Part shown: positions 1-64,000 of the stretch, piece after piece | How positions within the stretch are numbered: the first letter of the stretch is position 1 | Layout of the letters: every line of letters starts with the position of its first letter | NCBI GenBank assembly: GCA_030446485.1 | Contig: JAUJNF010000001.1 | Location: 539,964-603,963 of the forward strand | DNA: 64,000 bases | From: Thermoleophilaceae bacterium | GTDB lineage: Bacteria > Actinomycetota > Thermoleophilia > Solirubrobacterales > Thermoleophilaceae | Direction: 5' to 3' | Program-made: the position numbers and the translations under genes | Notes under the pieces: model-generated | Seen by the model: the letters and a program-made list of their open reading frames with translations, nothing else | Told to the model about the DNA's origin: nothing | The model's database searches: none

Positions 1-342
1 GTCACAGCCATGCACCGCGACATCTTCGCCGTGCTCGAGGAGCTTGAGACCAGCGAACCGCTGGCCCTTGACGACACGCGATCGTTCACGTTTCGTGCGC
101 GCGTGCGCGGCGTGGAGCTCAACGCCATGGTCCTCGCGGAGTTCAACGAGGACGGGCAGATCGCTGACCTGACGATCTTCGGCCGGCCGCTCCCGGCCGT
201 CGCGACGCTGTTCGCCGCGCTCCCCCCGCGCGTATCGGCCAGGCGCCGCGGACGAATGACGGGCGCGCTCGTCGCACTGGTCGCCCGACCGATCGCGTTC
301 GTCGTGCGCACCGCCGACCGCCTGGCGCCGCGGTTCCTGTAG
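1..342 (+). CDS. NTF2/SnoaL-like protein, C-terminal part (5' end outside window)
   Basis: The frame is already open at base 1 (three codons precede the first ATG at 10), so the gene probably begins upstream and only about 113 residues are visible. The segment has an alternating strand pattern (for example RGVELNAMVLAEFN) and a hydrophobic-basic tail, which resembles the last strands of the SnoaL/NTF2-like fold found in small actinobacterial enzymes and binding proteins. It stops 5 bases before the GTG of the alpha/beta hydrolase, so the two are probably cotranscribed. Substrate and function cannot be read from this fragment. The family call is tentative. Confidence 0.5.
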   Translation, partial: VTAMHRDIFAVLEELETSEPLALDDTRSFTFRARVRGVELNAMVLAEFNEDGQIADLTIFGRPLPAVATLFAALPPRVSARRRGRMTGALVALVARPIAFVVRTADRLAPRFL

Positions 343-347
343 TCGTC

Positions 348-1244
348 GTGACTGACGCGAGCAGGCCCGCCTGGGTCGACGACGAGCTGTTCCCTTTCAA
401 GAGCCGCTTCGCAGAGCTGGACGGCAACGTCGTGCACTACGTCGACGAGGGCTCGGGGCCGATCCTGCTGATGCTGCACGGCAATCCGGTCTGGTCCTTC
501 GTGTACCGCGAGGTGATCGCCGCCCTGCGAAACCGGTTCCGGTGCATCGCCCTGGACTTTCCGGGGTTCGGCCTGTCCACCGGCGCCTCCGGCTATCGGT
601 ACCTGGCCCAGGACCACGCCGACCTGCTCGTGTCCTTCCTCGACCACCTGGACCTGTCTCAACTAACCCTGGTCGGCCACAACTGGGGCGGCCCGTTCGG
701 CCTGTACGCCGCCCAGCAACGGCCGGAGAAGTTCGAACGCCTCATCCTGGCTAACACCTGGGCATGGCCGCTGAACGGCGACCTGACCAGCGAAGTGTTC
801 TCCCGCGGCATGGGGGGACCGGTCGGACGCGCGCTGATCAGGCAGTTCAACCCGCTCGTCAACTACTTCATCCCCTCAGCGCACAAGCGCCGGAAGCTAT
901 CCGAGGCCGAGAAGGCGCACTATCGCGAGGCAATGCCCACGCCAGGACGTCGCCACGCCGGCGCTGTCCTTCCCGGCGAACTCGTCGGCGCTCGCGAGTT
1001 CTTCACCAATCTCGCCGACCAGCTCAGCACAGTCGAGAACTTGCCGACGCTGATCCTCTGGGCCGACGCGGATCCGATCTTCAACGACAAGTACCGTGAG
1101 CGCTGCGAAGCGACCTTCCCCAACCACACCACGACAGTGCTCCACGGAGTCGGCCACTTCCTGCAATCCGACGCACCAGCGGAGTTCAGCCAAGCCATCG
1201 AGACGTGGTGGGCCGGACTGGCCGGTGATGGCGGCCCGACCTGA
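348..1244 (+). CDS. Alpha/beta-fold hydrolase, haloalkane dehalogenase-like, with Asn at the nucleophile position
   Basis: A 298-residue alpha/beta hydrolase starting at GTG. The oxyanion segment HGNP (residues 44-47) carries the Asn that in haloalkane dehalogenases helps hold the halide. The nucleophile elbow reads GHNWGG (110-115), with Trp after the nucleophile as in dehalogenases, but the expected Asp is Asn112. The acid (ILWADADP, about 237-243) and the catalytic His (GVGHF, His270) are present. Known dehalogenases and epoxide hydrolases use Asp as nucleophile, so this protein is either inactive, self-deamidating or uses other chemistry. It follows an NTF2-like gene. Length is normal for the family. 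Confidence 0.85.
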   Translation: MTDASRPAWVDDELFPFKSRFAELDGNVVHYVDEGSGPILLMLHGNPVWSFVYREVIAALRNRFRCIALDFPGFGLSTGASGYRYLAQDHADLLVSFLDHLDLSQLTLVGHNWGGPFGLYAAQQRPEKFERLILANTWAWPLNGDLTSEVFSRGMGGPVGRALIRQFNPLVNYFIPSAHKRRKLSEAEKAHYREAMPTPGRRHAGAVLPGELVGAREFFTNLADQLSTVENLPTLILWADADPIFNDKYRERCEATFPNHTTTVLHGVGHFLQSDAPAEFSQAIETWWAGLAGDGGPT

Positions 1245-1262
1245 ACAGGCCTCCCCCCGCCC

Positions 1263-1347
1263 ACCACCGTCGTCATCGGAGGCGCCGGCCACTTCGCGTA
1301 GTCCGACGCCCCAGGCGCGTTCGCGGCAGCGATCCGCGACTGGCCGC
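1263..1347 (+). pseudogene. Remnant of a second alpha/beta hydrolase C-terminus
   Basis: Just after the hydrolase stop, one plus-strand frame reads TTVVIGGAGHFA, an in-frame TAG, then SDAPGAFAAAIRDW. This mirrors the end of the preceding gene (TTTVLHGVGHFLQSDAPAEF). It looks like the catalytic-His segment of a duplicated or related hydrolase that has otherwise been lost. There is no start codon or upstream body, so this is a relic. Confidence 0.45.
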
Positions 1348-1811
1348 CTTCAGAGGCCACGACGGCCTCAGCTTCCGGAACGAATTTACTTCGGGATCTG
1401 GCGCCACGAACATCGCGTCGAGATCGCTCGGCGGCGGGGCTGCGACCAACAGAGTGCTGGGCGGGAGTCGGGAGGTTGTGCGCCCGTCCGGATGCGCGAT
1501 GAAAGGAAACCTGGGCTGGTTCTGCGAGCTTCCGGCCGGAACGATGAGTCCGCTTGCCAGCTGCACCATCTTTGGGAGATCCGGTGTTCCATCTCGGTCC
1601 GCCATTCAGTCAGATTTGGCCCACGAGGCCGACAGACGCTGGTCGGTGCTCGGGGAGTTGCGTGTCCGCGATCGTGAACACTTCCGCTTTGGACAAGCCC
1701 GGCGCCGCATCGACCACGACTTTGGCCGCTGCGGAGTCCTCAGCGTCCTGACTCTCGATCCGACGATGGTCAGCCGCGGTACCGATCCAAACTACGACGG
1801 CGAAGGGGAAC
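1348..1811. other. Gap with no supported gene
   Basis: About 460 bp without a convincing gene. Two short consecutive minus-strand frames (1610-1816 and 1273-1605) have passable composition but match no family I recognise and lie in different frames. They could be parts of one decayed gene. No RNA gene or repeat was seen. Confidence 0.4.
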
Positions 1812-2399
1812 ATCATAAAAGCCGATTCGACCGAGGCGGTCTTCCGCTACGACTTCAACTCACCGTACGCGTACCTCGCCGCGGAACGCATTGACGAAGT
1901 GGTCGGACCCGACGTGCGGTGGCAGCCGATCGCCTTCGCCTTCCTCTTGAGGGCTCAGAAGCGAGTCCCGTGGTCGCTCCGCTCCGAGCGCGCCGACGGC
2001 GTTGCCGAATGTGAGCGCCGCGCGGTGGCTCGTGGCCTGCCACCGATCCGCTGGCCGGAGGGCTGGCCGCAGGACAGCTACTCACTCGACCCGCTGCGCG
2101 CCGCATTGGTCGCCGAGCGCGAGGGCCTGCTTCGCGAGTACTCCGACGCCGCCTTCCGCGCCATCTTCGTCGACGGCCGTCGTCTCGCCGGCGAAGCCGC
2201 CCTCGACGTCGCCGTCGCGCTCGGTCTCGACCGCGAGACCACTCGCGAGGCGATGACCACCTGGGCCAAAAAGCGCCTGCACGCCGTCACCGACGAGGCG
2301 ATCGCCTCCAAGGTGCCCGGCGTCCCGACGCTGACCGTGGGCGACGAGCACTTCTGGGGCGACGACCGACTCCCGGACGCGACACGCACGCAGGGATAA
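1812..2399 (+). CDS. DsbA-fold 2-hydroxychromene-2-carboxylate isomerase-like protein, start codon unclear
   Basis: The first standard start, GTG at 1899, would cut into the fold. The same frame upstream reads VFRYDFNSPYAYLAAERIDE, the typical first strand and helix of the HCCA isomerase / DsbA-like thioredoxin fold, including the S-P-Y active-site turn. No ATG, GTG or TTG is available before it (only ATC and ATA near 1812-1817), so the start is lost, non-canonical or hidden by an error. The C-terminus has the family hallmark GVPTLTVGDEHFWGDDRL. Members isomerise aromatic-degradation intermediates or act as glutathione-S-transferase-like enzymes. No pathway partners lie nearby. Confidence 0.7.
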   Translation: MIKADSTEAVFRYDFNSPYAYLAAERIDEVVGPDVRWQPIAFAFLLRAQKRVPWSLRSERADGVAECERRAVARGLPPIRWPEGWPQDSYSLDPLRAALVAEREGLLREYSDAAFRAIFVDGRRLAGEAALDVAVALGLDRETTREAMTTWAKKRLHAVTDEAIASKVPGVPTLTVGDEHFWGDDRLPDATRTQG

Positions 2400-2495
2400 G
2401 CGAGGTACCCATCGTCGATCCGGACCTGACCGTCTGTCCCGCAGGCATTACGTAGGACGCGCGGTGCGCTGCGACCACATAAAGGTGCGCGCGTC

Positions 2496-2750
2496 TCACG
2501 TCGCGGAATCGTCCTTGCTCCGGCGGCGATCCTCGCCGCCCTGCTCGTAGGAAGCCACTGACGGCACACCGGCCGGGCTGTCCTCGCGTCCGCGCCGACG
2601 GAAGCTCCGCACGGTTGCGCTGCAGCCCTTGTGCAGCATGCCGACCGCTCCGGCAGTGACCATGAGCCCGGTCACGGCCAGGTTGGCTATCTGGATCCAG
2701 CCCAGCCGGCCGAGCGCGAGCAGGCTCCATTCGTTGTGGCCGAGGCCACA
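2496..2750 (-). pseudogene. DUF998-like membrane protein fragment
   Basis: A minus-strand frame without a start codon reads NEWSLLALGRLGWIQIANLA followed by a hydrophobic helix, closely resembling the GWIQIANF-type signature of DUF998 integral membrane proteins. It then runs into a charged tail and stops at 2496. Only the first helix region of the roughly 200-residue family is present. It lies just outside the integrative element and is probably a chromosomal relic. Function unknown. Confidence 0.4.
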
Positions 2751-2872
2751 TGGATCCGAGTGGCCCCAGGCTCAATCTCGTCTCGCCGCCTTCGCGAGAA
2801 AAAGCGGAGAGAAGATCTTGGCGCCTCGTCTCCCTGATTAGCAGAGAACCCCGCGGTGTGCAGGCTCTTTCC

Positions 2873-2920
<48 letters not shown>

Positions 2921-3024
2921 CTCGGGAGCTTCGGTCAGTTTCGGTCGGGTCGGCGTTTGCGCTGTAAACCCCCGAATCGGCACTGCCAGCGGAACGCCCC
3001 ACGGCTCCACTGGATGCGGCCGAA

Positions 3025-3043
3025 ATTGCCACGGCGTTGCCAC
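3025..3043. promoter_or_regulatory. putative integrase arm-type sites (left)
   Basis: Two direct copies of an octamer, ATTGCCAC (3025-3032) and GTTGCCAC (3036-3043), lie about 100 bp inside the distal attachment repeat. The same two octamers occur at 5988-6007 inside the other border. Paired short repeats inside both borders fit arm-type binding sites for a tyrosine integrase. The role is inferred. Confidence 0.45.
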
Positions 3044-3356
3044 TTCTCAGCGGCCCAGGTAGTCCTCGACCTCGTCGAGCGCCTCGCCCGGGCTGGGTAG
3101 TGGAGGAACACCCCAGCGCAACGCCGTCACCGAGGTCGATACCGAGGGAGCGCCCGATCACAAACCCGCACGGGACCGTCACGAGGAACGCCCAGCGCCG
3201 CACACGACGGACCCTAGACCGCAACAGGAAGCCTAGGACTACGTCAAAGATGCGGACGGCGGTTGGATTCGGCACCTTAACTCCCTGGAACCTTCAGATC
3301 CTGGACAGCGTGGCACTCGGCTGCCCGCCGGCAAGAGCCCCGGCACCAGTGAACGC
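3044..3356. other. Element interior without a supported gene; possible integrase tail
   Basis: About 310 bp with no intact gene. A minus-strand frame ending at 3047 finishes in PGEALDEVEDYLGR, which resembles the C-terminal tail of actinobacterial phage integrases (a Leu/Glu-rich end just after the catalytic Tyr region). The catalytic residues are absent, so at most this is a relic of the lost integrase. Confidence 0.25.
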
Positions 3357-4595
3357 TCAGCCCGACGGGGTCTCTTCACGGGTGTAGCTCAGGTCGGCTT
3401 CGGTCTGGCGGGCGATGCGGCGGACCGCGGCGCGGCGTGTCTTGTCCCCGGTGAAGACCGTCAGCCGTGTCGCGCCGGGGATCCTGCGTCGCGCCGTCTC
3501 GAGCCCGAAGTTGGCAGCGGCGAGCCCTAGAAGGAGGGCTTGGAAGGGACGGCGATCGGGGATGCCGAGCACGTCGGCGCTGTGGCCGCCGAGGGCAAGC
3601 CGGCTGTATGAACCATGGAGGCTCGCGAGGATCCACACCGCTAGGCGGGTCACCGCATCGTCACCCGTCAATCCGTGTGTCGCCGCCGTGGCGCCAAGCA
3701 TCGCCTGGGCGAGGCGCCGGGAGTCGTCGTCGGGGATGAACTCCGTGGCGGCCGCCAGCCAGGTGATCCGCCAAGCGTCCGCCTCGTCTGCGGGCAGGAT
3801 CTCGGGGTCGATGCCCATGAGGTGGCCGACGTAGCGCCAGAAGTGAAAGATCGCGGCGCGCTCCTTCTCGGAGAAACGAAAGCCGAGACCCCGCAGCCCG
3901 GCGGTGAAGGGTACGGAGAAGAGGATGAGCGTCCCGACCGTGTGGATCTGGTTGATCGGGCTGTCCCAGTCGTCGTAGTTCCAGTCCTCGCGCCGGCCCA
4001 TTGCCGCGCGAACGTGCGCGTGGGTGAGGCGCACGCGGAGGATGCCCTTGAAGCCCTCGGAGAAGCGGTCAAGGCCACCGGGGGAGGTGACCTCGACCCA
4101 CCAGTTGGCGGTCTCGGCGAGCCGTCGGGGCGCCTTCTTGTCGAGATCGCCGGCACGGACGAGAACCTTGTCGGCGCGCGAGGAGAGGTAGCCGCCGACC
4201 AGCGCGAGGTCAGGAAGCGGCCCATAGACGCCGACCAGGCCGGTGCGCGTCGTGGCCCGAGCGGCAAGGTCGAGCTTCGCGGAGTCGACCCAGAACGGCA
4301 CCGCGTCCACCTGCTCGAAGAACGCGGTGAGCGCGTCCGGCGGGTCACTGACGGCCGCTATCCCTTCCTCGACGGCAAGCTCGAACAACCTTCGTCCCTC
4401 GCCGGCCGACAGCGTGCGCATCTCAGCGACCAGCGCATCCGCCAGTGGGTCGCCGGCGTGGGAAAACCTCCGAAATGACTCGACTTGGGCCTCGGTGGCC
4501 CGCATGTCCTCACCCGCGAGCAGGCGCACGGCCAGGCTGCGCGGGAAGCCGCGAAAGACCGGCGGATGCGGCAGGCGCTTCTGGTTGGCCGCCAT
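3357..4595 (-). CDS. MpaB/DUF2236 family oxygenase-like protein
   Basis: A 412-residue protein of the DUF2236 family, which includes the fungal ER oxygenase MpaB and is related to the rubber oxygenase Lcp, haem-dependent in characterised members. Visible family features are the segment RLTHAHVRAAM (about 190-200), with the His/Arg cluster expected to contact haem, the following WDSPINQIHTVGTLILFSVP, and FWRYVGHLMGIDPEILP with a conserved His. It begins with a hydrophobic-basic stretch and no clear signal peptide. It lies 24 bp downstream of the TetR gene on the same strand, so the pair looks like regulator plus cargo in the integrative element. The substrate is unknown. Confidence 0.85.
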   Translation of the reverse strand: MAANQKRLPHPPVFRGFPRSLAVRLLAGEDMRATEAQVESFRRFSHAGDPLADALVAEMRTLSAGEGRRLFELAVEEGIAAVSDPPDALTAFFEQVDAVPFWVDSAKLDLAARATTRTGLVGVYGPLPDLALVGGYLSSRADKVLVRAGDLDKKAPRRLAETANWWVEVTSPGGLDRFSEGFKGILRVRLTHAHVRAAMGRREDWNYDDWDSPINQIHTVGTLILFSVPFTAGLRGLGFRFSEKERAAIFHFWRYVGHLMGIDPEILPADEADAWRITWLAAATEFIPDDDSRRLAQAMLGATAATHGLTGDDAVTRLAVWILASLHGSYSRLALGGHSADVLGIPDRRPFQALLLGLAAANFGLETARRRIPGATRLTVFTGDKTRRAAVRRIARQTEADLSYTREETPSG

Positions 4596-4619
4596 CGTCC
4601 TCTCCCGACCTGCCTGGCC

Positions 4620-5264
4620 TCAGTCCGCCCGGAAGATCAGCGGGGCGATCAGCTCGCGAGCGAGCTTGCGCGGCTGATCGGGATCGGTGAGGTCCACAGA
4701 CGGAGGCGGCATCAGCACGAGCGCCGCGAACAGCCGCGCCAGTAGTTCGCCCGAGCGCTGGGGCTCGCCCTCAGTCGAAGTTCGCAGGGGACCTATCTCG
4801 CCGATGCTGGACGCGATGAACGCGCTACCGGCGGTCACGATGAAGGCGTCGTCGGCCAGGAACGTCTCGAGCAGGTCCCCGGGACTCGTGGCCAGCCAAT
4901 GCGCAACGACCGGGTGACTGTGAGCAAGCCGCAGCCCGGCCGCGAAGGCAGCGGCGATCTGCTCGGTCGGTTCGTCCTCCGAATCGCCGGCCGCCGCCAC
5001 CCCATCGAGGAACCGCGCCACCTCGCGAGCGAAGGTCGCCTCAATCAAGTGCTCGCGATCGCCAAAGCGCCGGTAGACCGTCATCCGCGTGAGCCCGGCA
5101 CGCCGAGCGACGTCCTCGAGCGCCAGCTTGCGCAGCGGCGTGACCAGCAGCTCGGCGAGCACCGCGTCCATGATCCGGTGGTCGGTCTGATTGTCGCTGA
5201 CCGCCACCGCGCCCGAAAGGGCGCGGCCGATGAGCGGGGCCAGGCTGGCCGTCGACGCTGCCAC
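4620..5264 (-). CDS. TetR family transcriptional regulator
   Basis: A 214-residue one-component regulator starting at GTG. The N-terminal helix-turn-helix is seen as LALEDVARRAGLTRMTVYRRF with the typical GDREHLI extension (about residues 43-75). The remaining helical domain is the variable ligand-binding and dimerisation part. It is the first gene of a two-gene unit with the MpaB-like oxygenase and probably represses it together with itself. The inducer is unknown. It follows closely on the phage tape-measure remnant. Confidence 0.9.
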   Translation of the reverse strand: MAASTASLAPLIGRALSGAVAVSDNQTDHRIMDAVLAELLVTPLRKLALEDVARRAGLTRMTVYRRFGDREHLIEATFAREVARFLDGVAAAGDSEDEPTEQIAAAFAAGLRLAHSHPVVAHWLATSPGDLLETFLADDAFIVTAGSAFIASSIGEIGPLRTSTEGEPQRSGELLARLFAALVLMPPPSVDLTDPDQPRKLARELIAPLIFRAD

Positions 5265-5291
5265 GCTCCGACAGGTTACACACTAGGCGCT

Positions 5292-5960
5292 CTACGCAAC
5301 ATTCGCCTCAGGAGCTGCTCGGCGGCAGTTCGCCCGCGCGCCCTGAGTGAGCGGGGCCGAGCAAGCCCTTGCGCCCAGGGCAGCGCCGAGTGAGACGGCG
5401 GCCGGTATGGCGACGGCCAGGGCGCCCGCGACGATGGCGATGGCAGGTCCCGCCTTCAGGCCACTGACCGCGAGCCCCGACGTGCCAGCGGTGACGCCCT
5501 GCATGGCCGTGCCGGCCGAGTCACCGGCCCCTGTCAGCGCCCTGAGGGAAGGCACCAGCGACCCGATACTCCGTGTCGTGGCACGAACCGCGGCCAAGCC
5601 TGCGTCGGCATCGATGTTGACGTGCGCTGTCGCTACGCGGCCGTCGATGCGGTCGAGCGCCTGGTCGACGACCTTCAGCTGCGATACAGCCGAGGCGACC
5701 CCTACGAGGTCGATCGACGGCCTGAGCCGCTGGCCGCTGATGGCTTTGAGCTGGGCCTCGAGCCGCTTTGCGGCCGCCTGGGCCGGTCGGATGTTCAGGC
5801 CAGCCCTGGCCGTGAACGTTTTCCCCTCAAGCCGCTGGCCCTCGGCCTGAGCCGAGCGAAGGCCGCGCTGGAACGGCGAGCGATCTAAGTGAAGCTCTGC
5901 GGTTATCGATCCCGCGCTGAAGCTGATGGTTCGGTCCTCCGTGACCGAGGTGATCGTCGG
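5292..5960 (-). pseudogene. Phage tail tape-measure protein, N-terminal fragment
   Basis: One minus-strand frame stays open for 223 codons from 5960 to the stop at 5292 but has no usable start near its beginning. It reads ARAGLNIRPAQAAAKRLEAQ, then alternating short repeats of helical text (DRIDGRVATAHVNIDADAGL), a Gly/Ala-rich region and a membrane-like segment AIAIVAGALAVAIPAAVSLG. This layout is typical of the N-terminal 200 residues of siphophage tape-measure proteins, normally 700-2000 residues long. The rest is missing, so it is a prophage relic inside the element. Phage origin is inference from sequence style. Confidence 0.65.
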
Positions 5961-5987
5961 CTAGGAAGCCTATTCGCAGGGGTGGTC

Positions 5988-6007
5988 GTTGCCACTTTCA
6001 TTGCCAC
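5988..6007. promoter_or_regulatory. putative integrase arm-type sites (right)
   Basis: GTTGCCAC (5988-5995) and ATTGCCAC (6000-6007) repeat the octamers seen at 3025-3043, here about 70 bp inside the tRNA-side border. They support an integrated element with attL/attR arms. Confidence 0.45.
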
Positions 6008-6077
6008 CCTGGGCTCCGCTGGCCGACTGGCCACCCGCCGCAGCCACCGGAACAGGCCGTTTTGCGGGCCTTTCCCT

Positions 6078-6153
<76 letters not shown>

Positions 6154-6313
6154 GAGCCGGCGAAGGGTAGCGCCGCATTCTTCGCAAGATCCGCGAGCGT
6201 TCGCGGCGCGCGCGTTCACGTGCCTCGGGACTGAGCAACAATGGTCGCGTGCCCCTAGCGCCAACAACACGACTCGCGCCCGTCCCGCCGATCGCCGCGA
6301 GGTCGTCCGGGCC

Positions 6314-6729
6314 GTGAGCGCCTCCGAGATCCACGCGTTCTTCGACGAGTACCGGGGAACGTTCGCGAGTTACGACGCCCAAGCGCTCGTCGAGCTGTTC
6401 GCGTTCCCGTTCCAGGTCGTGAGCGACGCCGAGGACATCGCGCCGGCCTCGGTGGCAAGCAGCGACGACTGGCAGGGCGTGATCGAAGGGCTGCTCGGCG
6501 CCTACCGGACGCTCGGCGTGGCAGGCGGCGAGCCCTCGAGCTCGACGTGATCGAGCTCACGCCCCGCGTCGCGTGCGCGCGCGTGCACTGGGAGCTGCGC
6601 CGGGAGGACGGCAGCGCGATCTACGACTTCAGGGCCATCTACACGCTCGCGCGCGTGGGCGCGGCGTGGCGGCTCGTCGCGATCGCCCACGACGAGGTCC
6701 CGAAGCTCCAGGCCACGCTCGGCGCCTAG
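6314..6729 (+). pseudogene. NTF2/SnoaL-like protein, frameshifted
   Basis: Starting at GTG, the first frame gives SASEIHAFFDEYRGTFASYD and ends prematurely at 6550. A second frame continues with VIELTPRVACARVHWELRRE through the stop at 6729 (YTLARVGAAWRLVAIAHDEV). The junction near 6530 reads correctly as LELDVIELTPR if one base is restored; the span of 416 nt is one short of a multiple of three. The whole is a typical SnoaL-like domain of about 138 residues. Either a one-base deletion or a sequence error. Confidence 0.75.
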
Positions 6730-6797
6730 AAGCTCGCGCCGCTCGAGCGTGCCCCGGCCCAACCCGGTCGCCGACGCGCGAGCCCAGCCGCGGTTCA

Positions 6798-7804
6798 TTA
6801 ACGAGCGACGCGGATCCGACCCCTCCCGCACCTCCTGTCGGTACGCCGCGACCCTGACCGTCTCGAAGGCGATCAGCGTGATCCAGATCAGACCGAGAAC
6901 GGCGAGCGCCACCAGTGCGAGGGCCTCCAGGGCGAGCGGGATGACCGCCAGGCACGCGAGGGCCGCGACGGTGCGGGGCACCGAGAAGGTCCCGGTGTTG
7001 CGCCACCGGAACGCGACGTAGGCCAGGGCGTAGAGCGCCAGCCCGCCGCACAGCGCGACCGCGGGCATGTCCTTCAGCGGGTCGCCGGTGTGCTCGAGCA
7101 CCTTCTTGACGCCGAGCGCGAAGAGCACGATGCCGGCGATCATCGGGAGGTGCAGCAACGCGTATGAGTCCCGGGCGATGCGCAACTGCTCGACGCCCAC
7201 GGCCTCGTGGAGGCGCCGCTCGGCCACCAGCGCGTCGACGTCGAAGTACGCCCACCAGAGCATGCAGATCGTCACGACCGCGGCGAGCCACAGCAGGTCG
7301 CGCGCCGTGCCGTCGAGCGCCAGCCCCGCAACGAGGATGAGGCCGTGCCGGGGCCGAGCGCTCGCACGAGGCTCATCACCTGCCGCAGCAGATCCGGGTT
7401 GCCGCGTGCAGCGACGCGAACAGCGCTAGATGTACAAGGCGAACCACCAGGTACCCGAGGCCCTACGCCAGCGTGTCGTCGCCGAACGCCCCGGGCGTCG
7501 CGACGGCGGCCAGCCCCATGCCCGCCATCGCCGCGAACATCACGACGCGGGTGAGCCCGAGCTCGGGATCGACGGTGCTCGTCAACCACGCGTAGCCGGA
7601 CCACGCCCAGTACAGCGGAACGAGCACGAGCATCCCGTGCAGTAGGCCGGTGAACGTCGGGTCGTCCGCCATAGCGGCGGTGACCTTGGTTAGCGCGAAG
7701 ACGAAGACCAGGTCGAAGAACAGCTCGAGTGGCGACACGCGCGCCTCGACGTGCTCCTCGCGCAGAATCCGCCGGCGCGGCGTGGCAACAGCGTCAGGAG
7801 TCAC
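6798..7804 (-). pseudogene. LtrA-like low temperature requirement membrane protein, frameshifted
   Basis: The N-terminal frame (GTG at 7804) contains the LtrA signature VSPLELFFDLVFVFALTKV and TM helices, then meets a TAG at about 7463 where Tyr is expected (A-Y-GLGYLVVRL). After further small frame shifts near 7425 and 7345 the protein resumes as ICMLWWAYFDVDALVAERRL and several more helices. The end is uncertain: a TAA at 6798 is reached with one more shift. LtrA proteins have 8-10 TM helices and about 350-400 residues, and the role is poorly defined. TACCGT lies 8 nt before the GTG, a leaderless-type promoter. Confidence 0.7.
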
Positions 7805-7832
7805 GCCGTCCGACGGTACCCCGGCCTCAGGC

Positions 7833-8735
7833 TCAGGCAGCCGCCGGCGTGAGCGGGAACGAGACGCCTGTCAGCTCCTCCGAGAGCTCCCACAGCCGCC
7901 TGGCGGTCTCCGGGTCGCTGGCCGCGGCGGTGCGGCCGACCAGCGTCGGGTGGCCGCGCTGCTCCTGGAACCCGTCGGGTCCGACGTAGCTCGCGCCGGG
8001 AAGGTCCTGCGTGGCGGCGAACAGCGTCGGCAGCGCGCCCATCTCGTCGCTCTGGGCGAGCACGCGGTTGCCGATCGCCATGAGGCGGTTCTGAAGCGGG
8101 TTCTCGGTGCGCGCCTGCAGGTTCGTGGCGGCGTACCCCGGGTGGGCGGCCAGCGCGCGCACCTTCGAGCCGGCCGCCTCGAGGCGGCGCTGCAGCTCCA
8201 GCGTAAAGAGCAGGTTCGCGAGCTTCGCCTGACCGTAGGCGCCCCAGCGCTGGTAGTCCCTGCGCTCCCAGTTCAGGTCGTCGAGCTGGATCTTCCCGAT
8301 GCGGTGCGCGCCCGAGGCAACGGTGACCACCCGGTCGCCGATCCGCGGCAGGAGCAGGTTGGTGAGCGCGAAGTGGCCCAGGTGGTTAGTGCCGATCTGA
8401 AGCTCGAAGCCGTCCTTGGTGCGCCGCTCGGGCGTGGCCATGACGCCCGCGTTGTTCACCAGCACGTCGAGGTCGCCGTCCCAGCCCTCGACGAAGGCGC
8501 GGATCGAGGCGAGATCCGCGAGGTCGAGCTCGCGCACCTCGGCGTCCCCGGACATTCTCGTGAGCGCCTGCCGACCCTTGCCGGCGTCGCGGACGGCCAG
8601 TATCACGCGCCCGCCGGCGGCGGAGAGGTGCGTGGCGGCGGCAAGGCCGATGCCGCTGTTGGCACCGGTGACGACGTAGGTCCTGCCCTCGAGGGAGGGC
8701 ATGTCCTTGGCGGCCCACTTGCGCTTTGCCATCAC
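7833..8735 (-). CDS. Short-chain dehydrogenase/reductase (retinol dehydrogenase-like)
   Basis: A 300-residue SDR enzyme. The Rossmann glycine motif TGANSGIG (about 23-30), the NNAG motif (91-94) and the catalytic pair YGQAK are all present, with the catalytic Ser in VTVASGAHRIG. The long C-terminal part and the NHLGHFALTNLL segment resemble the retinol dehydrogenase / protochlorophyllide reductase-like subgroup. An Arg in AVRDAGKGRQ suggests NADP(H). GTG at 8735 or ATG at 8732 may start it; TAGATT lies 7 nt before the ATG, favouring 8732. Substrate unknown. Confidence 0.9.
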   Translation of the reverse strand: MMAKRKWAAKDMPSLEGRTYVVTGANSGIGLAAATHLSAAGGRVILAVRDAGKGRQALTRMSGDAEVRELDLADLASIRAFVEGWDGDLDVLVNNAGVMATPERRTKDGFELQIGTNHLGHFALTNLLLPRIGDRVVTVASGAHRIGKIQLDDLNWERRDYQRWGAYGQAKLANLLFTLELQRRLEAAGSKVRALAAHPGYAATNLQARTENPLQNRLMAIGNRVLAQSDEMGALPTLFAATQDLPGASYVGPDGFQEQRGHPTLVGRTAAASDPETARRLWELSEELTGVSFPLTPAAA

Positions 8736-8861
8736 CGGGAATCTAGACGGCGGACGCGCCGTGCGGCGGCTCGGCCGAAACGCGCGCCGTCTCGCCCGAG
8801 CCGATCAGGAGGCGGCAGGTTCGGCCTAACGCGCTCGCCAGCCACGGGCACGCTTACGTGG

Positions 8862-10031
8862 CTACGACCCGCCGCTCGATAGGGGCTCCGGTCGCCCGAG
8901 GTAGTAGCCCTGCCCGTGCGAGGCACCCAGGGCGCGCAGTACCTCGAGCTCTGCCTCCGTCTCGATGCCCTCGGCCACGATCACGGCACCGGTCTGTTGG
9001 CCGAACGAGATGAGGGCAGAGGTGAGCGCCCGGACGGCGTGGTTGGTTTCGACGTGCCTCGTCAGGTCCAGGTCCAGCTTGATGATGTCCGGCGCGAAGC
9101 GCAGGATGTGGCGCAGGCTCGCGAATCCGGCGCCGGCGTCGTCGATCGCGATTCGAACGCCGCGCGCACGGAGCATGTCGAGCCCCGCGCCGGCCGCCTC
9201 ATAGTCCTCCACCGGAGCGTGCTCGGTGATCTCGACTATCAGCCGCTCGGCCGGAAGGCCATCGAGCATCTCGAGGAAGCCTTCGCAGAACGCGACCTGG
9301 GGCGACAGGTTGACCGCGAGCGACACCTCCGCCGGCATCGCCGGCATGTGGGCTGCCGCCGCCCGGAGCGCGGCCAGCTCGAGATCGGCGCCCAGCCCGA
9401 CCGCGGCAGCGTCGCCAAACCACAGATCGGGTGTGCGCCGAGGCTCGAGCGGGAACCGTGCCAGCGCCTCGAAGGCGATCACGCGCCCGGTCTCCAGCTC
9501 GACGATCGGCTGGAAGACCATCGCGATCAGGTGCTCATCCAGTATGCGGCGGACGTTGTTGACCTGAGCATCCAGATGCTCTTCGGCTCGCTCCGCGCGG
9601 ACGAGGTGGTCCGCCAGCTCACCGACGACTCCGCCCGTAACCTCCGCGGAGAGCGACCCCTCGCCCTCCGCGGTGCGACGGATCGCCACCAGGACCTCAG
9701 CGGAGGAGGAAGGCTTTACGAGGTAACCGGTCGCGCCGGCGCGCAGCATCTCGACGACGGTCTCGTGATCCTGGTGGCCCGACAGGGCGATGACATGAGT
9801 CGCCGGGGACATTCGACGGATCTCCCGCGCCGCCCGCGGCCCCCCGCCAGCCGGCATCGTGACGTCGAGGACCGCGACATGGGGCTGGGCCTCCTCGGCG
9901 AGGCGAATGGCCTCGTGCGCATCCCGGGCTACACCGACGAGCTCCAGCGATGGGTCTCGTGTGACGATCTCTCCGAGCGCGAGCCGCATCGCGGAGTCGT
10001 CGTCGGCGATGAGGATCCGGAGCGGGTCCAT
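8862..10031 (-). CDS. Response regulator with EAL cyclic-di-GMP phosphodiesterase domain
   Basis: A 389-residue protein: receiver domain (about 4-120; phosphoacceptor Asp in HVAVLDVTMP, conserved Lys in GYLVKPSSSAE), a short coiled linker, then an EAL domain (about 160-380). The EAL core keeps the metal and catalytic residues: FEALAR, NLSP, EITEH, IAIDDAGAGFASL, IIKLD, VAEGIET and GQGYYLGRP. It should therefore hydrolyse c-di-GMP when phosphorylated. No histidine kinase gene is adjacent, so the partner is elsewhere. REC-EAL without DNA-binding domain resembles the PvrR/RocR type. Confidence 0.92.
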   Translation of the reverse strand: MDPLRILIADDDSAMRLALGEIVTRDPSLELVGVARDAHEAIRLAEEAQPHVAVLDVTMPAGGGPRAAREIRRMSPATHVIALSGHQDHETVVEMLRAGATGYLVKPSSSAEVLVAIRRTAEGEGSLSAEVTGGVVGELADHLVRAERAEEHLDAQVNNVRRILDEHLIAMVFQPIVELETGRVIAFEALARFPLEPRRTPDLWFGDAAAVGLGADLELAALRAAAAHMPAMPAEVSLAVNLSPQVAFCEGFLEMLDGLPAERLIVEITEHAPVEDYEAAGAGLDMLRARGVRIAIDDAGAGFASLRHILRFAPDIIKLDLDLTRHVETNHAVRALTSALISFGQQTGAVIVAEGIETEAELEVLRALGASHGQGYYLGRPEPLSSGGS

Positions 10032-10214
10032 TCAGGCGGTGGGAGGCCTGGCGATCGACGTGTCAGACACCCGAGAACCGAACCGCTCTGCGTGTCGATG
10101 GTCTCAAGGTCCGGATCGTAAGCCATCTCCGAGCGTCCGGCGTCACCTCGACCCGGACCACCTGCGACATGCTCGAGACCTCTTTCAGCCCAAGCTTGGC
10201 ACCCGCCTCGCAGA

Positions 10215-10303
10215 CGGAGAGGGCGGGATTCGAACCCGCGATGGGGTGTGAACCCCATACTCGCTTAGCAGGCGAGTGCCTTCAGCCACTCGGCCACCTC
10301 TCC
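10215..10303 (-). tRNA. tRNA-Ser (anticodon GCT)
   Basis: The reverse complement gives acceptor GGAGAGG/CCTCTCC, anticodon stem CTCGC/GCGAG with loop CTGCTAA (anticodon GCT), a long variable arm and T-loop TTCGAAT; discriminator G, 89 nt, no CCA. It abuts the DUF2993 gene, whose ATG is 17 bp further on the opposite strand. Confidence 0.95.
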
Positions 10304-10320
10304 CAACTAGGCTCGATTGT

Positions 10321-10947
10321 ATGCGGCATGGGCGCCTGCTCATCGGGACGGGCCTGGCCGTGCTGGGGGCGCTCGCGCTCACGCAGCTGCTGCTCCCTCG
10401 CTACGTCGAGCGCCGCACCGAGGAGCGGCTCACCGAAGCGGGTGGGGCGGCGGACGTGTCGGTGAGCGCCTTCCCGGCCGTGCGGCTACTCAGATCGGAC
10501 GGCGACCGGATCCGCGTACGCAGCGAGCGCCTGGCCATCGAGCTCGGCGATGACCGGGAGCCCGTGCTCGAGCGGCTGGACGGCTTCGACGAGGTGGACG
10601 TCGAGGTGAGGGACCTACGCGCCGGCCCGTTCACCGGGCAGACCTTCCGCCTCACGCGCGCCGGCGGGTCGGAGACCTATGCGCTCAGGCTCAGCGCAAC
10701 GGTAACCGCCCGGGGGCTGTCGGAGTACGCCGCCGCGACGCTCGGCGGCGGCCTCGGCGCGCTCGTGATGGGGCTCTCGAGCCAGCTGCTCGCTCCTGAC
10801 GGCGCGCCGATCCCCATAGAGCTCGACGCGGAGCTCGCGAGCCGCGACGGGCGGGCGGAGCTGGTGTCGGGAGGCGGCACGGTGGCCGGCGTTCCGGCGG
10901 GCCCGCTGGCCGAGGCCCTGGCCGGCGCGGTGGCGGCGCGCCTGTAG
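10321..10947 (+). CDS. DUF2993/LmeA-like phospholipid-binding protein
   Basis: About 208 residues starting at the ATG at 10321; an earlier in-frame ATG at 10276 lies inside the tRNA and is unlikely. An N-terminal hydrophobic signal-anchor (LIGTGLAVLGALALTQLLLP) is followed by the typical DUF2993 pattern: VERRTEERLTEAGG, VSAFPAVRLLRSDGDRIRV, and a Gly/Val-rich C-terminus with GTVAGVPAGPLAEAL. Mycobacterial LmeA of this family binds phospholipids and takes part in mannan elongation. TAGGCT 7 nt before the ATG suggests a leaderless transcript. Confidence 0.75.
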   Translation: MRHGRLLIGTGLAVLGALALTQLLLPRYVERRTEERLTEAGGAADVSVSAFPAVRLLRSDGDRIRVRSERLAIELGDDREPVLERLDGFDEVDVEVRDLRAGPFTGQTFRLTRAGGSETYALRLSATVTARGLSEYAAATLGGGLGALVMGLSSQLLAPDGAPIPIELDAELASRDGRAELVSGGGTVAGVPAGPLAEALAGAVAARL

Positions 10948-10991
10948 CTCGCCGGGGATTCGCCCGTGGCGGCCGAGGGTAAGCGCCAGTC

Positions 10992-11225
10992 ATGCAGACA
11001 CCTCCAGGCCCCACCCTCGAAGTTCCCGGACCCGTCATCCCCGAGCAGCCGTCCCCCTCGCCGGGCGGACCCGACGTGCCGGACCACCCGGGCACGCCAG
11101 TGCCCGCCCCCGACGGACCCGCCGAGCCGCAGCCGGCCCCGCCGACGGAGCCCCAGCCCGGCGCCCCCGACGTGCCGACCACCGACCCGGTCGGCCCGGA
11201 GATCCCGGACTCGCCTCCCGCCTGA
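10992..11225 (+). CDS. Proline-rich small protein, unknown function
   Basis: A 77-residue frame, almost half Pro and acidic or Gly residues (EPQPAPPTEPQPGAPDVP). It has no hydrophobic segment and no recognised domain. It lies between the LmeA-like gene and the sigma factor. Low-complexity composition makes coding status uncertain; the codon third-position GC is like its neighbours. Confidence 0.45.
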   Translation: MQTPPGPTLEVPGPVIPEQPSPSPGGPDVPDHPGTPVPAPDGPAEPQPAPPTEPQPGAPDVPTTDPVGPEIPDSPPA

Positions 11226-11269
11226 GATCGACCAGCGGGCCGACCCCCCTCAGGCCGTAAGCTAGACCC

Positions 11270-12331
11270 ATGGTGGAGGAGACCGCGGGCATCTCAGACG
11301 CGCGCGTAGCGGTCTTCCTCGAGCGCGGTGAGGAGGCCGGATGCGTGAACCTCTCCGAGCTCAACGAGCTCGTTCAGGCGCTCGAGCTCGCAGACGACGA
11401 GGTGGCCGCCGTCCACGACCAGATCGACCAGCGCTCGATCGACCTCAGCGACGACTGCGGCCGGCAGGAGGTCGAGTCCACCAAGTACGTGACCACCGAG
11501 CTGGCCACGAACACCACGGACGCGCTCCAGCTCTTCCTCAACGAGATCAGCCGCTATCCGCTGCTCACCGCCGCCGAGGAGATCGACCTCGCCAAGCGGA
11601 TCGAGCGCGGTGAGCCGGATGCCAAGGCGCGCATGATCAACTCGAACCTGCGCCTGGTGGTGTCGATAGCGCGCAAGTACCAGGGCCAGGAGCTCGGGCT
11701 GCTCGACCTCATCCAGGAAGGCATCCTCGGCCTGATCCGGGCAAGCGAGAAGTTCGACTGGCGGCGCGGCTACAAGTTCTCCACCTACGCCACCTTCTGG
11801 ATCCGCCAGGCCATCCAGCGCGGCATGGCCAACAAGTCGCGCACGATCCGGATCCCGGTGCACATCGGCCAGCGCGAACGCAAGATCGCTCGCGCCCGGC
11901 GCGAGCTGGCGGCCCGGCTCGGCCGCGAGGCCACCGACGAGGAGGTGGCCATCGAGACCGACCTTCCGCTGCGCCAGGTGGAGGAGGTCGAAGAGGCCGC
12001 CCGCACGGTCACGAGCCTGGACCGCCCCGTCGGCGAGGAGGGCGATACCACCTTCGGCGACCTCCTGCCGAGCGACCAGCCGGCACCCGAGGAGGAGGTC
12101 GAGGTGAGCCTGCGCGAGGAGAAGCTGCGCCAAGCCGTCGACCAGCTGCCGGAGCGCGAGCGCGAGGTGGTGCGGCTGCGCTACGGGATCAACGGGGACG
12201 AGCCCACGCCGCTGCGGGAGACCGGGCACCGTCTGGGCATCTCACCCGAGCGGGTCAGCCAGGTGGAGTCGCGCGCCCTGCGCAGGCTGGCGGGCACGCG
12301 CGAGATCGAATCGCTCCGCGAGGCGGCCTGA
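11270..12331 (+). CDS. RNA polymerase sigma-70 factor, SigA/RpoD-like
   Basis: 353 residues with sigma regions 1.2 to 4.2. Region 1.2 (ALQLFLNEISRYPLLTAAEE, about 85-110), region 2 with the -10 recognition helix (YKFSTYATFWIRQAIQR), region 3 (RIPVHIGQRERKI) and region 4.2 HTH (LRETGHRLGISPERVSQVE) are intact. An about 80-residue acidic N-terminus resembles a short region 1.1. It could be the housekeeping factor or a SigB/HrdB-like paralogue; the short N-terminus favours the second. TAAGCT lies 6 nt before the ATG. Two small highly charged genes follow in tight succession. Confidence 0.9.
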   Translation: MVEETAGISDARVAVFLERGEEAGCVNLSELNELVQALELADDEVAAVHDQIDQRSIDLSDDCGRQEVESTKYVTTELATNTTDALQLFLNEISRYPLLTAAEEIDLAKRIERGEPDAKARMINSNLRLVVSIARKYQGQELGLLDLIQEGILGLIRASEKFDWRRGYKFSTYATFWIRQAIQRGMANKSRTIRIPVHIGQRERKIARARRELAARLGREATDEEVAIETDLPLRQVEEVEEAARTVTSLDRPVGEEGDTTFGDLLPSDQPAPEEEVEVSLREEKLRQAVDQLPEREREVVRLRYGINGDEPTPLRETGHRLGISPERVSQVESRALRRLAGTREIESLREAA

Positions 12332-12333
12332 GG

Positions 12334-12534
12334 GTGAGCGAGGACCCGATCACGCAGGAGCTGCGCGTGGAGCAGTTCCGGCGCGAGGATGCCGAACGGG
12401 AGCGCGCCGAGGCCGCCCCGGACGAGCAGGAGGAGGCCCAGCACGAGCGGCGCGCCGACAAGGCCGCCTACCTGCGCGCGAAGCTCGAGGACCGTGCCGT
12501 GGCCGAGAGACGTGCAGCAGACGAGGAGGGCTGA
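12334..12534 (+). CDS. Small charged helical protein, unknown
   Basis: 66 residues, GTG start 2 bp after the sigma factor stop. Almost entirely Glu/Arg/Ala-rich helix (RVEQFRREDAERERAEAAPD). No family recognised. Tight spacing suggests cotranslation with the sigma factor and possibly a role linked to it, which is inference. Confidence 0.6.
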   Translation: MSEDPITQELRVEQFRREDAERERAEAAPDEQEEAQHERRADKAAYLRAKLEDRAVAERRAADEEG

Positions 12535-12536
12535 CA

Positions 12537-12749
12537 GTGGAGGATCCCGGAGACAGGCTGGACGAGCTGGAGGCCGAGGCCGACCGGCTCGAGAAGCGGT
12601 CCGAGGAGGTCGGGGAGCAGGCCGACCGGGCGGAGGGCGACTGGGAGGCCAAGAAGCAGGACGACTCCGTTCCGGGCGCTCAGCCGTCTGAGGCTGAGCG
12701 TGACGGTGGCAGCACGACGGCCGATGCCGCCGACGCCGCCGGTCAGTAG
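12537..12749 (+). CDS. Small acidic coiled-coil protein, unknown
   Basis: 70 residues, GTG start 2 bp after the preceding stop. The N-terminal half is a heptad-rich helix (DRLDELEAEADRLEKRSEEV); the C-terminal half is disordered and Ala/Asp-rich. It is the third member of the sigma factor unit. No known family. Confidence 0.6.
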   Translation: MEDPGDRLDELEAEADRLEKRSEEVGEQADRAEGDWEAKKQDDSVPGAQPSEAERDGGSTTADAADAAGQ

Positions 12750-12754
12750 GCAGG

Positions 12755-13195
12755 CTAGCTTCGGCGGAGCGAGCGCAGTAGGAAGTCCACCTGGTTCTGC
12801 TTGCGCAGGATCAGGTGCTCCATCAAATGCTCCAGTGCCTCCGACCGCCCCTCGTTGCCGGAGGGAGGGATCACCCGCTTGAGGGCGTCGATGGCCTCGG
12901 TCTCGGTCTCGATCAGCCGCTCCACCGCCTCACGCGAGTCCCCGCTCCAGGTGAGCGCCGCCACCTCGACGGTGGGATCGCCACCCAGCGCCGTGATCTT
13001 CTCCACCAGGCGCCGGGCGTCCGCCAGATCGTCCTGCGCGAACGAGTGCATCTTGTCTCCGAAGGCCTGGTACTCGAGCCCGAAGACGCTGCCTGAGTTG
13101 ACGGTGTACTGAAGCGCCGAGCGGTACTGCAGGGAGAGCGCTCCGTTGAGCGCGGCGAGCACCTCCTCGACCTTCATCGGATCCTCGTCGCTCAC
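12755..13195 (-). CDS. Ferritin-like (bacterioferritin-type) protein
   Basis: 146 residues from GTG, forming a predicted four-helix bundle. Potential di-iron ligands fall in the expected places: Glu in VEEVLAALNGALSLQYRSAL, Asp/His in MHSFAQDDLADARRLVEKI, Glu in LIETETEAID and Glu/His in ALEHLMEHLILRKQ. Such proteins store or oxidise iron or protect DNA. It is convergent with the small sigma-linked genes. The exact subfamily (bacterioferritin, Dps-like or YciF-like) is not settled. Confidence 0.75.
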   Translation of the reverse strand: MSDEDPMKVEEVLAALNGALSLQYRSALQYTVNSGSVFGLEYQAFGDKMHSFAQDDLADARRLVEKITALGGDPTVEVAALTWSGDSREAVERLIETETEAIDALKRVIPPSGNEGRSEALEHLMEHLILRKQNQVDFLLRSLRRS

Positions 13196-13277
13196 CGCCC
13201 GGCTTTATAGCGGGCGGCAAGGACCGATCCGCGGCGGGTGACTCGGCCCCCGCTCCCTCCGAGTGCTCGCTTGTCAG

Positions 13278-13366
13278 CGGAGGGGGAGGGATTCGAACCC
13301 TCGAACGAGCTCACGCCCGTTACCGGTTTTCAAGACCGGCGCAATCAACCGCTCTGCCACCCCTCC
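13278..13366 (-). tRNA. tRNA-Ser (anticodon TGA)
   Basis: The reverse complement gives acceptor GGAGGGG/CCCCTCC, anticodon stem CCGGT/ACCGG with loop CTTGAAA (anticodon TGA), long variable arm and T-arm GAGGG-TTCGAAT-CCCTC; discriminator G, 89 nt, no CCA. Confidence 0.95.
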
Positions 13367-13564
13367 GGTGGCCCGTCGGGTGAGTCCGCGGAACGTCGCC
13401 ATCAGCGGCGACGCCCGAGCCTCCTCGTCCGGCGCGTGGAATGCCTGTGCGAATGGTAGGCGTGCCGAGCCGCTTGCTCGACACGTCACCCGCCATGTGT
13501 CCAACTTCGGGTCGGGGTCAGGGTTGAAGGGAACGAGAGGTCAAACGAGAGAGGGAGAGACCTG

Positions 13565-13807
13565 ATGGTGATAGGCGGAGTGATCGCGTTCTGCGTGCTG
13601 GTGCTGGTGCTGGCGTTCCTGCTGCCGAGGATGTCGAGACATGTAGAGCGCGGTGGCGACTCCGTGCTCGGGGTCGGCCAGCGCGGCGGTGCAAAGGCGC
13701 CCGGTCCGGTCGGCCGCCTGCTTTCGAAGTCGTTCGGTAAGTCGCGCAGCGCGGTTGGCAAGAGCGGCTCCACGGGCCGCAAGGGTCGCGGCAAACTGCC
13801 GCTCTAA
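13565..13807 (+). CDS. Small single-span membrane protein
   Basis: 80 residues. One N-terminal TM helix (VIGGVIAFCVLVLVLAFLLP) followed by a basic, Gly/Ser/Lys-rich cytosolic tail. A purine-rich ribosome-binding stretch (GAGAGAC) precedes the ATG. It resembles small DUF6411-type actinobacterial proteins of unknown function. It converges on serS. Confidence 0.65.
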   Translation: MVIGGVIAFCVLVLVLAFLLPRMSRHVERGGDSVLGVGQRGGAKAPGPVGRLLSKSFGKSRSAVGKSGSTGRKGRGKLPL

Positions 13808-13845
13808 CGCTCCGGCGAGTTCGCTCGGAGCGGGCACGGCTCCCA

Positions 13846-15093
13846 CTATCGCTCGGCGGGTGCTCGAATCGTCTCGGGCGCCCCGTACGCGTGTAACGCC
13901 GCCGGGATCCTCACGCTCCCGTCCTCGTGCTGGCCGTTCTCGGCCAGGGCTATGATCGTCCGGCCCACGGCCACCGCGGTGCCGTTCAGCGTGTGCACGT
14001 GCTCGGGGGAGCCCGAGCCGTCCGGGCGGTGGCGCACGTCCAGCCGCCGGGCCTGGAAGTCGGTGGTGTTCGAGCACGACGTGAGCTCGCGGTAACGCTC
14101 CTGACCCGGCAGCCACGCCTCTAGGTCGTACTTCTTGGTGGCCGACGCCCCGAGGTCCCAGGCCGCGATGTTCACCACGCGGTAGGGGATCTCGAGCTCG
14201 GTGAGCAGCTCCTCCTCGATCGCCAGCAGGCGCTCGTGCTCGCCGGCCGACTCCTCCGGCGCGACGAACGCGAACATCTCGACCTTGTCGAACTGGTGCA
14301 CGCGGAAGATGCCGCGCGTGTCCCGGCCGGCCGCGCCGGCCTCGCGGCGAAAGCACGGTGAGAAGCCGGCGTAGCGCAGGGGAAGCTCCGCCACGATCTC
14401 GCCGGCGTGCAGCGACGCCAGCGGCACCTCAGAGGTGCCCACCAGGTACAGGTCGTCCTCCGGTAGGTGGTAGAGCTGCTGCTCGGTGTCGGGTAGAAAG
14501 CCGGTCCCGAATAGGGCCTCCTCGCGCACGAGCACCGGCGGGATCACCGGCGTGAAGCCGTGGCCGTCGAGCTTGTCGAGCGCCCAGCGCACGAGCGCGA
14601 GCTCGAGCATCACGAGCGGGCCCTTGAGGTAGGCGAAGCGCGATCCCGACACGCGCGCGCCGGCCTCCATGTCCACGAGGCCGTCGAGCAGCTCTAGGTG
14701 GTCGCGGCCGGTGGCGCCGGCCTCCCCCACCTCGCGCAGCACCTCGTCCTCGGCCGGAGCGCTCTCGGCGGCGAGGTTCGGCAGGGCGATCATCCGCGTC
14801 CGTAGCGCCTCCTCGGCGGCGGTCAGCTCGGCCTGCATCGTCTTCACGCCGCCCGCCACCTCCTTCATCTCGGCGATCGCCGCCGACGCGTCCTCCCCGG
14901 CGCGCTTGGCCTGGCCGATGCGCTCGCTGGCCGCGTTCTGCGTGGCGCGCAGGGCCTCGAGTGCGGGCAGCAGCTCGCGCCGGCGCGCGTCGAGAGCGAT
15001 GACCTCGTCGAGGCGCGAGCCGTCGACCCGGCGCCGCTCGAGCCCGGCCCGAACCGTCTCGGGCTCGCGGCGGATCAGCCTGAGATCGAGTAC
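13846..15093 (-). CDS. serS: Serine--tRNA ligase
   Basis: Charges tRNA-Ser with serine. The first ATG in frame (14868) would remove the whole N-terminal coiled-coil arm; upstream the same frame reads LDLRLIRREPETVRAGLERR, the standard SerRS N-terminus, giving 415 residues. The class II motifs are present: motif 2 (FSPCFRREAGAAGRDTRG) and motif 3 (LNGTAVAVGRTIIALAEN), plus the TSEVPLASLH serine pocket. The codon at the expected start (15091-15093) is GTA, preceded by a good Shine-Dalgarno GGAGGGG and by an in-frame TAG, so the start is non-canonical or altered by an error. Two tRNA-Ser genes lie within 5 kb. Confidence 0.93.
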   Translation of the reverse strand, partial: VLDLRLIRREPETVRAGLERRRVDGSRLDEVIALDARRRELLPALEALRATQNAASERIGQAKRAGEDASAAIAEMKEVAGGVKTMQAELTAAEEALRTRMIALPNLAAESAPAEDEVLREVGEAGATGRDHLELLDGLVDMEAGARVSGSRFAYLKGPLVMLELALVRWALDKLDGHGFTPVIPPVLVREEALFGTGFLPDTEQQLYHLPEDDLYLVGTSEVPLASLHAGEIVAELPLRYAGFSPCFRREAGAAGRDTRGIFRVHQFDKVEMFAFVAPEESAGEHERLLAIEEELLTELEIPYRVVNIAAWDLGASATKKYDLEAWLPGQERYRELTSCSNTTDFQARRLDVRHRPDGSGSPEHVHTLNGTAVAVGRTIIALAENGQHEDGSVRIPAALHAYGAPETIRAPAER

Positions 15094-15111
15094 CGGAGCC
15101 CCTCCGGGTGC

Positions 15112-15558
15112 CTACTCTTGCGGGGCAGTGGGGTCGTCGGAGTCGTTGGCGGTGGGATCGCCGCCGGCGCTCGACGAGTCGGGCGTCTCGCGGCCCGCGT
15201 ACTCCGCCAGGAACCTCGACACCACCTCGGCGTCCTCGCCGACCACGATGTTGGCGGGCATGATCGCGCCCGAGAAGCCGCCGTTCTGAATCGCGTAGAG
15301 CACGTCCTCGTAGGACTCGCCGCGGGTGTTGAAGTTGGGCCCGTTGGTGCGCTCGCCGCCGGACAGCTGGCGCGCGGGCTTGGACCCCTGCGACGCCGCG
15401 GCCTCGAGCGTGTGACAGCCGCTGCAGCGCTCGCGAAAGAGCACCGCGCCACGGTGCAGGGGGTCGTCCTGGGCCACTTCGATCTCCGATCCGCACCCCG
15501 CTCCGACCAGCGCGAGGGCGGTCATGGCGCCCAGCAGACGTGTTCTCGGCCGCCTCAT
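15112..15558 (-). CDS. Lipoprotein cytochrome c
   Basis: About 148 residues. Signal peptide with lipobox (ALVGAGC) and a single haem motif CSGCH near residue 45 in FRERCSGCHTLEAAASQG. The distal Met ligand is probably in GAIMPANIV. A disordered Asp/Ser-rich tail follows. It should be a membrane-anchored electron carrier outside the cell membrane. ATG at 15558 or 15567 can start it. It is divergent from a blue-copper lipoprotein with only 13-22 bp between, and the two share an overlapping -10 region. Confidence 0.85.
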   Translation of the reverse strand: MRRPRTRLLGAMTALALVGAGCGSEIEVAQDDPLHRGAVLFRERCSGCHTLEAAASQGSKPARQLSGGERTNGPNFNTRGESYEDVLYAIQNGGFSGAIMPANIVVGEDAEVVSRFLAEYAGRETPDSSSAGGDPTANDSDDPTAPQE

Positions 15559-15565
15559 CGCGGCC

Positions 15566-15572
15566 ATACTAT
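15566..15572. promoter_or_regulatory. overlapping divergent -10 elements
   Basis: The heptamer ATACTAT contains TACTAT on the plus strand (8 nt before the ATG at 15581) and TAGTAT on the minus strand (7 nt before the ATG at 15558). One near-symmetric element may drive both the cytochrome c and cupredoxin genes as leaderless transcripts. Confidence 0.5.
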
Positions 15573-15580
15573 CCAGCCGG

Positions 15581-15985
15581 ATGCGGCCCAATCTCTCCTG
15601 CGCGCGCCATCTGGGAGCGGTCGCGGTGATCCTGGCGCTGACGGCAACGACCGGCTGCGGCGGAGATGACGAGGAGGGCGGGCGCACCGTCACGGTGCCC
15701 GCGATGCAGGCCGTGGGGGTGACGGGCGACGAGTACAGGTTCGATCCGGAGAACGTGGTAGTCGAGGGCGGCGGAGTGGTTGCTCTTTCGTTCTCGAACG
15801 AGGGCTCGCTCGCCCACAACCTGAAGGTGCTGCGCGGCGACGACGAGCTCGGCGGAACCGAGACCTTCGAGGGCGGGAAGGCGGAGACCGCCGAGGTGAG
15901 GCTCGAGCCCGGCAGCTACCGGCTGGTGTGCACCGTGGGAGATCACGAGGACCTGGGCATGACCGGCACGCTCGAGGTTCGCTGA
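15581..15985 (+). CDS. Plastocyanin-like cupredoxin lipoprotein
   Basis: 134 residues with a signal peptide and lipobox (TATTGCGG). The cupredoxin fold carries a type 1 copper site: His in SLAHNLKVL, then Cys, His and Met in LVCTVGDHEDLGM. It is a periplasm-side or membrane-anchored single-electron carrier, likely the partner of the divergent cytochrome c. The flavin reductase gene starts 3 bp after its stop. Confidence 0.88.
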   Translation: MRPNLSCARHLGAVAVILALTATTGCGGDDEEGGRTVTVPAMQAVGVTGDEYRFDPENVVVEGGGVVALSFSNEGSLAHNLKVLRGDDELGGTETFEGGKAETAEVRLEPGSYRLVCTVGDHEDLGMTGTLEVR

Positions 15986-15988
15986 GCG

Positions 15989-16471
15989 ATGGAGCGCACG
16001 CTCGACGTCGCCTCCTACCGCGCGGCCGTCGGGCAGATGCCCACGGGCGTGACCGTGATCACGAGCGTCGGCGAGCGCGGGCCGTCCGGACTGACCGCGA
16101 GTGCCGTCTGCTCACTGTCGCTCGACCCGGTGCTGTTCGTGGTCTGCATGGACCTCGGCTCGCGCACCCTGGCCGCGGTGCGGCACTCCGGAAGGGTGGG
16201 GGTGAACGTGCTGGCCGAGGATCAGCGGTGGCTGGCGGCCCACTTCGCGAGCAAGGCTCCGGAGCACGAGAAGTTCGGCACGATCGAGCACCGGGAGATC
16301 GACGGCGTTCCGGTGCTGAACGGCGTGGTGGCGTGGCTCACCGGCGAGCTGCGCGAGCTGCTGCCCGGCGGCGATCACATGATTGGCGTGGCCGAGGTGG
16401 TGAGCGCCGACGCACCTGGTGGCGCCCCGCTCGTGCACCATCGGGGGGTGTACCGGGCGCTGAGTGAGTGA
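15989..16471 (+). CDS. Flavin reductase-like (FMN-binding split barrel) protein
   Basis: 160 residues matching the flavin reductase-like domain: QMPTGVTVITSVGERGPSGLT (binds FMN), AVCSLSLDPVLFVVCMD, GRVGVNVLAEDQRWLAAHFA and HHRGVYR at the end. Such enzymes supply reduced flavin to monooxygenases or act on their own. No monooxygenase lies next to it. It probably shares a transcript with the cupredoxin gene. Confidence 0.88.
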   Translation: MERTLDVASYRAAVGQMPTGVTVITSVGERGPSGLTASAVCSLSLDPVLFVVCMDLGSRTLAAVRHSGRVGVNVLAEDQRWLAAHFASKAPEHEKFGTIEHREIDGVPVLNGVVAWLTGELRELLPGGDHMIGVAEVVSADAPGGAPLVHHRGVYRALSE

Positions 16472-16535
16472 GGCGGCGCGGGCCTCCCGGGTGAGGGCGG
16501 CCTCCCGGCCGGAGAAAGCCGATGAGTGGCGCTCC

Positions 16536-17495
16536 TCAGCCGAGTAGCGCCTTGATCGTGCACGCCACCTCGGCGGGCGTGTTCGTCACCTGTCGCCAGG
16601 TGAACCGGACGACTCGAAAGCCGGCGACCGTGAGAGCCCGGTCACGCGCGCGATCGTGTTCGAAGGCCCACCGCGTTCCGTGGCTGCCGTAGCCGTCGGC
16701 CTCCGCGATCAGGCGGCGTTCGCGCCAGAGGAAGTCTACCTCCGGGTAGTCGTCGGCCGTGGCCACCGTTGTGTTGACCTCCGGCCGAGCAATGGCGGCA
16801 GAGTCGCACAGGTACAGGAAGCGCTCCTCCAGCTCATTGCGCGTGAGCGTCTCACCTATCCGGTGGGACCTCATTACGGCGGACACGACCTTCGCGCCGC
16901 GGCGTCCGGGCGCTCTGTGTAACAGGTCTTCGACGGCGCGCACATCGAGCACGCGCAGCACCTCGGCCTGGTCGAAAGCCCGCTCGACGCCGCGCCGGTC
17001 GGTCACCTCGGCGAAATCGAGCAGGGTGCGGGCGACGGTGGTGCACGGGATGCCGCGCACCTTCGTGCGGTCGGCGGGTTGCAGGGTGTCGCCGCGGTGT
17101 ACTTCGATGTCGGTGCGAGTGCGTCCAGCGCGGCTCGGCGTGGTCACATCAATCCTCAAGCGGAAGGTGGGCCGCAGGCCGTGCAGAGCCGCCGCGGCTC
17201 GGTGCGAGAGCACCGCTCCCGGGCCGCAGGCGAGCACGGCTGCGAGCCAGCGGCCCTCGATGGTCAAGAGCGGATGGCCGACCGCGAAGACGCCCTGGTG
17301 GAGGCGGTGCAGCCGACCACGTCGTACCCGTTTGCGGACGCCGCTCGGCGTGAGCCCGAGGTTCGTCATCTGGGACAGCGTCACTACTCCGTGCTGGCGT
17401 GCAGCAAGTGCAGCGAGTGCCCGGTCGCCGGGGGGTTGGGCTGAATGCGGGACACCGAGTCCCGAAATCGGCCCAACCCCCTCCATGCCGACCAT
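16536..17495 (-). CDS. AbiEi-type winged-helix domain fused to DUF559 (Vsr-like) nuclease domain
   Basis: About 319 residues. N-terminal AbiEi-like antitoxin / regulator domain (AARQHGVVTLSQMTNLGLTP and GRLHRLHQGVFAVG), a middle AbiEi_4-like segment, and a C-terminal DUF559 domain with a PD-(D/E)XK-like core: YPEVDFLWRERRLIAEADG, then RWAFEHDRARDRAL. DUF559 resembles the very-short-patch repair endonuclease. The start is uncertain: GTG at 17525, ATG at 17495 or ATG at 17486; an 11-bp-arm palindrome overlaps the first codons. No toxin gene (AbiEii) is adjacent. Function is unknown; a defence or repair role is inference. Confidence 0.8.
   Translation of the reverse strand: MVGMEGVGPISGLGVPHSAQPPGDRALAALAARQHGVVTLSQMTNLGLTPSGVRKRVRRGRLHRLHQGVFAVGHPLLTIEGRWLAAVLACGPGAVLSHRAAAALHGLRPTFRLRIDVTTPSRAGRTRTDIEVHRGDTLQPADRTKVRGIPCTTVARTLLDFAEVTDRRGVERAFDQAEVLRVLDVRAVEDLLHRAPGRRGAKVVSAVMRSHRIGETLTRNELEERFLYLCDSAAIARPEVNTTVATADDYPEVDFLWRERRLIAEADGYGSHGTRWAFEHDRARDRALTVAGFRVVRFTWRQVTNTPAEVACTIKALLG
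17431..17481. repeat. dispersed palindromic repeat, copy 1
   Basis: Outer arms GGGGGTTGGGC (17431-17441) and GCCCAACCCCC (17471-17481) pair perfectly. Inside, CGGGAC (17448-17453) pairs with GTCCCG (17459-17464). The right part AATCGGCCCAACCCC recurs at 47697-47711. Confidence 0.7.
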
Positions 17496-17741
17496 GATCG
17501 CCCCGCGTGCGTGACCGATCGGCACGCTGCCGTGAAGGGGATGTGACCGGTGGGTTACAAGATCGCGCGGAGCGCTGCCGGCGGCCGCGAGGGCTGCCGG
17601 CGACCGTGGCCGCGGGGTACTGCCGGCGGCCGCCGGCCGGTGATGGCCGCGCCGGCCGTGGCCGCTTGGCCGCGCTGCCCCTCGAGCGCCGTGGCCCGCG
17701 GGCCGCGCGGCCGCCGGGCCGCGCGGGCCGTCGCGCGCCCG

Positions 17742-18185
17742 TCAGCGCCGCGGCACCCGGAACGTAACCCTGCCGCTGCGGCAGGTCCGCCCCCGGCCGA
17801 CTGCCGCAGCGTGAAGTCCCCGGTGGCCACTCGGCGCTTCACCCGGCCGCTCACGACGATGCGGAACAGGCCGCGACCGAGGCCCTTGATCGTCGCCCGG
17901 CCGCGCTCGGTGTAGGAGAACGAGCCGTCGGCCCGCAGGCGGGCGGTGCGGGCGTTGCGGATCACCCCGTTCACAGTGCCCCGTGGCTCGCAGCGCTGGC
18001 GCGCCGCGATGTTGAAGTCGAAGCGGTTACCGTTTCAGCGTCGCCCGCCGGTCCTGGGAGGTCTTGCCGCGGTAGGTGCCCGGAGCCACGGCCTCGGCGA
18101 GCGCGGCGCCGAGCATCGCGATGACGGCGACGAGCCCGAGCGCGAGCGCCCGGCCGCGCCACCGCGCTGGCTGCCATCCGAGCAC
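17742..18185 (-). pseudogene. Secreted protein with N-terminal signal anchor, frameshifted
   Basis: From GTG at 18185 the frame gives a hydrophobic signal (ALALGLVAVIAMLGAALAEA) and APGTYRGKTSQDRRATLK. After a frame change near 18030 it continues NRFDFNIAARQRCEPRGTV and ARLRADGSFSYTERGRATIK, then after another near 17805 ends RTCRSGRVTFRVPRR and TGA at 17742. Together they form a roughly 147-residue secreted beta-rich protein of a type common in Thermoleophilia (TYRGKTSQ start, paired Cys). Function unknown. The two shifts compensate in length, so sequence error is likely. Confidence 0.6.
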
Positions 18186-18214
18186 TCACGCCCGTGGAAC
18201 CTCTCACAGCCCTC

Positions 18215-18644
18215 TCACAGCCCCCCGCTGGTGAACGCCGCTCGCAGCGCCAGCGTGAGGATCAGCAGCGCGCCCACGGCCATGATCCCCATCTCGCGCA
18301 GCAGCACCCGCCGCGCGCGACACCTGCTCGCTCTCGGCCAGCGCATGCACGTCTCCCACGTCGGCGAGCTCCCGCTGGGCGGCCCCCACGCATCGCCTCG
18401 CTCGCGAAGGCCACCACCAGCAGGGCGGCCCCGTACACGTAATGGATCTCGCTCTCGGGGCGGCTGCCCGTCGAGTAGAGGGCGAACCCGATGAGCACCG
18501 CCACCGTCACCACCTGCGCCACTCGCAGCAGGCCCAGAACACACGCGACGGGTCCTTGCGCAGCCACGCCACGCCGCCCCACACGCCGGCCAGGGCGTTG
18601 GCAGCGAGCACGGCCACCCCGACACCGACGTGCAGCTCGTTCAC
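18215..18644 (-). pseudogene. Small four-helix membrane protein, frameshifted
   Basis: From GTG at 18644 the frame reads NELHVGVGVAVLAANALAGV, then shifts near 18533 (one C missing in GCCCTG) to RVAQVVTVAVLIGFALYSTG and YVYGAALLVVAFASEAMR. After more shifts it ends VLLREMGIMAVGALLILTLA. Four TM helices in about 143 residues, no recognised family. It is divergent from nuoA across a 61-bp AT-rich promoter region. Confidence 0.55.
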
Positions 18645-18664
18645 AAAGCGCGGTTAGCCACTAT

Positions 18665-18679
18665 GTGGCAACTTGTCAC
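18665..18679. promoter_or_regulatory. palindromic operator-like site before nuoA
   Basis: GTGGCAACTTGTCAC is an imperfect palindrome of form GTGNCAANTTGNCAC. It lies in the only AT-rich stretch between nuoA and the divergent membrane protein gene, next to a TATAAC -10 candidate (18689-18694). It could be an operator for the nuo operon. The regulator is unknown. Confidence 0.35.
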
Positions 18680-18705
18680 AAAGTAAGTTATAACCGCCGC
18701 CCCCG

Positions 18706-19063
18706 ATGCTGAAGAGCTACCTGCCCGTCCTAGTCTTCGTCGGCCTCGGCACGATCGTCGGCGTGGCGTTCACGGTGCTCAACCGCGTGCTCGGGCCGAG
18801 CCGGCCGACGAAGGTCAAGAGCGATCCGTACGAGTGCGGACTGCCCTCGGAGGTCACGAAGAACTTCCGCTTCGGCATCAGCTTCTACCTGATCCGCGAT
18901 GCTGTTCATCCTCTTCGACATCGAGGTCGTCTTCCTGTATCCGGTGGCGGTTCAGCTAGAGGCCTTCGCGGTATTCGCCCTCATCGAAACGATCGTCTTC
19001 GTCTTCCTGCTGTCCGTGGCCCTCGTGTACGTGTGGCGCCGGGGCGCGCTCGAGTGGAAGTAA
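18706..19063 (+). pseudogene. nuoA: NADH-quinone oxidoreductase subunit A, one frameshift
   Basis: Membrane subunit of complex I near the quinone site. The first frame gives YLPVLVFVGLGTIVGVAFTV and the diagnostic DPYECGLPSE. At about 18897, CCGCGATG replaces the expected CGCGATG; past it the other frame continues MLFILFDIEVVFLYPVAVQL and ends with WRRGALEWK at 19063. The span of 358 nt is one more than a multiple of three, so a single inserted base explains it. Length and helices are otherwise normal. Confidence 0.88.
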
Positions 19064-19118
19064 CGCGCCAGAAGGTCGAGCCCGGCTCGCTGCGGGTGGC
19101 CGGCTCGGGGCGCGCCAG

Positions 19119-19678
19119 ATGCTGCGTGGCGACCTCGAGGACACCGAGCTCGAGGAGTACGTGCGCTCGCGCATCCTCACCACCACGTTGGACAAGGCCC
19201 AGAGCTGGGCGCGCGGCAACGCGGTGTGGCCGCTCGGCTTCGGCCTGGCCTGTTGCGCGATCGAGATGATCACCGCGCTCGCGGGCCCACGCAACGACCT
19301 CTCGCGCTTCGGCTCGGAGGTCACGCGTGCCTCCCCGCGCCAGGCCGACCTGCTGATCCTGTCCGGACGCGTCTCGGTGAAGATGGCGCCGGTGATCGGC
19401 GCAGTCTACGACCAGATGCTCGAGCCCAAGTGGGTGATCGCCATGGGCGCCTGCTCCTCGAGCGCGGGAATGTTCAACAACTACGCGCTCGTGCAGGGCG
19501 CCGACAAGTTCCTGCCCGTCGACGTCTACGTGCCGGGCTGCCCGCCGCGGCTGGAGTCGCTCACCCACGGCGTGATGAAGCTGCAGGCCAAGATCAAGGG
19601 CGATCCTTCGCTGGGGTGGCGCGAGCGGTACCACGCCGAGGCACCGAGGAGCGCTCGACGCCACCGGCCTCGAGTTGA
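19119..19678 (+). pseudogene. nuoB: NADH-quinone oxidoreductase subunit B, probable frameshifts at both ends
   Basis: Carries the terminal cluster N2 of complex I. The core is intact: [11 protein letters not shown] with the paired Cys, then [26 protein letters not shown] and [13 protein letters not shown], giving all four N2 ligands. An earlier GTG at 19054, overlapping the nuoA stop, would add [12 protein letters not shown] if one G in GGGG near 19107 is extra. The 3' end runs on in frame into nuoC; dropping one base near 19642 gives a stop at 19678 ([11 protein letters not shown]). Confidence 0.88.
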
Positions 19679-20162
19679 TCGCCCAGGCGGTGCGCGAGCA
19701 CGTGGGCGACGTGGTCGTGAACGCCGCGTACTACCGCGATGAGGCCACGCTCCGCGTCCAGCCCGGCCGTGCGCGACGTGCTCGGCTACCTCAAGGAGGA
19801 GGCCGACGAGCCGTTCGACTTCCTCGCGAGCCTCCACGGCTCGACCACTACCCGGCCGAGCCGCGCCTGGCGGTGCACTACCAGCTCCTGAACCGCCAGC
19901 GGGTCGACCGCCTGAAGGTGGACACGGATGAGCACAGACGACCCCCGCCTGCCCACCGTGACCGACCTCTATCCCGGCGCCAACTTCCCCGAGCGCGAGG
20001 TCTACGACTTCTTCGGCGTGGTGCGACGGACATCCCGACCCGCGCCGGATCCTCATGCCCGAGGACTACGAGGGCCATCCCCAGCGTCGCGACTACGCGA
20101 TCGGCGGCGAGCCCGTCCTGTTCACCTTCAACGAGCACGAGACACCCCGCTGGTATGAGTGA
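19640..20162 (+). pseudogene. nuoC: NADH-quinone oxidoreductase subunit C, multiply frameshifted
   Basis: Peripheral-arm subunit. The pieces read in order in different frames: [80 protein letters not shown], then [20 protein letters not shown] and ETPRWYE with TGA at 20162. All expected NuoC motifs are there, separated by about four small indels. The start cannot be fixed. Overlaps the nuoD ATG at 20155. Confidence 0.8.
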
Positions 20163-21422
20163 GGAGACCGAGCGCCGGCAGGGCGGCAGCGCCGGCGCCC
20201 TGGTCCCTACCGCGAGCGCGAGCAGTCGGTGACGATGGAGCGGATGGAGGCGCCCGTCTTCGGCACCGAGGCCGAGCAGGACACCGAGCTCTTCACGATC
20301 AACATGGGGCCCGCCACCCGGCCACCCACGGGGTGCTGCGGCTGATGCTCACGCTCGAGGGCGAGATGGTGCGCGACCTCCCCGATCATCGGCTACGTGC
20401 ACACCGGCATCGAAGAGCTGCGAGGACCAGGAGTACTGGAAGGTCATCCCCTTCGTCGAGCGGATGGACTACCTCGCCTACTACTTCAACGCGATGGCCT
20501 TCTGCATGTCGGTCGAGAAGCTGCTCGGCGAGGACGTGCCGCCGCGCGCCCAGTACCTGCGGGTGATCCACCTGGAGCTGAACCGCATCGCCAGCCACCT
20601 GTTCTGGCTCGGCACCTCGGTGCTCGATCTCGGGGCGATGTCGATGATCTTCTACGCGCTGCGCGACGGAGAAGATCCTCGACCTGTTCGAGATGTCGAG
20701 CGGGCAGCGCATGCACCCGCGCTACTTCCAGGTGGGCGGCGTGATCGACGACATCCCGCCCGGGTGGGAGGCGAAGTGCCGCGAGTTCCTCGCGGACATG
20801 CCGTCGCGGATCGACCAGTACGAGGCGCTGGTGGACCCTCGAGATCTTCCTGCGGCGCATGCGCGGCGTGGGCGTGGTGCCGCACGAGACCCTGGTCGGC
20901 CTGGGCGTGAACCGGGCCGCTGCTCCGCGCGGCCGGCGACCCGTGGGACCTCCGGAAGGCACAGCCCTACTCCTCGTACGACCACGCGCTTCAAGATCCC
21001 CGTGGGCACGGTGGGCGACCACTACGACCGCTATCGCGTGCGAATGGCCGAGATGCGGGAGTCCCTGCACATCGTCGAGCAGGCGCTCGACGGCCGCCCC
21101 GAGGGTCCCTACATCACGAGCAACCGGAAGGTGGCCCTGCCCCCGCGGCACGAGCTGGCCACCGCGGAGGCGCTCATCCACCGGTCAAGCTGGTGACCGA
21201 GGGCTTCCGCGTGCCGCCGGGCGACGCCTACGTTCCGATCGAGTCCGTGGCTGTCGCGTGCTTCGTGATGGCCGACGGCAGCAAAAGCAAGCCGGCGCGC
21301 GTGCACATGCGCGACCCGTCGTTCGTGAACCTGCGGCTCCGATGGCCATTGGTGGGCTGCTGGCCGATCTCATTGCCGGGATTGCGATGTTGGATCCCAT
21401 TTTGGGCGGGATCGATCGATGA
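20155..21422 (+). pseudogene. nuoD: NADH-quinone oxidoreductase subunit D, multiply frameshifted
   Basis: The 49-kDa quinone-site subunit. Fragments in order include EQDTELFTINMG, YLAYYFNAMAFCMSVEKLLG, YLRVIHLELNRIASHLFWLG, RMHPRYFQVGGVIDDIPPGW, RGVGVVPHETLVGLGV, GDHYDRYRVRMAEMRESLHI, VPPGDAYVPIES and GLLADLIAGIAMLDPILGGI. The conserved HHPATHG stretch is garbled near 20310. At least ten small indels separate the pieces, and the 1268-nt span is not a multiple of three. The ends match a normal NuoD of about 420 residues. Confidence 0.85.
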
Positions 21423-21460
21423 GGGCGGACGGTGCACGGTGGACGGTGGACAGGGTGAGG
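21423..21460. repeat. heptamer minisatellite in nuoD-nuoE spacer
   Basis: Three near-perfect copies of ACGGTGG/C in a row follow the nuoD stop. The 169-bp spacer otherwise shows no gene I can support. A similar short-repeat spacer lies between nuoH and nuoI. Confidence 0.5.
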
Positions 21461-21591
21461 GCTCGTGGCCGCTGAGGAACCTCTCGGCCTGGAGGAGAAG
21501 CTGCGCGTCTCCGATCCCATTCGCGCCGACCGGCAGACGGCGTCGGCGCGGCAGGTGGCGTCGGTGAAGCCGTCGGTGGCGGCGGGGTGGG

Positions 21592-22165
21592 ATGAGCGTC
21601 GACCTCGATCGCGATCCGGCCGTCATCCCGCAGCTCGCCGAGACGCCCGTGCCCGGCGAGCCAGGCCCGGATCGAGGCGCATATGGCCAGGTACCCGGAC
21701 CGCCGCTCGGCGGTGATCCCGCTCTGTTCGCCGCCCAGGAGCACCACGGCTGGCTGTCCCCCGCGGCCATGGATCAGGTGGCGGCCGTGATGCGCATGAC
21801 GCCGGCGTCGCTGGCCGAGATCGCCACCTTCTACGACATGTTCCGCACCACCCCCATCGGCAGCAGCTACCTGTACGTGTGCACGAGCGTGGCCTGCCAC
21901 CTCTCGAATGCCAAGGCGGTGTTCGACGCCATCAAGGAGGCGAGCTCCGAGCTCGAGGGCGAGGTGGAGTACGCGAGTTCGAGTGCCTGGGCGCCTGCGA
22001 CATGGCCCCGATGGCGTCGGTGAACGGGCGCTTCGTCGGGCCGCTCGACACGAGCGACGCGCCCGAGATCGTGGCCGCCATCCAGGAGGGCGCACCGTGC
22101 TGCCCGGGCGCGGCCTCCAGGACGACGACTACCGGCTGCCGGAGGGAGCGGGCAGTGGCGGCTGA
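21592..22165 (+). pseudogene. nuoE: NADH-quinone oxidoreductase subunit E, frameshifted
   Basis: Thioredoxin-fold subunit with a [2Fe-2S] cluster. The long first frame gives [38 protein letters not shown] and the first ligand pair CTSVAC; after a shift near 21975 another frame gives [20 protein letters not shown] and the stop at 22165. Even the first frame hides two compensating shifts (about 21655 and 21717): the alternative frame there reads [17 protein letters not shown], the normal NuoE sequence. All four Cys ligands are present. Its end overlaps the nuoF GTG by 11 nt. Confidence 0.83.
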
Positions 22166-23484
22166 GACCCCCGTCCTGCTCAACCTGATCGACGCGCCGG
22201 GGCTCAACACGCTACGCGTGTACGAGGCGCTCGGCGGCTACCGCGCGATGCGCAAGGCCCTGCTCGAGATGGAGCAGGACGCCCTGCTCGAGGAGCTCGA
22301 GTCCTCCGGCCTCCGCGGGCGGGGCGGCGCCGGCTTCTCCATGGGGAAGAAGGCCAGCTTCATACCCAGGGCGGGATGGACAAGTACCTGTGCTGCAACG
22401 CCGACGAGTCGGAGCCCGGCACGTTCAAGGACCGCCTGCTGATCCAGAAGAACCCACACCGGCTGATCGAGGGCATGATCATCGCCGCCAAGGCCGCCGG
22501 GGCCAACCGCGCGTTCGTGTACATCCGGGGCGAGTACTCGCTGCAGGCCGACATCCTCGATGCCGCCGTCGAGGAGGCCTACGCCGCGGGTTACCTGGGC
22601 GAGGGCATCGTCGGCTCGGACCTCTCGCTCGAGCTGGTGGTGCACCGCGGCGCCGGCGCCTACATCTGCGGCGAGGAGTCGGCGCTGCTCGACTCGCTCG
22701 AGGGCAAAGCGCGGCAACCCGCGGCTCAAGCCGCCCTTCCCCGCCAACCGCGGCCTCTACCAGGGCGACGCTGATCAACAACGTCGAGACGCTGCAGAAC
22801 GTGCCGCTGATCGTCGACCGCGGCGCCGACTGGTTCCGCTCGCTGGGCACCGAGAAGTCGGCCGGCACCAAGGTCGTGTCGGTGTCCGGCAACGTGCGTC
22901 GCCCCGGCAACTACGAGATCGAGCTGGGGATACCGGTGCGCGACATCATCTACGGGCTGGCAGGAGGCCTGGAGCCCGGCCGGCGCGTGAAGTGCTTCTT
23001 CCCCGGCGGCTCGAGCGCCCCGGTGCTCCCCGGCACGGACGAGAACCTCGACCTGCCCTACGACTTCGACTCGATGGCGAAGGCCGGCTCCATGCTCGGC
23101 TCCGGCGCGATCATCGTCATCGACGACGCGCACTCGGTCGTCGACGTCGCGCTGTGGACGGCGGAGTTCTACCGCCACGAGTCGTGCGGCAAGTGCTCGC
23201 CGTGCCGCGAGGGCACCAACTGGACGGTGAAGATGCTCGATCGCATCAACGTCGGCGAGGCCACGCCGATGGACATCGAGGTGCTCGCCCAGATGCAGGC
23301 CAACATCATCGGCAACTGCCTGTGCGTGCTCGGCGACTCGATGGCCATGCCGCTCGGCTCGATGATCGAGAAGTTCCGCCCCGAGTTCGAGGACCACATG
23401 GAGGCCGCGCGGCAGGCGAGCGAGGCCGAGGCCGCCGCGGGAGACCTCGAGCTCACCGGCAGCGTGGAGGGGGCGGCCGCGTGA
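22155..23484 (+). pseudogene. nuoF: NADH-quinone oxidoreductase subunit F, frameshifted in first half
   Basis: The NADH-binding flavoprotein. Starts at GTG; the FMN-binding glycines [15 protein letters not shown] are followed by a one-base loss near 22370, then [20 protein letters not shown] and GAGAYICGEESALLDSLEG. Shifts near 22705 and 22765 separate the NPRLKPPFPA segment. From 22780 the frame is clean, including the [4Fe-4S] ligands ESCGKCSPCREG and the later NCLCVLG Cys. The 1330-nt span is not a multiple of three. Overlaps nuoG by 4 nt. Confidence 0.88.
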
Positions 23485-26054
23485 GCCGCCCGGAGGAGAA
23501 GTTCGTCAGCTTCGACATCGACGGCCGCGAGGTGCGGGCGCCCGAGGGAGCCATGCTCGTGGACGGGGCGAAGTACGGGGACGTCGAGATACCGGTCTTC
23601 TGCTACGAGCCCAAGCTCGGCCCCCCGGTGGGCGCCTGCCGCATGTGCCTCGTCGAGATCGAGGGCATCCCCAAGCTCCAGACCGCGTGCTCGACGCCGG
23701 TGAAGGACGGCATGGTGGTGATCACCAAGTCCGACCGCGTCCAGTCGGCTCAGAACGCCGTCGTCGAGTTCCTGCTCGTGAACCACCCGCTCGACTGCCC
23801 GGTGTGCGACGCGGGCGGCGAGTGCCCGCTCCAGGACGTGGCCTACGGCTGGGGGCCTGGCCGCTCGCGCTTCATCGAGCCCAAGCGCCACTTCAAGAAG
23901 CCGCTCGAGCTCTCGCCCACCGTGGCCATCGACCGCGAGCGCTGCATCCTCTGCTACCGCTGCGTGCGCTACTCGCAGGAGATCGCCGAGGACCATCAGC
24001 TCGTGCTGCTCGAGCGGGCCGACCACTCGTTCGTCGGCACTCACGACGGTGCCCCGTACGTGGGCCCGTTCAGCGGCAACATCATCGACCTGTGCCCGGT
24101 GGGGGCGCTCACGTCGGTGCCCTACCGCTTCCGCGCGCGACCCTGGGACGTCGAGGAGGCGGGCACCGTGTGCACGCTCTGCCCGAGCCAGTGCAACGTG
24201 ACCCTCACGGTGCGCGACGACAACAAGGTGCTGCGCGCCTTCAACCGCCAGAACGACGAGGTCGACGACGGCTGGCTGTGCGACAAGGGACGCTTCGGCT
24301 ACCAGACGATCCACGCCGCGGACCGCGTCGTGCACCCGATGGTGCGGGACGGCGGCACGCTGCGGGCGGTGCCCTGGGAGCGCGCGCTCTCCGAGGCCGT
24401 GGCCGGCCTGCGCAAGGCCGGCGCCGGCACGGCGGCGCTGGTGGGCGGCGAGGCCACCAACGAGGAGGGCTTCCTGCTGCAGCGCCTGCTGCGCGAGGTG
24501 CTGGGCTCATCCCACGTCGACTCGCGTCCGAGCGGCCGTCTCGAAGGCGAGCACGCGCGCGTGCTGGCGCGCCCCGACCTGTCCGCGCGCGTGTCCGACA
24601 TCGACTACGCCGATGTCGTGCTCGTGCTCGACGCCGAGCCCGTCGACGAGGCCGCCATCCTCGACCTGCGCGTGCGCAAGGCCGCCCGCCGCAACGGCGC
24701 GCGGGTGGTGGTGGCCACCAGCCGCCCGAGCTCCCTCGACGCGAACGCCGAGGCCGTGGTGCGCTTCGCCCCGGGCGCCAGCGAGGCCGCGCTCGCCGCG
24801 CTCGGCGCGGCGCTGACCGGTGGCGCCGGCCTGGACGACCTGGCCCGCAGGGCCGGGGCCCCGGCCGAGACCGTCAGGGCGGCGGCGTCGCTGCTCGGCG
24901 CCGCGGAGTCGATCGTGGTGCTGTGGGGCGAGCGCCTCTCGCACGGCGCGCGCGGACCGCAGGGCGTGGCCGCGCTGCTCGCACTCATGCGCTCACTCGA
25001 CATCACCGGCAAGGAGGGCTCGGGGCTGATCGAGATCCCGTCGTCCACCAACGCGCGCGGCCTGCGCGAGGTGGGCTGCCTGCCCAACCTGGGACCGGGG
25101 CTCGTGCCCACCGCCGGCGAGGGCCTCGCGGCCGCGGACATGCCCGGCGCCGTCGGCGAGGACATCTCCGCCCTGGTCCTGCTCCAGGCCGACCCGCTGC
25201 GCACCCACCCCGACCGCCAGGCCTGGGCGGCCGCGCTCGACCGGGCGACGTTCGTGGTGGCGTTCACCGACTTCCTCGGCGAGGGCGTGCTCGAGCAGGC
25301 CGACGTCGTGTTCCCCGCCCCCTCCTACGCTGAGAAGGAGGGCACGATCACCCACCCTGACGGGCGCCTGCAGCGGCTGCGCCAGTCGATCGGCCTCGTC
25401 GGCGAGGTACGGCCCCAGTGGGGCGTGCTCGCTGAGCTGGCGGCGGCGCTCGAGGACAAGCCGGTCGAGCTCCTGTCGAGCCCGATGGCGACCGAGCAGA
25501 TGGTGGCCGCGGTGCCGTTTTACGCCGGCGTGACGCTGGCGGAGATCGGGGGCCGCGGCGTGCGCTGGCAGGACCGCGACGCGGCCTCCTCGCTCGCCGC
25601 CGCCGAGCTGCCCGACGGCGCGCTCGAATCCCCGCCGGAGCTGGGCGATGGCCTGCGCCTGGGCACCGTTCTCTCGCTGTGGACGGGCAAGGTGACCGAG
25701 CACGCCCCTGTGCTGAGCTTCCTGGCCCCCCAGCAGCGCGCCGAGCTGTCGGCCGACGACGCGCGCCGGCTCGACCTGTCGCCGGGCGACGTGGTCGAGG
25801 TCGGCTTCGACGGCACGCGCGTGAGGGCGGTGGCCGCGTTGCGCGACGCCGTGCCGCCGGGGAGCGTGTTCCTCGTCGAGGGCACGCGCACCGACAACGC
25901 GACCGCCCTTACGAACGGCGCGCCGCGCACCGTCGAGATCACCAGGGTGCCGGACGCGGTGGCGAAGGGCACCTCCCTGCCGCTCGCGGCCGACGCCGGG
26001 GCGGCCGACGCCTCGACCAGCGTGGCCGGCTCCGCGGAGGCCCCGCCCGCATGA
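23481..26054 (+). CDS. nuoG: NADH-quinone oxidoreductase subunit G
   Basis: 857 residues; the iron-sulfur subunit of the peripheral arm. GTG start overlaps the nuoF TGA. N-terminal [2Fe-2S] ferredoxin domain (FCYEPKLGPPVGACRMC), the His/Cys-ligated N5 region, N6 ligands in CILCYRCVRYSQE and NIIDLCPVGAL, then the N7-type CTLCPSQCNVTL motif with GWLCDKGRFGY, followed by a long molybdopterin-oxidoreductase-like domain that lacks a cofactor role in complex I. The extra CxxC-xxx-C cluster N7 is typical of actinobacterial NuoG. No frameshifts seen. Confidence 0.95.
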   Translation: MSRPEEKFVSFDIDGREVRAPEGAMLVDGAKYGDVEIPVFCYEPKLGPPVGACRMCLVEIEGIPKLQTACSTPVKDGMVVITKSDRVQSAQNAVVEFLLVNHPLDCPVCDAGGECPLQDVAYGWGPGRSRFIEPKRHFKKPLELSPTVAIDRERCILCYRCVRYSQEIAEDHQLVLLERADHSFVGTHDGAPYVGPFSGNIIDLCPVGALTSVPYRFRARPWDVEEAGTVCTLCPSQCNVTLTVRDDNKVLRAFNRQNDEVDDGWLCDKGRFGYQTIHAADRVVHPMVRDGGTLRAVPWERALSEAVAGLRKAGAGTAALVGGEATNEEGFLLQRLLREVLGSSHVDSRPSGRLEGEHARVLARPDLSARVSDIDYADVVLVLDAEPVDEAAILDLRVRKAARRNGARVVVATSRPSSLDANAEAVVRFAPGASEAALAALGAALTGGAGLDDLARRAGAPAETVRAAASLLGAAESIVVLWGERLSHGARGPQGVAALLALMRSLDITGKEGSGLIEIPSSTNARGLREVGCLPNLGPGLVPTAGEGLAAADMPGAVGEDISALVLLQADPLRTHPDRQAWAAALDRATFVVAFTDFLGEGVLEQADVVFPAPSYAEKEGTITHPDGRLQRLRQSIGLVGEVRPQWGVLAELAAALEDKPVELLSSPMATEQMVAAVPFYAGVTLAEIGGRGVRWQDRDAASSLAAAELPDGALESPPELGDGLRLGTVLSLWTGKVTEHAPVLSFLAPQQRAELSADDARRLDLSPGDVVEVGFDGTRVRAVAALRDAVPPGSVFLVEGTRTDNATALTNGAPRTVEITRVPDAVAKGTSLPLAADAGAADASTSVAGSAEAPPA

Positions 26055-27070
26055 CGCACGTGATCGCCGACGTGGGCCTCGCCGAGTCCACCGGGGTGCA
26101 GATCCTCAAGTCGATCGTGATATTCGCGGTGGTGCTGCAGGTCGTGCCGCTGATCCTGCTGCTCGAGCGCAAGCTGCTCGGGCGCTTCCAGGCGCGGCTC
26201 GGGCCCAACCGCGTCGGCCCCTTCGGCCTCCTCCAGCCCCTGGCCGACGTGGGCAAGCTGCTCTCGAAGGAGCAGGCCACGCCCACCACGGCGGTGCCCT
26301 GGATGATGGCGCTCGCACCCGTGATCTCGATCCTCACGGCGATCGCCACGCTGGCGATCATCCCCTTCGGGGACGTGCGCAACGACGCCCTGTTCGGCTC
26401 CGACGTGGGCCTCTACGGGATCGACGTATCGATCGGAATCCTGTACGCGTTCGCGTTCGGCGCGCTCGCCTTCTACGGCCTGATGCTCGGCGGTTGGGCC
26501 TCGGGCTCCAAGTACTCGTTCCTCGGCTCGATGCGCGCCGCCGCGCAGCTCATCTCCTACGAGATCGCGCTCGGCTTCTCCCTGCTCGGCGTGGTGATGA
26601 CCGCCGGCTCGCTGTCGCTCACCGAGATCGTCCAGGCCCAGGACGGCATCTGGTTCATCGTGCCGCAGTTCGTGGGCTTCCTGATCTTCATGGTGGCGGG
26701 CTTCGCCGAGACCAACCGGCCGCCCTTCGACATGGCCGAGGCCGACGCCGAGATCGTGGCCGGCTACAACACCGAGTACGGCGGCATGCGCTTCGGCTCG
26801 TTCTTCATGGCCGAGTACATCAACATGATCGTGATCGCCGGCATCGCCACCGCCATGTTCCTCGGCGGCTGGCACGGGCCGGGACCGGCGTTCCTCGACC
26901 CCTTCTGGGTGGTGGCGAAGATGTTCCTGTTCATCATCTTCTTCATCTGGATCCGCGCCACCCTGCCGCGGCTGCGCTACGACCAGCTGATGAGCTTCGG
27001 GTGGAAGATCCTGCTGCCGCTGGCCACGCTCAACGTGCTGGTGACGGCGGTCCTGGTGGTGTTGACATGA
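26051..27070 (+). CDS. nuoH: NADH-quinone oxidoreductase subunit H
   Basis: 339 residues with about eight TM helices; forms the quinone entry chamber. ATGA overlap with nuoG. Conserved segments: LLERKLLGRFQARLGPNRVG, GLLQPLADVGKLL, MRAAAQLISYEIALG, FAETNRPPFDMAEADAEIVA and GFFIWIR-like IFFIWIRATLPRLRYDQ. Intact reading frame, normal length. Confidence 0.97.
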   Translation: MTHVIADVGLAESTGVQILKSIVIFAVVLQVVPLILLLERKLLGRFQARLGPNRVGPFGLLQPLADVGKLLSKEQATPTTAVPWMMALAPVISILTAIATLAIIPFGDVRNDALFGSDVGLYGIDVSIGILYAFAFGALAFYGLMLGGWASGSKYSFLGSMRAAAQLISYEIALGFSLLGVVMTAGSLSLTEIVQAQDGIWFIVPQFVGFLIFMVAGFAETNRPPFDMAEADAEIVAGYNTEYGGMRFGSFFMAEYINMIVIAGIATAMFLGGWHGPGPAFLDPFWVVAKMFLFIIFFIWIRATLPRLRYDQLMSFGWKILLPLATLNVLVTAVLVVLT

Positions 27071-27072
27071 AC

Positions 27073-27150
27073 AGGCAGTTGGCAGTTGGGCAGTTGGCAG
27101 TTGAGCCCACTTCGAAGGTGAATGCCAACTGCCAACCGCCAACTGCCCAC
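27073..27150. repeat. inverted tandem-repeat spacer between nuoH and nuoI
   Basis: The left arm has four copies of a GGCAGTTG-type unit (27073-27103) and the right arm has the complementary GCCAACTGCC-type units (27124-27150), able to form a stem of about 20 bp. It occupies almost the whole 85-bp spacer in an operon whose other junctions mostly overlap. Confidence 0.65.
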
Positions 27151-27155
27151 CCTCC

Positions 27156-27704
27156 GTGGCGGAGCAAGCGATGACCTACGACCCCGGCCCCGACGTGATC
27201 GCAGTGCAGCGCGGCCCCGAGCCCGGCGGCGCCGGCGGCGCGTACCGCATCTTCGGAGAGACCCTGCGCGGCCTGAAGACCACGCTCGCGCGCGTGGCCG
27301 AGGGACCCGTGACGATCGAGTACCCGGAGGAGAAGACCCCGGTGTACCCGCGCTTCCGCGGCCGGCACAAGCTCCAGCGCTTCGAGGACACGGGGCTCGA
27401 GAAGTGCGTCGGCTGCTCGCTCTGCGCCGCCGCGTGCCCGGCCGACTGCATCCGGGTGGTGGCGGCGGAGAACACGCCCGAGCACCAGGTGTCCGCCGGC
27501 GAGCGTTACGCGTCGGTCTACGAGATCAACATGACGCGCTGCATCTTCTGCGGCTACTGCGAGGTGGCCTGCCCGTTCGACGCGATCACCATGGGGCACG
27601 ACTTCGAGCTCTCGGACTACACCCGCTCGGACCTCATCTTCACCAAGGAGATGCTGCTGGCCGAGCCGCTGGAGCGCACGCCGCTGCGCCGCGAGGGGGA
27701 GTGA
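27156..27704 (+). CDS. nuoI: NADH-quinone oxidoreductase subunit I
   Basis: 182 residues from GTG at 27156 (or ATG at 27171). Two [4Fe-4S] ferredoxin motifs, EKCVGCSLCAAACPADC and TRCIFCGYCEVACPFDAI, provide clusters N6a/N6b. N-terminal region TYDPGPDVIAVQRGPEPG is variable. The family core RFRGRHKLQRFEDTGLEKC is intact. Confidence 0.96.
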   Translation: MAEQAMTYDPGPDVIAVQRGPEPGGAGGAYRIFGETLRGLKTTLARVAEGPVTIEYPEEKTPVYPRFRGRHKLQRFEDTGLEKCVGCSLCAAACPADCIRVVAAENTPEHQVSAGERYASVYEINMTRCIFCGYCEVACPFDAITMGHDFELSDYTRSDLIFTKEMLLAEPLERTPLRREGE

Positions 27705-27732
27705 CGGCGCCGGCCGGGCGGAGATCCGCCCC

Positions 27733-28377
27733 GTGATCTTCGAGCAGATCCTCTTCTTCATCGCCGCCGCCGGCGCGATAGCGGGCGCGCTCGGCGTGAC
27801 GGTGTCCCGCAACCCGTTCTACAGCGTGCTCGCCCTCGTCGCGCACCTGATCGCCCTGGCCGTGCTCTTCCTGCTCCTGAGCGCGGAGTTCCTGGCCGCG
27901 GCGCAGCTCGTGGTGTACGCCGGCGCGGTGATGGTCCTGTACGTGTTCGTGGTGGCCTACATCGGCGGCTCTGACGAGCCGCTCCAGCCGGTGAGGGGAC
28001 CGGTGGCCCGGCTCGGTCCGCTCTTCGCGGGCGTGCTGTTCGTGGAGGTCGCGATCGCGGTGATCGGCTCGGGCCTGAAGGCGCTCGGCACGCGCGGGCC
28101 CGAGGTGCAGACGGGCGCCGGGCGCGAGGCCTACGGCTCTCCCGGGCAGTTCGGCGAGCTGCTCCTGACCGACTTCCTGCTGCCGTTCGAGGCGGCGTCC
28201 TTCCTGCTGCTCGTGGCCGCGGTGGGCGCTGTGGTGCTGGCGCGCCGGCGGCGGGGGCTCGAGGACACGGGCACGGTCGACGACCTCGCGCGCAGCTCGC
28301 CCGAGAGCGACGACCCCCGGCCCGAGATGGTGCCGCAGGGCGACCCCCCGGTCCCGACCGGCGCCGGAGCGAGCTGA
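27733..28377 (+). CDS. nuoJ: NADH-quinone oxidoreductase subunit J
   Basis: 214 residues, five TM helices. GTG start. Conserved RNPFYSVLALVAHLIALAVL and AAAQLVVYAGAVMVLYVFVV (the third helix with its pi-bulge). A C-terminal tail of about 45 residues is disordered, rich in Asp/Pro, longer than in E. coli. Spaced 28 bp after nuoI. Confidence 0.95.
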   Translation: MIFEQILFFIAAAGAIAGALGVTVSRNPFYSVLALVAHLIALAVLFLLLSAEFLAAAQLVVYAGAVMVLYVFVVAYIGGSDEPLQPVRGPVARLGPLFAGVLFVEVAIAVIGSGLKALGTRGPEVQTGAGREAYGSPGQFGELLLTDFLLPFEAASFLLLVAAVGAVVLARRRRGLEDTGTVDDLARSSPESDDPRPEMVPQGDPPVPTGAGAS

Positions 28378-28417
28378 TGGCCCCCCCCGGAAGCACCGGC
28401 CGGAGGGACCACTAGCC

Positions 28418-28717
28418 GTGGACATCGAGTGGTTCGTCGTGCTGTCGGCGATGATCTTCGCCATCGGCGTCGGGGGGGTGTTCACCCACCGCAACCCGTT
28501 GGTCGTGCTCCTCTGCATCGAGCTGATGCTGAACGGATCCAACCTGGCGCTGATCTCGTTCGCGCGCATGCACGGCAACGGCGACGGCCAGGTGTTCGCG
28601 CTGATCGTGATGGTGGTGGCCGCCTGTGAGGTGGTGATCGGCCTCGGGCTGATCGTCGCCATGTACCGGCGCCGGCTCGACGTGGACGTCGACGCCCTCT
28701 CGGAGCTGCGCGGATGA
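28418..28717 (+). CDS. nuoK: NADH-quinone oxidoreductase subunit K
   Basis: 99 residues, three TM helices. GTG start. Contains the conserved Glu-bearing LVVLLCIELMLNGSNLAL and VAACEVVIGLGLIVAMYR helices that take part in proton transfer. Stop overlaps the nuoL ATG (ATGA). Confidence 0.97.
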   Translation: MDIEWFVVLSAMIFAIGVGGVFTHRNPLVVLLCIELMLNGSNLALISFARMHGNGDGQVFALIVMVVAACEVVIGLGLIVAMYRRRLDVDVDALSELRG

Positions 28718-30710
28718 GCGCCACCGACTACGGCTGGCTGATCCTCGCCTTCCCGCTGGCCGGGACGGTGGCCATCGCCCTGGGTTGGAAGGCGCTCCCC
28801 GGCCGCTCGCCCGGCGTGCTCGGAAGCGCGACCATCCTCGGCTCTTCCTGGCCTCCTCGGCGCGCTCTCGACGGTCGACGGCGAGGCCCACGAGGAGCGC
28901 CTTCTCCTACGCCGAGACCGTCGGGGTGAACGTCGACCTCGGCATCCTGATCGACCCGCTGTCGGTGTTCATGGCCCTCGTGGTCAGCGGCGTGTCCTTC
29001 CTGATCCACGTCTACTCGACGTCCTACATGGCCTCGGACCGGGGCTACGCGCGCTTCTTCGCCTACCTCAACTTCTTCGTGTTCTCGATGCTGCTGCTGG
29101 TGCTCGCCGGCAACTTCGTCCTGCTGACCGTGGGCTGGGCGTTCGTGGGCGCGGCGTCGTATCTCCTGATCTCGTTCTGGTACCGCCGCGAGACCGCCAC
29201 GCAGGCCGGGATCAAGGCCTTCGTGATGAACGTGATCGGGGACCTGGGCCTGGTGCTGGCGGCGTTCCTTCTGTTCAACGAGACCGGCGCGCTCGACTAC
29301 GCGGGTGTTTTCGGCGCCACCCAGGACACGTTCACCGAGAACGACGGCACCCTCGTGGCGGCCTGCCTGCTGCTGCTGGTGGGCGCCGTCGCCAAGTCGG
29401 CCCAGCTGCCGCTCCACACCTGGTTGGCCGACGCCATGGAGGGGCCCACGCCGGTGTCGGCGCTCATCCACGCGGCCACCATGGTCACCGCGGGCGTCTA
29501 CCTGATCGCCCGCTGCCACCCGCTGTTCGAGCAGGCGCCGGCGGCGGCGGACGTGGCCGCGATCGTCGGCACGGTGACCATGGTCTACGCCGCCTCGGTC
29601 GCCCTCGTGGTCACCGACCTCAAACGGGTGATCGCGTACTCGACGATGTCGCAGATCGGCTACATGGTGCTGGGGGTGTCGGCCTTCGCCTACGGGGCGG
29701 GCCTCTTCCACCTGATGACCCACGCGTTCTTCAAGGCGCTCCTGTTCATGGGCGCCGGCTCGGTGATCGGCGCGATGGGCGGCGTGCAGTCGATGGACCG
29801 CATGGGCGGCTTCCGCCGGGCGCTGCCGTTCACCTTTGTGACGTTCACGATCGGCGCACTCGCCCTGGCCAGCTTCCCGCTATTCGCCGGCTTCTTCTCG
29901 AAGGACGAGATCCTCGCCTTCTCGATAAACCGGGGCGGGCTCTACGCCGTGCTCGGCGTGATCGGCTACCTCGCCGCCGCGGTCACCGCCTTCTACGCGT
30001 TCCGCATGGTCTTCCGGGTCTTCTTCGGCGACGAGGTGCCCGAGGCGCGCGCCGCCGCCTCCGGCCACGTCGAGCACCACGCGCCGGAGAACCCCTCGAC
30101 GGGTGAGGCCGAGGACACCGAGGTCGGCTTCCCGGGGCCCGAGCACCACTACGCCGAGCGCTCGCTCGGCATGAGGGCCGCGATGGCCCCGCTCGCGCTC
30201 CTCGCCGTGGTGGGCGGCGTGCTCAGCATCCCCGGCGTGACCGACACGCTCGAGCACTTCCTCGAGCCCACGTTCGAGGATTCGGCCTTCATCGAAGCGG
30301 AGGCCATGCCCAGCGAGGGAGCAGAGCTGGCCGGCCTCGCGGTCGGCGGGCTGATGGCCTTCGCCGGGATCGGTCTGGCCTACCTCCTCTACCTGAGCCG
30401 GCCGGGCGCGACGCTCGAGCTGCGCGACCGCTTCGCCGCCGTCCACAGGTTCCTCTTCAACAAGTGGTACTTCGACGAGCTCTACGACCGGCTGTTCGTC
30501 GCACCGAGCGCGGCCTTCGGGCGCTTCGGCCGGACGGTAGTGGAGAGCGCGCTGATCCAGGGCGTGCTGATCGGCGGTCCGAGCGGCCTGGTGCGGGCCG
30601 GTGCAACCCTCGCGCGGGGAGTCCAGTCGGGCTACCTGCGCGCCTATGCGCTCCTGCTGCTCTTCGGGCTCGGCGGCCTGGCCCTCTACTTCCTGATCGC
30701 GGCGAGCTGA
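28714..30710 (+). pseudogene. nuoL: NADH-quinone oxidoreductase subunit L, frameshifted near the N-terminus
   Basis: Antiporter-like proton-pumping subunit. From ATG at 28714 the frame gives YGWLILAFPLAGTVAIALGW, then between about 28845 and 28905 the frame changes two or three times (expected text LFLASSALSTVDGE, HEERAFSYAETVG). From about 28910 it is clean to the stop, covering the full core (GWAFVGAASYLLISFWYRRE, KSAQLPLHTWLADAMEGPTP, SALIHAATMVTAGVYLIAR) and the C-terminal lateral helix. The 1997-nt span is one short of a multiple of three. Confidence 0.9.
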
Positions 30711-30714
30711 GCGG

Positions 30715-32427
30715 ATGCTGACCATCCATCTGTCGATCGTCGTCTTCCTGCCGCTCGCGAGCGGCCTGATCGCGGCCTTCGCGCCGCGCGCCTGGGCGCG
30801 CTGGATCGTGCTCGCCGGGACGCTCGCCGTGCTCGGGTACGCGGTGGCCATGATCGTCGACTTCGACTCCGGTCGCCCCGGCCTGTCGTACGCGACCGAC
30901 GACGAATGGATTCCGGAGCTCGGCATCCACTACGCGCTCGGGATCGACGGGCTCAACCTCTTCCTGGTGGCGCTCACTGCGTTGCTGTGGGCGATCTCCA
31001 CGCTGGTGGCCGCGTTCAAGGACTACGAGCGCCCGCGGCTGTTCTTCTTCCAGCTCGCGCTGGCCGAGACCGCCGTGCTCGGCGCGTTCTGCGCGCAGGA
31101 CCTGGCGCTCTTCGTGGCCTTCTTCGACCTGATGCTCGTGCCCTTCTACTTCCTGATCGGCGGCTGGGGCGAGGGGCAGCGCGTGGCCGCCACCACCAAG
31201 CTCGTGATCTACACGCTGGTGGGATCGCTGCTCATGCTGGCCGGCGCGGTGGCGCTCGGGGTGCTGTCGGCTCCAGCCGGCGGTGAGGCCTCCTTCCTGC
31301 TCACCGACCTCGAGGCCGCCAGCCTCCCGGAGGGCACGCAACAGTGGATCTTCCTGCTGTTCGCGGCGGCGTTCCTCGTGAAGATGCCGGCCTTCCCCCT
31401 GCACGGGTGGATGCCGGACGGCTACCGGGCCACCCCCCTGCCGGTGCTCGTGCTGTTCTCGGGCGTGGTGTCGAAGGTCGGCGCCTACGGCTTCCTCCGC
31501 GTGGTGCTGCCGATCCTGCCGGACGGGGCGCAGCACTTCCAGGAGCTGCTCCTGATCATCGCGGTGGTGTCGATCCTGTACGGCTCCGTGCTCGCCTTCT
31601 CCCAGGACGATGCGCGGCTGGTGGTGGGCTACTCGTCGATCGCGCAGCTCGGCTTCATCACGCTCGGGATCTTCGCGCTCGACCCCAAGGGAGCGCAGGG
31701 CGCGCTCCTCCAGATGATCAACCACGGGCTCGTCACCGCCGGGCTGTTCTTCATCATCGCCGTCCTGGCGGCGCGCGCCGGCGGCTCGGAGCTGCTGAGT
31801 CGCATGGGGGGCATCGCCTACCGCGCCCCGGTGCTGGCAGGCCTGTTCCTGGTGGTGGCCCTGGCCACGCTGGCGATGCCCGGCTCGGCCAACTTCGTGG
31901 CCGAGCTGCTCATCCTCTTCGGCGTCCTGGAGGACAAGCTGGTGTACGGCATCCTGGCCGGCGCGGGCGTGGCGCTCGCGGCCGTGTACATGATCCGCTT
32001 CTACCAGCGGGCGATGCACCACCGGGTCGGCACCGGCGTGGACTCGCGCGACGTGCGCGGCGTCGAGCTCGTGGCGATCGCGTCGGTGGTGGTGGTGATC
32101 ATCGGCCTGGGCGTGTACCCGCAGCTGGTGGTCGAGCGGAGCGAGCGGGCCACGGTTGCGAAGGTGCGCCCGGCCGAGCAGGTGGCCGACCGGGGGGGCG
32201 AGGCCGTGGCGGCTCCGGCGCCGGCCGCGTCGGGGCCGGCCCCTGGAGCGGGAGGCGTGCCCGGGAGTCGCGGCGGGCAGCCGGTCCCCGTGGGGCCGGA
32301 CGGGCAGCCCATCCCCGTCGGTCCTGACGGGCAGCCGATCCCCGTCGGTCCTGACGGGCAGCCGGTCCCCGTGGGGCCGGACGGGCAACCCGTGCCCGTG
32401 CCCCCGCAGCCGGGGCAGGCGCCGTGA
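30715..32427 (+). CDS. nuoM: NADH-quinone oxidoreductase subunit M with repetitive C-terminal tail
   Basis: 570 residues; antiporter-like subunit with about 14 TM helices. Core motifs: GIDGLNLFLVALTALLWAIS, FFDLMLVPFYFLIGGWG, VKMPAFPLHGWMPDGY and PGSANFVAELLILFG. Typical NuoM ends near residue 475-490, just after GVYPQLVVERSE. Here about 95 more residues follow: an Ala/Pro linker then four tandem nonapeptides of form QPVPVGPDG (DNA 32278-32385, 27-bp unit, unit pattern ABBA) and a Pro-rich end. The tail should be outside the membrane and disordered. Stop overlaps the nuoN GTG. Confidence 0.96.
   Translation: MLTIHLSIVVFLPLASGLIAAFAPRAWARWIVLAGTLAVLGYAVAMIVDFDSGRPGLSYATDDEWIPELGIHYALGIDGLNLFLVALTALLWAISTLVAAFKDYERPRLFFFQLALAETAVLGAFCAQDLALFVAFFDLMLVPFYFLIGGWGEGQRVAATTKLVIYTLVGSLLMLAGAVALGVLSAPAGGEASFLLTDLEAASLPEGTQQWIFLLFAAAFLVKMPAFPLHGWMPDGYRATPLPVLVLFSGVVSKVGAYGFLRVVLPILPDGAQHFQELLLIIAVVSILYGSVLAFSQDDARLVVGYSSIAQLGFITLGIFALDPKGAQGALLQMINHGLVTAGLFFIIAVLAARAGGSELLSRMGGIAYRAPVLAGLFLVVALATLAMPGSANFVAELLILFGVLEDKLVYGILAGAGVALAAVYMIRFYQRAMHHRVGTGVDSRDVRGVELVAIASVVVVIIGLGVYPQLVVERSERATVAKVRPAEQVADRGGEAVAAPAPAASGPAPGAGGVPGSRGGQPVPVGPDGQPIPVGPDGQPIPVGPDGQPVPVGPDGQPVPVPPQPGQAP
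32278..32385 (+). repeat. 27-bp tandem repeat (4 units) within nuoM
   Basis: Four adjacent 27-bp units encode QP(V/I)PVGPDG. Units 1 and 4 are identical and units 2 and 3 differ by two bases, so the block grew by unequal duplication. The reading frame is kept. Confidence 0.85.
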
Positions 32428-33956
32428 CGCTCGTGGCCGCCATGAAGGGCCCGGCGATCGACTACGCCGGCCTCTCGCCCCTGTTCGCGGTGCTCGCCGG
32501 CTCGATCACCGTGCTGCTCGTGGGCCTCTTCCCCGGGAGGGCGGTTCAGCACGCCCTGGTCCCCTTCCTGGCCGGCCTGTCGCTCGCAGTGGCCACCGGG
32601 CTGGCCGTCGTCCACTGGCAGACCGGCGACCTCGACCCGATCATCGAGGGCGCCCTGGCCATCGACACCCTGGCCTACGGCATCTCGATCCTCTGCTTCG
32701 TCACCGGGCTCGCGACGATCGTCCTGGGGCTGCGCTCGACGGCCGTGCCGGAGACGGGCTCGGGGGAGTTCCACTCGCTCCTGCTGGCCTCGATTGCCGG
32801 CATGGTGCTGCTCGCGGGCGCCGAGGATCTGCTGACGCTGTTCATCGGCATCGAGCTGCTCTCGATCCCGCTGTACGTGATGTGCGGCAGCGAGGTGCGA
32901 CGGGCCACCTCACTCGAGGCGGGGCTCAAGTACCTGGTCATCGGGTCGATCGGATCCGCGACGCTGCTCTACGGGCTGGCGCTCCTCTACGGCTCGGCCG
33001 GCTCCACCGAGTTCGGGCGCATCGCGGCAGCCGCCGACCCCGGCGATCCCCTCTTCCTCACCGGCATCGCGCTCGCGGCCGGCGGCCTGGCCTTCAAGGC
33101 GTCGGTCGCGCCCTTCCACCAGTGGACGCCCGACGTGTACCAGGGCGCCCCGACCGAGGTCACCGCCTTCATGGCCGTGGCCACCAAAGCTGCGGCCTTC
33201 GCGGTACTCCTGCGCCTGTTCGACCACGCCCTGGCCAGCGCCCAGCCCGACTGGGGACCCGCCCTGGCGGCTCTCGCGGTCGTGACGATCGTGATCGGCA
33301 ACGTCGGGGCCATCCGGCAGCGCTCGCTCAAGCGGATGCTGGCCTGGTCCGGCGTGGCGCAGGCCGGCTACCTCTTGGCGGGCGTGGTGGTGGGCACCCG
33401 CCTGGGCATCCAGGCCACCGCCTTCTACCTCGCCGTGTACCTGCTGATGAACGTCGGCGCCTTCGCGGTGGTGATCGCGCGCGAGCGGCGGTCGGGCACC
33501 GGCGACAGCCTCGAGTCGATCGAGGGCCTCGGGGCCGCGAGCCCGTGGCTTGCCTGGCCCATGACCATCTGCATGCTGTCGCTCGCCGGCTTCCCGGCGA
33601 CGGCGGGCTTCTTCGGGAAGTTCTACCTGATCGACGCGGCCGTGAGCGGGGACTACGAGTGGCTCGGGGTGGCGATCGTCGTGGGCTCGATGATCTCGCT
33701 CGTGTACTACCTGCGCGTGGTGGCGGTGATGTGGATGTCACCCGAGCAGGTCGAGCTGCCCTCCGGACCGAAGCGGCGCCTGCGGCCCCTCAAGCCGGTC
33801 ACCGGCTGGTCGCCCGAGGCCGACGCCCGCGCCCAACCCGAGGTCACCGGGGTGGCGATCCTCATGGCCGCGGCCACGATCTTCTTCGGGATCGTGCCGC
33901 AGCCCCTCTTCGACGTGGCCCGGGACGTCGGCAGCTCGATAGCCGGCCTGGGCTAG
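32424..33956 (+). CDS. nuoN: NADH-quinone oxidoreductase subunit N
   Basis: 510 residues, about 14 TM helices; the last proton-pump subunit and end of the operon. GTG start in GTGA overlap with nuoM. Conserved FIGIELLSIPLYVMCG, EAGLKYLVIGSIGSATLLYG, FKASVAPFHQWTPDVYQGAP and LKRMLAWSGVAQAGYLLAG. Its end overlaps the convergent membrane protein gene by 4 bp. Confidence 0.96.
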   Translation: MTLVAAMKGPAIDYAGLSPLFAVLAGSITVLLVGLFPGRAVQHALVPFLAGLSLAVATGLAVVHWQTGDLDPIIEGALAIDTLAYGISILCFVTGLATIVLGLRSTAVPETGSGEFHSLLLASIAGMVLLAGAEDLLTLFIGIELLSIPLYVMCGSEVRRATSLEAGLKYLVIGSIGSATLLYGLALLYGSAGSTEFGRIAAAADPGDPLFLTGIALAAGGLAFKASVAPFHQWTPDVYQGAPTEVTAFMAVATKAAAFAVLLRLFDHALASAQPDWGPALAALAVVTIVIGNVGAIRQRSLKRMLAWSGVAQAGYLLAGVVVGTRLGIQATAFYLAVYLLMNVGAFAVVIARERRSGTGDSLESIEGLGAASPWLAWPMTICMLSLAGFPATAGFFGKFYLIDAAVSGDYEWLGVAIVVGSMISLVYYLRVVAVMWMSPEQVELPSGPKRRLRPLKPVTGWSPEADARAQPEVTGVAILMAAATIFFGIVPQPLFDVARDVGSSIAGLG

Positions 33957-35302
33957 CTCTCAGCCGGGCCGGGGCTCGTCCCCGCCCCGCGGCGGCAGCG
34001 CGCCGCAACCCGCCACCTTCCCGCCCGCGCGAGCACGCGGTAGCGGGCGTCCAGGTCCGGAGTGGCCGCTCGCTCTCTCTCAAGGCGGGACACGAAGGCC
34101 ATCCCGGTGGCATCCGGGGCGAATGCCACCCGCCGCTTGGGCACCGCCAGCCGGTAGGCCAGCAGCGGGCCGCGGTAGCGGCCGACGATCGGGCGGCCGC
34201 AGGCCAGCACGGCATCGCGGCCACCGGCGAGCGCCACGGCCCGGTCGAGGTCGGCGGACAGGCGGAGGGCGTACGCGAGGCGCTCGCCTTCGGCGGGCAG
34301 CGAGCCGAGCCGGGGCACGACGCCGGCGAGCACCACCGCGGCGACCACCAGCGGTGCCCACGCTCGCGCCGTGGCGGCGCGCGCCAATCCCGCCGCGCCG
34401 GCCACCATGAGCACGGCGACGCCGGGCAGCGCGTAGCGCTGCTCGCCGGAGAACCCGAGCTCGGCCATGGCGGCCACCAGCATCACCCACGCGGCGGCAC
34501 CACCGGCGATGACGATGGCGGCGCGGTCCCGCCCCGGCCGCAGGAAGACGACGCCGAGGGCGAGGGGCACGACGGCCAGGCGCGCGGCAGCGCCCAGCGA
34601 GTCGAGGAACGGATGCTCGGCGAGCGCGGGCTGGCCGGGGTTGGGCACGCGCGCCCGGTCGGCGGAGCGCAGCAGCTCGCCGGTGGCCAGCAGGTCCGGA
34701 AGCAGCCACAACACGGGCACGGCCGCCAGCCCGGCCGCGACCGGCGCGCGGATCTCGGGACGCCGGCGCCACACCAGCGCGCTCGCGAGCACGAGGAAGG
34801 GGATCACCTCGACGCGCATGAGCGCGCAGGCCAGCCCGCACAGGAGGGCCACGCCGAAGCGCTCGGAGCGCCAGGCCAGCGCGGCGCCCAGGGCGCCCGC
34901 GAGGAGGAGGCCCTCGACCGCGCCGGAGGCCGCCAGGGCAAGTAGCGAGCCGGTGACCGCCACACCGCCGGCAGCAGCCACGGCAGCGAGCCCCCCGGCC
35001 AGGCGATGCGCGAGCACCGCGGCGAGCGCCACCGCCGCCACCAGGCCGGCCCGCGCGACGATGAGCCACGCGTCCGGGACCGCCGGTCCGAGCGGCGCCA
35101 GCAGCGTGCAGACGGCCACCGGCAGCGGCTTGAAGGCCGGGCCCTCTGCCGTGTCAAGGGAACCGCCGGCCAGCTCGCGGCCCCACAGCAGCCACATCCA
35201 CGGGTCGTAGCCCGGTGCCGCCGGGACGGCGAGCAGCGAGATGGCCGCCACGAGTAGGCAGACGGCCGCCGCGAGGAGAAAGCGGGGAGCCGGGAGGCGC
35301 AA
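33953..35302 (-). CDS. Polytopic membrane protein, GT-C glycosyltransferase-like
   Basis: 449 residues with 9-11 hydrophobic segments and a soluble C-terminal part of about 110 residues. The N-terminal motif APGYDPWMWLLWGRELAGG with acidic/aromatic residues just after the first helix resembles the first loop of GT-C fold lipid-linked sugar transferases (ArnT/PMT class), and FSGEQRYALPGVAVLMVAGA fits too. The catalytic Asp pair cannot be verified. It is convergent with nuoN and probably transcribed alone. Confidence 0.6.
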   Translation of the reverse strand: MRLPAPRFLLAAAVCLLVAAISLLAVPAAPGYDPWMWLLWGRELAGGSLDTAEGPAFKPLPVAVCTLLAPLGPAVPDAWLIVARAGLVAAVALAAVLAHRLAGGLAAVAAAGGVAVTGSLLALAASGAVEGLLLAGALGAALAWRSERFGVALLCGLACALMRVEVIPFLVLASALVWRRRPEIRAPVAAGLAAVPVLWLLPDLLATGELLRSADRARVPNPGQPALAEHPFLDSLGAAARLAVVPLALGVVFLRPGRDRAAIVIAGGAAAWVMLVAAMAELGFSGEQRYALPGVAVLMVAGAAGLARAATARAWAPLVVAAVVLAGVVPRLGSLPAEGERLAYALRLSADLDRAVALAGGRDAVLACGRPIVGRYRGPLLAYRLAVPKRRVAFAPDATGMAFVSRLERERAATPDLDARYRVLARAGRWRVAARCRRGAGTSPGPAES

Positions 35303-35304
35303 AG

Positions 35305-35318
35305 TTAGGGAACCCTAA
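35305..35318. promoter_or_regulatory. TTAGGG-N2-CCCTAA operator (iron-box-like), copy 1
   Basis: A perfect 14-bp palindrome, TTAGGGAACCCTAA, centred 21 bp before the ATG of the sugar dehydrogenase gene. The sequence GTTAGGGNACCCTAATACG is shared with the site before the iron transporter. TTAGG/CCTAA half-sites are those of DtxR/IdeR iron boxes, though the spacing differs from the 19-bp consensus. Confidence 0.7.
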
Positions 35319-35332
35319 TACGCTCCCGTCCG

Positions 35333-36466
35333 ATGCCCCGGCGCCCAGCTTCCCTTCTGCTGCTCCCGGTCCTGGCGCTCACCGCCGGCTGCGGCGCCCT
35401 GCCCGAGAAGGGCGACCGCGCCCAAGCGCGTCCGGCCCCCGCCCGGGAGTCCGGCACGGCCGCGCACTTCGAGCTTCGGCGCGTGGCGTCCGGCCTCGTG
35501 CGGCCCACCTACGTCGGAGCCGCCCCCGGGGACAGTGACGGCCTGTACGTGCTCGAGCAGCCGGGGCGCCTCGTGCGCGTTGGCCCGGGCGGCCGGATCA
35601 CCACCCTGATCGACCTCCGCGACGAGGTCGTGACCGGGGCCGAGCAGGGGCTGCTCGGCCTGGCCTTCCACCCCGACTTCGCGCGCAACCGCAGGCTCTA
35701 CCTGCACTGGACCGACCGCCGGGGCGACACCCGCGTGGCCGAGTTCACCCTCGGCACCGCCGCACGGCGGCCCCTGCTGTTCGTCGACCAGCCCGAGGAG
35801 AACCACAACGGCGGCCAGCTGGCCTTCGGCCCCGACGGGCGGCTCTACCTGGGCCTCGGCGACGGGGGCGGTGCCTTCGACGGCCACGACAACGCCCAGG
35901 ACACCGACAGGCTGCTCGGCAAGCTCATCTCCACCGACGTCGACACCCGCGGTGAGCCGCGCTGGCGGGTCGACCTGTACGGCCTGCGCAACCCGTGGCG
36001 CTTCTCCTTCGACGCCGGGCTGGGCGAGGTCTGGATCGGCGACGTCGGCCAGGACGCCACGGAGGAGATCGACCGCGTGCCGCTCGAGCCCGACGAGCCG
36101 CCGAAGAACCTCGGTTGGCCCGCCTACGAGGGCAGCAAACGCCTGGACGGCGACCGCCTCGAAGGAGAGGGCGAGCTGATCTCTCCCGCCGCCGAGTACA
36201 CCCACGCCGACGGCTGCTCGGTCACCGGCGGTGTCGTCTACCGAGGCACCGAGCTGCCGGAGCTGGCCGGGCGCTACGTGTACGGGGACTTCTGCAGCGG
36301 CGCGATATGGACCCTGCGGCCCGGGCCCGGCCGGGGTGCCGAAGACGTGCGGCGCGAGCGGGCCAGCCAGCAGCAGCTCAGCCACATCGGGGTCGACTCG
36401 GAGGGAGAGCTGCTGTTCGCGGCGGCAAACGGCGACATAGCCCGCGCGGTGAGCCGGAGGCGTTAG
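35333..36466 (+). CDS. PQQ-dependent sugar dehydrogenase-like lipoprotein
   Basis: 377 residues. Lipoprotein signal (LLLPVLALTAGCGA), then a six-bladed beta-propeller of the soluble glucose/sorbosone dehydrogenase family (Asd/Hhip-like): RPTYVGAAPGDSDGLYVLEQ, EQGLLGLAFHPDF, EENHNGGQLAFGPDGRLYLG (His and Asn near PQQ), DLYGLRNPWRFSFD and SPAAEYTHADGCSVTGG. The enzyme would oxidise sugars on the outer face using PQQ and Ca2+. No PQQ synthesis genes are nearby. An iron-box-like operator precedes it and its stop lies inside the operator of the next unit. Confidence 0.85.
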   Translation: MPRRPASLLLLPVLALTAGCGALPEKGDRAQARPAPARESGTAAHFELRRVASGLVRPTYVGAAPGDSDGLYVLEQPGRLVRVGPGGRITTLIDLRDEVVTGAEQGLLGLAFHPDFARNRRLYLHWTDRRGDTRVAEFTLGTAARRPLLFVDQPEENHNGGQLAFGPDGRLYLGLGDGGGAFDGHDNAQDTDRLLGKLISTDVDTRGEPRWRVDLYGLRNPWRFSFDAGLGEVWIGDVGQDATEEIDRVPLEPDEPPKNLGWPAYEGSKRLDGDRLEGEGELISPAAEYTHADGCSVTGGVVYRGTELPELAGRYVYGDFCSGAIWTLRPGPGRGAEDVRRERASQQQLSHIGVDSEGELLFAAANGDIARAVSRRR

Positions 36467-36494
36467 GCTTCCCTAAGTAGTTAGGGTACCCTAA
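36463..36494. promoter_or_regulatory. tandem TTAGG/CCCTAA operators before the iron transporter
   Basis: TTAGGCTTCCCTAA (36463-36476, imperfect) and TTAGGGTACCCTAA (36481-36494, perfect) lie 18 bp apart centre to centre, so on the same face over roughly two turns. The -10 candidate TACCCT (36487-36492) is inside the second site and the ATG is 8 nt after it, so a bound repressor would cover the promoter of a leaderless mRNA. The upstream stop codon TAG is inside the first site. Confidence 0.75.
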
Positions 36495-36500
36495 TACGAC

Positions 36501-37490
36501 ATGCTGAGCCTTCAGACCGTCACTAAGCGCTTCGGGGCCTCCACCGCCCTCGACGCCGCCTCGATCGACGCCGGGCCGGGCGAGCTCCTGGCTCTCCTCG
36601 GGCCGAGCGGCTGTGGCAAGACAACCGCGCTGCGGGTGGCCGCCGGGTTCGAGCGGCCGGACTCGGGCCGGGTGGAGCTCGACGGCCGTCTCGTGGCCGG
36701 CCCGGGCGTCTTCGTGCCGCCGGAGCGTCGCGGCGTGGGGATGGTCTTCCAGGACTACGCGCTGTTTCCACACCTCGACGTCGCGGCCAACGTCGGGTTC
36801 GGGCTGCCGTCCCGAGGCAGGGGCGCGCGCGTGGAGGAAGTGCTCGAGCTGGTCGGCCTCTCCGGCTTCGGACCCCGCTCGCCCGGCGAGCTCTCGGGCG
36901 GCCAGCAGCAGCGGGTGGCCCTGGCCCGCGCGCTGGCGCCGCGACCGGGGCTGGTCCTGCTCGACGAGCCGTGGAGCGCCATCGACGCGCTGCTTCGCGA
37001 GGAGATGCGTGGCGAGCTCGCCCGCATCCTGCGCGCGGAGGGCGTGACCGTGCTGCTCGTGACCCACGACCGCGAGGAGGCGTTCACCCTGGCCGATCGC
37101 ATCGCGCTGATGCGCGACGGGAGGGTCGTGCAGGCGGGGCGTCCGGAGGATCTCTACTTCAACCCCGCCGATCGCTGGTGCGCCCGCTTCGTCGGGGCCT
37201 CGAACCTGGTGCCGGCCGAGCTGGCGCGCGGCTTCGAGGGCGGCGGCCGGATCGGCGACACGGGGGACGTGCTGCTGCGCCCCGAGCTGGTCGGCCTCGA
37301 GATCGACCCGGCGGGGAGCGCCGAGGTCGAGAGGCGAACCTTCCTGGGCCACGACGTGCTCTACCGCCTGCGGCTGGCCGACGGCACGCTGCTCGCCGCC
37401 CAGCGTCCCTCGAACGAGCAGGTTCCGCTGGGCTCCCGGGTGCGGGTGCGCCTGCACGAGGGTCCGGTCACCGCGTTCGAACGGCCGTGA
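36501..37490 (+). CDS. Iron ABC transporter ATP-binding protein (FbpC-like)
   Basis: 329 residues. Walker A GPSGCGKTT (about 35-43), Q-loop FQDYALFPH, signature LSGGQQQRVALARALA, Walker B LVLLDEPWSAID and switch His in LLVTHDREEA. A C-terminal regulatory domain of about 100 residues (GDVLLRPELVGLEI, FLGHDVLYRLRL) is of the TOBE/FbpC type. Energises uptake through the permease two genes on. Starts the iron-uptake operon directly after the operators, with no ribosome-binding site before the ATG. Overlaps the next gene by 4 nt. Confidence 0.93.
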   Translation: MLSLQTVTKRFGASTALDAASIDAGPGELLALLGPSGCGKTTALRVAAGFERPDSGRVELDGRLVAGPGVFVPPERRGVGMVFQDYALFPHLDVAANVGFGLPSRGRGARVEEVLELVGLSGFGPRSPGELSGGQQQRVALARALAPRPGLVLLDEPWSAIDALLREEMRGELARILRAEGVTVLLVTHDREEAFTLADRIALMRDGRVVQAGRPEDLYFNPADRWCARFVGASNLVPAELARGFEGGGRIGDTGDVLLRPELVGLEIDPAGSAEVERRTFLGHDVLYRLRLADGTLLAAQRPSNEQVPLGSRVRVRLHEGPVTAFERP

Positions 37491-38491
37491 GGCACGCGGC
37501 CCTCGCGGTCCTGGCCTCCGCCTCGCTGCTGACACTCGGCGGGTGCGGGCTGGGTGGGGGCTCCGACGCCGACCTAACCATCTACTCGGGGCGCAACGAG
37601 GAGCTGGTGGGCGAGCTCATCAACCGCTTCGAGCGCGAGAGCGGGCTGGAGGTGGACGTGCGCTACGGCGACTCCGCCGAGCTGGCCGCCACCATCGCCG
37701 AGGAGGGCGGCAACTCCCCGGCCGACGTCTTCTTCAGCCAGGACGCCGGCGCGCTGGGAGCCGTGGAGGACACCCTCGCGAAGGTGCCGGCGCCTGTGCT
37801 CGAGGCGGTGCCGCAGCGCTTCCGCGATCCGAAGGGCCGCTGGGCCGGCGTGTCGGGCCGTGCACGGGTGATCGCCTACGACACCGACAGGTTCGGGGAG
37901 GACGAGGTGCCCGACTCGGTGTTCGACCTCACCGACCCCCGCTGGAAGGGAAAGGTGGGCATGCCGCCGCCCAACGCGTCCTTCCAGGCCTTCGTGTCGG
38001 CCATGCGGCTCGAGGTGGGGGACGCGCGGACGCGCGGGTGGCTCGAGGCGATGAAGAACAACGAGCCGCGGCTCTACGACAACAACATCCAGACGGTCGA
38101 GGCGATCGGGCGCGACGAGATCGAGCTGGGCCTCGTGAACCACTACTACCTCCAGGAGCTGAAGCGCGAGAACCCGGGGCTCGCGGTGGCCAACCACTTC
38201 CCGGCGCCGACGGACCCCGGATCGCTGATCAACGCGGCCGGCGTGGGCATCCTCGCTACCACCGACGACGAGGAGAACGCCCAGCGCTTCGCAAGCTTCC
38301 TGGTCTCGCCGGAGGCGCAGCGCTACTTCGCCGAGCGCACCGGCGAGTACCCGCTGGTCGAGGACGTCGACCGCCCCAGCGGGCTCCCGCCGCTCGAGCA
38401 GGTGATCGGCCCCCAGGTCGAGCTCGGCCGGCTCGGCGAGAAGCTGCGCTCCACGCTCGAGCTGCTCAACGAGGTCGGCTTCACCACATGA
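37487..38491 (+). CDS. Iron ABC transporter substrate-binding lipoprotein (FbpA-like)
   Basis: 334 residues, GTG start in GTGA overlap. Lipobox LLTLGGCG, then the class II periplasmic-binding fold: LTIYSGRNEELVGELINRFE, PADVFFSQDAGALGAVED, GVSGRARVIAYDTD. The paired Tyr ligands that bind ferric iron in FbpA are in LVNHYYLQELKRENP. Captures Fe3+ outside the membrane and hands it to the permease. The Tyr pair supports iron rather than another cargo. Confidence 0.93.
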   Translation: MRHAALAVLASASLLTLGGCGLGGGSDADLTIYSGRNEELVGELINRFERESGLEVDVRYGDSAELAATIAEEGGNSPADVFFSQDAGALGAVEDTLAKVPAPVLEAVPQRFRDPKGRWAGVSGRARVIAYDTDRFGEDEVPDSVFDLTDPRWKGKVGMPPPNASFQAFVSAMRLEVGDARTRGWLEAMKNNEPRLYDNNIQTVEAIGRDEIELGLVNHYYLQELKRENPGLAVANHFPAPTDPGSLINAAGVGILATTDDEENAQRFASFLVSPEAQRYFAERTGEYPLVEDVDRPSGLPPLEQVIGPQVELGRLGEKLRSTLELLNEVGFTT

Positions 38492-40035
38492 GCGGCCGGC
38501 GGCCGCCGTGGGCCCTGGCCGCCCTCGGCGTCGCCGCGGTGGCGTTCGTGTGCCTACCCCTGGCCTACCTGGTGGCACGGGTGGCCGGCGCGGGGCCCGA
38601 CGCCTGGAGCGTGCTCGAACGCCCGGGCACCCTGGTGCTGATCGCCAAGACCGTGGCTCTCACGGCCACCGTCACCGCCGGCGCCGTGCTTGTGGGCGTG
38701 CCCGCCGCCTTCCTCGTGACCCGCACGGACCTCCCGGGCCGGCGGGTCTGGGCGGTGGCGCTCACCCTGCCGCTCGTGCTGCCCTCCTACGTGCTCGCGC
38801 TGGCACTGCTGGCCGTCTCCGGTCCCGGAGGCCTGCTCGGACTGCCGGCGCTCGAGGGGTTCTCCGGCGCCGTCGTCGCACTCGTCCTGGCCACGTATCC
38901 GTTCGTGCTCCTGCTCTGCATCGCCGCCCTGCGGCGGGCCGACCCGGCCGTGGAGGAGGCCGCCCGCGGCCTGGGACGCGGGCGCGGGCAGGTCTTCCGT
39001 GAGATCACCCTTCCCCTCCTGCGCCCCGCCATCGGCGCCGGGGCGCTGCTCGTGGCCCTCTACACGCTCGCCGACTTCGGGGTGGTGTCCCTGATGCGCG
39101 CGGAGGCGCTCACGCGCACCGTCTTCCTCCAGTACCGGGGCGCCTTCGACCGCGAGCCGGCGGCGGTGCTGGCCCTGGTGCTGGTGGCGCTCACCGTGCT
39201 GGTGCTGGTGGCCGAGCAACGAGCGCGCTCGCGGATGGGCGCCGCTCCCAGCGGTGGCCGCACCGTGCGCGCCGCGGCCGCCGTGCCGCTCGGGCGGATG
39301 CGCGCCCCCGCTCTCGCCTTCTGCGCCGCCCTGGCGACCGCGGGCCTCGTGCTGCCGGTGGGCGTGCTCGTCGCGTGGCTGCTGCGCCGGACGCCGTCGC
39401 TGGACGGGGTGGCCCTGGCCACCTTGAACTCGCTGCTGGTGGCCGTCGCGGCGGCCGTGGTCACCACGCTCGCCGCCATACCCGTGGCGATCCTCGCCTC
39501 TCGCTTCCGCCGCGGCTGGACGGTGGCCCTCGAGCGGACGGGGTACGGCGCCAACGCGTTGCCCGGCATCGTCGCCGCGCTCGCGTTCGTGTTCTTCGCC
39601 GCCCGTCACGCGCCGGTGGTCTACCAGTCGCTGGCGCTGCTCGTGGCCGCCTACTTCGTGCGCTTCTTTCCCCAGGCGCTGGCCGGCACCAGCACCGCGC
39701 TGTCGCGGGCCGAGCCGCGCCTGGAGGAGGCCTCGCGCGGCCTGGGCCGCGGGCCCACCCGAACCCTGGCCACCGTGACGGTGCCGCTCGTGGCCCCCGG
39801 CCTGCTCGCCGGGGCGGCCCTGGTGCTGCTGTCGACCCTGAAGGAGCTGCCGGCGACGCTGGTGCTGCGGCCGATCGGGTTCGACACCCTGGCCACGGAG
39901 GTGTGGACGGCCACCTCGGTCTCCCAGTACTCCCAGGCGGCCGTGCCCGCGCTGCTGCTGTGCGCGCTGGCGGCACCGGCGGTGTGGCTGCTCGTGGGCC
40001 GGGGCAGCAGCGAACTCGGTCCGCTCGGCAACTGA
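38488..40035 (+). CDS. Iron ABC transporter permease (FbpB-like, double-domain)
   Basis: 515 residues with about 12 TM helices, made of two fused permease domains. Each has an EAA-type loop that contacts the ATPase: EEAARGLGRGRGQVFREITL (first half) and EEASRGLGRGPTRTLATVTV (second half). ATG start overlaps the FbpA stop. Completes an FbpABC ferric iron importer. Confidence 0.94.
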   Translation: MSGRRPPWALAALGVAAVAFVCLPLAYLVARVAGAGPDAWSVLERPGTLVLIAKTVALTATVTAGAVLVGVPAAFLVTRTDLPGRRVWAVALTLPLVLPSYVLALALLAVSGPGGLLGLPALEGFSGAVVALVLATYPFVLLLCIAALRRADPAVEEAARGLGRGRGQVFREITLPLLRPAIGAGALLVALYTLADFGVVSLMRAEALTRTVFLQYRGAFDREPAAVLALVLVALTVLVLVAEQRARSRMGAAPSGGRTVRAAAAVPLGRMRAPALAFCAALATAGLVLPVGVLVAWLLRRTPSLDGVALATLNSLLVAVAAAVVTTLAAIPVAILASRFRRGWTVALERTGYGANALPGIVAALAFVFFAARHAPVVYQSLALLVAAYFVRFFPQALAGTSTALSRAEPRLEEASRGLGRGPTRTLATVTVPLVAPGLLAGAALVLLSTLKELPATLVLRPIGFDTLATEVWTATSVSQYSQAAVPALLLCALAAPAVWLLVGRGSSELGPLGN

Positions 40036-40087
40036 GGACTCGCCAGCCCAGAAGGGTCGCCACTGGCGCTATAACGCTTCCCGCGCG

Positions 40088-41386
40088 ATGAGCTCGGTCG
40101 TCCACCAGCCCCATCCCTTCGAGCAGAACCGCGAGATCGGCCGGCGCCTGCTGGCCATCACCGGCGCGATCACGCTCGTGCTGATCGGGCTGATCACGCT
40201 GCTCATCATCGGCGCCGAGGTGGGGCCGATCGGCCTGGTGACCGGGCTCGTGCTCGCCACCGTCCCCCTTCCGCTCTATCTGGCCCTCGCCCTCTGGATC
40301 GACCGCTTCGAGCCCGAGCCGATCCGGATGCTGGCGTGGGCGTTCTTCTGGGGCGCCACGGCGGCCACCTTCTTCGCCCTGATCCTCAACACGGTCGGTC
40401 AGTCCGTGGTGTCCTCGGAGTTCGGGTCGAGCTTCGGCGAGGTGTACGGGAGCTCGATCTCGGCCCCCGTGGTCGAGGAGAGCGCCAAGGGGATCGTGCT
40501 GCTTGCGATCTACCGCTGGCGCCGCTCGGAGCTGAACGGAGTGCTCGACGGCATCGTGTACGCGTCGATGGTCGGCCTCGGGTTCGCCACCACCGAGAAC
40601 GTCCTCTACTACGGCAACTCGGCGGCGGGCGCCAACGGAGTACCGCTCGAGGCCACCTTCTTCATGCGCGGGGTGCTCTCGCCCTTCGCCCACCCGGTGT
40701 TCACGGCGATGACCGGCATCGGCTTCGGCATAGCGGTGGCCTCGGGGCGTCCGCTGCGCCGGCTGGCGCCGGCCATCGGCCTGCTGGGGGCGATGCTGCT
40801 GCACAGCCTGTGGAACAGCTCGGCCGGGGTTGGGGACGGGGCCGGCTTCGTCGGCGTGTACTTCCTGATCATGATCCCGATCTTCATCGCGGTGATCGTG
40901 GTGAGCATCGTGGCGCGCCGCCGCGAGGGGCGAATGGTGCGCCACCAGCTCCAGCCCGAGCTCGCCAGCGGCCAGCTCACGGCGGACGACGTCCGGTCGC
41001 TGTCGTCGGTCAAGACGCGCAGGCGGGCGGTGAAGGAAGCTAAGCGGGGCGGCCTCGGAGCCGGACGGAAGCAGTTCCAGGAGGTGGCCACGGAGCTCGC
41101 CTTCCTGCGCCACCGGATGGCGAAGGGCGCAAAGCACGCCCGCGGGGTCGATCCCGTGGCCGCGGAGGCCGCCTTGCGCAGCCACATGCTGGAGCTGCGC
41201 GCGGGGCTCCCGGGCGCGCCTGCCGGGGTGCTCGCCGCCGCGCCGGCGGCCGAGGCGGGCACACCGGCCGCCGCGCCGGCGACGGCGACTCAGACCACCG
41301 CGCCCGACTGGTACGCAGATCCCTGGGGCCAGGCCCGGGTGCGCTACTGGGACGGCACGGCCTGGACCGGCCACACCGCGACGTGA
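40088..41386 (+). CDS. PrsW-family intramembrane metalloprotease with DUF2510 tail
   Basis: 432 residues. Eight or so TM helices with the PrsW active-site features: APVVEESAKGI (EExxK), GIVYASMVGLGFATTENVLY, RGVLSPFAHPVFTAMTGIGF and MLLHSLWNSSAG (His residues as likely metal ligands). A helical cytosolic region of about 120 residues follows, then an Ala/Pro linker and a DUF2510 domain (DWYADPWGQARVRYWDGTAW) at the end. PrsW of Bacillus cleaves an anti-sigma factor; the target here is unknown. Confidence 0.92.
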   Translation: MSSVVHQPHPFEQNREIGRRLLAITGAITLVLIGLITLLIIGAEVGPIGLVTGLVLATVPLPLYLALALWIDRFEPEPIRMLAWAFFWGATAATFFALILNTVGQSVVSSEFGSSFGEVYGSSISAPVVEESAKGIVLLAIYRWRRSELNGVLDGIVYASMVGLGFATTENVLYYGNSAAGANGVPLEATFFMRGVLSPFAHPVFTAMTGIGFGIAVASGRPLRRLAPAIGLLGAMLLHSLWNSSAGVGDGAGFVGVYFLIMIPIFIAVIVVSIVARRREGRMVRHQLQPELASGQLTADDVRSLSSVKTRRRAVKEAKRGGLGAGRKQFQEVATELAFLRHRMAKGAKHARGVDPVAAEAALRSHMLELRAGLPGAPAGVLAAAPAAEAGTPAAAPATATQTTAPDWYADPWGQARVRYWDGTAWTGHTAT

Positions 41387-41484
41387 TCGGCCCGCCGGGT
41401 CGCGCGTCTCCCGCCCACCGGGCGATCCGAAGCGAGCGCGGCCGCCATAGCGGACGAGCGCCGCGCGAGTAGGATCGCCGCCGC

Positions 41485-42234
41485 ATGGCCGGGAACCTGA
41501 ACGGGAAGATCGCGGCGGTCACCGGCGCCTCCTCGGGTATAGGGGAGGCGACCGCTCTGGCCCTCGCCGCTGCGGGCGCCGCGGTGGCCGTCGGAGCGCG
41601 CCGTGCCGACCGCCTCGAGGCGCTCGTCGACCGCATCGAGGACGAGGGCGGAACGGCGCTCGCGCTGCCGGCCGATATCGGCGACGAGGACGCTGCGCGC
41701 TCGTTCGTGAGCGATGCGCACGAGCGCCTCGGTGGCCTCGACATCCTGGTGAACAACGCCGGCGTGATGCTGCTCGGGCCGGTCGACGGCGCCGACACCG
41801 GCGAGTGGCGCCGCATGATCGACGTGAACGTGCTCGGCCTCCTCTACTGCACGCACGCGGCGCTGCCGCTGATGCGCGAGCGCGGCGGCGGGCACATCGT
41901 GAACATCTCCTCGGTGGCCGGCAGGCACGCCGCCGCCGGAGCCGCGGTCTACAACTTCACCAAGTTCGGCGTGACCGGCTTCTCGGAGGCGCTGCGGCAG
42001 GAGGCGCTGCACTCGAACATCCGCGTCACGGCCATCGAGCCCGCCTACGTCGAGACGGAGCTGCAGGGCCACAACGAGAACCCGGTCGTGCAGCAGGCGA
42101 TCGCCAAGATGCGCGACCAGATCGGCGAGCCGCTCGTGTCCGAGGACATCGCCGACGCCATCCTCTACGCGGTCACGCGTCCCCCGCACGTGAGCGTGAA
42201 CGAGCTGCTCATCCGCCCGACCCGCCAGCGCTGA
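41485..42234 (+). CDS. Short-chain dehydrogenase/reductase
   Basis: 249 residues, classical SDR. TGASSGIG (about 13-20), NNAG (88-91), catalytic Ser in NISSVAG and YNFTK as the Tyr-Lys pair. ARR after strand 2 suggests NADP(H). Resembles the YdfG / clavaldehyde dehydrogenase group acting on small hydroxy acids or aldehydes. TAGGAT lies 9 nt before the ATG, so probably a leaderless single gene. Confidence 0.92.
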   Translation: MAGNLNGKIAAVTGASSGIGEATALALAAAGAAVAVGARRADRLEALVDRIEDEGGTALALPADIGDEDAARSFVSDAHERLGGLDILVNNAGVMLLGPVDGADTGEWRRMIDVNVLGLLYCTHAALPLMRERGGGHIVNISSVAGRHAAAGAAVYNFTKFGVTGFSEALRQEALHSNIRVTAIEPAYVETELQGHNENPVVQQAIAKMRDQIGEPLVSEDIADAILYAVTRPPHVSVNELLIRPTRQR

Positions 42235-42240
42235 GCGGCC

Positions 42241-42672
42241 TCAGGCCCCGCCTTCGAGCTCCGGCGGCAGCGCTCGGGGGCCGTCGGGGTAGAGGTGCGC
42301 TAGCTGCTCGGGCGTCATCTCGAGGGTGTTGGCGGCCTCCGGCGGGGCGCCCACCACGAGCCACAGCTGATCGCCGTCGGTGTCGTTGAAGAGCTGCCTG
42401 ACCGACTCGGGGTCGACCACCAGCGCCGACAGCGCCCCGAGCGTGAGCACCTCACCGTCGACGCGCGCGCGTCCCGTGCCGGCGAGCAGCAGGTAGAGCT
42501 CCTCCTGGGTGTCGTGGCGGTGGCGGGTCGAGGCCTGGCCGGGGCTGAGCCGCCAGAGCCGCGCGCCGAGCGACCGGGCTGCGAGCTGCTTGGCCAGGTC
42601 GGTGTTCAGCACGCCCATCTGATTTGACGGGCGCCAGTGGGCGTCGACGGCCGGGAGGACGCGGTAGGCCAT
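42241..42672 (-). CDS. Cupin-domain protein
   Basis: 143 residues with one cupin barrel: RHRHDTQEELYLLLAGTGRA gives the His-His-Glu metal set of cupin motif 1. The later motif is SVRQLFNDTDGDQLWLVVGA. It is the last gene of the proline-catabolism unit, 4 bp after the dehydrogenase, suggesting a role in that pathway or its regulation, but no function is known. Confidence 0.83.
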   Translation of the reverse strand: MAYRVLPAVDAHWRPSNQMGVLNTDLAKQLAARSLGARLWRLSPGQASTRHRHDTQEELYLLLAGTGRARVDGEVLTLGALSALVVDPESVRQLFNDTDGDQLWLVVGAPPEAANTLEMTPEQLAHLYPDGPRALPPELEGGA

Positions 42673-42676
42673 CGCT

Positions 42677-44239
42677 CTACTCCACCACCAGGCCGTGACG
42701 CATCGTGTTCTCCGTGACCACGTGCGGGCCCACGAACTGCAGCAGGTAGTCCGGCCCGCCGGCCTTGGCGCCCACGCCCGAGCGGCGATTGCCGCCGAAG
42801 GGCTGGCGCCCCACCATGGCGCCGGTGATGTGCCGGTTCACGTAGAGGTTGCCGACCGGCGACCGCCGCGCCACCAGCTCGACCGTGCGCGGGTTGCGCG
42901 AGAAGAGCCCCCCGGTGAGCGCGAACGGGGAGGCCTCGATCCGATCGGTGGCCTCCTCAACGTCGCCGACGCGCTCCACCGCCACGAGGGGACCGAAGAC
43001 CTCCTCGGTCAGGACCGCGGAAGCCTCGGGTAGATCACAGGCCACGGTCGGGGCGCAGAAGAAGCCGGGCTCGGGGAGCTCGTCCTGCCGGGCCACGACG
43101 CGGCCCTCGGCGCCCGCGAGCGCGGCGTAGCGCTCGACTCGCTCCTGTGCCTCGCGCTCGATCACGGGCGGCACATCGGTCCCGAACGTACCCGCCTGTC
43201 CGACTCGCAGCACCTCGACCGCGCCGGCAAGGCGCTCGAGGAGCGGGTCGGCGATCGCCTCGTGAGCCAGGATCCGCGCGGCGGCCGAGCACTTCTGACC
43301 GGCGTAGACGAACGCCGAGCGCACGATGGCGGGCACCGCCTCGTCGAGGTCCGCGTCCGAGTCCACGATCACGGCGTTCTTGCCCCCCATCTCGGCCACG
43401 ACCCGCTTCACGTGACCCTGCTCGTCGGGCGTCTCGGCAGCCGTCCGCACGATCTCGAGCCCAACGGCGCCCGACCCGGTGAAGGCGATCGCGTGCACGC
43501 CCGGGTGGCGCACCAGTGCCTGGCCGGCCTCCCCGTAGCCCGGGAGCAGGGCCAGCGCCTCCGCCGGCACGCCCGCCTCCCTCAGGGCCTCGGCGAGCAT
43601 CAGGGCCGATCCGGGCGCCTGCTCCGCGGGCTTCAGCACCACCGCGTTCCCGGTCGCGAGCGCCGCGGCCACCATCCCGCACGGGATGGCCAGCGGGAAG
43701 TTCCACGGGGAGATCACCGCCACCACGCCGAGCGGCCTATAGGTCATCGTGTTGCGCTCGCCGGGGACCTGGATGAGCTCCCGGCCCGCCGCCAGCTCGA
43801 CCGCCTGGCGGGCGTAGTACTCGAGGAAGTCGATCGCCTCGCACACGTCGGCGTCGGCCTCGGCCCAGGGCTTGGCGCACTCGAGCACCTGCAGCGCCGC
43901 CAGTGGCGCGCGCCGGGCGCGTAGGACTCCCGCGGCGCGGAGAAGAACCGCCGCCCGCTCCTCGGCCGACCGGCCGCCCCACTCGCGGTGGCCGCGGCCG
44001 GCCGCCGTCACAGCGGCGTCCACGTCACTGGCGGACGCCGTTCCCGCTACGGCGACGACGCGGCTCGGCCGGCCCGGGTCCAGCGACTCGATCCCCTCGC
44101 CTGCGCCGCTCTGGTCCCCGATCAGAACTGGCACCCGCAGCGGGAGCGAGCGCTCGACGCCTGTGAGCGCGGCGGTGAGCGACTCCCGCACCTCGCCACG
44201 GCGCAGGTCGAGCACCGGCTCGTTGGAGAACGGGTTCAC
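42677..44239 (-). CDS. L-glutamate gamma-semialdehyde (1-pyrroline-5-carboxylate) dehydrogenase
   Basis: 520 residues, aldehyde dehydrogenase superfamily, PutA/PruA branch. Oxidises glutamate semialdehyde to glutamate with NAD+. Visible: SPWNFPLAIPCGMVAAALAT, FTGSGAVGLEIVR, catalytic Glu in VAEMGGKNAVIVD, catalytic Cys in AGQKCSAAARI, TEEVFGPLVAVERV and the family-specific NLYVNRHITGAMVGRQPFGG. Overlaps the proline dehydrogenase by 4 nt and so acts on its product. Confidence 0.95.
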   Translation of the reverse strand: MNPFSNEPVLDLRRGEVRESLTAALTGVERSLPLRVPVLIGDQSGAGEGIESLDPGRPSRVVAVAGTASASDVDAAVTAAGRGHREWGGRSAEERAAVLLRAAGVLRARRAPLAALQVLECAKPWAEADADVCEAIDFLEYYARQAVELAAGRELIQVPGERNTMTYRPLGVVAVISPWNFPLAIPCGMVAAALATGNAVVLKPAEQAPGSALMLAEALREAGVPAEALALLPGYGEAGQALVRHPGVHAIAFTGSGAVGLEIVRTAAETPDEQGHVKRVVAEMGGKNAVIVDSDADLDEAVPAIVRSAFVYAGQKCSAAARILAHEAIADPLLERLAGAVEVLRVGQAGTFGTDVPPVIEREAQERVERYAALAGAEGRVVARQDELPEPGFFCAPTVACDLPEASAVLTEEVFGPLVAVERVGDVEEATDRIEASPFALTGGLFSRNPRTVELVARRSPVGNLYVNRHITGAMVGRQPFGGNRRSGVGAKAGGPDYLLQFVGPHVVTENTMRHGLVVE

Positions 44240-45588
44240 GGGGCGGCCAGCAGGCGGTCGAGATCGGCACCGCGGGCCTGCTCGCTGAGGAACGAGTCGT
44301 TGGCCGTGTTCTCGAGCAGCCGGCGCACCAGGTAGGCCATGCCGGCCACCATGTCACCCACGGGGCAGTAGGCCCGCACACGCAGATCCTGACGCGTGAG
44401 CGCGTGCAGCAGGTCGTCGCCGAGCCCCCGCAGGACCTGGAGCTCCAGGTCCTCGTCGGCCCCGCCGCGCGTCCGGTTGTAGCCGATCGCGTGCGCGACC
44501 GAGCGCAGGTTGTGAGACGCCACCGCCACGCGCACGAGAGGACGTGCGTCGAGCAGGCGGCGCGTGAGCGCCTCGAAGTTGCGGTCGGACTCCCGCTTGT
44601 CCTCGAAGACGGGCGGAGCCCAGCCGTGCTGGCGGGCCTCCACCACCTCGTGATCCCAGTAGGCGCCCTTCACGAGCCGCACGGTAAGCGCTGGGCGGCG
44701 GCCGCTGGCCCGAGCCCAGGCGAGGATCCGGTCGAGCTGCTCCGCGGAGTCGCGCAGGTAGGCCTGGAGCACGATCCCCGCCGACGGGCCGTCTGCGAGC
44801 TCGTGCTCGTCGAGCAGCTCGAACACCAGCTCGAGCGTGGTCTCGAGCGAGTCGAGCGACTCCATGTCGATGTGGAGGTGGGCGCCGAGGTCACGGGCGC
44901 GCCGGAGCAGGGGGCGCAGCCGGCGGGCGGCGTCGTCGCGCCCCACCTCCGGCGCCTCGGGACGCAGCAGCGGCGTGAGCGCGGAGACCTTCACGGAGAG
45001 GTTCGCGCGCGGCAGCGGGCCTGCCGAGTCACGCTCGAGCGCGGGCCGCTCGGGCCACGCGGCGCACGCCTGCGCAAGGGTCTCCAGCGCATCGGAGCAG
45101 CGCACCGCGTAGCGGTCGGCCTCGGCGGCGGTCACCGTGGCCTCGCCGAGCAGGTCGACCGAGCTGGCCGCGCCGCCGTCCCACAGCCCACCGAGTACAC
45201 CGAGGGCCGCCCGCGGCGACTCCCCGACGATGAAGCGATGGGCCATGTGCCGGACGCCACGGGCCGAGGCTGCGCCGAGCACCGCCCGGCCCGGCCCGGT
45301 CTCGGCCATTCGCATGGCAACGCGCAGCGGCGGCGGAGTCTGCTCGACCTCTCCCAGGAAGCCGGCCAAATGCCGCGAGAGGTCATCGAGCGAGCGGCAC
45401 GCGGGGGTCACGTCCACGAACCGGAACAGCGCGGCCTTGAGCTCCGCGTCCTCGGATGCGAGCTGCATGGCACGCTCGTCGAGGCTGCGCACGGGATGCC
45501 GCGCGCGGGAGGGAAGCGCGCGCTCGAGCGCACCTCCGATCTCCCTGATCCGGCGCTCGAGCTCCCCCTCGTCCACCACGCCCGGCAA
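44236..45588 (-). CDS. Proline dehydrogenase (PutA-type, monofunctional)
   Basis: 450 residues. FAD-dependent oxidation of proline to pyrroline-5-carboxylate, with electrons to quinone. Barrel motifs: LSVKVSALTPLLRPEA, HIDMESLDSLETTLELVFEL, LQAYLRDSAEQLDRIL, VRLVKGAYWDHEVV, and the C-terminal proline-binding helix YCPVGDMVAGMAYLVRRLLE. At 450 residues with an N-terminal helical domain it is longer than the about 300-residue PutB/PrnD type and looks like the front half of a PutA fusion. TTG at 45588 is the first start; a GTG 9 nt later is also possible. Confidence 0.93.
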   Translation of the reverse strand: MPGVVDEGELERRIREIGGALERALPSRARHPVRSLDERAMQLASEDAELKAALFRFVDVTPACRSLDDLSRHLAGFLGEVEQTPPPLRVAMRMAETGPGRAVLGAASARGVRHMAHRFIVGESPRAALGVLGGLWDGGAASSVDLLGEATVTAAEADRYAVRCSDALETLAQACAAWPERPALERDSAGPLPRANLSVKVSALTPLLRPEAPEVGRDDAARRLRPLLRRARDLGAHLHIDMESLDSLETTLELVFELLDEHELADGPSAGIVLQAYLRDSAEQLDRILAWARASGRRPALTVRLVKGAYWDHEVVEARQHGWAPPVFEDKRESDRNFEALTRRLLDARPLVRVAVASHNLRSVAHAIGYNRTRGGADEDLELQVLRGLGDDLLHALTRQDLRVRAYCPVGDMVAGMAYLVRRLLENTANDSFLSEQARGADLDRLLAAP

Positions 45589-45615
45589 CGGTAGCCGCTA
45601 CCTGTCGGGCGCTGT

Positions 45616-45621
45616 TAGCCT
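45616..45621 (+). promoter_or_regulatory. -10 element for the glutaredoxin-like gene
   Basis: TAGCCT ends 8 nt before the ATG at 45630 and no Shine-Dalgarno lies between, so transcription probably starts at or next to the start codon. The spacer to the divergent proline dehydrogenase is only about 40 bp. Confidence 0.4.
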
Positions 45622-45629
45622 CGGCCGCG

Positions 45630-45854
45630 ATGGCCGAGCGGATCATGTACACCAAGCCCGGCTGCCCCTATTGCGGGGAGGCGCGCGCCGGCCTCACCGC
45701 CGAGGGCCTCGAGTTCGAGGAGCGCGATGCCACCACCAGGCGCGAGTGGCGCGACGAGCTGTACGCGCACTCCCCGGCCGGCCGCGTGCCCACGATCGTG
45801 GCCCCCGACGGCGTGACCGTCGGGTGGCACGGCGGCGGCTGACGCGTCCCCTGA
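45630..45854 (+). CDS. Glutaredoxin-like putative selenoprotein (Uxx-star type), Sec at in-frame TGA 45840-45842
   Basis: The frame up to the first TGA gives 70 residues: a glutaredoxin-like fold with MYTKPGCPYCGEARAGL (CPYC at 12-15), FEERDATTRREWRDEL and RVPTIVAPDGVTVGW, ending HGGG before the TGA. Reading the TGA as selenocysteine adds U-R-V-P and a second TGA at 45852-45854. Small glutaredoxin-like proteins with a Sec two residues before the stop are known as Uxx-star proteins (established family, recalled); here three residues follow. A hairpin with GGTC loop begins 14 nt after the TGA, as expected for a bacterial SECIS. Alternative: a plain 70-residue glutaredoxin. Confidence 0.72.
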
Positions 45855-45856
45855 GG

Positions 45857-45874
45857 GGCGGCCGGTCGGCCGCC
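45857..45874 (+). promoter_or_regulatory. SECIS-like hairpin downstream of in-frame TGA
   Basis: GGCGGCC (45857-45863) and GGCCGCC (45868-45874) pair perfectly across a GGTC loop. The apical loop starts 21 nt after the TGA and has G in its first two positions; bacterial SECIS elements need a stem-loop with such a G roughly 16-37 nt after the UGA. It could instead be part of a terminator, but no T-run follows. Confidence 0.55.
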
Positions 45875-45946
45875 ATCGGTCTTCGGGCGCTGACCGCCGC
45901 CGCCGGCCGCTGAGCCGCCGACGGCGGGCCTAGACTGGCCGCCCCG

Positions 45947-46735
45947 TTGCACGAGACCACACCCACCGTCTTCCTGATCGCCCGTCCGTCGCTGGACGTC
46001 GACGGGCTGCGCGGGTACCTGCGAGACGTCGGCGGCGAGTCGTGGCTGGAGCGGCGCGTGGACGAGAGCGGCGACGCCGTCAACGCCGGCGAGCTCCTCG
46101 TGGAGTTCGGCGGCCGGGCCTGCTACCGCAGCTGGGAGCCAGGCCTCAACCCGAACGTCACGCGCGTGCGCACCGACCAGCGGGAGTACTTCGAGAACCT
46201 GTTGCGCAGCGCGCACGGCAGCGTGCTGGAGCACGCGAACTACTCGTTTGTGCTTCGGAACGTCTCACGAGTTTTCACTCATGAGCTCGTCAGACATCGC
46301 GCCGGCTCGGCCTTCAGCCAGGAGAGCCTGCGCTACGTGCGCCTCACCGACATCGGCTTTCGCGTGCCCCCCGCGCTCGAGCCGGTGCGCGAGCAGGTGC
46401 TGAGCATCGTCGAGCAGCTCGAGGAGTTCCAGGTCGAAGCCGCCGGCAAGCTTGGTATCGACGACGAGGGGGTGCCCTTCCACGTGAAGAAGGAGGTCAC
46501 GTCCGCGCTGCGGCGCCTCGCGCCGATCGGGCTCAGCACCGACATCGTGTGGACGGCCAACGTGCGCACGCTGCGGCACGTGATCGAGATGCGCACCGCC
46601 GAGGGCGCCGAGGAGGAGCTGAGGCTCGTCTTCGACGTGATCGCCCACACGATGCAGCGCGAGGCACCCGGCCTGTTCCAAGACTTCGAGCGGACCGCCG
46701 ACGGCTCCTGGGTGCCCGAGCACCGCAAGGTCTGA
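45947..46735 (+). CDS. thyX: FAD-dependent thymidylate synthase
   Basis: 262 residues from TTG. Makes dTMP from dUMP with FAD and methylene-tetrahydrofolate. The ThyX signature RHRAGSAFSQESLRY (RHRxxSxxxxSxR) is intact, with upstream GSVLEHANYSFVLRNVSRV and the later NVRTLRHVIEMRTAEGAEEE. TAGACT precedes the TTG by 10 nt. No ThyA is seen in the window. Confidence 0.95.
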   Translation: MHETTPTVFLIARPSLDVDGLRGYLRDVGGESWLERRVDESGDAVNAGELLVEFGGRACYRSWEPGLNPNVTRVRTDQREYFENLLRSAHGSVLEHANYSFVLRNVSRVFTHELVRHRAGSAFSQESLRYVRLTDIGFRVPPALEPVREQVLSIVEQLEEFQVEAAGKLGIDDEGVPFHVKKEVTSALRRLAPIGLSTDIVWTANVRTLRHVIEMRTAEGAEEELRLVFDVIAHTMQREAPGLFQDFERTADGSWVPEHRKV

Positions 46736-46811
46736 GGCACCGAAATACTTACCGTCCAGGGGGCGCAACTCTCTCGTAAGCAGGGCTACCAGCACCGTCC
46801 GCTGCAGCGGA

Positions 46812-46843
46812 GAGGCCGCCGGCTCAGCGCAGCCGGCGGCCTC
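46812..46843. terminator. strong hairpin after thyX, terminator-like
   Basis: GAGGCCGCCGGCT pairs with AGCCGGCGGCCTC across a 6-nt loop CAGCGC, a 13-bp perfect stem. It lies about 75 bp after thyX and 55 bp before rpe. There is no T-run, as often in high-GC genomes, so termination is inferred. Confidence 0.5.
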
Positions 46844-46897
46844 GTCCGCGCCCGGCCCGGTAGCGGCCCGGGTGGGTCTAGTACCTTCCCGCACGCC

Positions 46898-47581
46898 GTG
46901 GCCGCCGACCTTCTGCAGGGCTCTCCGCGGATCGCGCCGTCGATACTGTCGGCGGACTTCTCCCGGCTCGGGGCTCAGCTCGCCGAGGTGATGGACGCCG
47001 GCGCTCGCGTCATCCACGTCGACGTGATGGATGGCCACTTCGTACCGCCGATCACGATCGGCCCGCTGGTGGTCGACGCGATCGCCGCCCAGGTGCACGA
47101 CGGCGGCGGCCTGCTCGACGTGCACCTGATGATCGAGCACCCCGAGCGGCAGGTGGCGGAGTTCGCTCGCGCGGGCGCCGACTCGATCACGCTCCACTGG
47201 GAGGCCACGCCGCACGTGCACCACGCCCTCGGGGCCGTGCGGGAGGCGGGCTGCGGCGCGGGCCTCGCCCTCAACCCCGCCACGCCCGCGGAGGTGGTCA
47301 CCGGCGTCGCCGACCTGATCGACGTGGCGCTGTGCATGACCGTGAATCCCGGATGGGGAGGCCAGCCCTTCATCGCCTCGTCACCGGCGAAGGTGGCGGC
47401 GTTGCGAGGGCTCCTGCCGGCCGCGGCGGCGATCGAGGTGGACGGCGGGGTCGACGTGGAGAGCGCACCGCGCTGCGCCGAGGCCGGGGCAGCGCTGTTC
47501 GTGGCCGGCTCGGCGGTGTTCGGCGCCGCCGAGCCGGCCGAGGCCTACGGGCGGCTGGTGGCGGCCGCCGGGGCCGCGTAG
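46898..47581 (+). CDS. rpe: Ribulose-phosphate 3-epimerase
   Basis: 227 residues from GTG. TIM-barrel enzyme of the pentose phosphate pathway. IAPSILSADFSRLGAQ, HVDVMDGHFVPPITIGPLVV (metal ligands and Asp), DVHLMIEHPERQV, TVNPGWGGQPFI and IEVDGGVDVESAP cover the catalytic and phosphate-binding residues. A TAGTAC element lies about 14 nt before the start. Confidence 0.95.
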   Translation: MAADLLQGSPRIAPSILSADFSRLGAQLAEVMDAGARVIHVDVMDGHFVPPITIGPLVVDAIAAQVHDGGGLLDVHLMIEHPERQVAEFARAGADSITLHWEATPHVHHALGAVREAGCGAGLALNPATPAEVVTGVADLIDVALCMTVNPGWGGQPFIASSPAKVAALRGLLPAAAAIEVDGGVDVESAPRCAEAGAALFVAGSAVFGAAEPAEAYGRLVAAAGAA

Positions 47582-47661
47582 GCCGCACGCCCGCCGATCA
47601 CCGTCTCGTCACCGGCGGGTGACTGTGCGTCACAGACGCCGCCCCATCACGCCGTCCGGGC

Positions 47662-47711
47662 GGGGGTTGGGCCTGTTTGAGCATCAGCAGCGCCGCAATC
47701 GGCCCAACCCC
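47662..47711. repeat. dispersed palindromic repeat, copy 2
   Basis: GGGGTTGGGCC (47663-47673) and GGCCCAACCCC (47701-47711) pair perfectly. The arms and the preceding AATC match the copy at 17431-17481, while the loop differs. It lies in the spacer between rpe and the convergent subtilase gene. Confidence 0.7.
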
Positions 47712-47738
47712 TCCGGGACCGGGCGACCGCGTGGAGCG

Positions 47739-49379
47739 CTAGCGCCGGCGGACCTGCAGCCGGTAGGCGGCGTCGATGCGGCCCACCGCGGCGTCGATGT
47801 AGACGCTCACGAACACCGTGGCCGGGCGCCCGAGGCGATTGGTCACGGTCAGCGTGTCGGTCTTGCCCGCGGGGCGGATGGAGCGCCCGATCAGGCGCTT
47901 CTGCGAGAACACGGTCCTGGCCCCCACCCGGAAGGCCTCGAGATCGGGGTCGCCGAAGCGGGGCAGCGTGCGGACCGACAGCGTGCTGCGCGGCGGCGCC
48001 ACGAGCCGCCAGACGTCGATCGGATCCTCGAGGCGGTGCAGCTTCGCGTCCAGGGAGCTCGAAGCCTGACCGGACCGAAGGATCGACGGATCGGGGGACG
48101 CGAAGCGCCGACCGTCGATCCACTCTATGTCGTCGTTGGGCTCGCCGAGGTCGGGCACCGGAGTGGGCGAGGCAAGCGCCGCCCCCACGTCCAGCAGCCC
48201 GTTGCCGAAGTCCGAGTCGTAGCCGCGTGGACCCAGGTCACGTGCGGAGGACCGCAGGATCTCGGCTATCTGCCCGTTGGCGAGGGTGGGACGCTCGGCG
48301 CGGAGCCAGGTTGCCGCAGCGGCCACCATCGGGGACGAGAAGCTGGTGCCGGGCAAGCCCGCGTAGCCGTCACGCGCGCCATCCGAAACGTCGAAGCGCA
48401 GGGGCACGGTGGTGAGCACGTCGACCCCGGGCGCGGAGATGTCGATCGCCTGGTTCTGGTTGCTGAACTCGGCCGACCTGTTGTCCTTGGTAGTGGCCGC
48501 GACGGAGAGGACGTGGGGGTCGGAGGCCGGCCGGATCGGGAGGTTGCCCTCCTGGAACTCGTTGCCCCCGGAGGCCACCGGCAGCACCCCCTGCCCGAAC
48601 GCGTACTGAGTGGCCAGGTAGTGCGCATAGCAGTCGTTCTCCGCGAAGCCGTAGCTCATGTTGATCACCGCCACGCGAGCGGCCACCAGCCGGTTGACCG
48701 CCGCCACCACGGACTCGCAGGTCTGCTCGTCGGGCGCAACGAGCACCCGCATCCCCGGCCATATCCCGACGATGCCCGTGCCGTTGGCGGCCGCGCCGGC
48801 GATCCCGCTCACGGCGGTGCCGTGCTCCTCTGTCACGCCCGTGGTGTTCGTGCTCTGGACGTTGCCCTCGCGGAGATCGGGATGGGTGAGATCGACCTGC
48901 GCGTCCACCACGCCGAGTCGGGGGCTCTGGGCGGTCACCGGCGGTGGAGTGAGCCCGGGATCGACGACGGCCGGGAGCCACCACTGGCGCGGGGTCAGCG
49001 GATCGGACGGAAAGCCGGCGCGTGTGGACCGGACGCTCGGCTCGGCAAACGACAGGCGGCCGGCCGCGCGGAGCGCGGCGGCAAGCGGGCGGGCGCGGTG
49101 GCGGTCGATCGCGTACACGCCCGCCGCAGGCAGCAGCGGTCGGGCGCCCGAGCGGCGAGCGATCCGCTCGGTGGCCGCACCGGGGCGGCCGCCGATGATC
49201 CAGGTGTCGGAGGCGCCGGCGCGCGAGGCGCCGGCCGGCGAGGGCAGCTCCACGGGCGGCGTCTGAGGGATGCCGCCGGCCGGCGCCGGGGCACCGGAGG
49301 CACCTGCGGGGAGCAGCGCCGACACCACTAGGAGGGCACCAACGAGCGAGTACCACGCGCGTGCCCGAGCGGTGGTCAT
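47739..49379 (-). CDS. Secreted subtilisin-like serine protease (S8)
   Basis: 546 residues. Signal peptide (WYSLVGALLVVSALLPAGAS), a short propeptide (GASDTWIIGGRPGAATERIA), then the S8 domain: Asp in LGVVDAQVDLTHPDL, His in EEHGTAVSGIAGA, Asn in LPVASGGNEFQEG and Ser in GLPGTSFSSPMVAAAA. All catalytic residues are present. The last 140 residues look like a beta-rich pre-peptidase C-terminal type domain (LEDPIDVWRLVAPPRSTLSV). Exported and active outside the cell. TACCAT lies 8 nt before the ATG. Confidence 0.93.
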   Translation of the reverse strand: MTTARARAWYSLVGALLVVSALLPAGASGAPAPAGGIPQTPPVELPSPAGASRAGASDTWIIGGRPGAATERIARRSGARPLLPAAGVYAIDRHRARPLAAALRAAGRLSFAEPSVRSTRAGFPSDPLTPRQWWLPAVVDPGLTPPPVTAQSPRLGVVDAQVDLTHPDLREGNVQSTNTTGVTEEHGTAVSGIAGAAANGTGIVGIWPGMRVLVAPDEQTCESVVAAVNRLVAARVAVINMSYGFAENDCYAHYLATQYAFGQGVLPVASGGNEFQEGNLPIRPASDPHVLSVAATTKDNRSAEFSNQNQAIDISAPGVDVLTTVPLRFDVSDGARDGYAGLPGTSFSSPMVAAAATWLRAERPTLANGQIAEILRSSARDLGPRGYDSDFGNGLLDVGAALASPTPVPDLGEPNDDIEWIDGRRFASPDPSILRSGQASSSLDAKLHRLEDPIDVWRLVAPPRSTLSVRTLPRFGDPDLEAFRVGARTVFSQKRLIGRSIRPAGKTDTLTVTNRLGRPATVFVSVYIDAAVGRIDAAYRLQVRRR

Positions 49380-49470
49380 CGACGGCCATGGTAGCCGTAG
49401 TCCGGTCCGCGCCGGGCCGGTACCGCCGGCCTGCCTGCGCGTCCCCGGGCACGTGGGACGGTCCCTGGCG

Positions 49471-49779
49471 CTACTGGTCCTGCTTGATGTCGTCCGGCGT
49501 GACCGTCACGTCTCCGTCGTCGCTTCGAATGCGCACGGTCACCGTCGCTGTCGTGTCATCGGTGTAGGTGACCTTGCAGTCGAACGTCTCGCCCTTCTTG
49601 GCCTCGACATCGCCCGGGCAGGTCGCAGACTCGGCCTTGATGGTGCCCGCGGACGTTGCCTCCTTGACCAGATCCTCGGCCTTGGTCTGGTCGATCGTCG
49701 TCGTGCCGCACGCGCTGAGGGCGAACGCGAGCGCTACCGTCGCGAGGGTCCATCCGGTTCGGCTGCCGATCGAGGCCAT
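49471..49779 (-). CDS. DUF4333-type lipoprotein
   Basis: About 102 residues starting at ATG 49779 (a longer frame to 49917 overlaps acsA and is unlikely). Lipobox ALAFALSACG, then TKAEDLVKEATSAG and ATCPGDVEAKKGETFDCKVT with two Cys, the DUF4333 pattern, and VTVRIRSDDGDVTV. Such lipoproteins are common in Actinobacteria; function unknown. Divergent from acsA over about 136 bp. Confidence 0.83.
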   Translation of the reverse strand: MASIGSRTGWTLATVALAFALSACGTTTIDQTKAEDLVKEATSAGTIKAESATCPGDVEAKKGETFDCKVTYTDDTTATVTVRIRSDDGDVTVTPDDIKQDQ

Positions 49780-49915
49780 GAGTTGATCGCTCCTTCGTGA
49801 ATCGGTTGCTGAAGGCGGTCTGGCGACCGCCGGCGGCACCCTATGACACGGCCCGGCGTGGGCGCCGGCTCCGGTAACCTCCCCGCCGATCGGGCCGAGC
49901 GGAGGAAGGAGCGGC

Positions 49916-51880
<1,965 letters not shown>

Positions 51881-51892
51881 TCGAGCCGCGGC

Positions 51893-52765
51893 CTAGCGGC
51901 GCCTGCGCTTTCGCTTCCGCGGGGTGGCTCCCTGCGGGGTGTCCGGGTCGGCGCTCGCCGGCCCCGCGCCGTTTGCTCCACCCGCCGCCGGCACGTCATC
52001 GTCCTCGGCCCGCTTGCGCGCGAGCGCCTGACGCTGCTCGGCCGCGCTGGGCCACGGGACGGCCTCCCCCGCCGCCCATGCGGGCCCGCGGCCGCCGGGC
52101 CAGCGGTCGAGCAGCAGTAGCGCCAGGGCCGGGAGCCAGAAGATCAACACGAAAGACGGGCCGCCGAAGAGGACGGAGAGGATGAACAGAGCGCCGATGA
52201 TGATCCCGATGTAGCCCATGAAGCGGGTGAGCAGCCCGGCCCTGAGGGCGTTCAGCGAGACGAGCACGAAGGCGATGCCGAGCACGCTTCGCGCGGCGTA
52301 GGCGGCGTACTGCACGGGGGCCGCCGAGCCGTCCCGGATGAGGTCCTCGGCGCGGCCCTCGGTACGCGCACCCGAGGACACGAACTCGCGGCCGGCGTCG
52401 ATCAGCGCCAGCTGCAGGCCGAGCTCGGTCACCGCCACGAGCACCGGCCCCGCCAGCGCCAGCACCTTGGTCACGGTGGGAACGCTCGGCACTCGATAGC
52501 GCGTCGCGCGGTAGAGATAGAGGAGGACTCCGGCCAGCAGCAGGGTGCCCACGGCCTGCAGGACGCCCGCGCCGATCACCCGGCCGGCCTCCCGCTCGAA
52601 CGCGGGCAAGACGCCCCGGGTTCCCTCCCCTGCGCCTCTCAGGGTCGCGTTCAGAAGGATGTTCCCGGCGATGAGAAGCAGCGCGGCGGCTATGGACGCG
52701 GCTGCGGCGATCCGGCCGAAGCGGCTCTCGAACCGGTGCTGCTCGGCGTGTTGCATGGCGCCCAT
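51893..52765 (-). CDS. Conserved membrane protein, DUF4386-like
   Basis: 290 residues. Six to seven TM helices in the first 215 residues (AAAASIAAALLLIAGNILLN, LQAVGTLLLAGVLLYLYRAT, AYAARSVLGIAFVLVSLNAL, FILSVLFGGPSFVLIFWLPA) and a charged C-terminal tail ending RKRKRRRR. Organisation resembles DUF4386 and related helical membrane proteins. Function unknown. Converges on acsA. Confidence 0.7.
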   Translation of the reverse strand: MGAMQHAEQHRFESRFGRIAAAASIAAALLLIAGNILLNATLRGAGEGTRGVLPAFEREAGRVIGAGVLQAVGTLLLAGVLLYLYRATRYRVPSVPTVTKVLALAGPVLVAVTELGLQLALIDAGREFVSSGARTEGRAEDLIRDGSAAPVQYAAYAARSVLGIAFVLVSLNALRAGLLTRFMGYIGIIIGALFILSVLFGGPSFVLIFWLPALALLLLDRWPGGRGPAWAAGEAVPWPSAAEQRQALARKRAEDDDVPAAGGANGAGPASADPDTPQGATPRKRKRRRR

Positions 52766-52803
52766 GCTGACAGGCGGCCCGCCACGCCCACCGGCCGCGG
52801 CGC

Positions 52804-53013
52804 TCAGCGGGGGCTCGTTCCCCTCCGGTCCCCTGCCGACGTACGCCCCTCGGCGCCGCCCGTCTGCGAGGCGGCCTGGTCGCGATCGCTCGGATCGACG
52901 ATCCGCGACAGGCGCTCGCCCGCGGCAAGCACCAGATTCAAGCCGGGCGCTGCCAACCTGATGATCAGCTCAACCCGGTCGCGGCGGCGCCTCTGGTCGG
53001 GGGTTAGCGGCAT
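52804..53013 (-). CDS. Small conserved protein, unknown
   Basis: 69 residues. Begins PLTPDQRRRRDRVELIIRLA, with an amphipathic helix AAPGLNLVLAAGERLSRIV and a disordered tail. TATAGT lies 9 nt before the ATG, so leaderless, and it is divergent from the ACT-domain gene over 46 bp. No known family. Confidence 0.65.
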   Translation of the reverse strand: MPLTPDQRRRRDRVELIIRLAAPGLNLVLAAGERLSRIVDPSDRDQAASQTGGAEGRTSAGDRRGTSPR

Positions 53014-53022
53014 CCCGGCTCG

Positions 53023-53051
53023 ACTATAAGGGGCCGGTCGAGGGGTATCGT
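53023..53051. promoter_or_regulatory. paired divergent -10 elements
   Basis: TATAGT on the minus strand (53023-53028, 9 nt before the ATG at 53013) and TATCGT on the plus strand (53046-53051, 8 nt before the ATG at 53060). Both genes look leaderless from one 46-bp spacer. Confidence 0.5.
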
Positions 53052-53059
53052 GGCGCCTC

Positions 53060-53602
53060 ATGGCGACGCGCACCTTCGCCGTCTCCGCCATCGGTCGCGA
53101 CCGCCCGGGCATCGTCGCGTCGGTGGCCGGAGTGCTGCTCGAGCACGGCCTGAACATCGCCGACTCGCAGATGACGATCCTGGGCGGCCACTTCGCGATG
53201 ACGCTTCTCGTGTCCGCGCCCGAGGCGGCGGAGGTGGAGGATCTGCGCGCCAGCCTCGAGCGGGCGCGCAGGGAGCTCGGCCTCGAGGCCGCGACGCTGA
53301 ACGAGGTCGCCGACGAGCCGCACGAGGCCGCCGTGCCGTCGCACACCGTCACCGTGTACGGCGTCGACCACCCCGGCATCGTGCACGCCGTCACCACGCT
53401 GCTGGCCGACCGGGGCGTGAACATCACCGACCTGACCACGCGCCTGGTGGGCGGCGACCGCGAGCCGATCTACGCGATGATGATGGAGGTCGCGCTGCCC
53501 GACGCATCGATCAGCGAGCCACTGGCCGAGGCGCTCGCGGTGGTGGCGGGCGAGCAGGGCGTCGAGGTGGTGCTGCGGCCGCTCGAGCACGACGCGCTCT
53601 GA
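53060..53602 (+). CDS. Tandem ACT-domain protein, GcvR-like
   Basis: 180 residues. Two ACT domains: FAVSAIGRDRPGIVASVAGV (1-80) and HTVTVYGVDHPGIVHAVTTL (about 95-175), each with the DxPGI ligand turn. Organisation as in GcvR, which binds glycine and controls GcvA, but no gcv genes are near. Ends 3 bp before def, so probably cotranscribed. Confidence 0.87.
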   Translation: MATRTFAVSAIGRDRPGIVASVAGVLLEHGLNIADSQMTILGGHFAMTLLVSAPEAAEVEDLRASLERARRELGLEAATLNEVADEPHEAAVPSHTVTVYGVDHPGIVHAVTTLLADRGVNITDLTTRLVGGDREPIYAMMMEVALPDASISEPLAEALAVVAGEQGVEVVLRPLEHDAL

Positions 53603-53605
53603 GAG

Positions 53606-54115
53606 ATGGCCGTCCGCGAGGTACTGCGTTACCCGCACCCGGCGCTCAAGCAGACCGCGGCTCCGCTGGACCCGATCGACCCCGCCACGGTCGAGCGCGT
53701 GGCCACCGACCTCCTCGACACCATGGGCTCCAACCCCGGCTGCGTCGGCGTGGCCGCCCCCCAGCTCGGCGAGCCGGTGCGGATGATCGCCATCGACGTG
53801 TCGAAGAACGCCAGGGCCACGTCGTCGCACGGAGAGCTCGTGCTCGTGAATCCTCGCGTCGTGCTCTCGGCGGGCGCCGAGGTGGCCCGCGAGGGCTGCC
53901 TGTCGATTCCCGAGCTCACCGCCAACGTGAGGCGCGCGACCGAGGTGGTGGTCGAGGCGCTCGAGCCCGATGGCGGCACGCGGGTGGTGCGCGCCGAGGG
54001 CTTCGAGGCACGCTGCCTGCAGCACGAGATCGACCACCTCGACGGCATCCTCTTCCTCGACCGCGTCGACTCCCTGGTCGACGACGTGTTCCGCCGGAAG
54101 CGGCGCGCTACTTGA
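53606..54115 (+). CDS. def: Peptide deformylase
   Basis: 169 residues. Removes the formyl group from nascent N-termini. The three metal-site motifs are intact: GCVGVAAPQLG, EGCLSIPEL (Cys ligand) and QHEIDHLDG (two His and catalytic Glu). ATG 3 bp after the ACT gene. The 3' end overlaps the convergent SDR gene by 8 bp. Confidence 0.95.
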   Translation: MAVREVLRYPHPALKQTAAPLDPIDPATVERVATDLLDTMGSNPGCVGVAAPQLGEPVRMIAIDVSKNARATSSHGELVLVNPRVVLSAGAEVAREGCLSIPELTANVRRATEVVVEALEPDGGTRVVRAEGFEARCLQHEIDHLDGILFLDRVDSLVDDVFRRKRRAT

Positions 54116-54911
54116 TCGGGTAGGTCCGGCGCAGCAGCGGCAGCAGGATGCTGCGCGGCATCAGCCGCCCGCCGATCGCTCCGGCCGCGTTGAAGGATCC
54201 GGCCACCACCGTGCGCCGGCCCTTCTCGAGCGCGCGAACCCCGATCGCCGCGCACTCGGCCGGTGTCATCAGCAGGAAGTCCGGCGCGTTGCCTGCCTCG
54301 TCCGACATGCCGCCCACCTCGAAGAACTCGGTCTGGGTGAGGCCGGGACAGAGCGTGGTGACGGTCACGCCGCTGCCGTGCAGATCCTCTCTGAGGGCCT
54401 GGGTGAAGGTGAGTACGAAGGCCTTGGAGGCGCTGTAGGTGGCCTGGCGCGGCAGCGGCTGGAAGGCCACCGTCGAGGCCACGTTGAGGATCGCCCCCCG
54501 GCCCTGACCGCCCATCTGCGGCGCGTAGATGCCGCACAGGTGCACCACCGCCTCCACGTTCAGCCGCACAAGCTGGAGCTCGCGGTCGAGGTCGAGGCGC
54601 TGGAAGCGGCCGCCGGTGCCGAAGCCCGCGTTGTTCACGAGCACGTCGACCGTTAGACCGCGATCCTCCACCTCCTTCACGAGGCGCTCGCGCTCGGCGG
54701 CCTCCCCAAGATCGCACGCCACGGTCTCGGCGCGGATGCCGTGGCGGCTCGTGAGCTCCTCGGCCACCTCGCGCAGCTTGTCCTCCCGCCGCGCGACCAG
54801 CGTTACGCCATGGCCCCGCCCCGCCAGCTCGCGAGCGATGTCGGTACCGATCCCGGAGGATGCGCCGGTCACCAGGCAGGTGGAGCTCCGGTCGGGCGGC
54901 GGCAGGGCCAT
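54108..54911 (-). CDS. Short-chain dehydrogenase/reductase (DltE/YqjQ-like)
   Basis: 267 residues. TGASSGIG (15-22), ARRED (NADP preference), NNAGFGTGG, Ser in NVASTVAFQPLP and YSASK. Resembles the family of SDRs that includes acyl-reducing DltE-like proteins. C-terminal hydrophobic stretch RSILLPLLRRTYPIK may touch the membrane. TAGGGT lies 7 nt before the ATG. Confidence 0.9.
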   Translation of the reverse strand: MALPPPDRSSTCLVTGASSGIGTDIARELAGRGHGVTLVARREDKLREVAEELTSRHGIRAETVACDLGEAAERERLVKEVEDRGLTVDVLVNNAGFGTGGRFQRLDLDRELQLVRLNVEAVVHLCGIYAPQMGGQGRGAILNVASTVAFQPLPRQATYSASKAFVLTFTQALREDLHGSGVTVTTLCPGLTQTEFFEVGGMSDEAGNAPDFLLMTPAECAAIGVRALEKGRRTVVAGSFNAAGAIGGRLMPRSILLPLLRRTYPIK

Positions 54912-54974
54912 GGACGCGACCCTAACCGAACGGCGCGGCGCGTGCCCGCCGGCGAGGCATGGCAGAATCAGCGC

Positions 54975-55250
54975 ATGTCCTCAGAGGATCCCTTCGGCAT
55001 CTTCGGCGACCCGGAGGAGCTACGCCGCCGGATGGCCGAGCTGGCCGAGCAGATGCAGGGCGCCCAGAAGGTGGCCTGGGCCGACAACGCCATCAAGCTG
55101 GCCGTGGACATGACCGTGGCCGGCATCAACCGGCTGAACCTCCAGGGCAACGCCGAGCAGCAGGCCGAGGATGTGCGCCAGGCGATGGGGCGGCTGTTCC
55201 CCGAGGCCGTGACGCTGGTGCGCGAGGCGCGGGAGGGGTTCGGGACGTAG
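54975..55250 (+). CDS. Small conserved helical protein, unknown
   Basis: 91 residues starting at ATG 54975. Entirely helical (DPEELRRRMAELAEQMQGAQ; VDMTVAGINRLNLQGNAEQQ). No transmembrane segment or known family. A CAGAAT hexamer 6 nt upstream may be its -10. Confidence 0.6.
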   Translation: MSSEDPFGIFGDPEELRRRMAELAEQMQGAQKVAWADNAIKLAVDMTVAGINRLNLQGNAEQQAEDVRQAMGRLFPEAVTLVREAREGFGT

Positions 55251-55327
55251 GGCGGCAGGCGCGCTGAACGGGAGCGCGCGACGGGACGCGGTGTGAGGGT
55301 GATGGTCGCGAGAGCCGCACCTGACCG

Positions 55328-55333
55328 CTAGGA
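55328..55333 (+). promoter_or_regulatory. -10 element of the toxin-antitoxin operon
   Basis: TAGGAT ends 7 nt before the antitoxin ATG at 55341, so the mRNA is probably leaderless. An autoregulatory operator is expected here but no clear palindrome was seen. Confidence 0.4.
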
Positions 55334-55340
55334 TGCCCAG

Positions 55341-55568
55341 ATGGCCAAACAAGTGACCGCTACGGAGGCGAAGGCGAAGATCCTCAGCCTGCTGGACGAC
55401 GCGGCCGCCGGCGAGGAGATCGACATCACCAAGCACGGTCGCACGGTGGCGCGCCTCGTGCCCGCGGCGGGCGCTCGATCCCTCAAGGGATCGTTCGGCG
55501 GTGTGGCGATGACCGCGGCCGATGACGAGCGGCTGTTCTCCACCGAGGCCGTCTGGAGCAACGCGTGA
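55341..55568 (+). CDS. Phd/YefM-family antitoxin
   Basis: 75 residues. N-terminal Phd-like DNA-binding part (VTATEAKAKILSLLDDAAAG, EEIDITKHGRTVARLVP) and a disordered toxin-binding end (TAADDERLFSTEAVWSN). It should neutralise the PIN toxin encoded 3 bp downstream and repress the operon. Confidence 0.9.
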   Translation: MAKQVTATEAKAKILSLLDDAAAGEEIDITKHGRTVARLVPAAGARSLKGSFGGVAMTAADDERLFSTEAVWSNA

Positions 55569-55571
55569 GCG

Positions 55572-55964
55572 GTGACCACGCTTCTGCTCGATACCCATGT
55601 CATCCACTGGTGGGCCGCTGAGCCGCGGCGGGTAAGCCGACGTGCGAGCACGGCGCTGGACGAGGCCGACGAGCTTGCCGTGGCAGGGATCTCGTGGTTC
55701 GAGCTCGCGTGGCTCGCCAAGAATGAACGGATCGTCGTCAACATCCCGATCCGATCTTGGCTACAAGGGCTGGCCGTCCATGTTCGAACGATCGGTGTGA
55801 CTCCGGCGATCGCCGACACCGCCGTGACCCTCCCCTCGACCTTCCCGGGCGATCCGGCCGACCGGCTGATCTTCGCGACGGCCATCGAACACGGCCTGCA
55901 GCTCGTGACCAAGGATCGAGCGATCCGTGAGCATGCCCATCCGGCATCGGTGGCGATCTGGTAG
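55572..55964 (+). CDS. PIN-domain toxin ribonuclease (VapC-like)
   Basis: 130 residues from GTG. Acidic PIN residues: Asp in LLLDTHVIHWW, Glu in SWFELAWLAKNER, Asp in GDPADRLIFATA and Asp in LVTKDRAIRE. It resembles the PIN toxins usually paired with Phd antitoxins, which cleave tRNA or rRNA. Target unknown. A spacer of 165 bp without a gene follows. Confidence 0.9.
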   Translation: MTTLLLDTHVIHWWAAEPRRVSRRASTALDEADELAVAGISWFELAWLAKNERIVVNIPIRSWLQGLAVHVRTIGVTPAIADTAVTLPSTFPGDPADRLIFATAIEHGLQLVTKDRAIREHAHPASVAIW

Positions 55965-56129
55965 ACGCGGCCCCGTGCTCACCCACAGCACGCCTCCGGG
56001 TCCTTGAAGAAGCCGCCGGTGGGGCCGCCCACCGGCAGGGTCGCGAGCCAGACGACGTCGTCGGCTCCTCCTCGACGGACCTCGGCGTCGGGTCTTCACC
56101 GCGGCAGCCGAACGGGCCCGCAAGCCCTC

Positions 56130-57128
56130 TCAGCCCGCCACCCCCGCCGCCTCCTTCGCCTCCTCCGCCCGCTCCGACTGCCCCCGCCTGACCACCTCGC
56201 GGAAGCTGCGGAAGCGGAAGATGAAGAACATCGCCACGAAGCCGATGGCGAAGGTGAATGCGCCGATCGCTATCTGCTGGCCCACCGAGTAGGCGGCCAC
56301 GGTGCCGCCGGCGGCCGTGCCGGCGAACACCTGCACGAGCAGCGCCTGCTGGACGCCGGCCCCCTGCGGCGTGAAGGGCACGGCGGCCGACACGGCCTGG
56401 ACCCCCAGCACCAGCAGCACGTTGCGCACGGACCCGCCGACGTTGAAGGCCTCGAGCAGAAGCCAGAAGGCGGTGAAGCGGAAGCACCAGCCCGCAAGCT
56501 GGACCAGGAAGACCTCGCGGAGGTAGCGCCGCCGGTCGGCCAGGATGGTGAAGCCCTGCCGCACCCGCGCCCAGAAGGCGCGTGCCCGCACCGACAGGAC
56601 CGCCGAGGTGGTCAGCGCCGCCACCATCAGCGCGGTGAGCAGGAACAGCGCGAAGCGCGGGTGGCCGGCCAGGTAGGAGAGGTCGAAGGCGTTCAGCTTG
56701 GAGAAGTCGGGCGGCTTGGGAAACACGCCCTGGGTGAACGCGAAGCTGAGGATGAACACGGCCATGACGAGGTCGAAGCCGAGCTCCACGACGAACGTGG
56801 CTCCCACCGCCGGGTAGCTCGAGTTGGTGACCCTGCTCTTGGTCAGGAAGAGGCGTATGAAGTCCCCGCCGCGGGCCGGGATCACGCTGTTGAAGCCGTA
56901 GCCCGCCATGTAGGCGCCCCAGATGTCCCGCCACCGCGTGGGCTCGGTGGGATAGGCCGCGCGGATCACGTTGAAGGACGCGCGCGAGCGGAACGCCAGG
57001 TAGATGCCGAAGGCGAGGAGCCCGGCTGCGAGCGGAACCGGGCGGACGGTGGCGAGGCCCTCGAAGAAGTTCTCGACCGCGTCGAAGAACGAGCGGAACG
57101 AGCTGCCGATGCTGGCGGTCTGGGGCAC
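56130..57128 (-). CDS. Lysylphosphatidylglycerol synthase TM region / flippase-like membrane protein
   Basis: 332 residues from GTG, about eight TM helices. The family pattern is visible: YMAGYGFNSVIPARGGDFIR (conserved R-GD near the second helix), VGATFVVELGFDLVMAVFIL, and FTPQGAGVQQALLVQVFAGT close to the C-terminus. Related to the AglD/MprF integral domain that flips lipids. TAGCCT lies 7 nt before the GTG. Confidence 0.85.
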   Translation of the reverse strand: MPQTASIGSSFRSFFDAVENFFEGLATVRPVPLAAGLLAFGIYLAFRSRASFNVIRAAYPTEPTRWRDIWGAYMAGYGFNSVIPARGGDFIRLFLTKSRVTNSSYPAVGATFVVELGFDLVMAVFILSFAFTQGVFPKPPDFSKLNAFDLSYLAGHPRFALFLLTALMVAALTTSAVLSVRARAFWARVRQGFTILADRRRYLREVFLVQLAGWCFRFTAFWLLLEAFNVGGSVRNVLLVLGVQAVSAAVPFTPQGAGVQQALLVQVFAGTAAGGTVAAYSVGQQIAIGAFTFAIGFVAMFFIFRFRSFREVVRRGQSERAEEAKEAAGVAG

Positions 57129-57215
57129 GCAGGTGAGGCTACGGGGCGACGGGGCGCGACCTCCGTGTCAGGCGTCGCAAGAGACCGACGCGTCGACGAA
57201 GATCACCTCCCGCCC

Positions 57216-58064
57216 CTACTTCAACAAGCGCGACAGCCGACGGTCCTTCAGCAGCCGACCGCCGGTCTGCTCGGCCGGGCAGTACGTGGTCACGTAGTCG
57301 CGGAAGAAGACCGCCTCGAGCGTGGCGCCACAGCGGGGGCACGGTTCGCCCTGCTTGCCGTGCACCCTTAGCGGCATCGGCGCCTTGTCGGGAAGCGACT
57401 CCCCCACCACCTGCTCGTAGTGCTCGATCGCTCCGCCCAGCACTTCCTCGCAGATCCGGCGCAACCGGGCCAGCGCCGCCTCGTCGAGGTCCGAGCCCTG
57501 GCGAAACGGCGAGAGCTGCGCCTCCCACAGGATCTCGTCGACCCACGAGCGCCCGATGCCGGCGATCGAACGCTGGTCGCGCAGCAGCGGATGCAGGTGG
57601 CGGGGCTGCGAGACCGCCTCCGCGAAGGCCGGGGGCGACGGCGCCGGCCACGCCTCCGGACCGAGCGTGGCCACCGCCTCGTCGGCCTCCACCGCATCGG
57701 TCGGGAGCAGCTTGGCCCAGGCCCGCTGCTGGGTGCCGAACTCGCGCAACCGCAGCTCACGTCCGTCGGCCATGCGTACCAGCAGGCGCGAGGCCTTGTC
57801 GCGCAGCGAGGCGCGCTTGTCGAAGTGCTGCAGCCGTCCCGCCGACATCAGGTGCACGAGCAGCGCCAGGTCGCCAAGCTCGACCACCGGCATCTTGCCG
57901 ACACGGCGCACGCGTGTGAGGGACCGCCCAACGAGCGCGTCGAGCGGCGGGTCGAAGGTCTTCATCGTCACCATCCCGGGAGCAAGGACGGACTCCACCT
58001 CGACCCCGGCCAGCGCCCGGTCGAGCCGGCGCGCGGTTATCTCCACCTCGGGCAGCTCGGGCAC
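57216..58064 (-). CDS. Fpg/Nei-family DNA glycosylase
   Basis: 282 residues from GTG. The N-terminal PELPEVE is catalytic (Pro2 and Glu). Also GKMPVVELGDLALLVHLMSA, RSIAGIGRSWVDEILWEAQL (H2TH helix) and a C-terminal zinc finger. The zinc finger is CPRCGATLEAVFF ... TYCPAEQTGG: three Cys ligands are clear but the position of the fourth (C-x2-C) is Glu. The enzyme removes oxidised bases. Either Glu ligates zinc or the finger is weakened. A ribosome-binding site (AAGAGGA) precedes the GTG. Confidence 0.9.
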   Translation of the reverse strand: MPELPEVEITARRLDRALAGVEVESVLAPGMVTMKTFDPPLDALVGRSLTRVRRVGKMPVVELGDLALLVHLMSAGRLQHFDKRASLRDKASRLLVRMADGRELRLREFGTQQRAWAKLLPTDAVEADEAVATLGPEAWPAPSPPAFAEAVSQPRHLHPLLRDQRSIAGIGRSWVDEILWEAQLSPFRQGSDLDEAALARLRRICEEVLGGAIEHYEQVVGESLPDKAPMPLRVHGKQGEPCPRCGATLEAVFFRDYVTTYCPAEQTGGRLLKDRRLSRLLK

Positions 58065-58182
58065 GGGTCCTCTTCGCGGGAGGGTATCGGCGCGCCGGGG
58101 CGCTGGCTCGTAACGGCGTTACCCGGCGGCCACCGACGACGAGCCGGCCTGAGCACCCGCCGCGCGCCGCTCGGGCGCCGGC

Positions 58183-59589
58183 TCAGCGGCGCTTGCGCAC
58201 CGTCACCGTCTGCGTCATGTCCACCGGATGCAGGGAGCAGAACATCTTGTACGTGCCCGGCGTGCCGAACTTCCGCTGGTAGACGCGACCGCCGTTCAGG
58301 TGCGGAGTCGAGAATCCGCGCGGCCCGTTGGCGACGGTGATGTCGTGTAGGTCGCTGCCGAGGAAGCGCCAGGCGACCGTTCCGCCGCGCGGTATGGACA
58401 CGTTGCCGGGCTTCAGGGTGAAGCTCCGCACGGGGAGCGTCGCGTTGCCGGTGAGCAGCCTCGTGGGGCCGGGAGGACGCTCGATCGGCCGCGCCAGGCC
58501 GGTGCGCGGGTCGATGCCGGTGAGCGGCACGGTGAACAGCGGGGGCCGGAAGCGCCCGCGATCCTCCGAGCGGAAGACCCGGACGTCGTCGGGCCGGGGG
58601 GCGCACTCAGCGGCCTGGGCTCTCGCGGCGTCGTCGTGCGCTACGTACACGATCATGATCCCCATCACGCGCGTGTGCAGCCGCTCCGCGTCGTAGTTCG
58701 ATTCAAGCACCACCTGCTGCCCGGCGGGGATCGCGAAGCCGCGCTTGGACAGGAAGCCGCTCATGTTCACGGGCCCCGGCTCGTGCAGCACGGGCTGGAC
58801 GTTGTAGAAGGGGTGGTCCTTCGCGCCCCATAGCGGCTTGGAGGCGAACAACCGCCGGTTGTTGCAGCTGGCCTGGCGCAGCGTCAGGTTCTTGCCGCCG
58901 CCGTGCACGTGCCCGCCGCCGGCCACGATGCGGCCGTCCTCGGGCAGCGTGAACGACTTACGGTCGGTGTGGGTCGAGCCCGGCTTCCCGCCCCCGGGCA
59001 CGTCGTAGACCGGGTCCGACTTGCAGTTGCGCGCGTCGAGCCAGTAGGGCTTGACGGGCGTCGTGCTCGGCTCGGTGGTGTAGGTGACCTTGTACTCGAT
59101 GTAGGCCTGGTCGGTCACGCGCCGGTGGTTCATCATCATCCAGGTCATCAGCCAAGAGTCCTTCTTGGCCAGCGGATAGCCGTGCCCCTCGGGCACCTTG
59201 AAGACGGCTCGCTCCTCGCCGGCGGCGTAGAAGCGCTCCGCAACGCTGCCCGGCACCCGTGTCTTCGAGTCGAGCAGCTCGAACTCGTCGCAGGTGGCGT
59301 CCTTCTTGCCGACGTTGAGGAAGACGATGTGATGGAGCATCAGCCGGTCGATCCCCACCGGTGTGCCGTTCTTGTCTACCACGTCGACGGACATGTCGGT
59401 GATGAAGCCGTCCACGTCCGGCTTGGGAATGCTCATGGCCTGCTCCTGCTTGACCTGGTAGCCGGCCACGGTGATCGGCCCGGTGCGGAACGTCTCGCTC
59501 CTGGTCTCGGCGGAAGCGGGCGCCGCGAGCACCACCATGATCAGCGCGACACAGCCAACGGCGATCAGCGTGTGTAGGCGGGTTCTCAT
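58183..59589 (-). CDS. SURNod19-like secreted protein fused to a cupredoxin domain
   Basis: 468 residues starting at ATG 59589 (upstream Met codons lack a ribosome site; AGGAGCGA precedes this one). Signal peptide (LIAVGCVALIMVVLAAPASA), then a large domain like plant SURNod19: VDKNGTPVGIDRLMLHHIVF, WLMTWMMMNHRR and IVAGGGHVHGGGKNLTLRQA, with several His that could bind copper. The last 95 residues are a cupredoxin (SDLHDITVANGPRGF, YKMFCSLHPVDMTQTVTV) with His, Cys, His and Met for a type 1 copper. Probably an extracellular copper redox protein. Exact role unknown. Confidence 0.8.
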   Translation of the reverse strand: MRTRLHTLIAVGCVALIMVVLAAPASAETRSETFRTGPITVAGYQVKQEQAMSIPKPDVDGFITDMSVDVVDKNGTPVGIDRLMLHHIVFLNVGKKDATCDEFELLDSKTRVPGSVAERFYAAGEERAVFKVPEGHGYPLAKKDSWLMTWMMMNHRRVTDQAYIEYKVTYTTEPSTTPVKPYWLDARNCKSDPVYDVPGGGKPGSTHTDRKSFTLPEDGRIVAGGGHVHGGGKNLTLRQASCNNRRLFASKPLWGAKDHPFYNVQPVLHEPGPVNMSGFLSKRGFAIPAGQQVVLESNYDAERLHTRVMGIMIVYVAHDDAARAQAAECAPRPDDVRVFRSEDRGRFRPPLFTVPLTGIDPRTGLARPIERPPGPTRLLTGNATLPVRSFTLKPGNVSIPRGGTVAWRFLGSDLHDITVANGPRGFSTPHLNGGRVYQRKFGTPGTYKMFCSLHPVDMTQTVTVRKRR

Positions 59590-59675
59590 GGCATCGCTCC
59601 TAAGCATCCGTGCTGGGCGAGCGAGCATACAGCCGCACCGGTCCACCGCCGGGAACCTCTACCCTGAGCGCCGCT

Positions 59676-60137
59676 ATGCGCGTGGCCGTGGCCTCAGACG
59701 AGCGGACCGGCGTGGCCGACGCGGTGGCGCGCGAGCTCGAGCGGCGCGGCCACGAGGTTGCCCTCCACGGCGCGCTGGCCGAGGGCGAGCGCCCGGAGTG
59801 GGCGTGGGCCTGCGAGGCCGCCGCCCGCGAGGTGGCCGACGGACGCGCCGGGCAGGCGGTGGTGTGCTGCTGGACCGGCACCGGCGCCTCGATCGCCGCC
59901 AACAAGGTGCCCGGCGTGCGCGCCGCCCTGTGCGGGGACGCCGAGACGGCCCGCGGCGCGCGGCGCTGGAACGACGCCAACGTGCTCGCGCTGTCGCTGC
60001 GCACCACCAGCGAGGCGTTGCTCGAGGAGATCCTCGACGCCTGGTTCGAGGGCCGCCCGAGCGAGGAGGACGACGACGTGGCCAACGTGCGCCACCTCGA
60101 CGAGATCGCCGCGAGCGGGGTCCGTGCCGGCGCTTGA
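59676..60137 (+). CDS. RpiB/LacAB-family sugar-phosphate isomerase-like protein
   Basis: 153 residues from ATG 59676 (TACCCT 10 nt before). RpiB-type fold: MRVAVASDERTGVADAVARE, CCWTGTGASIAANKVPGVRA (phosphate and active-site loop), NDANVLALSLR. Position of the usual active-site Cys is taken by CCWTGTG. It likely interconverts pentose phosphates, but substrate is uncertain. Overlaps the following gene by 14 bp. Confidence 0.83.
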   Translation: MRVAVASDERTGVADAVARELERRGHEVALHGALAEGERPEWAWACEAAAREVADGRAGQAVVCCWTGTGASIAANKVPGVRAALCGDAETARGARRWNDANVLALSLRTTSEALLEEILDAWFEGRPSEEDDDVANVRHLDEIAASGVRAGA

Positions 60138-61206
60138 GATAGTCGAGACCCCTGAGGAGGCCGCGGCCCAGGAGCGCCCGCCGCTGATCGTCCGTGAGCC
60201 GCTGGCGTCCTTCTTCGACGAACGCGGGCTCGGCTCAGGAGACCTCGAGGCCGAGCGCATCGGCGAGGGCCACTCCAACGTCACCTACCTGATCACCCGC
60301 GGCGAGGAGCGCTTCGTGCTGCGCCGCCCGCCGCGCCCGCCGCTACCGCCATCGGCACACGACGTGCTGCGCGAGGCGCGGCTGCTCGCCGCGCTCGAGC
60401 CCACCGCCGTGCGCACGCCGCGCGTGCTGGCGGCCTGCGACGACGAGTCGATCCTCGGGGTTCCCTTCTACGTGATGCCCTTCCTCGAGGGCACGGTGAT
60501 CACCAACGAGCTGCCCGACCCCCTCGACGACGTGGCCGAGCGCCGGCGCATCGCCGAGGAGCTGGTGGACGGACTGGCCGAGATCCACGCCGCCGACTGG
60601 CAGGGCGCCGGGCTCGACGGCTTCGGCAAGCCGACCGGCTACCTGGAGCGCCAGCTGCGGCGCTTCAACGGCCTGTGGGAGCACAACAAGACGCGCGAGC
60701 TGTCTGTGGTACAGGAGGTCGGTGACTGGCTCGCCGCCCACATGCCCGAATCACCCGGGGCGACGATCGTGCACGGCGACTACCGCCTCGGCAACGTGAT
60801 GTTCGCAAGCGACGCGCCGGCGCGGCTGATCGCCGTCTTCGACTGGGAGCTCGCCACCATCGGCGATCCGCTCGCCGACCTCGGCTACATGACGATCACC
60901 TACGCCGAGGCCGAGGACCTCACGGGATCGATCTTCGATCTCTCGTCGGTGACCCGCGAGGAGGGCTTCCTGAAGCGCGACGAGCTGGTGGCACGCTACG
61001 AGGAGCGCACCGGCCGCTCCATGTCGGACCTGCGCTGGTACCAGGCGCTCGCGCTGTGGAAGTCCGCCGTGTTCATGGAGGGCAACTACAAGGCCTGGGT
61101 GGCCGGCAACACCGACGACGCGTTTCTCGCGATCTTCGACGAGGGCGTGCCCCAGCTGGCGGAGGCGGCCCGGGCCATCACCAAGCGCCCGGCTCCCGTT
61201 CCGTGA
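60124..61206 (+). CDS. APH-family phosphotransferase (ACAD10-type kinase domain)
   Basis: 360 residues from GTG. Kinase-like fold: GEGHSNVTYLITRGEERFVL, RRPPRPPLPPSAHDVLREAR, VHGDYRLGNVMF (catalytic HGD and Asn) and AVFDWELATIGDPLADLGY (metal Asp). The RPP and AHD segments mark the group fused to acyl-CoA dehydrogenase in ACAD10/11, which phosphorylate hydroxyacyl groups. Overlaps the HAD gene stop/start by 4 nt. Partner enzyme would be the HAD below. Confidence 0.9.
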   Translation: MPALEIVETPEEAAAQERPPLIVREPLASFFDERGLGSGDLEAERIGEGHSNVTYLITRGEERFVLRRPPRPPLPPSAHDVLREARLLAALEPTAVRTPRVLAACDDESILGVPFYVMPFLEGTVITNELPDPLDDVAERRRIAEELVDGLAEIHAADWQGAGLDGFGKPTGYLERQLRRFNGLWEHNKTRELSVVQEVGDWLAAHMPESPGATIVHGDYRLGNVMFASDAPARLIAVFDWELATIGDPLADLGYMTITYAEAEDLTGSIFDLSSVTREEGFLKRDELVARYEERTGRSMSDLRWYQALALWKSAVFMEGNYKAWVAGNTDDAFLAIFDEGVPQLAEAARAITKRPAPVP

Positions 61207-61830
61207 AGGGCGTGCCCCGTGGGCCGAAGGGCCTGCTCGTCGACTTCGGCGGCGTCCTCACCACCGACGTCTTCAAGTCCTTCCGGGAGTTCTGCGAGCG
61301 CGAGGGGCTCGACCCCGACACCGTTCGCAGGATGTTTCGCGAGGATCCCGAGGCGCTGGCGGTGCTGCGGCGCCTGGAGCGCGGCGAGCTGACCGAAGAG
61401 CAGTTCGCGGCGGAGTTCGGCTCCGATGCTGGGGCTCACCGACCATGAGGGGCTGGTGGATCGCCTGTTCGCGGGCATGCGCGCAGACGAGGCGATGGTG
61501 GATGCCGTAAGGGCCGCCAAGCGCGCCGGGGTGAGGACCGCCCTCGTGTCGAACTCGTGGGGCGCCGGCCGCTACGACCGCGACGCCTTCCCGGAGCTGT
61601 TCGACGCGGTGGTGATCTCCGGCGAGGTGGGCCTCAACAAGCCCGAGCCGGAGATCTTCCTGCTGGCCGCCGAGCGCGTCGGACTCGCGCCCGAGGACTG
61701 CGTGTTCCTCGACGACCTGAAGGAGAACTGCGCCGGCGCCGAGGCCGTGGGCATGACCGCCGTGCTGCACCGCGGACCCGACGGCTCGCTGCCCGAGCTC
61801 GAGCGGCTCCTCGAGGTGCCCCTGCGCTGA
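61203..61830 (+). pseudogene. HAD-IA hydrolase, one frameshift
   Basis: From GTG at 61203 the frame gives KGLLVDFGGVLTTDVFKSFR (nucleophile Asp) and runs until about 61430, where it shifts; a second frame continues MLGLTDHEGLVDRLFAGM, RTALVSNSWGAG (Ser), GEVGLNKPEPEIFLLAAERV (Lys) and CVFLDDLKENCAGAEAVGM. All four HAD motifs survive. The 628-nt span is one over a multiple of three, so a single extra base fits. Resembles the HAD part of ACAD10. Confidence 0.85.
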
Positions 61831-61885
61831 GGTGCCTCGCCTCCCGGCGACGGCCGGCGTCGCGCCCGGCGCGGTCCTGTCCCCG

Positions 61886-62749
61886 CTATCCCTCGCCGCC
61901 CGGCGCGACCAGCTCGAAGGCGGAGGGCTCCACGCGGAGCTCCGTCGATGAGCCGAAGCGCCGAATCTCTCCGTCGACGTTGAGGGCGACTCCACCCGGT
62001 ACCTCGAACCGGACGGTGCGGGCGTCCCTCGAGCGGACGCCGCGCTGCTCGGTGATCCGCCCCCGCCTGAGCCCGTAGGCGCGCTGGACGAGACGCGTGC
62101 GCGGACCGGCCTCGATGACCGCGACGGTCAGGCGACCGTCGAAGGGGCTCGCGGACTCCACTTCGGCTCCGGCGCCGAACGCCCCGGTGTTGGCGACGAT
62201 GACCTGCCACGCGCGGCCGGCGAACATCTCATCGCCGTCGCAGCCCACGGTGCACGTGATCGGCCGCGCGGTCAGGCCGGCTCTCAGGGCACCCACGGCG
62301 TAGGCGAGCGGCCCGAGCGCCGCCTTGCTGCTCTGGGCCTCGCGGGCCGCGGCCACCGCCAGGCCGGCGCTCGCGACGTTCACGAACGGCAGCCGTCCCG
62401 CGCGGCCGAGATCGACCGCCCGCCGAGTGGTGCCCGTAGCCGCGAGGCGGCAGGCCTCGAAGGCGTCGTCAGGCAGGTCGAGCGCCCGCGCGAAGTCGTT
62501 TGCCGTGCCGGTCGGAACAACGGCCAGCGGTATGCCCGCCTGGGCAGCCGCCCCCGCGGCGGCGCCGACGCTGCCGTCGCCACCGGCCACCGCGATGCGG
62601 TCCGGGCGCCATCCGACCGCGTCGGCGAGCTCATCGACGCCGAAGCGGCGAGGCCTAGCGCCCGCGCGCCGCAGCTCGGCCTCGAGCTCCGTGGGATCCG
62701 CGCGACCGCCGCCCGAGGCGCGGTTGACCACGAGCGCTATGCGCGTCAA
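61886..62749 (-). CDS. Diacylglycerol kinase catalytic domain protein (DagK/YegS-like)
   Basis: 287 residues, TTG start overlapping the EamA stop. DGK signature IAVAGGDGSVGAAAGAAAQA with GGDGS, then AVVPTGTANDFARAL and NVASAGLAVAAAREAQ, and a C-terminal domain with EIRRFGSSTELRVEPSAFEL. Phosphorylates a lipid such as diacylglycerol. Probably cotranscribed with the transporter. Confidence 0.9.
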   Translation of the reverse strand: MTRIALVVNRASGGGRADPTELEAELRRAGARPRRFGVDELADAVGWRPDRIAVAGGDGSVGAAAGAAAQAGIPLAVVPTGTANDFARALDLPDDAFEACRLAATGTTRRAVDLGRAGRLPFVNVASAGLAVAAAREAQSSKAALGPLAYAVGALRAGLTARPITCTVGCDGDEMFAGRAWQVIVANTGAFGAGAEVESASPFDGRLTVAVIEAGPRTRLVQRAYGLRRGRITEQRGVRSRDARTVRFEVPGGVALNVDGEIRRFGSSTELRVEPSAFELVAPGGEG

Positions 62750-63591
62750 GAGCCCGCAGTGATCAGCGCCACCCCCACGAGCGTGATCCCGACCCCGAGC
62801 TGCTGCGCCCGCGCGATGCGCTCGTGCAGCACCAGCCGGGCGAGCCCGATCGTGACCACCGGGTAGAGCGAGCCGGCCACGCCCACGAGGCTGAGGAGGC
62901 CCTGCTGCGAGGCCGCGGCGAAGAGCGTGTTGGCGCCGATGTCGAGCGCGCCGACGGCCACCAGCCCGCGCAGGTGCTCGCGTCCCGCGCTCAGGCTGGG
63001 GCGGAGGGCTACCGCCGCGGCGGTGAGAAAGGCAACTCCGGCGATGCGGTTCACGAGGATCGCCCAGAGCACGTCGTCCTCGCTGGCCGCGTCGATCGCT
63101 ATGAAGAAGGAGCCGAAGCCGAGGGCGGCGAGCAGGGCGAGCCCCACTCCGGCCGCCACCCGGCCACCCCTAGCGGCGGCGTCCCCCGCCTCGCGGGAGG
63201 CCAGCACCACGCCGGCGAGCGCCAGGGCCGCCCCCGCCACCTGGAGCGCCGCGGGGCGGTCGCCCCCGGCCAGCCCGACCGTCACCGGAATCACGGCGGC
63301 GGTGGCCGATATGGGTGCCACCACGCTCATCGCGCCCACGGCGAGGCCCCGGTAGAAGGCGGTGAGGCCGATCAGGCCGACGGCGCTCGAGAGCACGGCC
63401 CAGACGGCGAAGTGGCCACCCGGAGGGCCCTCGCCGCGCAGCACCACCACAACGGTCACGGCCACGAGCCCGGCGGACTGGGACAGCAGGAGCACGGTGA
63501 GAACGTCGATACGGCGGCTCTTGAGACCCGCCACGAAGTCCGCCACGCCCCAGGCGAGGCTCGATCCGAGACCCAGGGCGAGCGCGAGCAC
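62746..63591 (-). CDS. EamA/DMT-family transporter
   Basis: About 281 residues with ten TM helices in two EamA repeats: LALGLGSSLAWGVADFVAGL, AFYRGLAVGAMSVVAPISAT (first) and GALDIGANTLFAAASQQGLL, LYPVVTIGLARLVLHERIAR (second). GTG at 63591 fits the first helix better than the 63687 ATG, which would add a hydrophilic leader. Substrate unknown. Confidence 0.87.
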   Translation of the reverse strand: MLALALGLGSSLAWGVADFVAGLKSRRIDVLTVLLLSQSAGLVAVTVVVVLRGEGPPGGHFAVWAVLSSAVGLIGLTAFYRGLAVGAMSVVAPISATAAVIPVTVGLAGGDRPAALQVAGAALALAGVVLASREAGDAAARGGRVAAGVGLALLAALGFGSFFIAIDAASEDDVLWAILVNRIAGVAFLTAAAVALRPSLSAGREHLRGLVAVGALDIGANTLFAAASQQGLLSLVGVAGSLYPVVTIGLARLVLHERIARAQQLGVGITLVGVALITAGS

Positions 63592-63673
63592 GGGCCCATG
63601 GTGGCAGCGCGCCGGCCGGCCTCCGCACACGGGTAAGGTGCCGGCGAGGTCAACAGCTACGAAGGGAGATGCC

Positions 63674-64000
63674 GTGCCGACACGCAAAGCTGAGGCTCAG
63701 TGGAAGGGGACGGTCACCGAGGGCAGCGGCACCGTCAAGCTCGGAAGCGGCGCCTACGAGGGGCCGTACTCATTCAAGTCGCGCTTCGAGGACGGCAGCG
63801 GCACCAACCCCGAGGAGCTGATCGGAGCCGCCCACGCCGGCTGCTTCTCGATGGCGCTTGCGCTCATCCTCACCGAGGGCGGGCACCAGCCAGAGCGGAT
63901 CCACACCACCGCCAAGGTGCACCTCGAGCAGGACGGCGGCGGCCCCTCCATCGCCAAGATCGACCTGTCATGCGAGGCCGAGGTCGGGGACATCGAGGCC
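63674..64000 (+). CDS. OsmC-family peroxiredoxin (3' end outside window)
   Basis: Starts at GTG 63674 after a strong ribosome-binding site GAAGGGAG and is cut by the window end after 109 codons. It reads QWKGTVTEGSGTVKLGSGAY, SRFEDGSGTNPEELIGAAHA, GCFSMALALILTEGGHQPER with the first redox Cys in AHAGCFSMAL. The second Cys is in DLSCEAEV. OsmC proteins reduce organic hydroperoxides. The sequence fits the osmotically induced OsmC subgroup. Confidence 0.9.
   Translation, partial: MPTRKAEAQWKGTVTEGSGTVKLGSGAYEGPYSFKSRFEDGSGTNPEELIGAAHAGCFSMALALILTEGGHQPERIHTTAKVHLEQDGGGPSIAKIDLSCEAEVGDIEA

What the first reader, a model, noticed from the sequence alone, without database searches (positions are those of the whole stretch)
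45630..45874. Glutaredoxin-like gene with in-frame TGA followed by a SECIS-like hairpin: probable new selenoprotein
Seen: a 70-codon CPYC glutaredoxin frame ends HGGG-TGA-R-V-P-TGA. A 7-bp perfect stem with GGTC loop (45857-45874) puts the apical loop 21 nt after the first TGA, with G in the first two loop positions. Known: bacterial SECIS hairpins act at about this distance, and a family of small glutaredoxin-like Uxx-star selenoproteins ends in Sec plus two residues. Inference: this TGA is read as selenocysteine. The extra residue (Sec plus three) would be a variant of that ending.
Basis: partly seen in the sequence, partly recalled or inferred. Interest (0 to 1): 0.85.

Follow-up and report, generated by a model that had tools for sequence, protein, structure and literature searches.

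The report
Selenocysteine-tailed glutaredoxin, one residue longer
The gene is very probably a real selenoprotein: a tiny glutaredoxin whose 'stop' codon is read as selenocysteine near its end; its family is already catalogued, but this branch ends one residue later than every relative examined outside it.

Summary
Window 45630-45854 (+) encodes a 70-codon CPYC glutaredoxin, then TGA-Arg-Val-Pro-TGA, then a 7-bp hairpin with a GGTC loop 21 nt after the first TGA. The hairpin alone is weak evidence: 11% of all TGAs in the window have a comparable one. The decisive evidence is comparative. All 11 order-level homologues have TGA at the same codon, then x-V-x-stop; the valine is invariant with synonymous codons and the real stop is TGA or TAG. 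Sixteen phylum-level homologues have Cys exactly there. The hairpin keeps its pairs through both-sided changes. The genome holds selA-selB, selD, tRNA-Sec(UCA) and a UGA-containing formate dehydrogenase gene with the same GGTC-loop hairpin. The protein scores above cut-off for NCBIfam NF041212 (Uxx-star) only when the TGA is read through. So the family is known, not new. What is unusual is the ending: Sec plus three residues in one well-supported clade (11 of 11), against Sec or Cys plus two in the other 37 tails read. I propose that the tail selenol works with the CPYC thiol; supporting this, the Cys homologues have CxxS and keep only the tail Cys as a candidate partner.

The parts
45630..45854 (+). 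Coding sequence of the selenoprotein: 74 residues (MAERIM...GWHGGG-Sec-RVP) plus stop
   Evidence: Translation with TGA=Sec; NF041212 70.4 bits over cut-off 66 when read through, 64.3 (below cut-off) when stopped at the first TGA
45663..45674 (+). CPYC redox motif (C12-P-Y-C15)
   Evidence: Translation; C12, P13 and C15 invariant in 30 Sec homologues
45840..45842 (+). TGA read as selenocysteine (codon 71)
   Evidence: TGA at this codon in all 11 order-level and 19 class-level homologues; Cys in 16 phylum-level homologues
45843..45851 (+). Three-residue tail R-V-P after Sec
   Evidence: 11/11 order homologues have x-V-x-stop; V invariant with GTC/GTG synonymous variation
45852..45854 (+). True stop codon (TGA; TAG in two homologues)
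45857..45874 (+). SECIS hairpin: 7-bp stem, GGTC apical loop 45864-45867; lies entirely after the stop codon
   Evidence: pair conservation 94.6%, covariation 0.496 against 0.166 shuffled
44236..45588 (-). Divergent neighbour: proline dehydrogenase, start 41 nt from the selenoprotein start; followed by P5C dehydrogenase 42677-44239 (-)
   Evidence: upstream in 7 of 11 homologous loci
45947..46735 (+). Downstream neighbour: ThyX, FAD-dependent thymidylate synthase
   Evidence: TIGR02170 109.1 bits, Pfam Thy1; a Thy1-family gene is adjacent in 9 of 11 loci

Best explanation
The TGA at 45840 is decoded as selenocysteine. SelB with Sec-tRNA-Sec (UCA anticodon) binds the GGUC-loop hairpin 21 nt downstream; translation then adds Arg-Val-Pro and stops at the TGA at 45852, which is too close to the hairpin (9 nt) to be recoded. 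Comparative genomics supports this strongly; no experiment does yet. The product is a 74-residue glutaredoxin-fold protein, cut short after the fourth strand, carrying CPYC near its N terminus and Sec at the fourth position from the C terminus on a glycine-rich tail. Inferred function: a thiol/selenol oxidoreductase in which the tail selenol pairs with, and resolves or attacks disulfides together with, Cys12. It is a clade-specific lengthened variant (Sec+3) of the catalogued Uxx-star (Sec+2) family, most simply by gain of one codon between Sec and stop.
For: 1) Sec machinery in the same assembly: tRNA-Sec 66 bits, called tRNA-SeC(tca) by ARAGORN; selA 505 bits next to selB 306.7 bits on contig C20; selD 388.8 bits. 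2) The same genome has a formate-dehydrogenase-type frame with an in-frame TGA (ENQARI-U-HSSTVPGLG), followed by a perfect 7-bp stem with a GGTCT loop 18 nt later, the same element as here. 3) 11/11 order homologues: TGA at codon 71, then x-V-x-stop, V as GTC or GTG, stop TGA (9) or TAG (2). 4) 19/19 class homologues: TGA, two residues, then TGA/TAG/TAA. 5) 16 phylum homologues: GCxx-stop, Cys at exactly the Sec position. 6) Hairpin retained 18-22 nt after the TGA in order members (two needed re-registering by eye), with C-G/G-C and G-C/U-A swaps; 94.6% of cells paired against 73.3% shuffled (0/500). 7) NF041212 passes its cut-off only with read-through. 8) Tree: Sec+3 rows form one clade, 95/82. 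9) Model pLDDT 90.4, glutaredoxin fold, TM up to 0.81 to solved structures. 10) Cys forms have CxxS (16/16) and so depend on the tail Cys as a possible resolving thiol.
Against: There is no expression, mass-spectrometry or selenium-labelling evidence. The assembly is a 76%-complete draft. Two of the 11 carriers show no selA and no selB over cut-off (G010, 74% complete; G016, 87%), although G016 has tRNA-Sec. In one homologue (L087) the stem has a U-C mismatch (read by eye). The Sec-Cys12 pairing is inferred; model coordinates could not be measured here. A metal-binding role, suggested for Uxx-star proteins in PMC13188914, is not excluded.
Confidence: 0.95

Rival explanations
1. The first TGA is an ordinary stop: a 70-residue glutaredoxin-like protein, with a GC-rich hairpin after it that is a terminator or chance.
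For: Such hairpins follow 11% of TGAs in this GC-rich window; single-sequence fold z-score is only -1.44.
Against: Cys in 16 homologues at this codon and TGA in 30; invariant Val with synonymous codons and a fixed second stop after the TGA; NF041212 falls below cut-off if truncated; no T-run follows the hairpin.
Confidence: 0.03
2. TGA is recoded, but the tail Sec is a metal or metalloid ligand rather than part of a dithiol/selenol redox pair with CPYC.
For: The review PMC13188914 suggests metal binding for Uxx-star Sec residues; C12, C15 and Sec together could form a three-ligand site (inference).
Against: Glutaredoxin fold with a conserved cis-Pro region (VPT) and CPYC; Cys homologues lose the second CxxC Cys but keep the tail Cys, which fits a resolving role, though two ligands could still bind metal; no metal-resistance genes among the immediate neighbours annotated.
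Confidence: 0.3
3. The second TGA (45852) is also recoded, giving a longer protein.
For: It is TGA in 9 of 11 homologues.
Against: Two homologues have TAG there and relatives have TAG/TAA at the corresponding stop; spacing to the loop is only 9 nt, outside 16-37; the frame afterwards is not conserved.
Confidence: 0.01

Closest known systems
NCBIfam NF041212, Uxx-star family glutaredoxin-like (seleno)protein
   Same: Same fold, CPYC motif, Gly-rich tail, Sec aligned to the same model column; 70.4 bits over the cut-off of 66
   Different: Stops at Sec+3 instead of Sec+2; only 4.4 bits over cut-off, and one clade member (L021, 59.6 bits) falls below it
NF041114 / NF041211 / NF047338 (UXX-star families 1, 2, 3) and NF045501 HUGP/GUXX-star fusion
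   Same: Related models covering the same region
   Different: All scores are well below their cut-offs (40.2 of 72, 46.8 of 100, 39.3 of 97, 44.3 of 325)
Cys-ending homologues in phylum family f23 (e.g. L123, L125), also NF041212
   Same: GC-x-x-stop tail with Cys at the Sec position
   Different: Cys instead of Sec; CxxS instead of CPYC
Classical selenoglutaredoxin (UxxC) and formate dehydrogenase selenoproteins
   Same: Bacterial UGA/SECIS decoding; the same genome's formate dehydrogenase gene has a GGTC-loop hairpin
   Different: Sec lies in the active-site motif or Mo site, not in a C-terminal tail

Membership tests
Uxx-star (NF041212) | Score over the curated model cut-off | tested here: met
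   70.4 bits against 66 with read-through; 64.3 without
Uxx-star (NF041212) | Sec (or Cys) aligned at model position 68 | tested here: met
   Alignment runs to model position 70 of 70 with residues 71-73 = U-R-V
Uxx-star (NF041212) | Exactly two residues then stop after Sec (the naming feature) | tested here: not met
   Three residues (RVP) then stop; the same in 11/11 order-level homologues
Uxx-star (NF041212) | Glutaredoxin fold | tested here: met
   Model pLDDT 90.4; best PDB matches are glutaredoxins, TM 0.7-0.8
Bacterial selenoproteins | Sec machinery in the genome | tested here: met
   selA, selB, selD, tRNA-Sec(tca)
Bacterial selenoproteins | SECIS hairpin within the bSECIS limits | tested here: met
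   7 bp, loop GGTC, 21 nt, limits from PMC13188914
Bacterial selenoproteins | Conserved Cys/Sec pair in homologues | tested here: met
   16 Cys homologues and 30 TGA homologues
Bacterial selenoproteins | Selenium shown in the protein | not testable with these tools
   Needs 75Se labelling or mass spectrometry

The most novel reading that the evidence does not exclude
A distinct 'Uxxx-star' subfamily exists in one bacterial order, in which the tail was lengthened by one codon between Sec and stop while the stop-to-hairpin spacing was kept. It may serve a partner encoded next to it: a Thy1-family gene adjoins it in 9 of 11 loci, and a divergent proline dehydrogenase lies upstream in 7 of 11.
Probability: 0.3. 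Interest if true: 0.5.

Novelty: new variant of a known kind. Interest (0 to 1): 0.4.

Why it matters
Genes like this are cut short by standard annotation: the truncated 70-residue product falls below the family cut-off and the functional residue is lost. The clade gives a natural comparison of Sec+2, Sec+3 and Cys+2 tails on one small fold, and of SECIS elements that lie wholly beyond the stop codon. The CxxS / tail-Cys homologues make the role of the tail residue directly testable.

Tried and rejected
The hairpin on its own as proof was rejected, because 11% of window TGAs match the same limits. Genome contigs was scanned with the single protein and gave one weak hit. The key papers on Uxx-star neighbourhoods (Haft and Tolstoy 2025; Haft and Gwadz 2023) are not held; deep-Sep does not mention the family. 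A read-through second TGA was rejected (TAG in two homologues). In one search the automatic hairpin register was wrong for L086 and L087 (stem placed too early); for both I used the GGTC-loop register, read from the sequences. L088 was likewise re-registered.

Full report
Observation. The frame 45630-45839 (+) encodes MAERIMYTKPGCPYCGEARAGLTAEGLEFEERDATTRREWRDELYAHSPAGRVPTIVAPDGVTVGWHGGG, followed by TGA (45840), CGC GTC CCC, and TGA (45852). The hairpin GGCGGCC-GGTC-GGCCGCC at 45857-45874 is as described; 21 nt separate the TGA from the loop. Taken alone the hairpin is not remarkable in such GC-rich DNA: 11% of 1226 TGA triplets in the window are followed by a hairpin of at least 7 bp that meets the published limits, and the folding z-score is -1.44. 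The specific form seen here (GG-first four-base loop, at least 7 bp, 17-25 nt away) occurs 3 times in 1226.

Sec machinery. The host assembly (2.6 Mb, 76% complete) has tRNA-Sec with anticodon TCA, selA and selB side by side on contig C20, and selD. It also has a formate-dehydrogenase-type frame interrupted by one TGA in the sequence ENQARI-U-HSSTVPGLG, followed 18 nt later by a perfect 7-bp stem with a GGTCT loop. An independent and classical kind of selenoprotein gene in the same genome therefore carries the same type of element.

Homologues. A profile of eight sequences found the gene in 11 of 232 genomes of the order, each with one in-frame TGA at the same codon. Every one reads G-U-x-V-x-stop. 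The valine is GTC in seven and GTG in four; the codon before it varies among R, H, T and S; the final stop is TGA in nine and TAG in two. In 19 class-level sequences the ending is U-x-x-stop, with TGA, TAG and TAA all used as the stop. Two further phylum-level Sec members end GGGUSV-stop. Sixteen phylum-level homologues end GC-x-x-stop, Cys at exactly the Sec position, with no internal TGA. A Cys/Sec pair plus coding-type conservation beyond the TGA is the standard and strongest sequence evidence for Sec decoding. selA is over cut-off in 9 of the 11 carriers, and so is selB; the exceptions, G010 and G016, are fragmented drafts of 74% and 87% completeness, and G016 has tRNA-Sec.

Hairpin. In the order members the GGTC loop lies 18-22 nt after the Sec TGA; in L086 and L087 the register was set by eye, because the automatic choice was wrong. 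In the class members most loops lie 16-20 nt away. Over 19 sequences with four-base loops, 94.6% of cells pair (73.3% when shuffled), three of seven pairs show changes on both sides, and the covariation score is 0.496 against 0.166 shuffled and at most 0.154 when the partner is slid. The helix lies wholly after the stop codon, so the conservation cannot be due to protein coding. Stop-to-loop spacing is similar in the two groups (mostly 6-11 nt), while Sec-to-loop spacing is on average about one codon larger in Sec+3 members. This is what insertion of one codon before the stop would give (inference).

Family. With the TGA read through, the protein scores 70.4 bits against NCBIfam NF041212 (cut-off 66); truncated at the TGA it scores 64.3 and fails. 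The Cys homologues also score over this model (93.6 and 102.1 bits). The family is listed in a 2026 review of prokaryotic selenoproteins (PMC13188914). The Sec+3 rows form one clade (95/82), with the Sec+2 row from family f11 as its nearest relative (99/96 for the pair together). Sec+3 was not described in any paper I could read; the primary Uxx-star paper was not available.

Structure and mechanism. AlphaFold2 on the 30-row alignment gives mean pLDDT 90.4 with the order strand-helix-strand-helix-strand-strand and no final helix. The best solved matches are glutaredoxins and related thioredoxin-like proteins, TM up to 0.81. In ordinary glutaredoxins the chain after the fourth strand passes the glutathione site and enters a last helix (general knowledge); here it ends in GGG-Sec-RVP instead, so Sec is plausibly near Cys12 (inference, not measured). 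All 30 Sec sequences in the alignment have C12 and C15, whereas the 16 Cys sequences have CxxS. The tail Cys is then the only partner left for the first Cys, which favours a redox pair between the tail residue and Cys12. Metal binding remains possible.

Neighbourhood. Proline dehydrogenase and P5C dehydrogenase lie divergently upstream in 7 of 11 loci, with 41 nt between the two starts here (in L153 only part of the proline dehydrogenase is on the contig). A Thy1-family gene adjoins the selenoprotein gene in 9 of 11 loci: ThyX in the window, L152, L153 and L154, and a roughly 530-residue Thy1 protein with two matching stretches in L148-L151 and L155. Orientation differs: in L152 and L153 the ThyX gene faces the other way. 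This is therefore a lead, not evidence of a shared function.

Verdict. This is a real selenoprotein gene with very high probability, a lengthened clade-specific variant of the known Uxx-star family. Sec decoding rests on comparative evidence; the redox role is inferred.

Noticed in passing
L143 (own genome contig C15, match 501847-502593, outside the window): Formate-dehydrogenase-type gene with in-frame TGA (ENQARI-U-HSSTV) and a perfect 7-bp GGTCT-loop hairpin 18 nt later: a second selenoprotein gene in this genome.
   Followed up: partly
L123-L142 (phylum family f23): Uxx-star homologues with Cys at the Sec position all have CxxS instead of CPYC, as if the tail Cys had replaced the second motif Cys.
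   Followed up: partly
window 45947-46735; L148:6051-7643, L149:7-1272, L150:5982-7571, L151:5853-7442, L155:3683-5254: At the same place next to the selenoprotein gene some genomes carry ThyX and others a roughly 530-residue protein with two Thy1 matches (25% identity to ThyX over 140 residues).
   Followed up: partly
window 42677-45588: P5C dehydrogenase and proline dehydrogenase overlap by 4 nt and lie head-to-head with the selenoprotein gene; proline dehydrogenase is upstream in 7 of 11 homologous loci.
   Followed up: partly
window 47739-49379: Subtilisin-like protease related to type VII secretion mycosin (123.8 bits, below the cut-off of 278.75).
   Followed up: no
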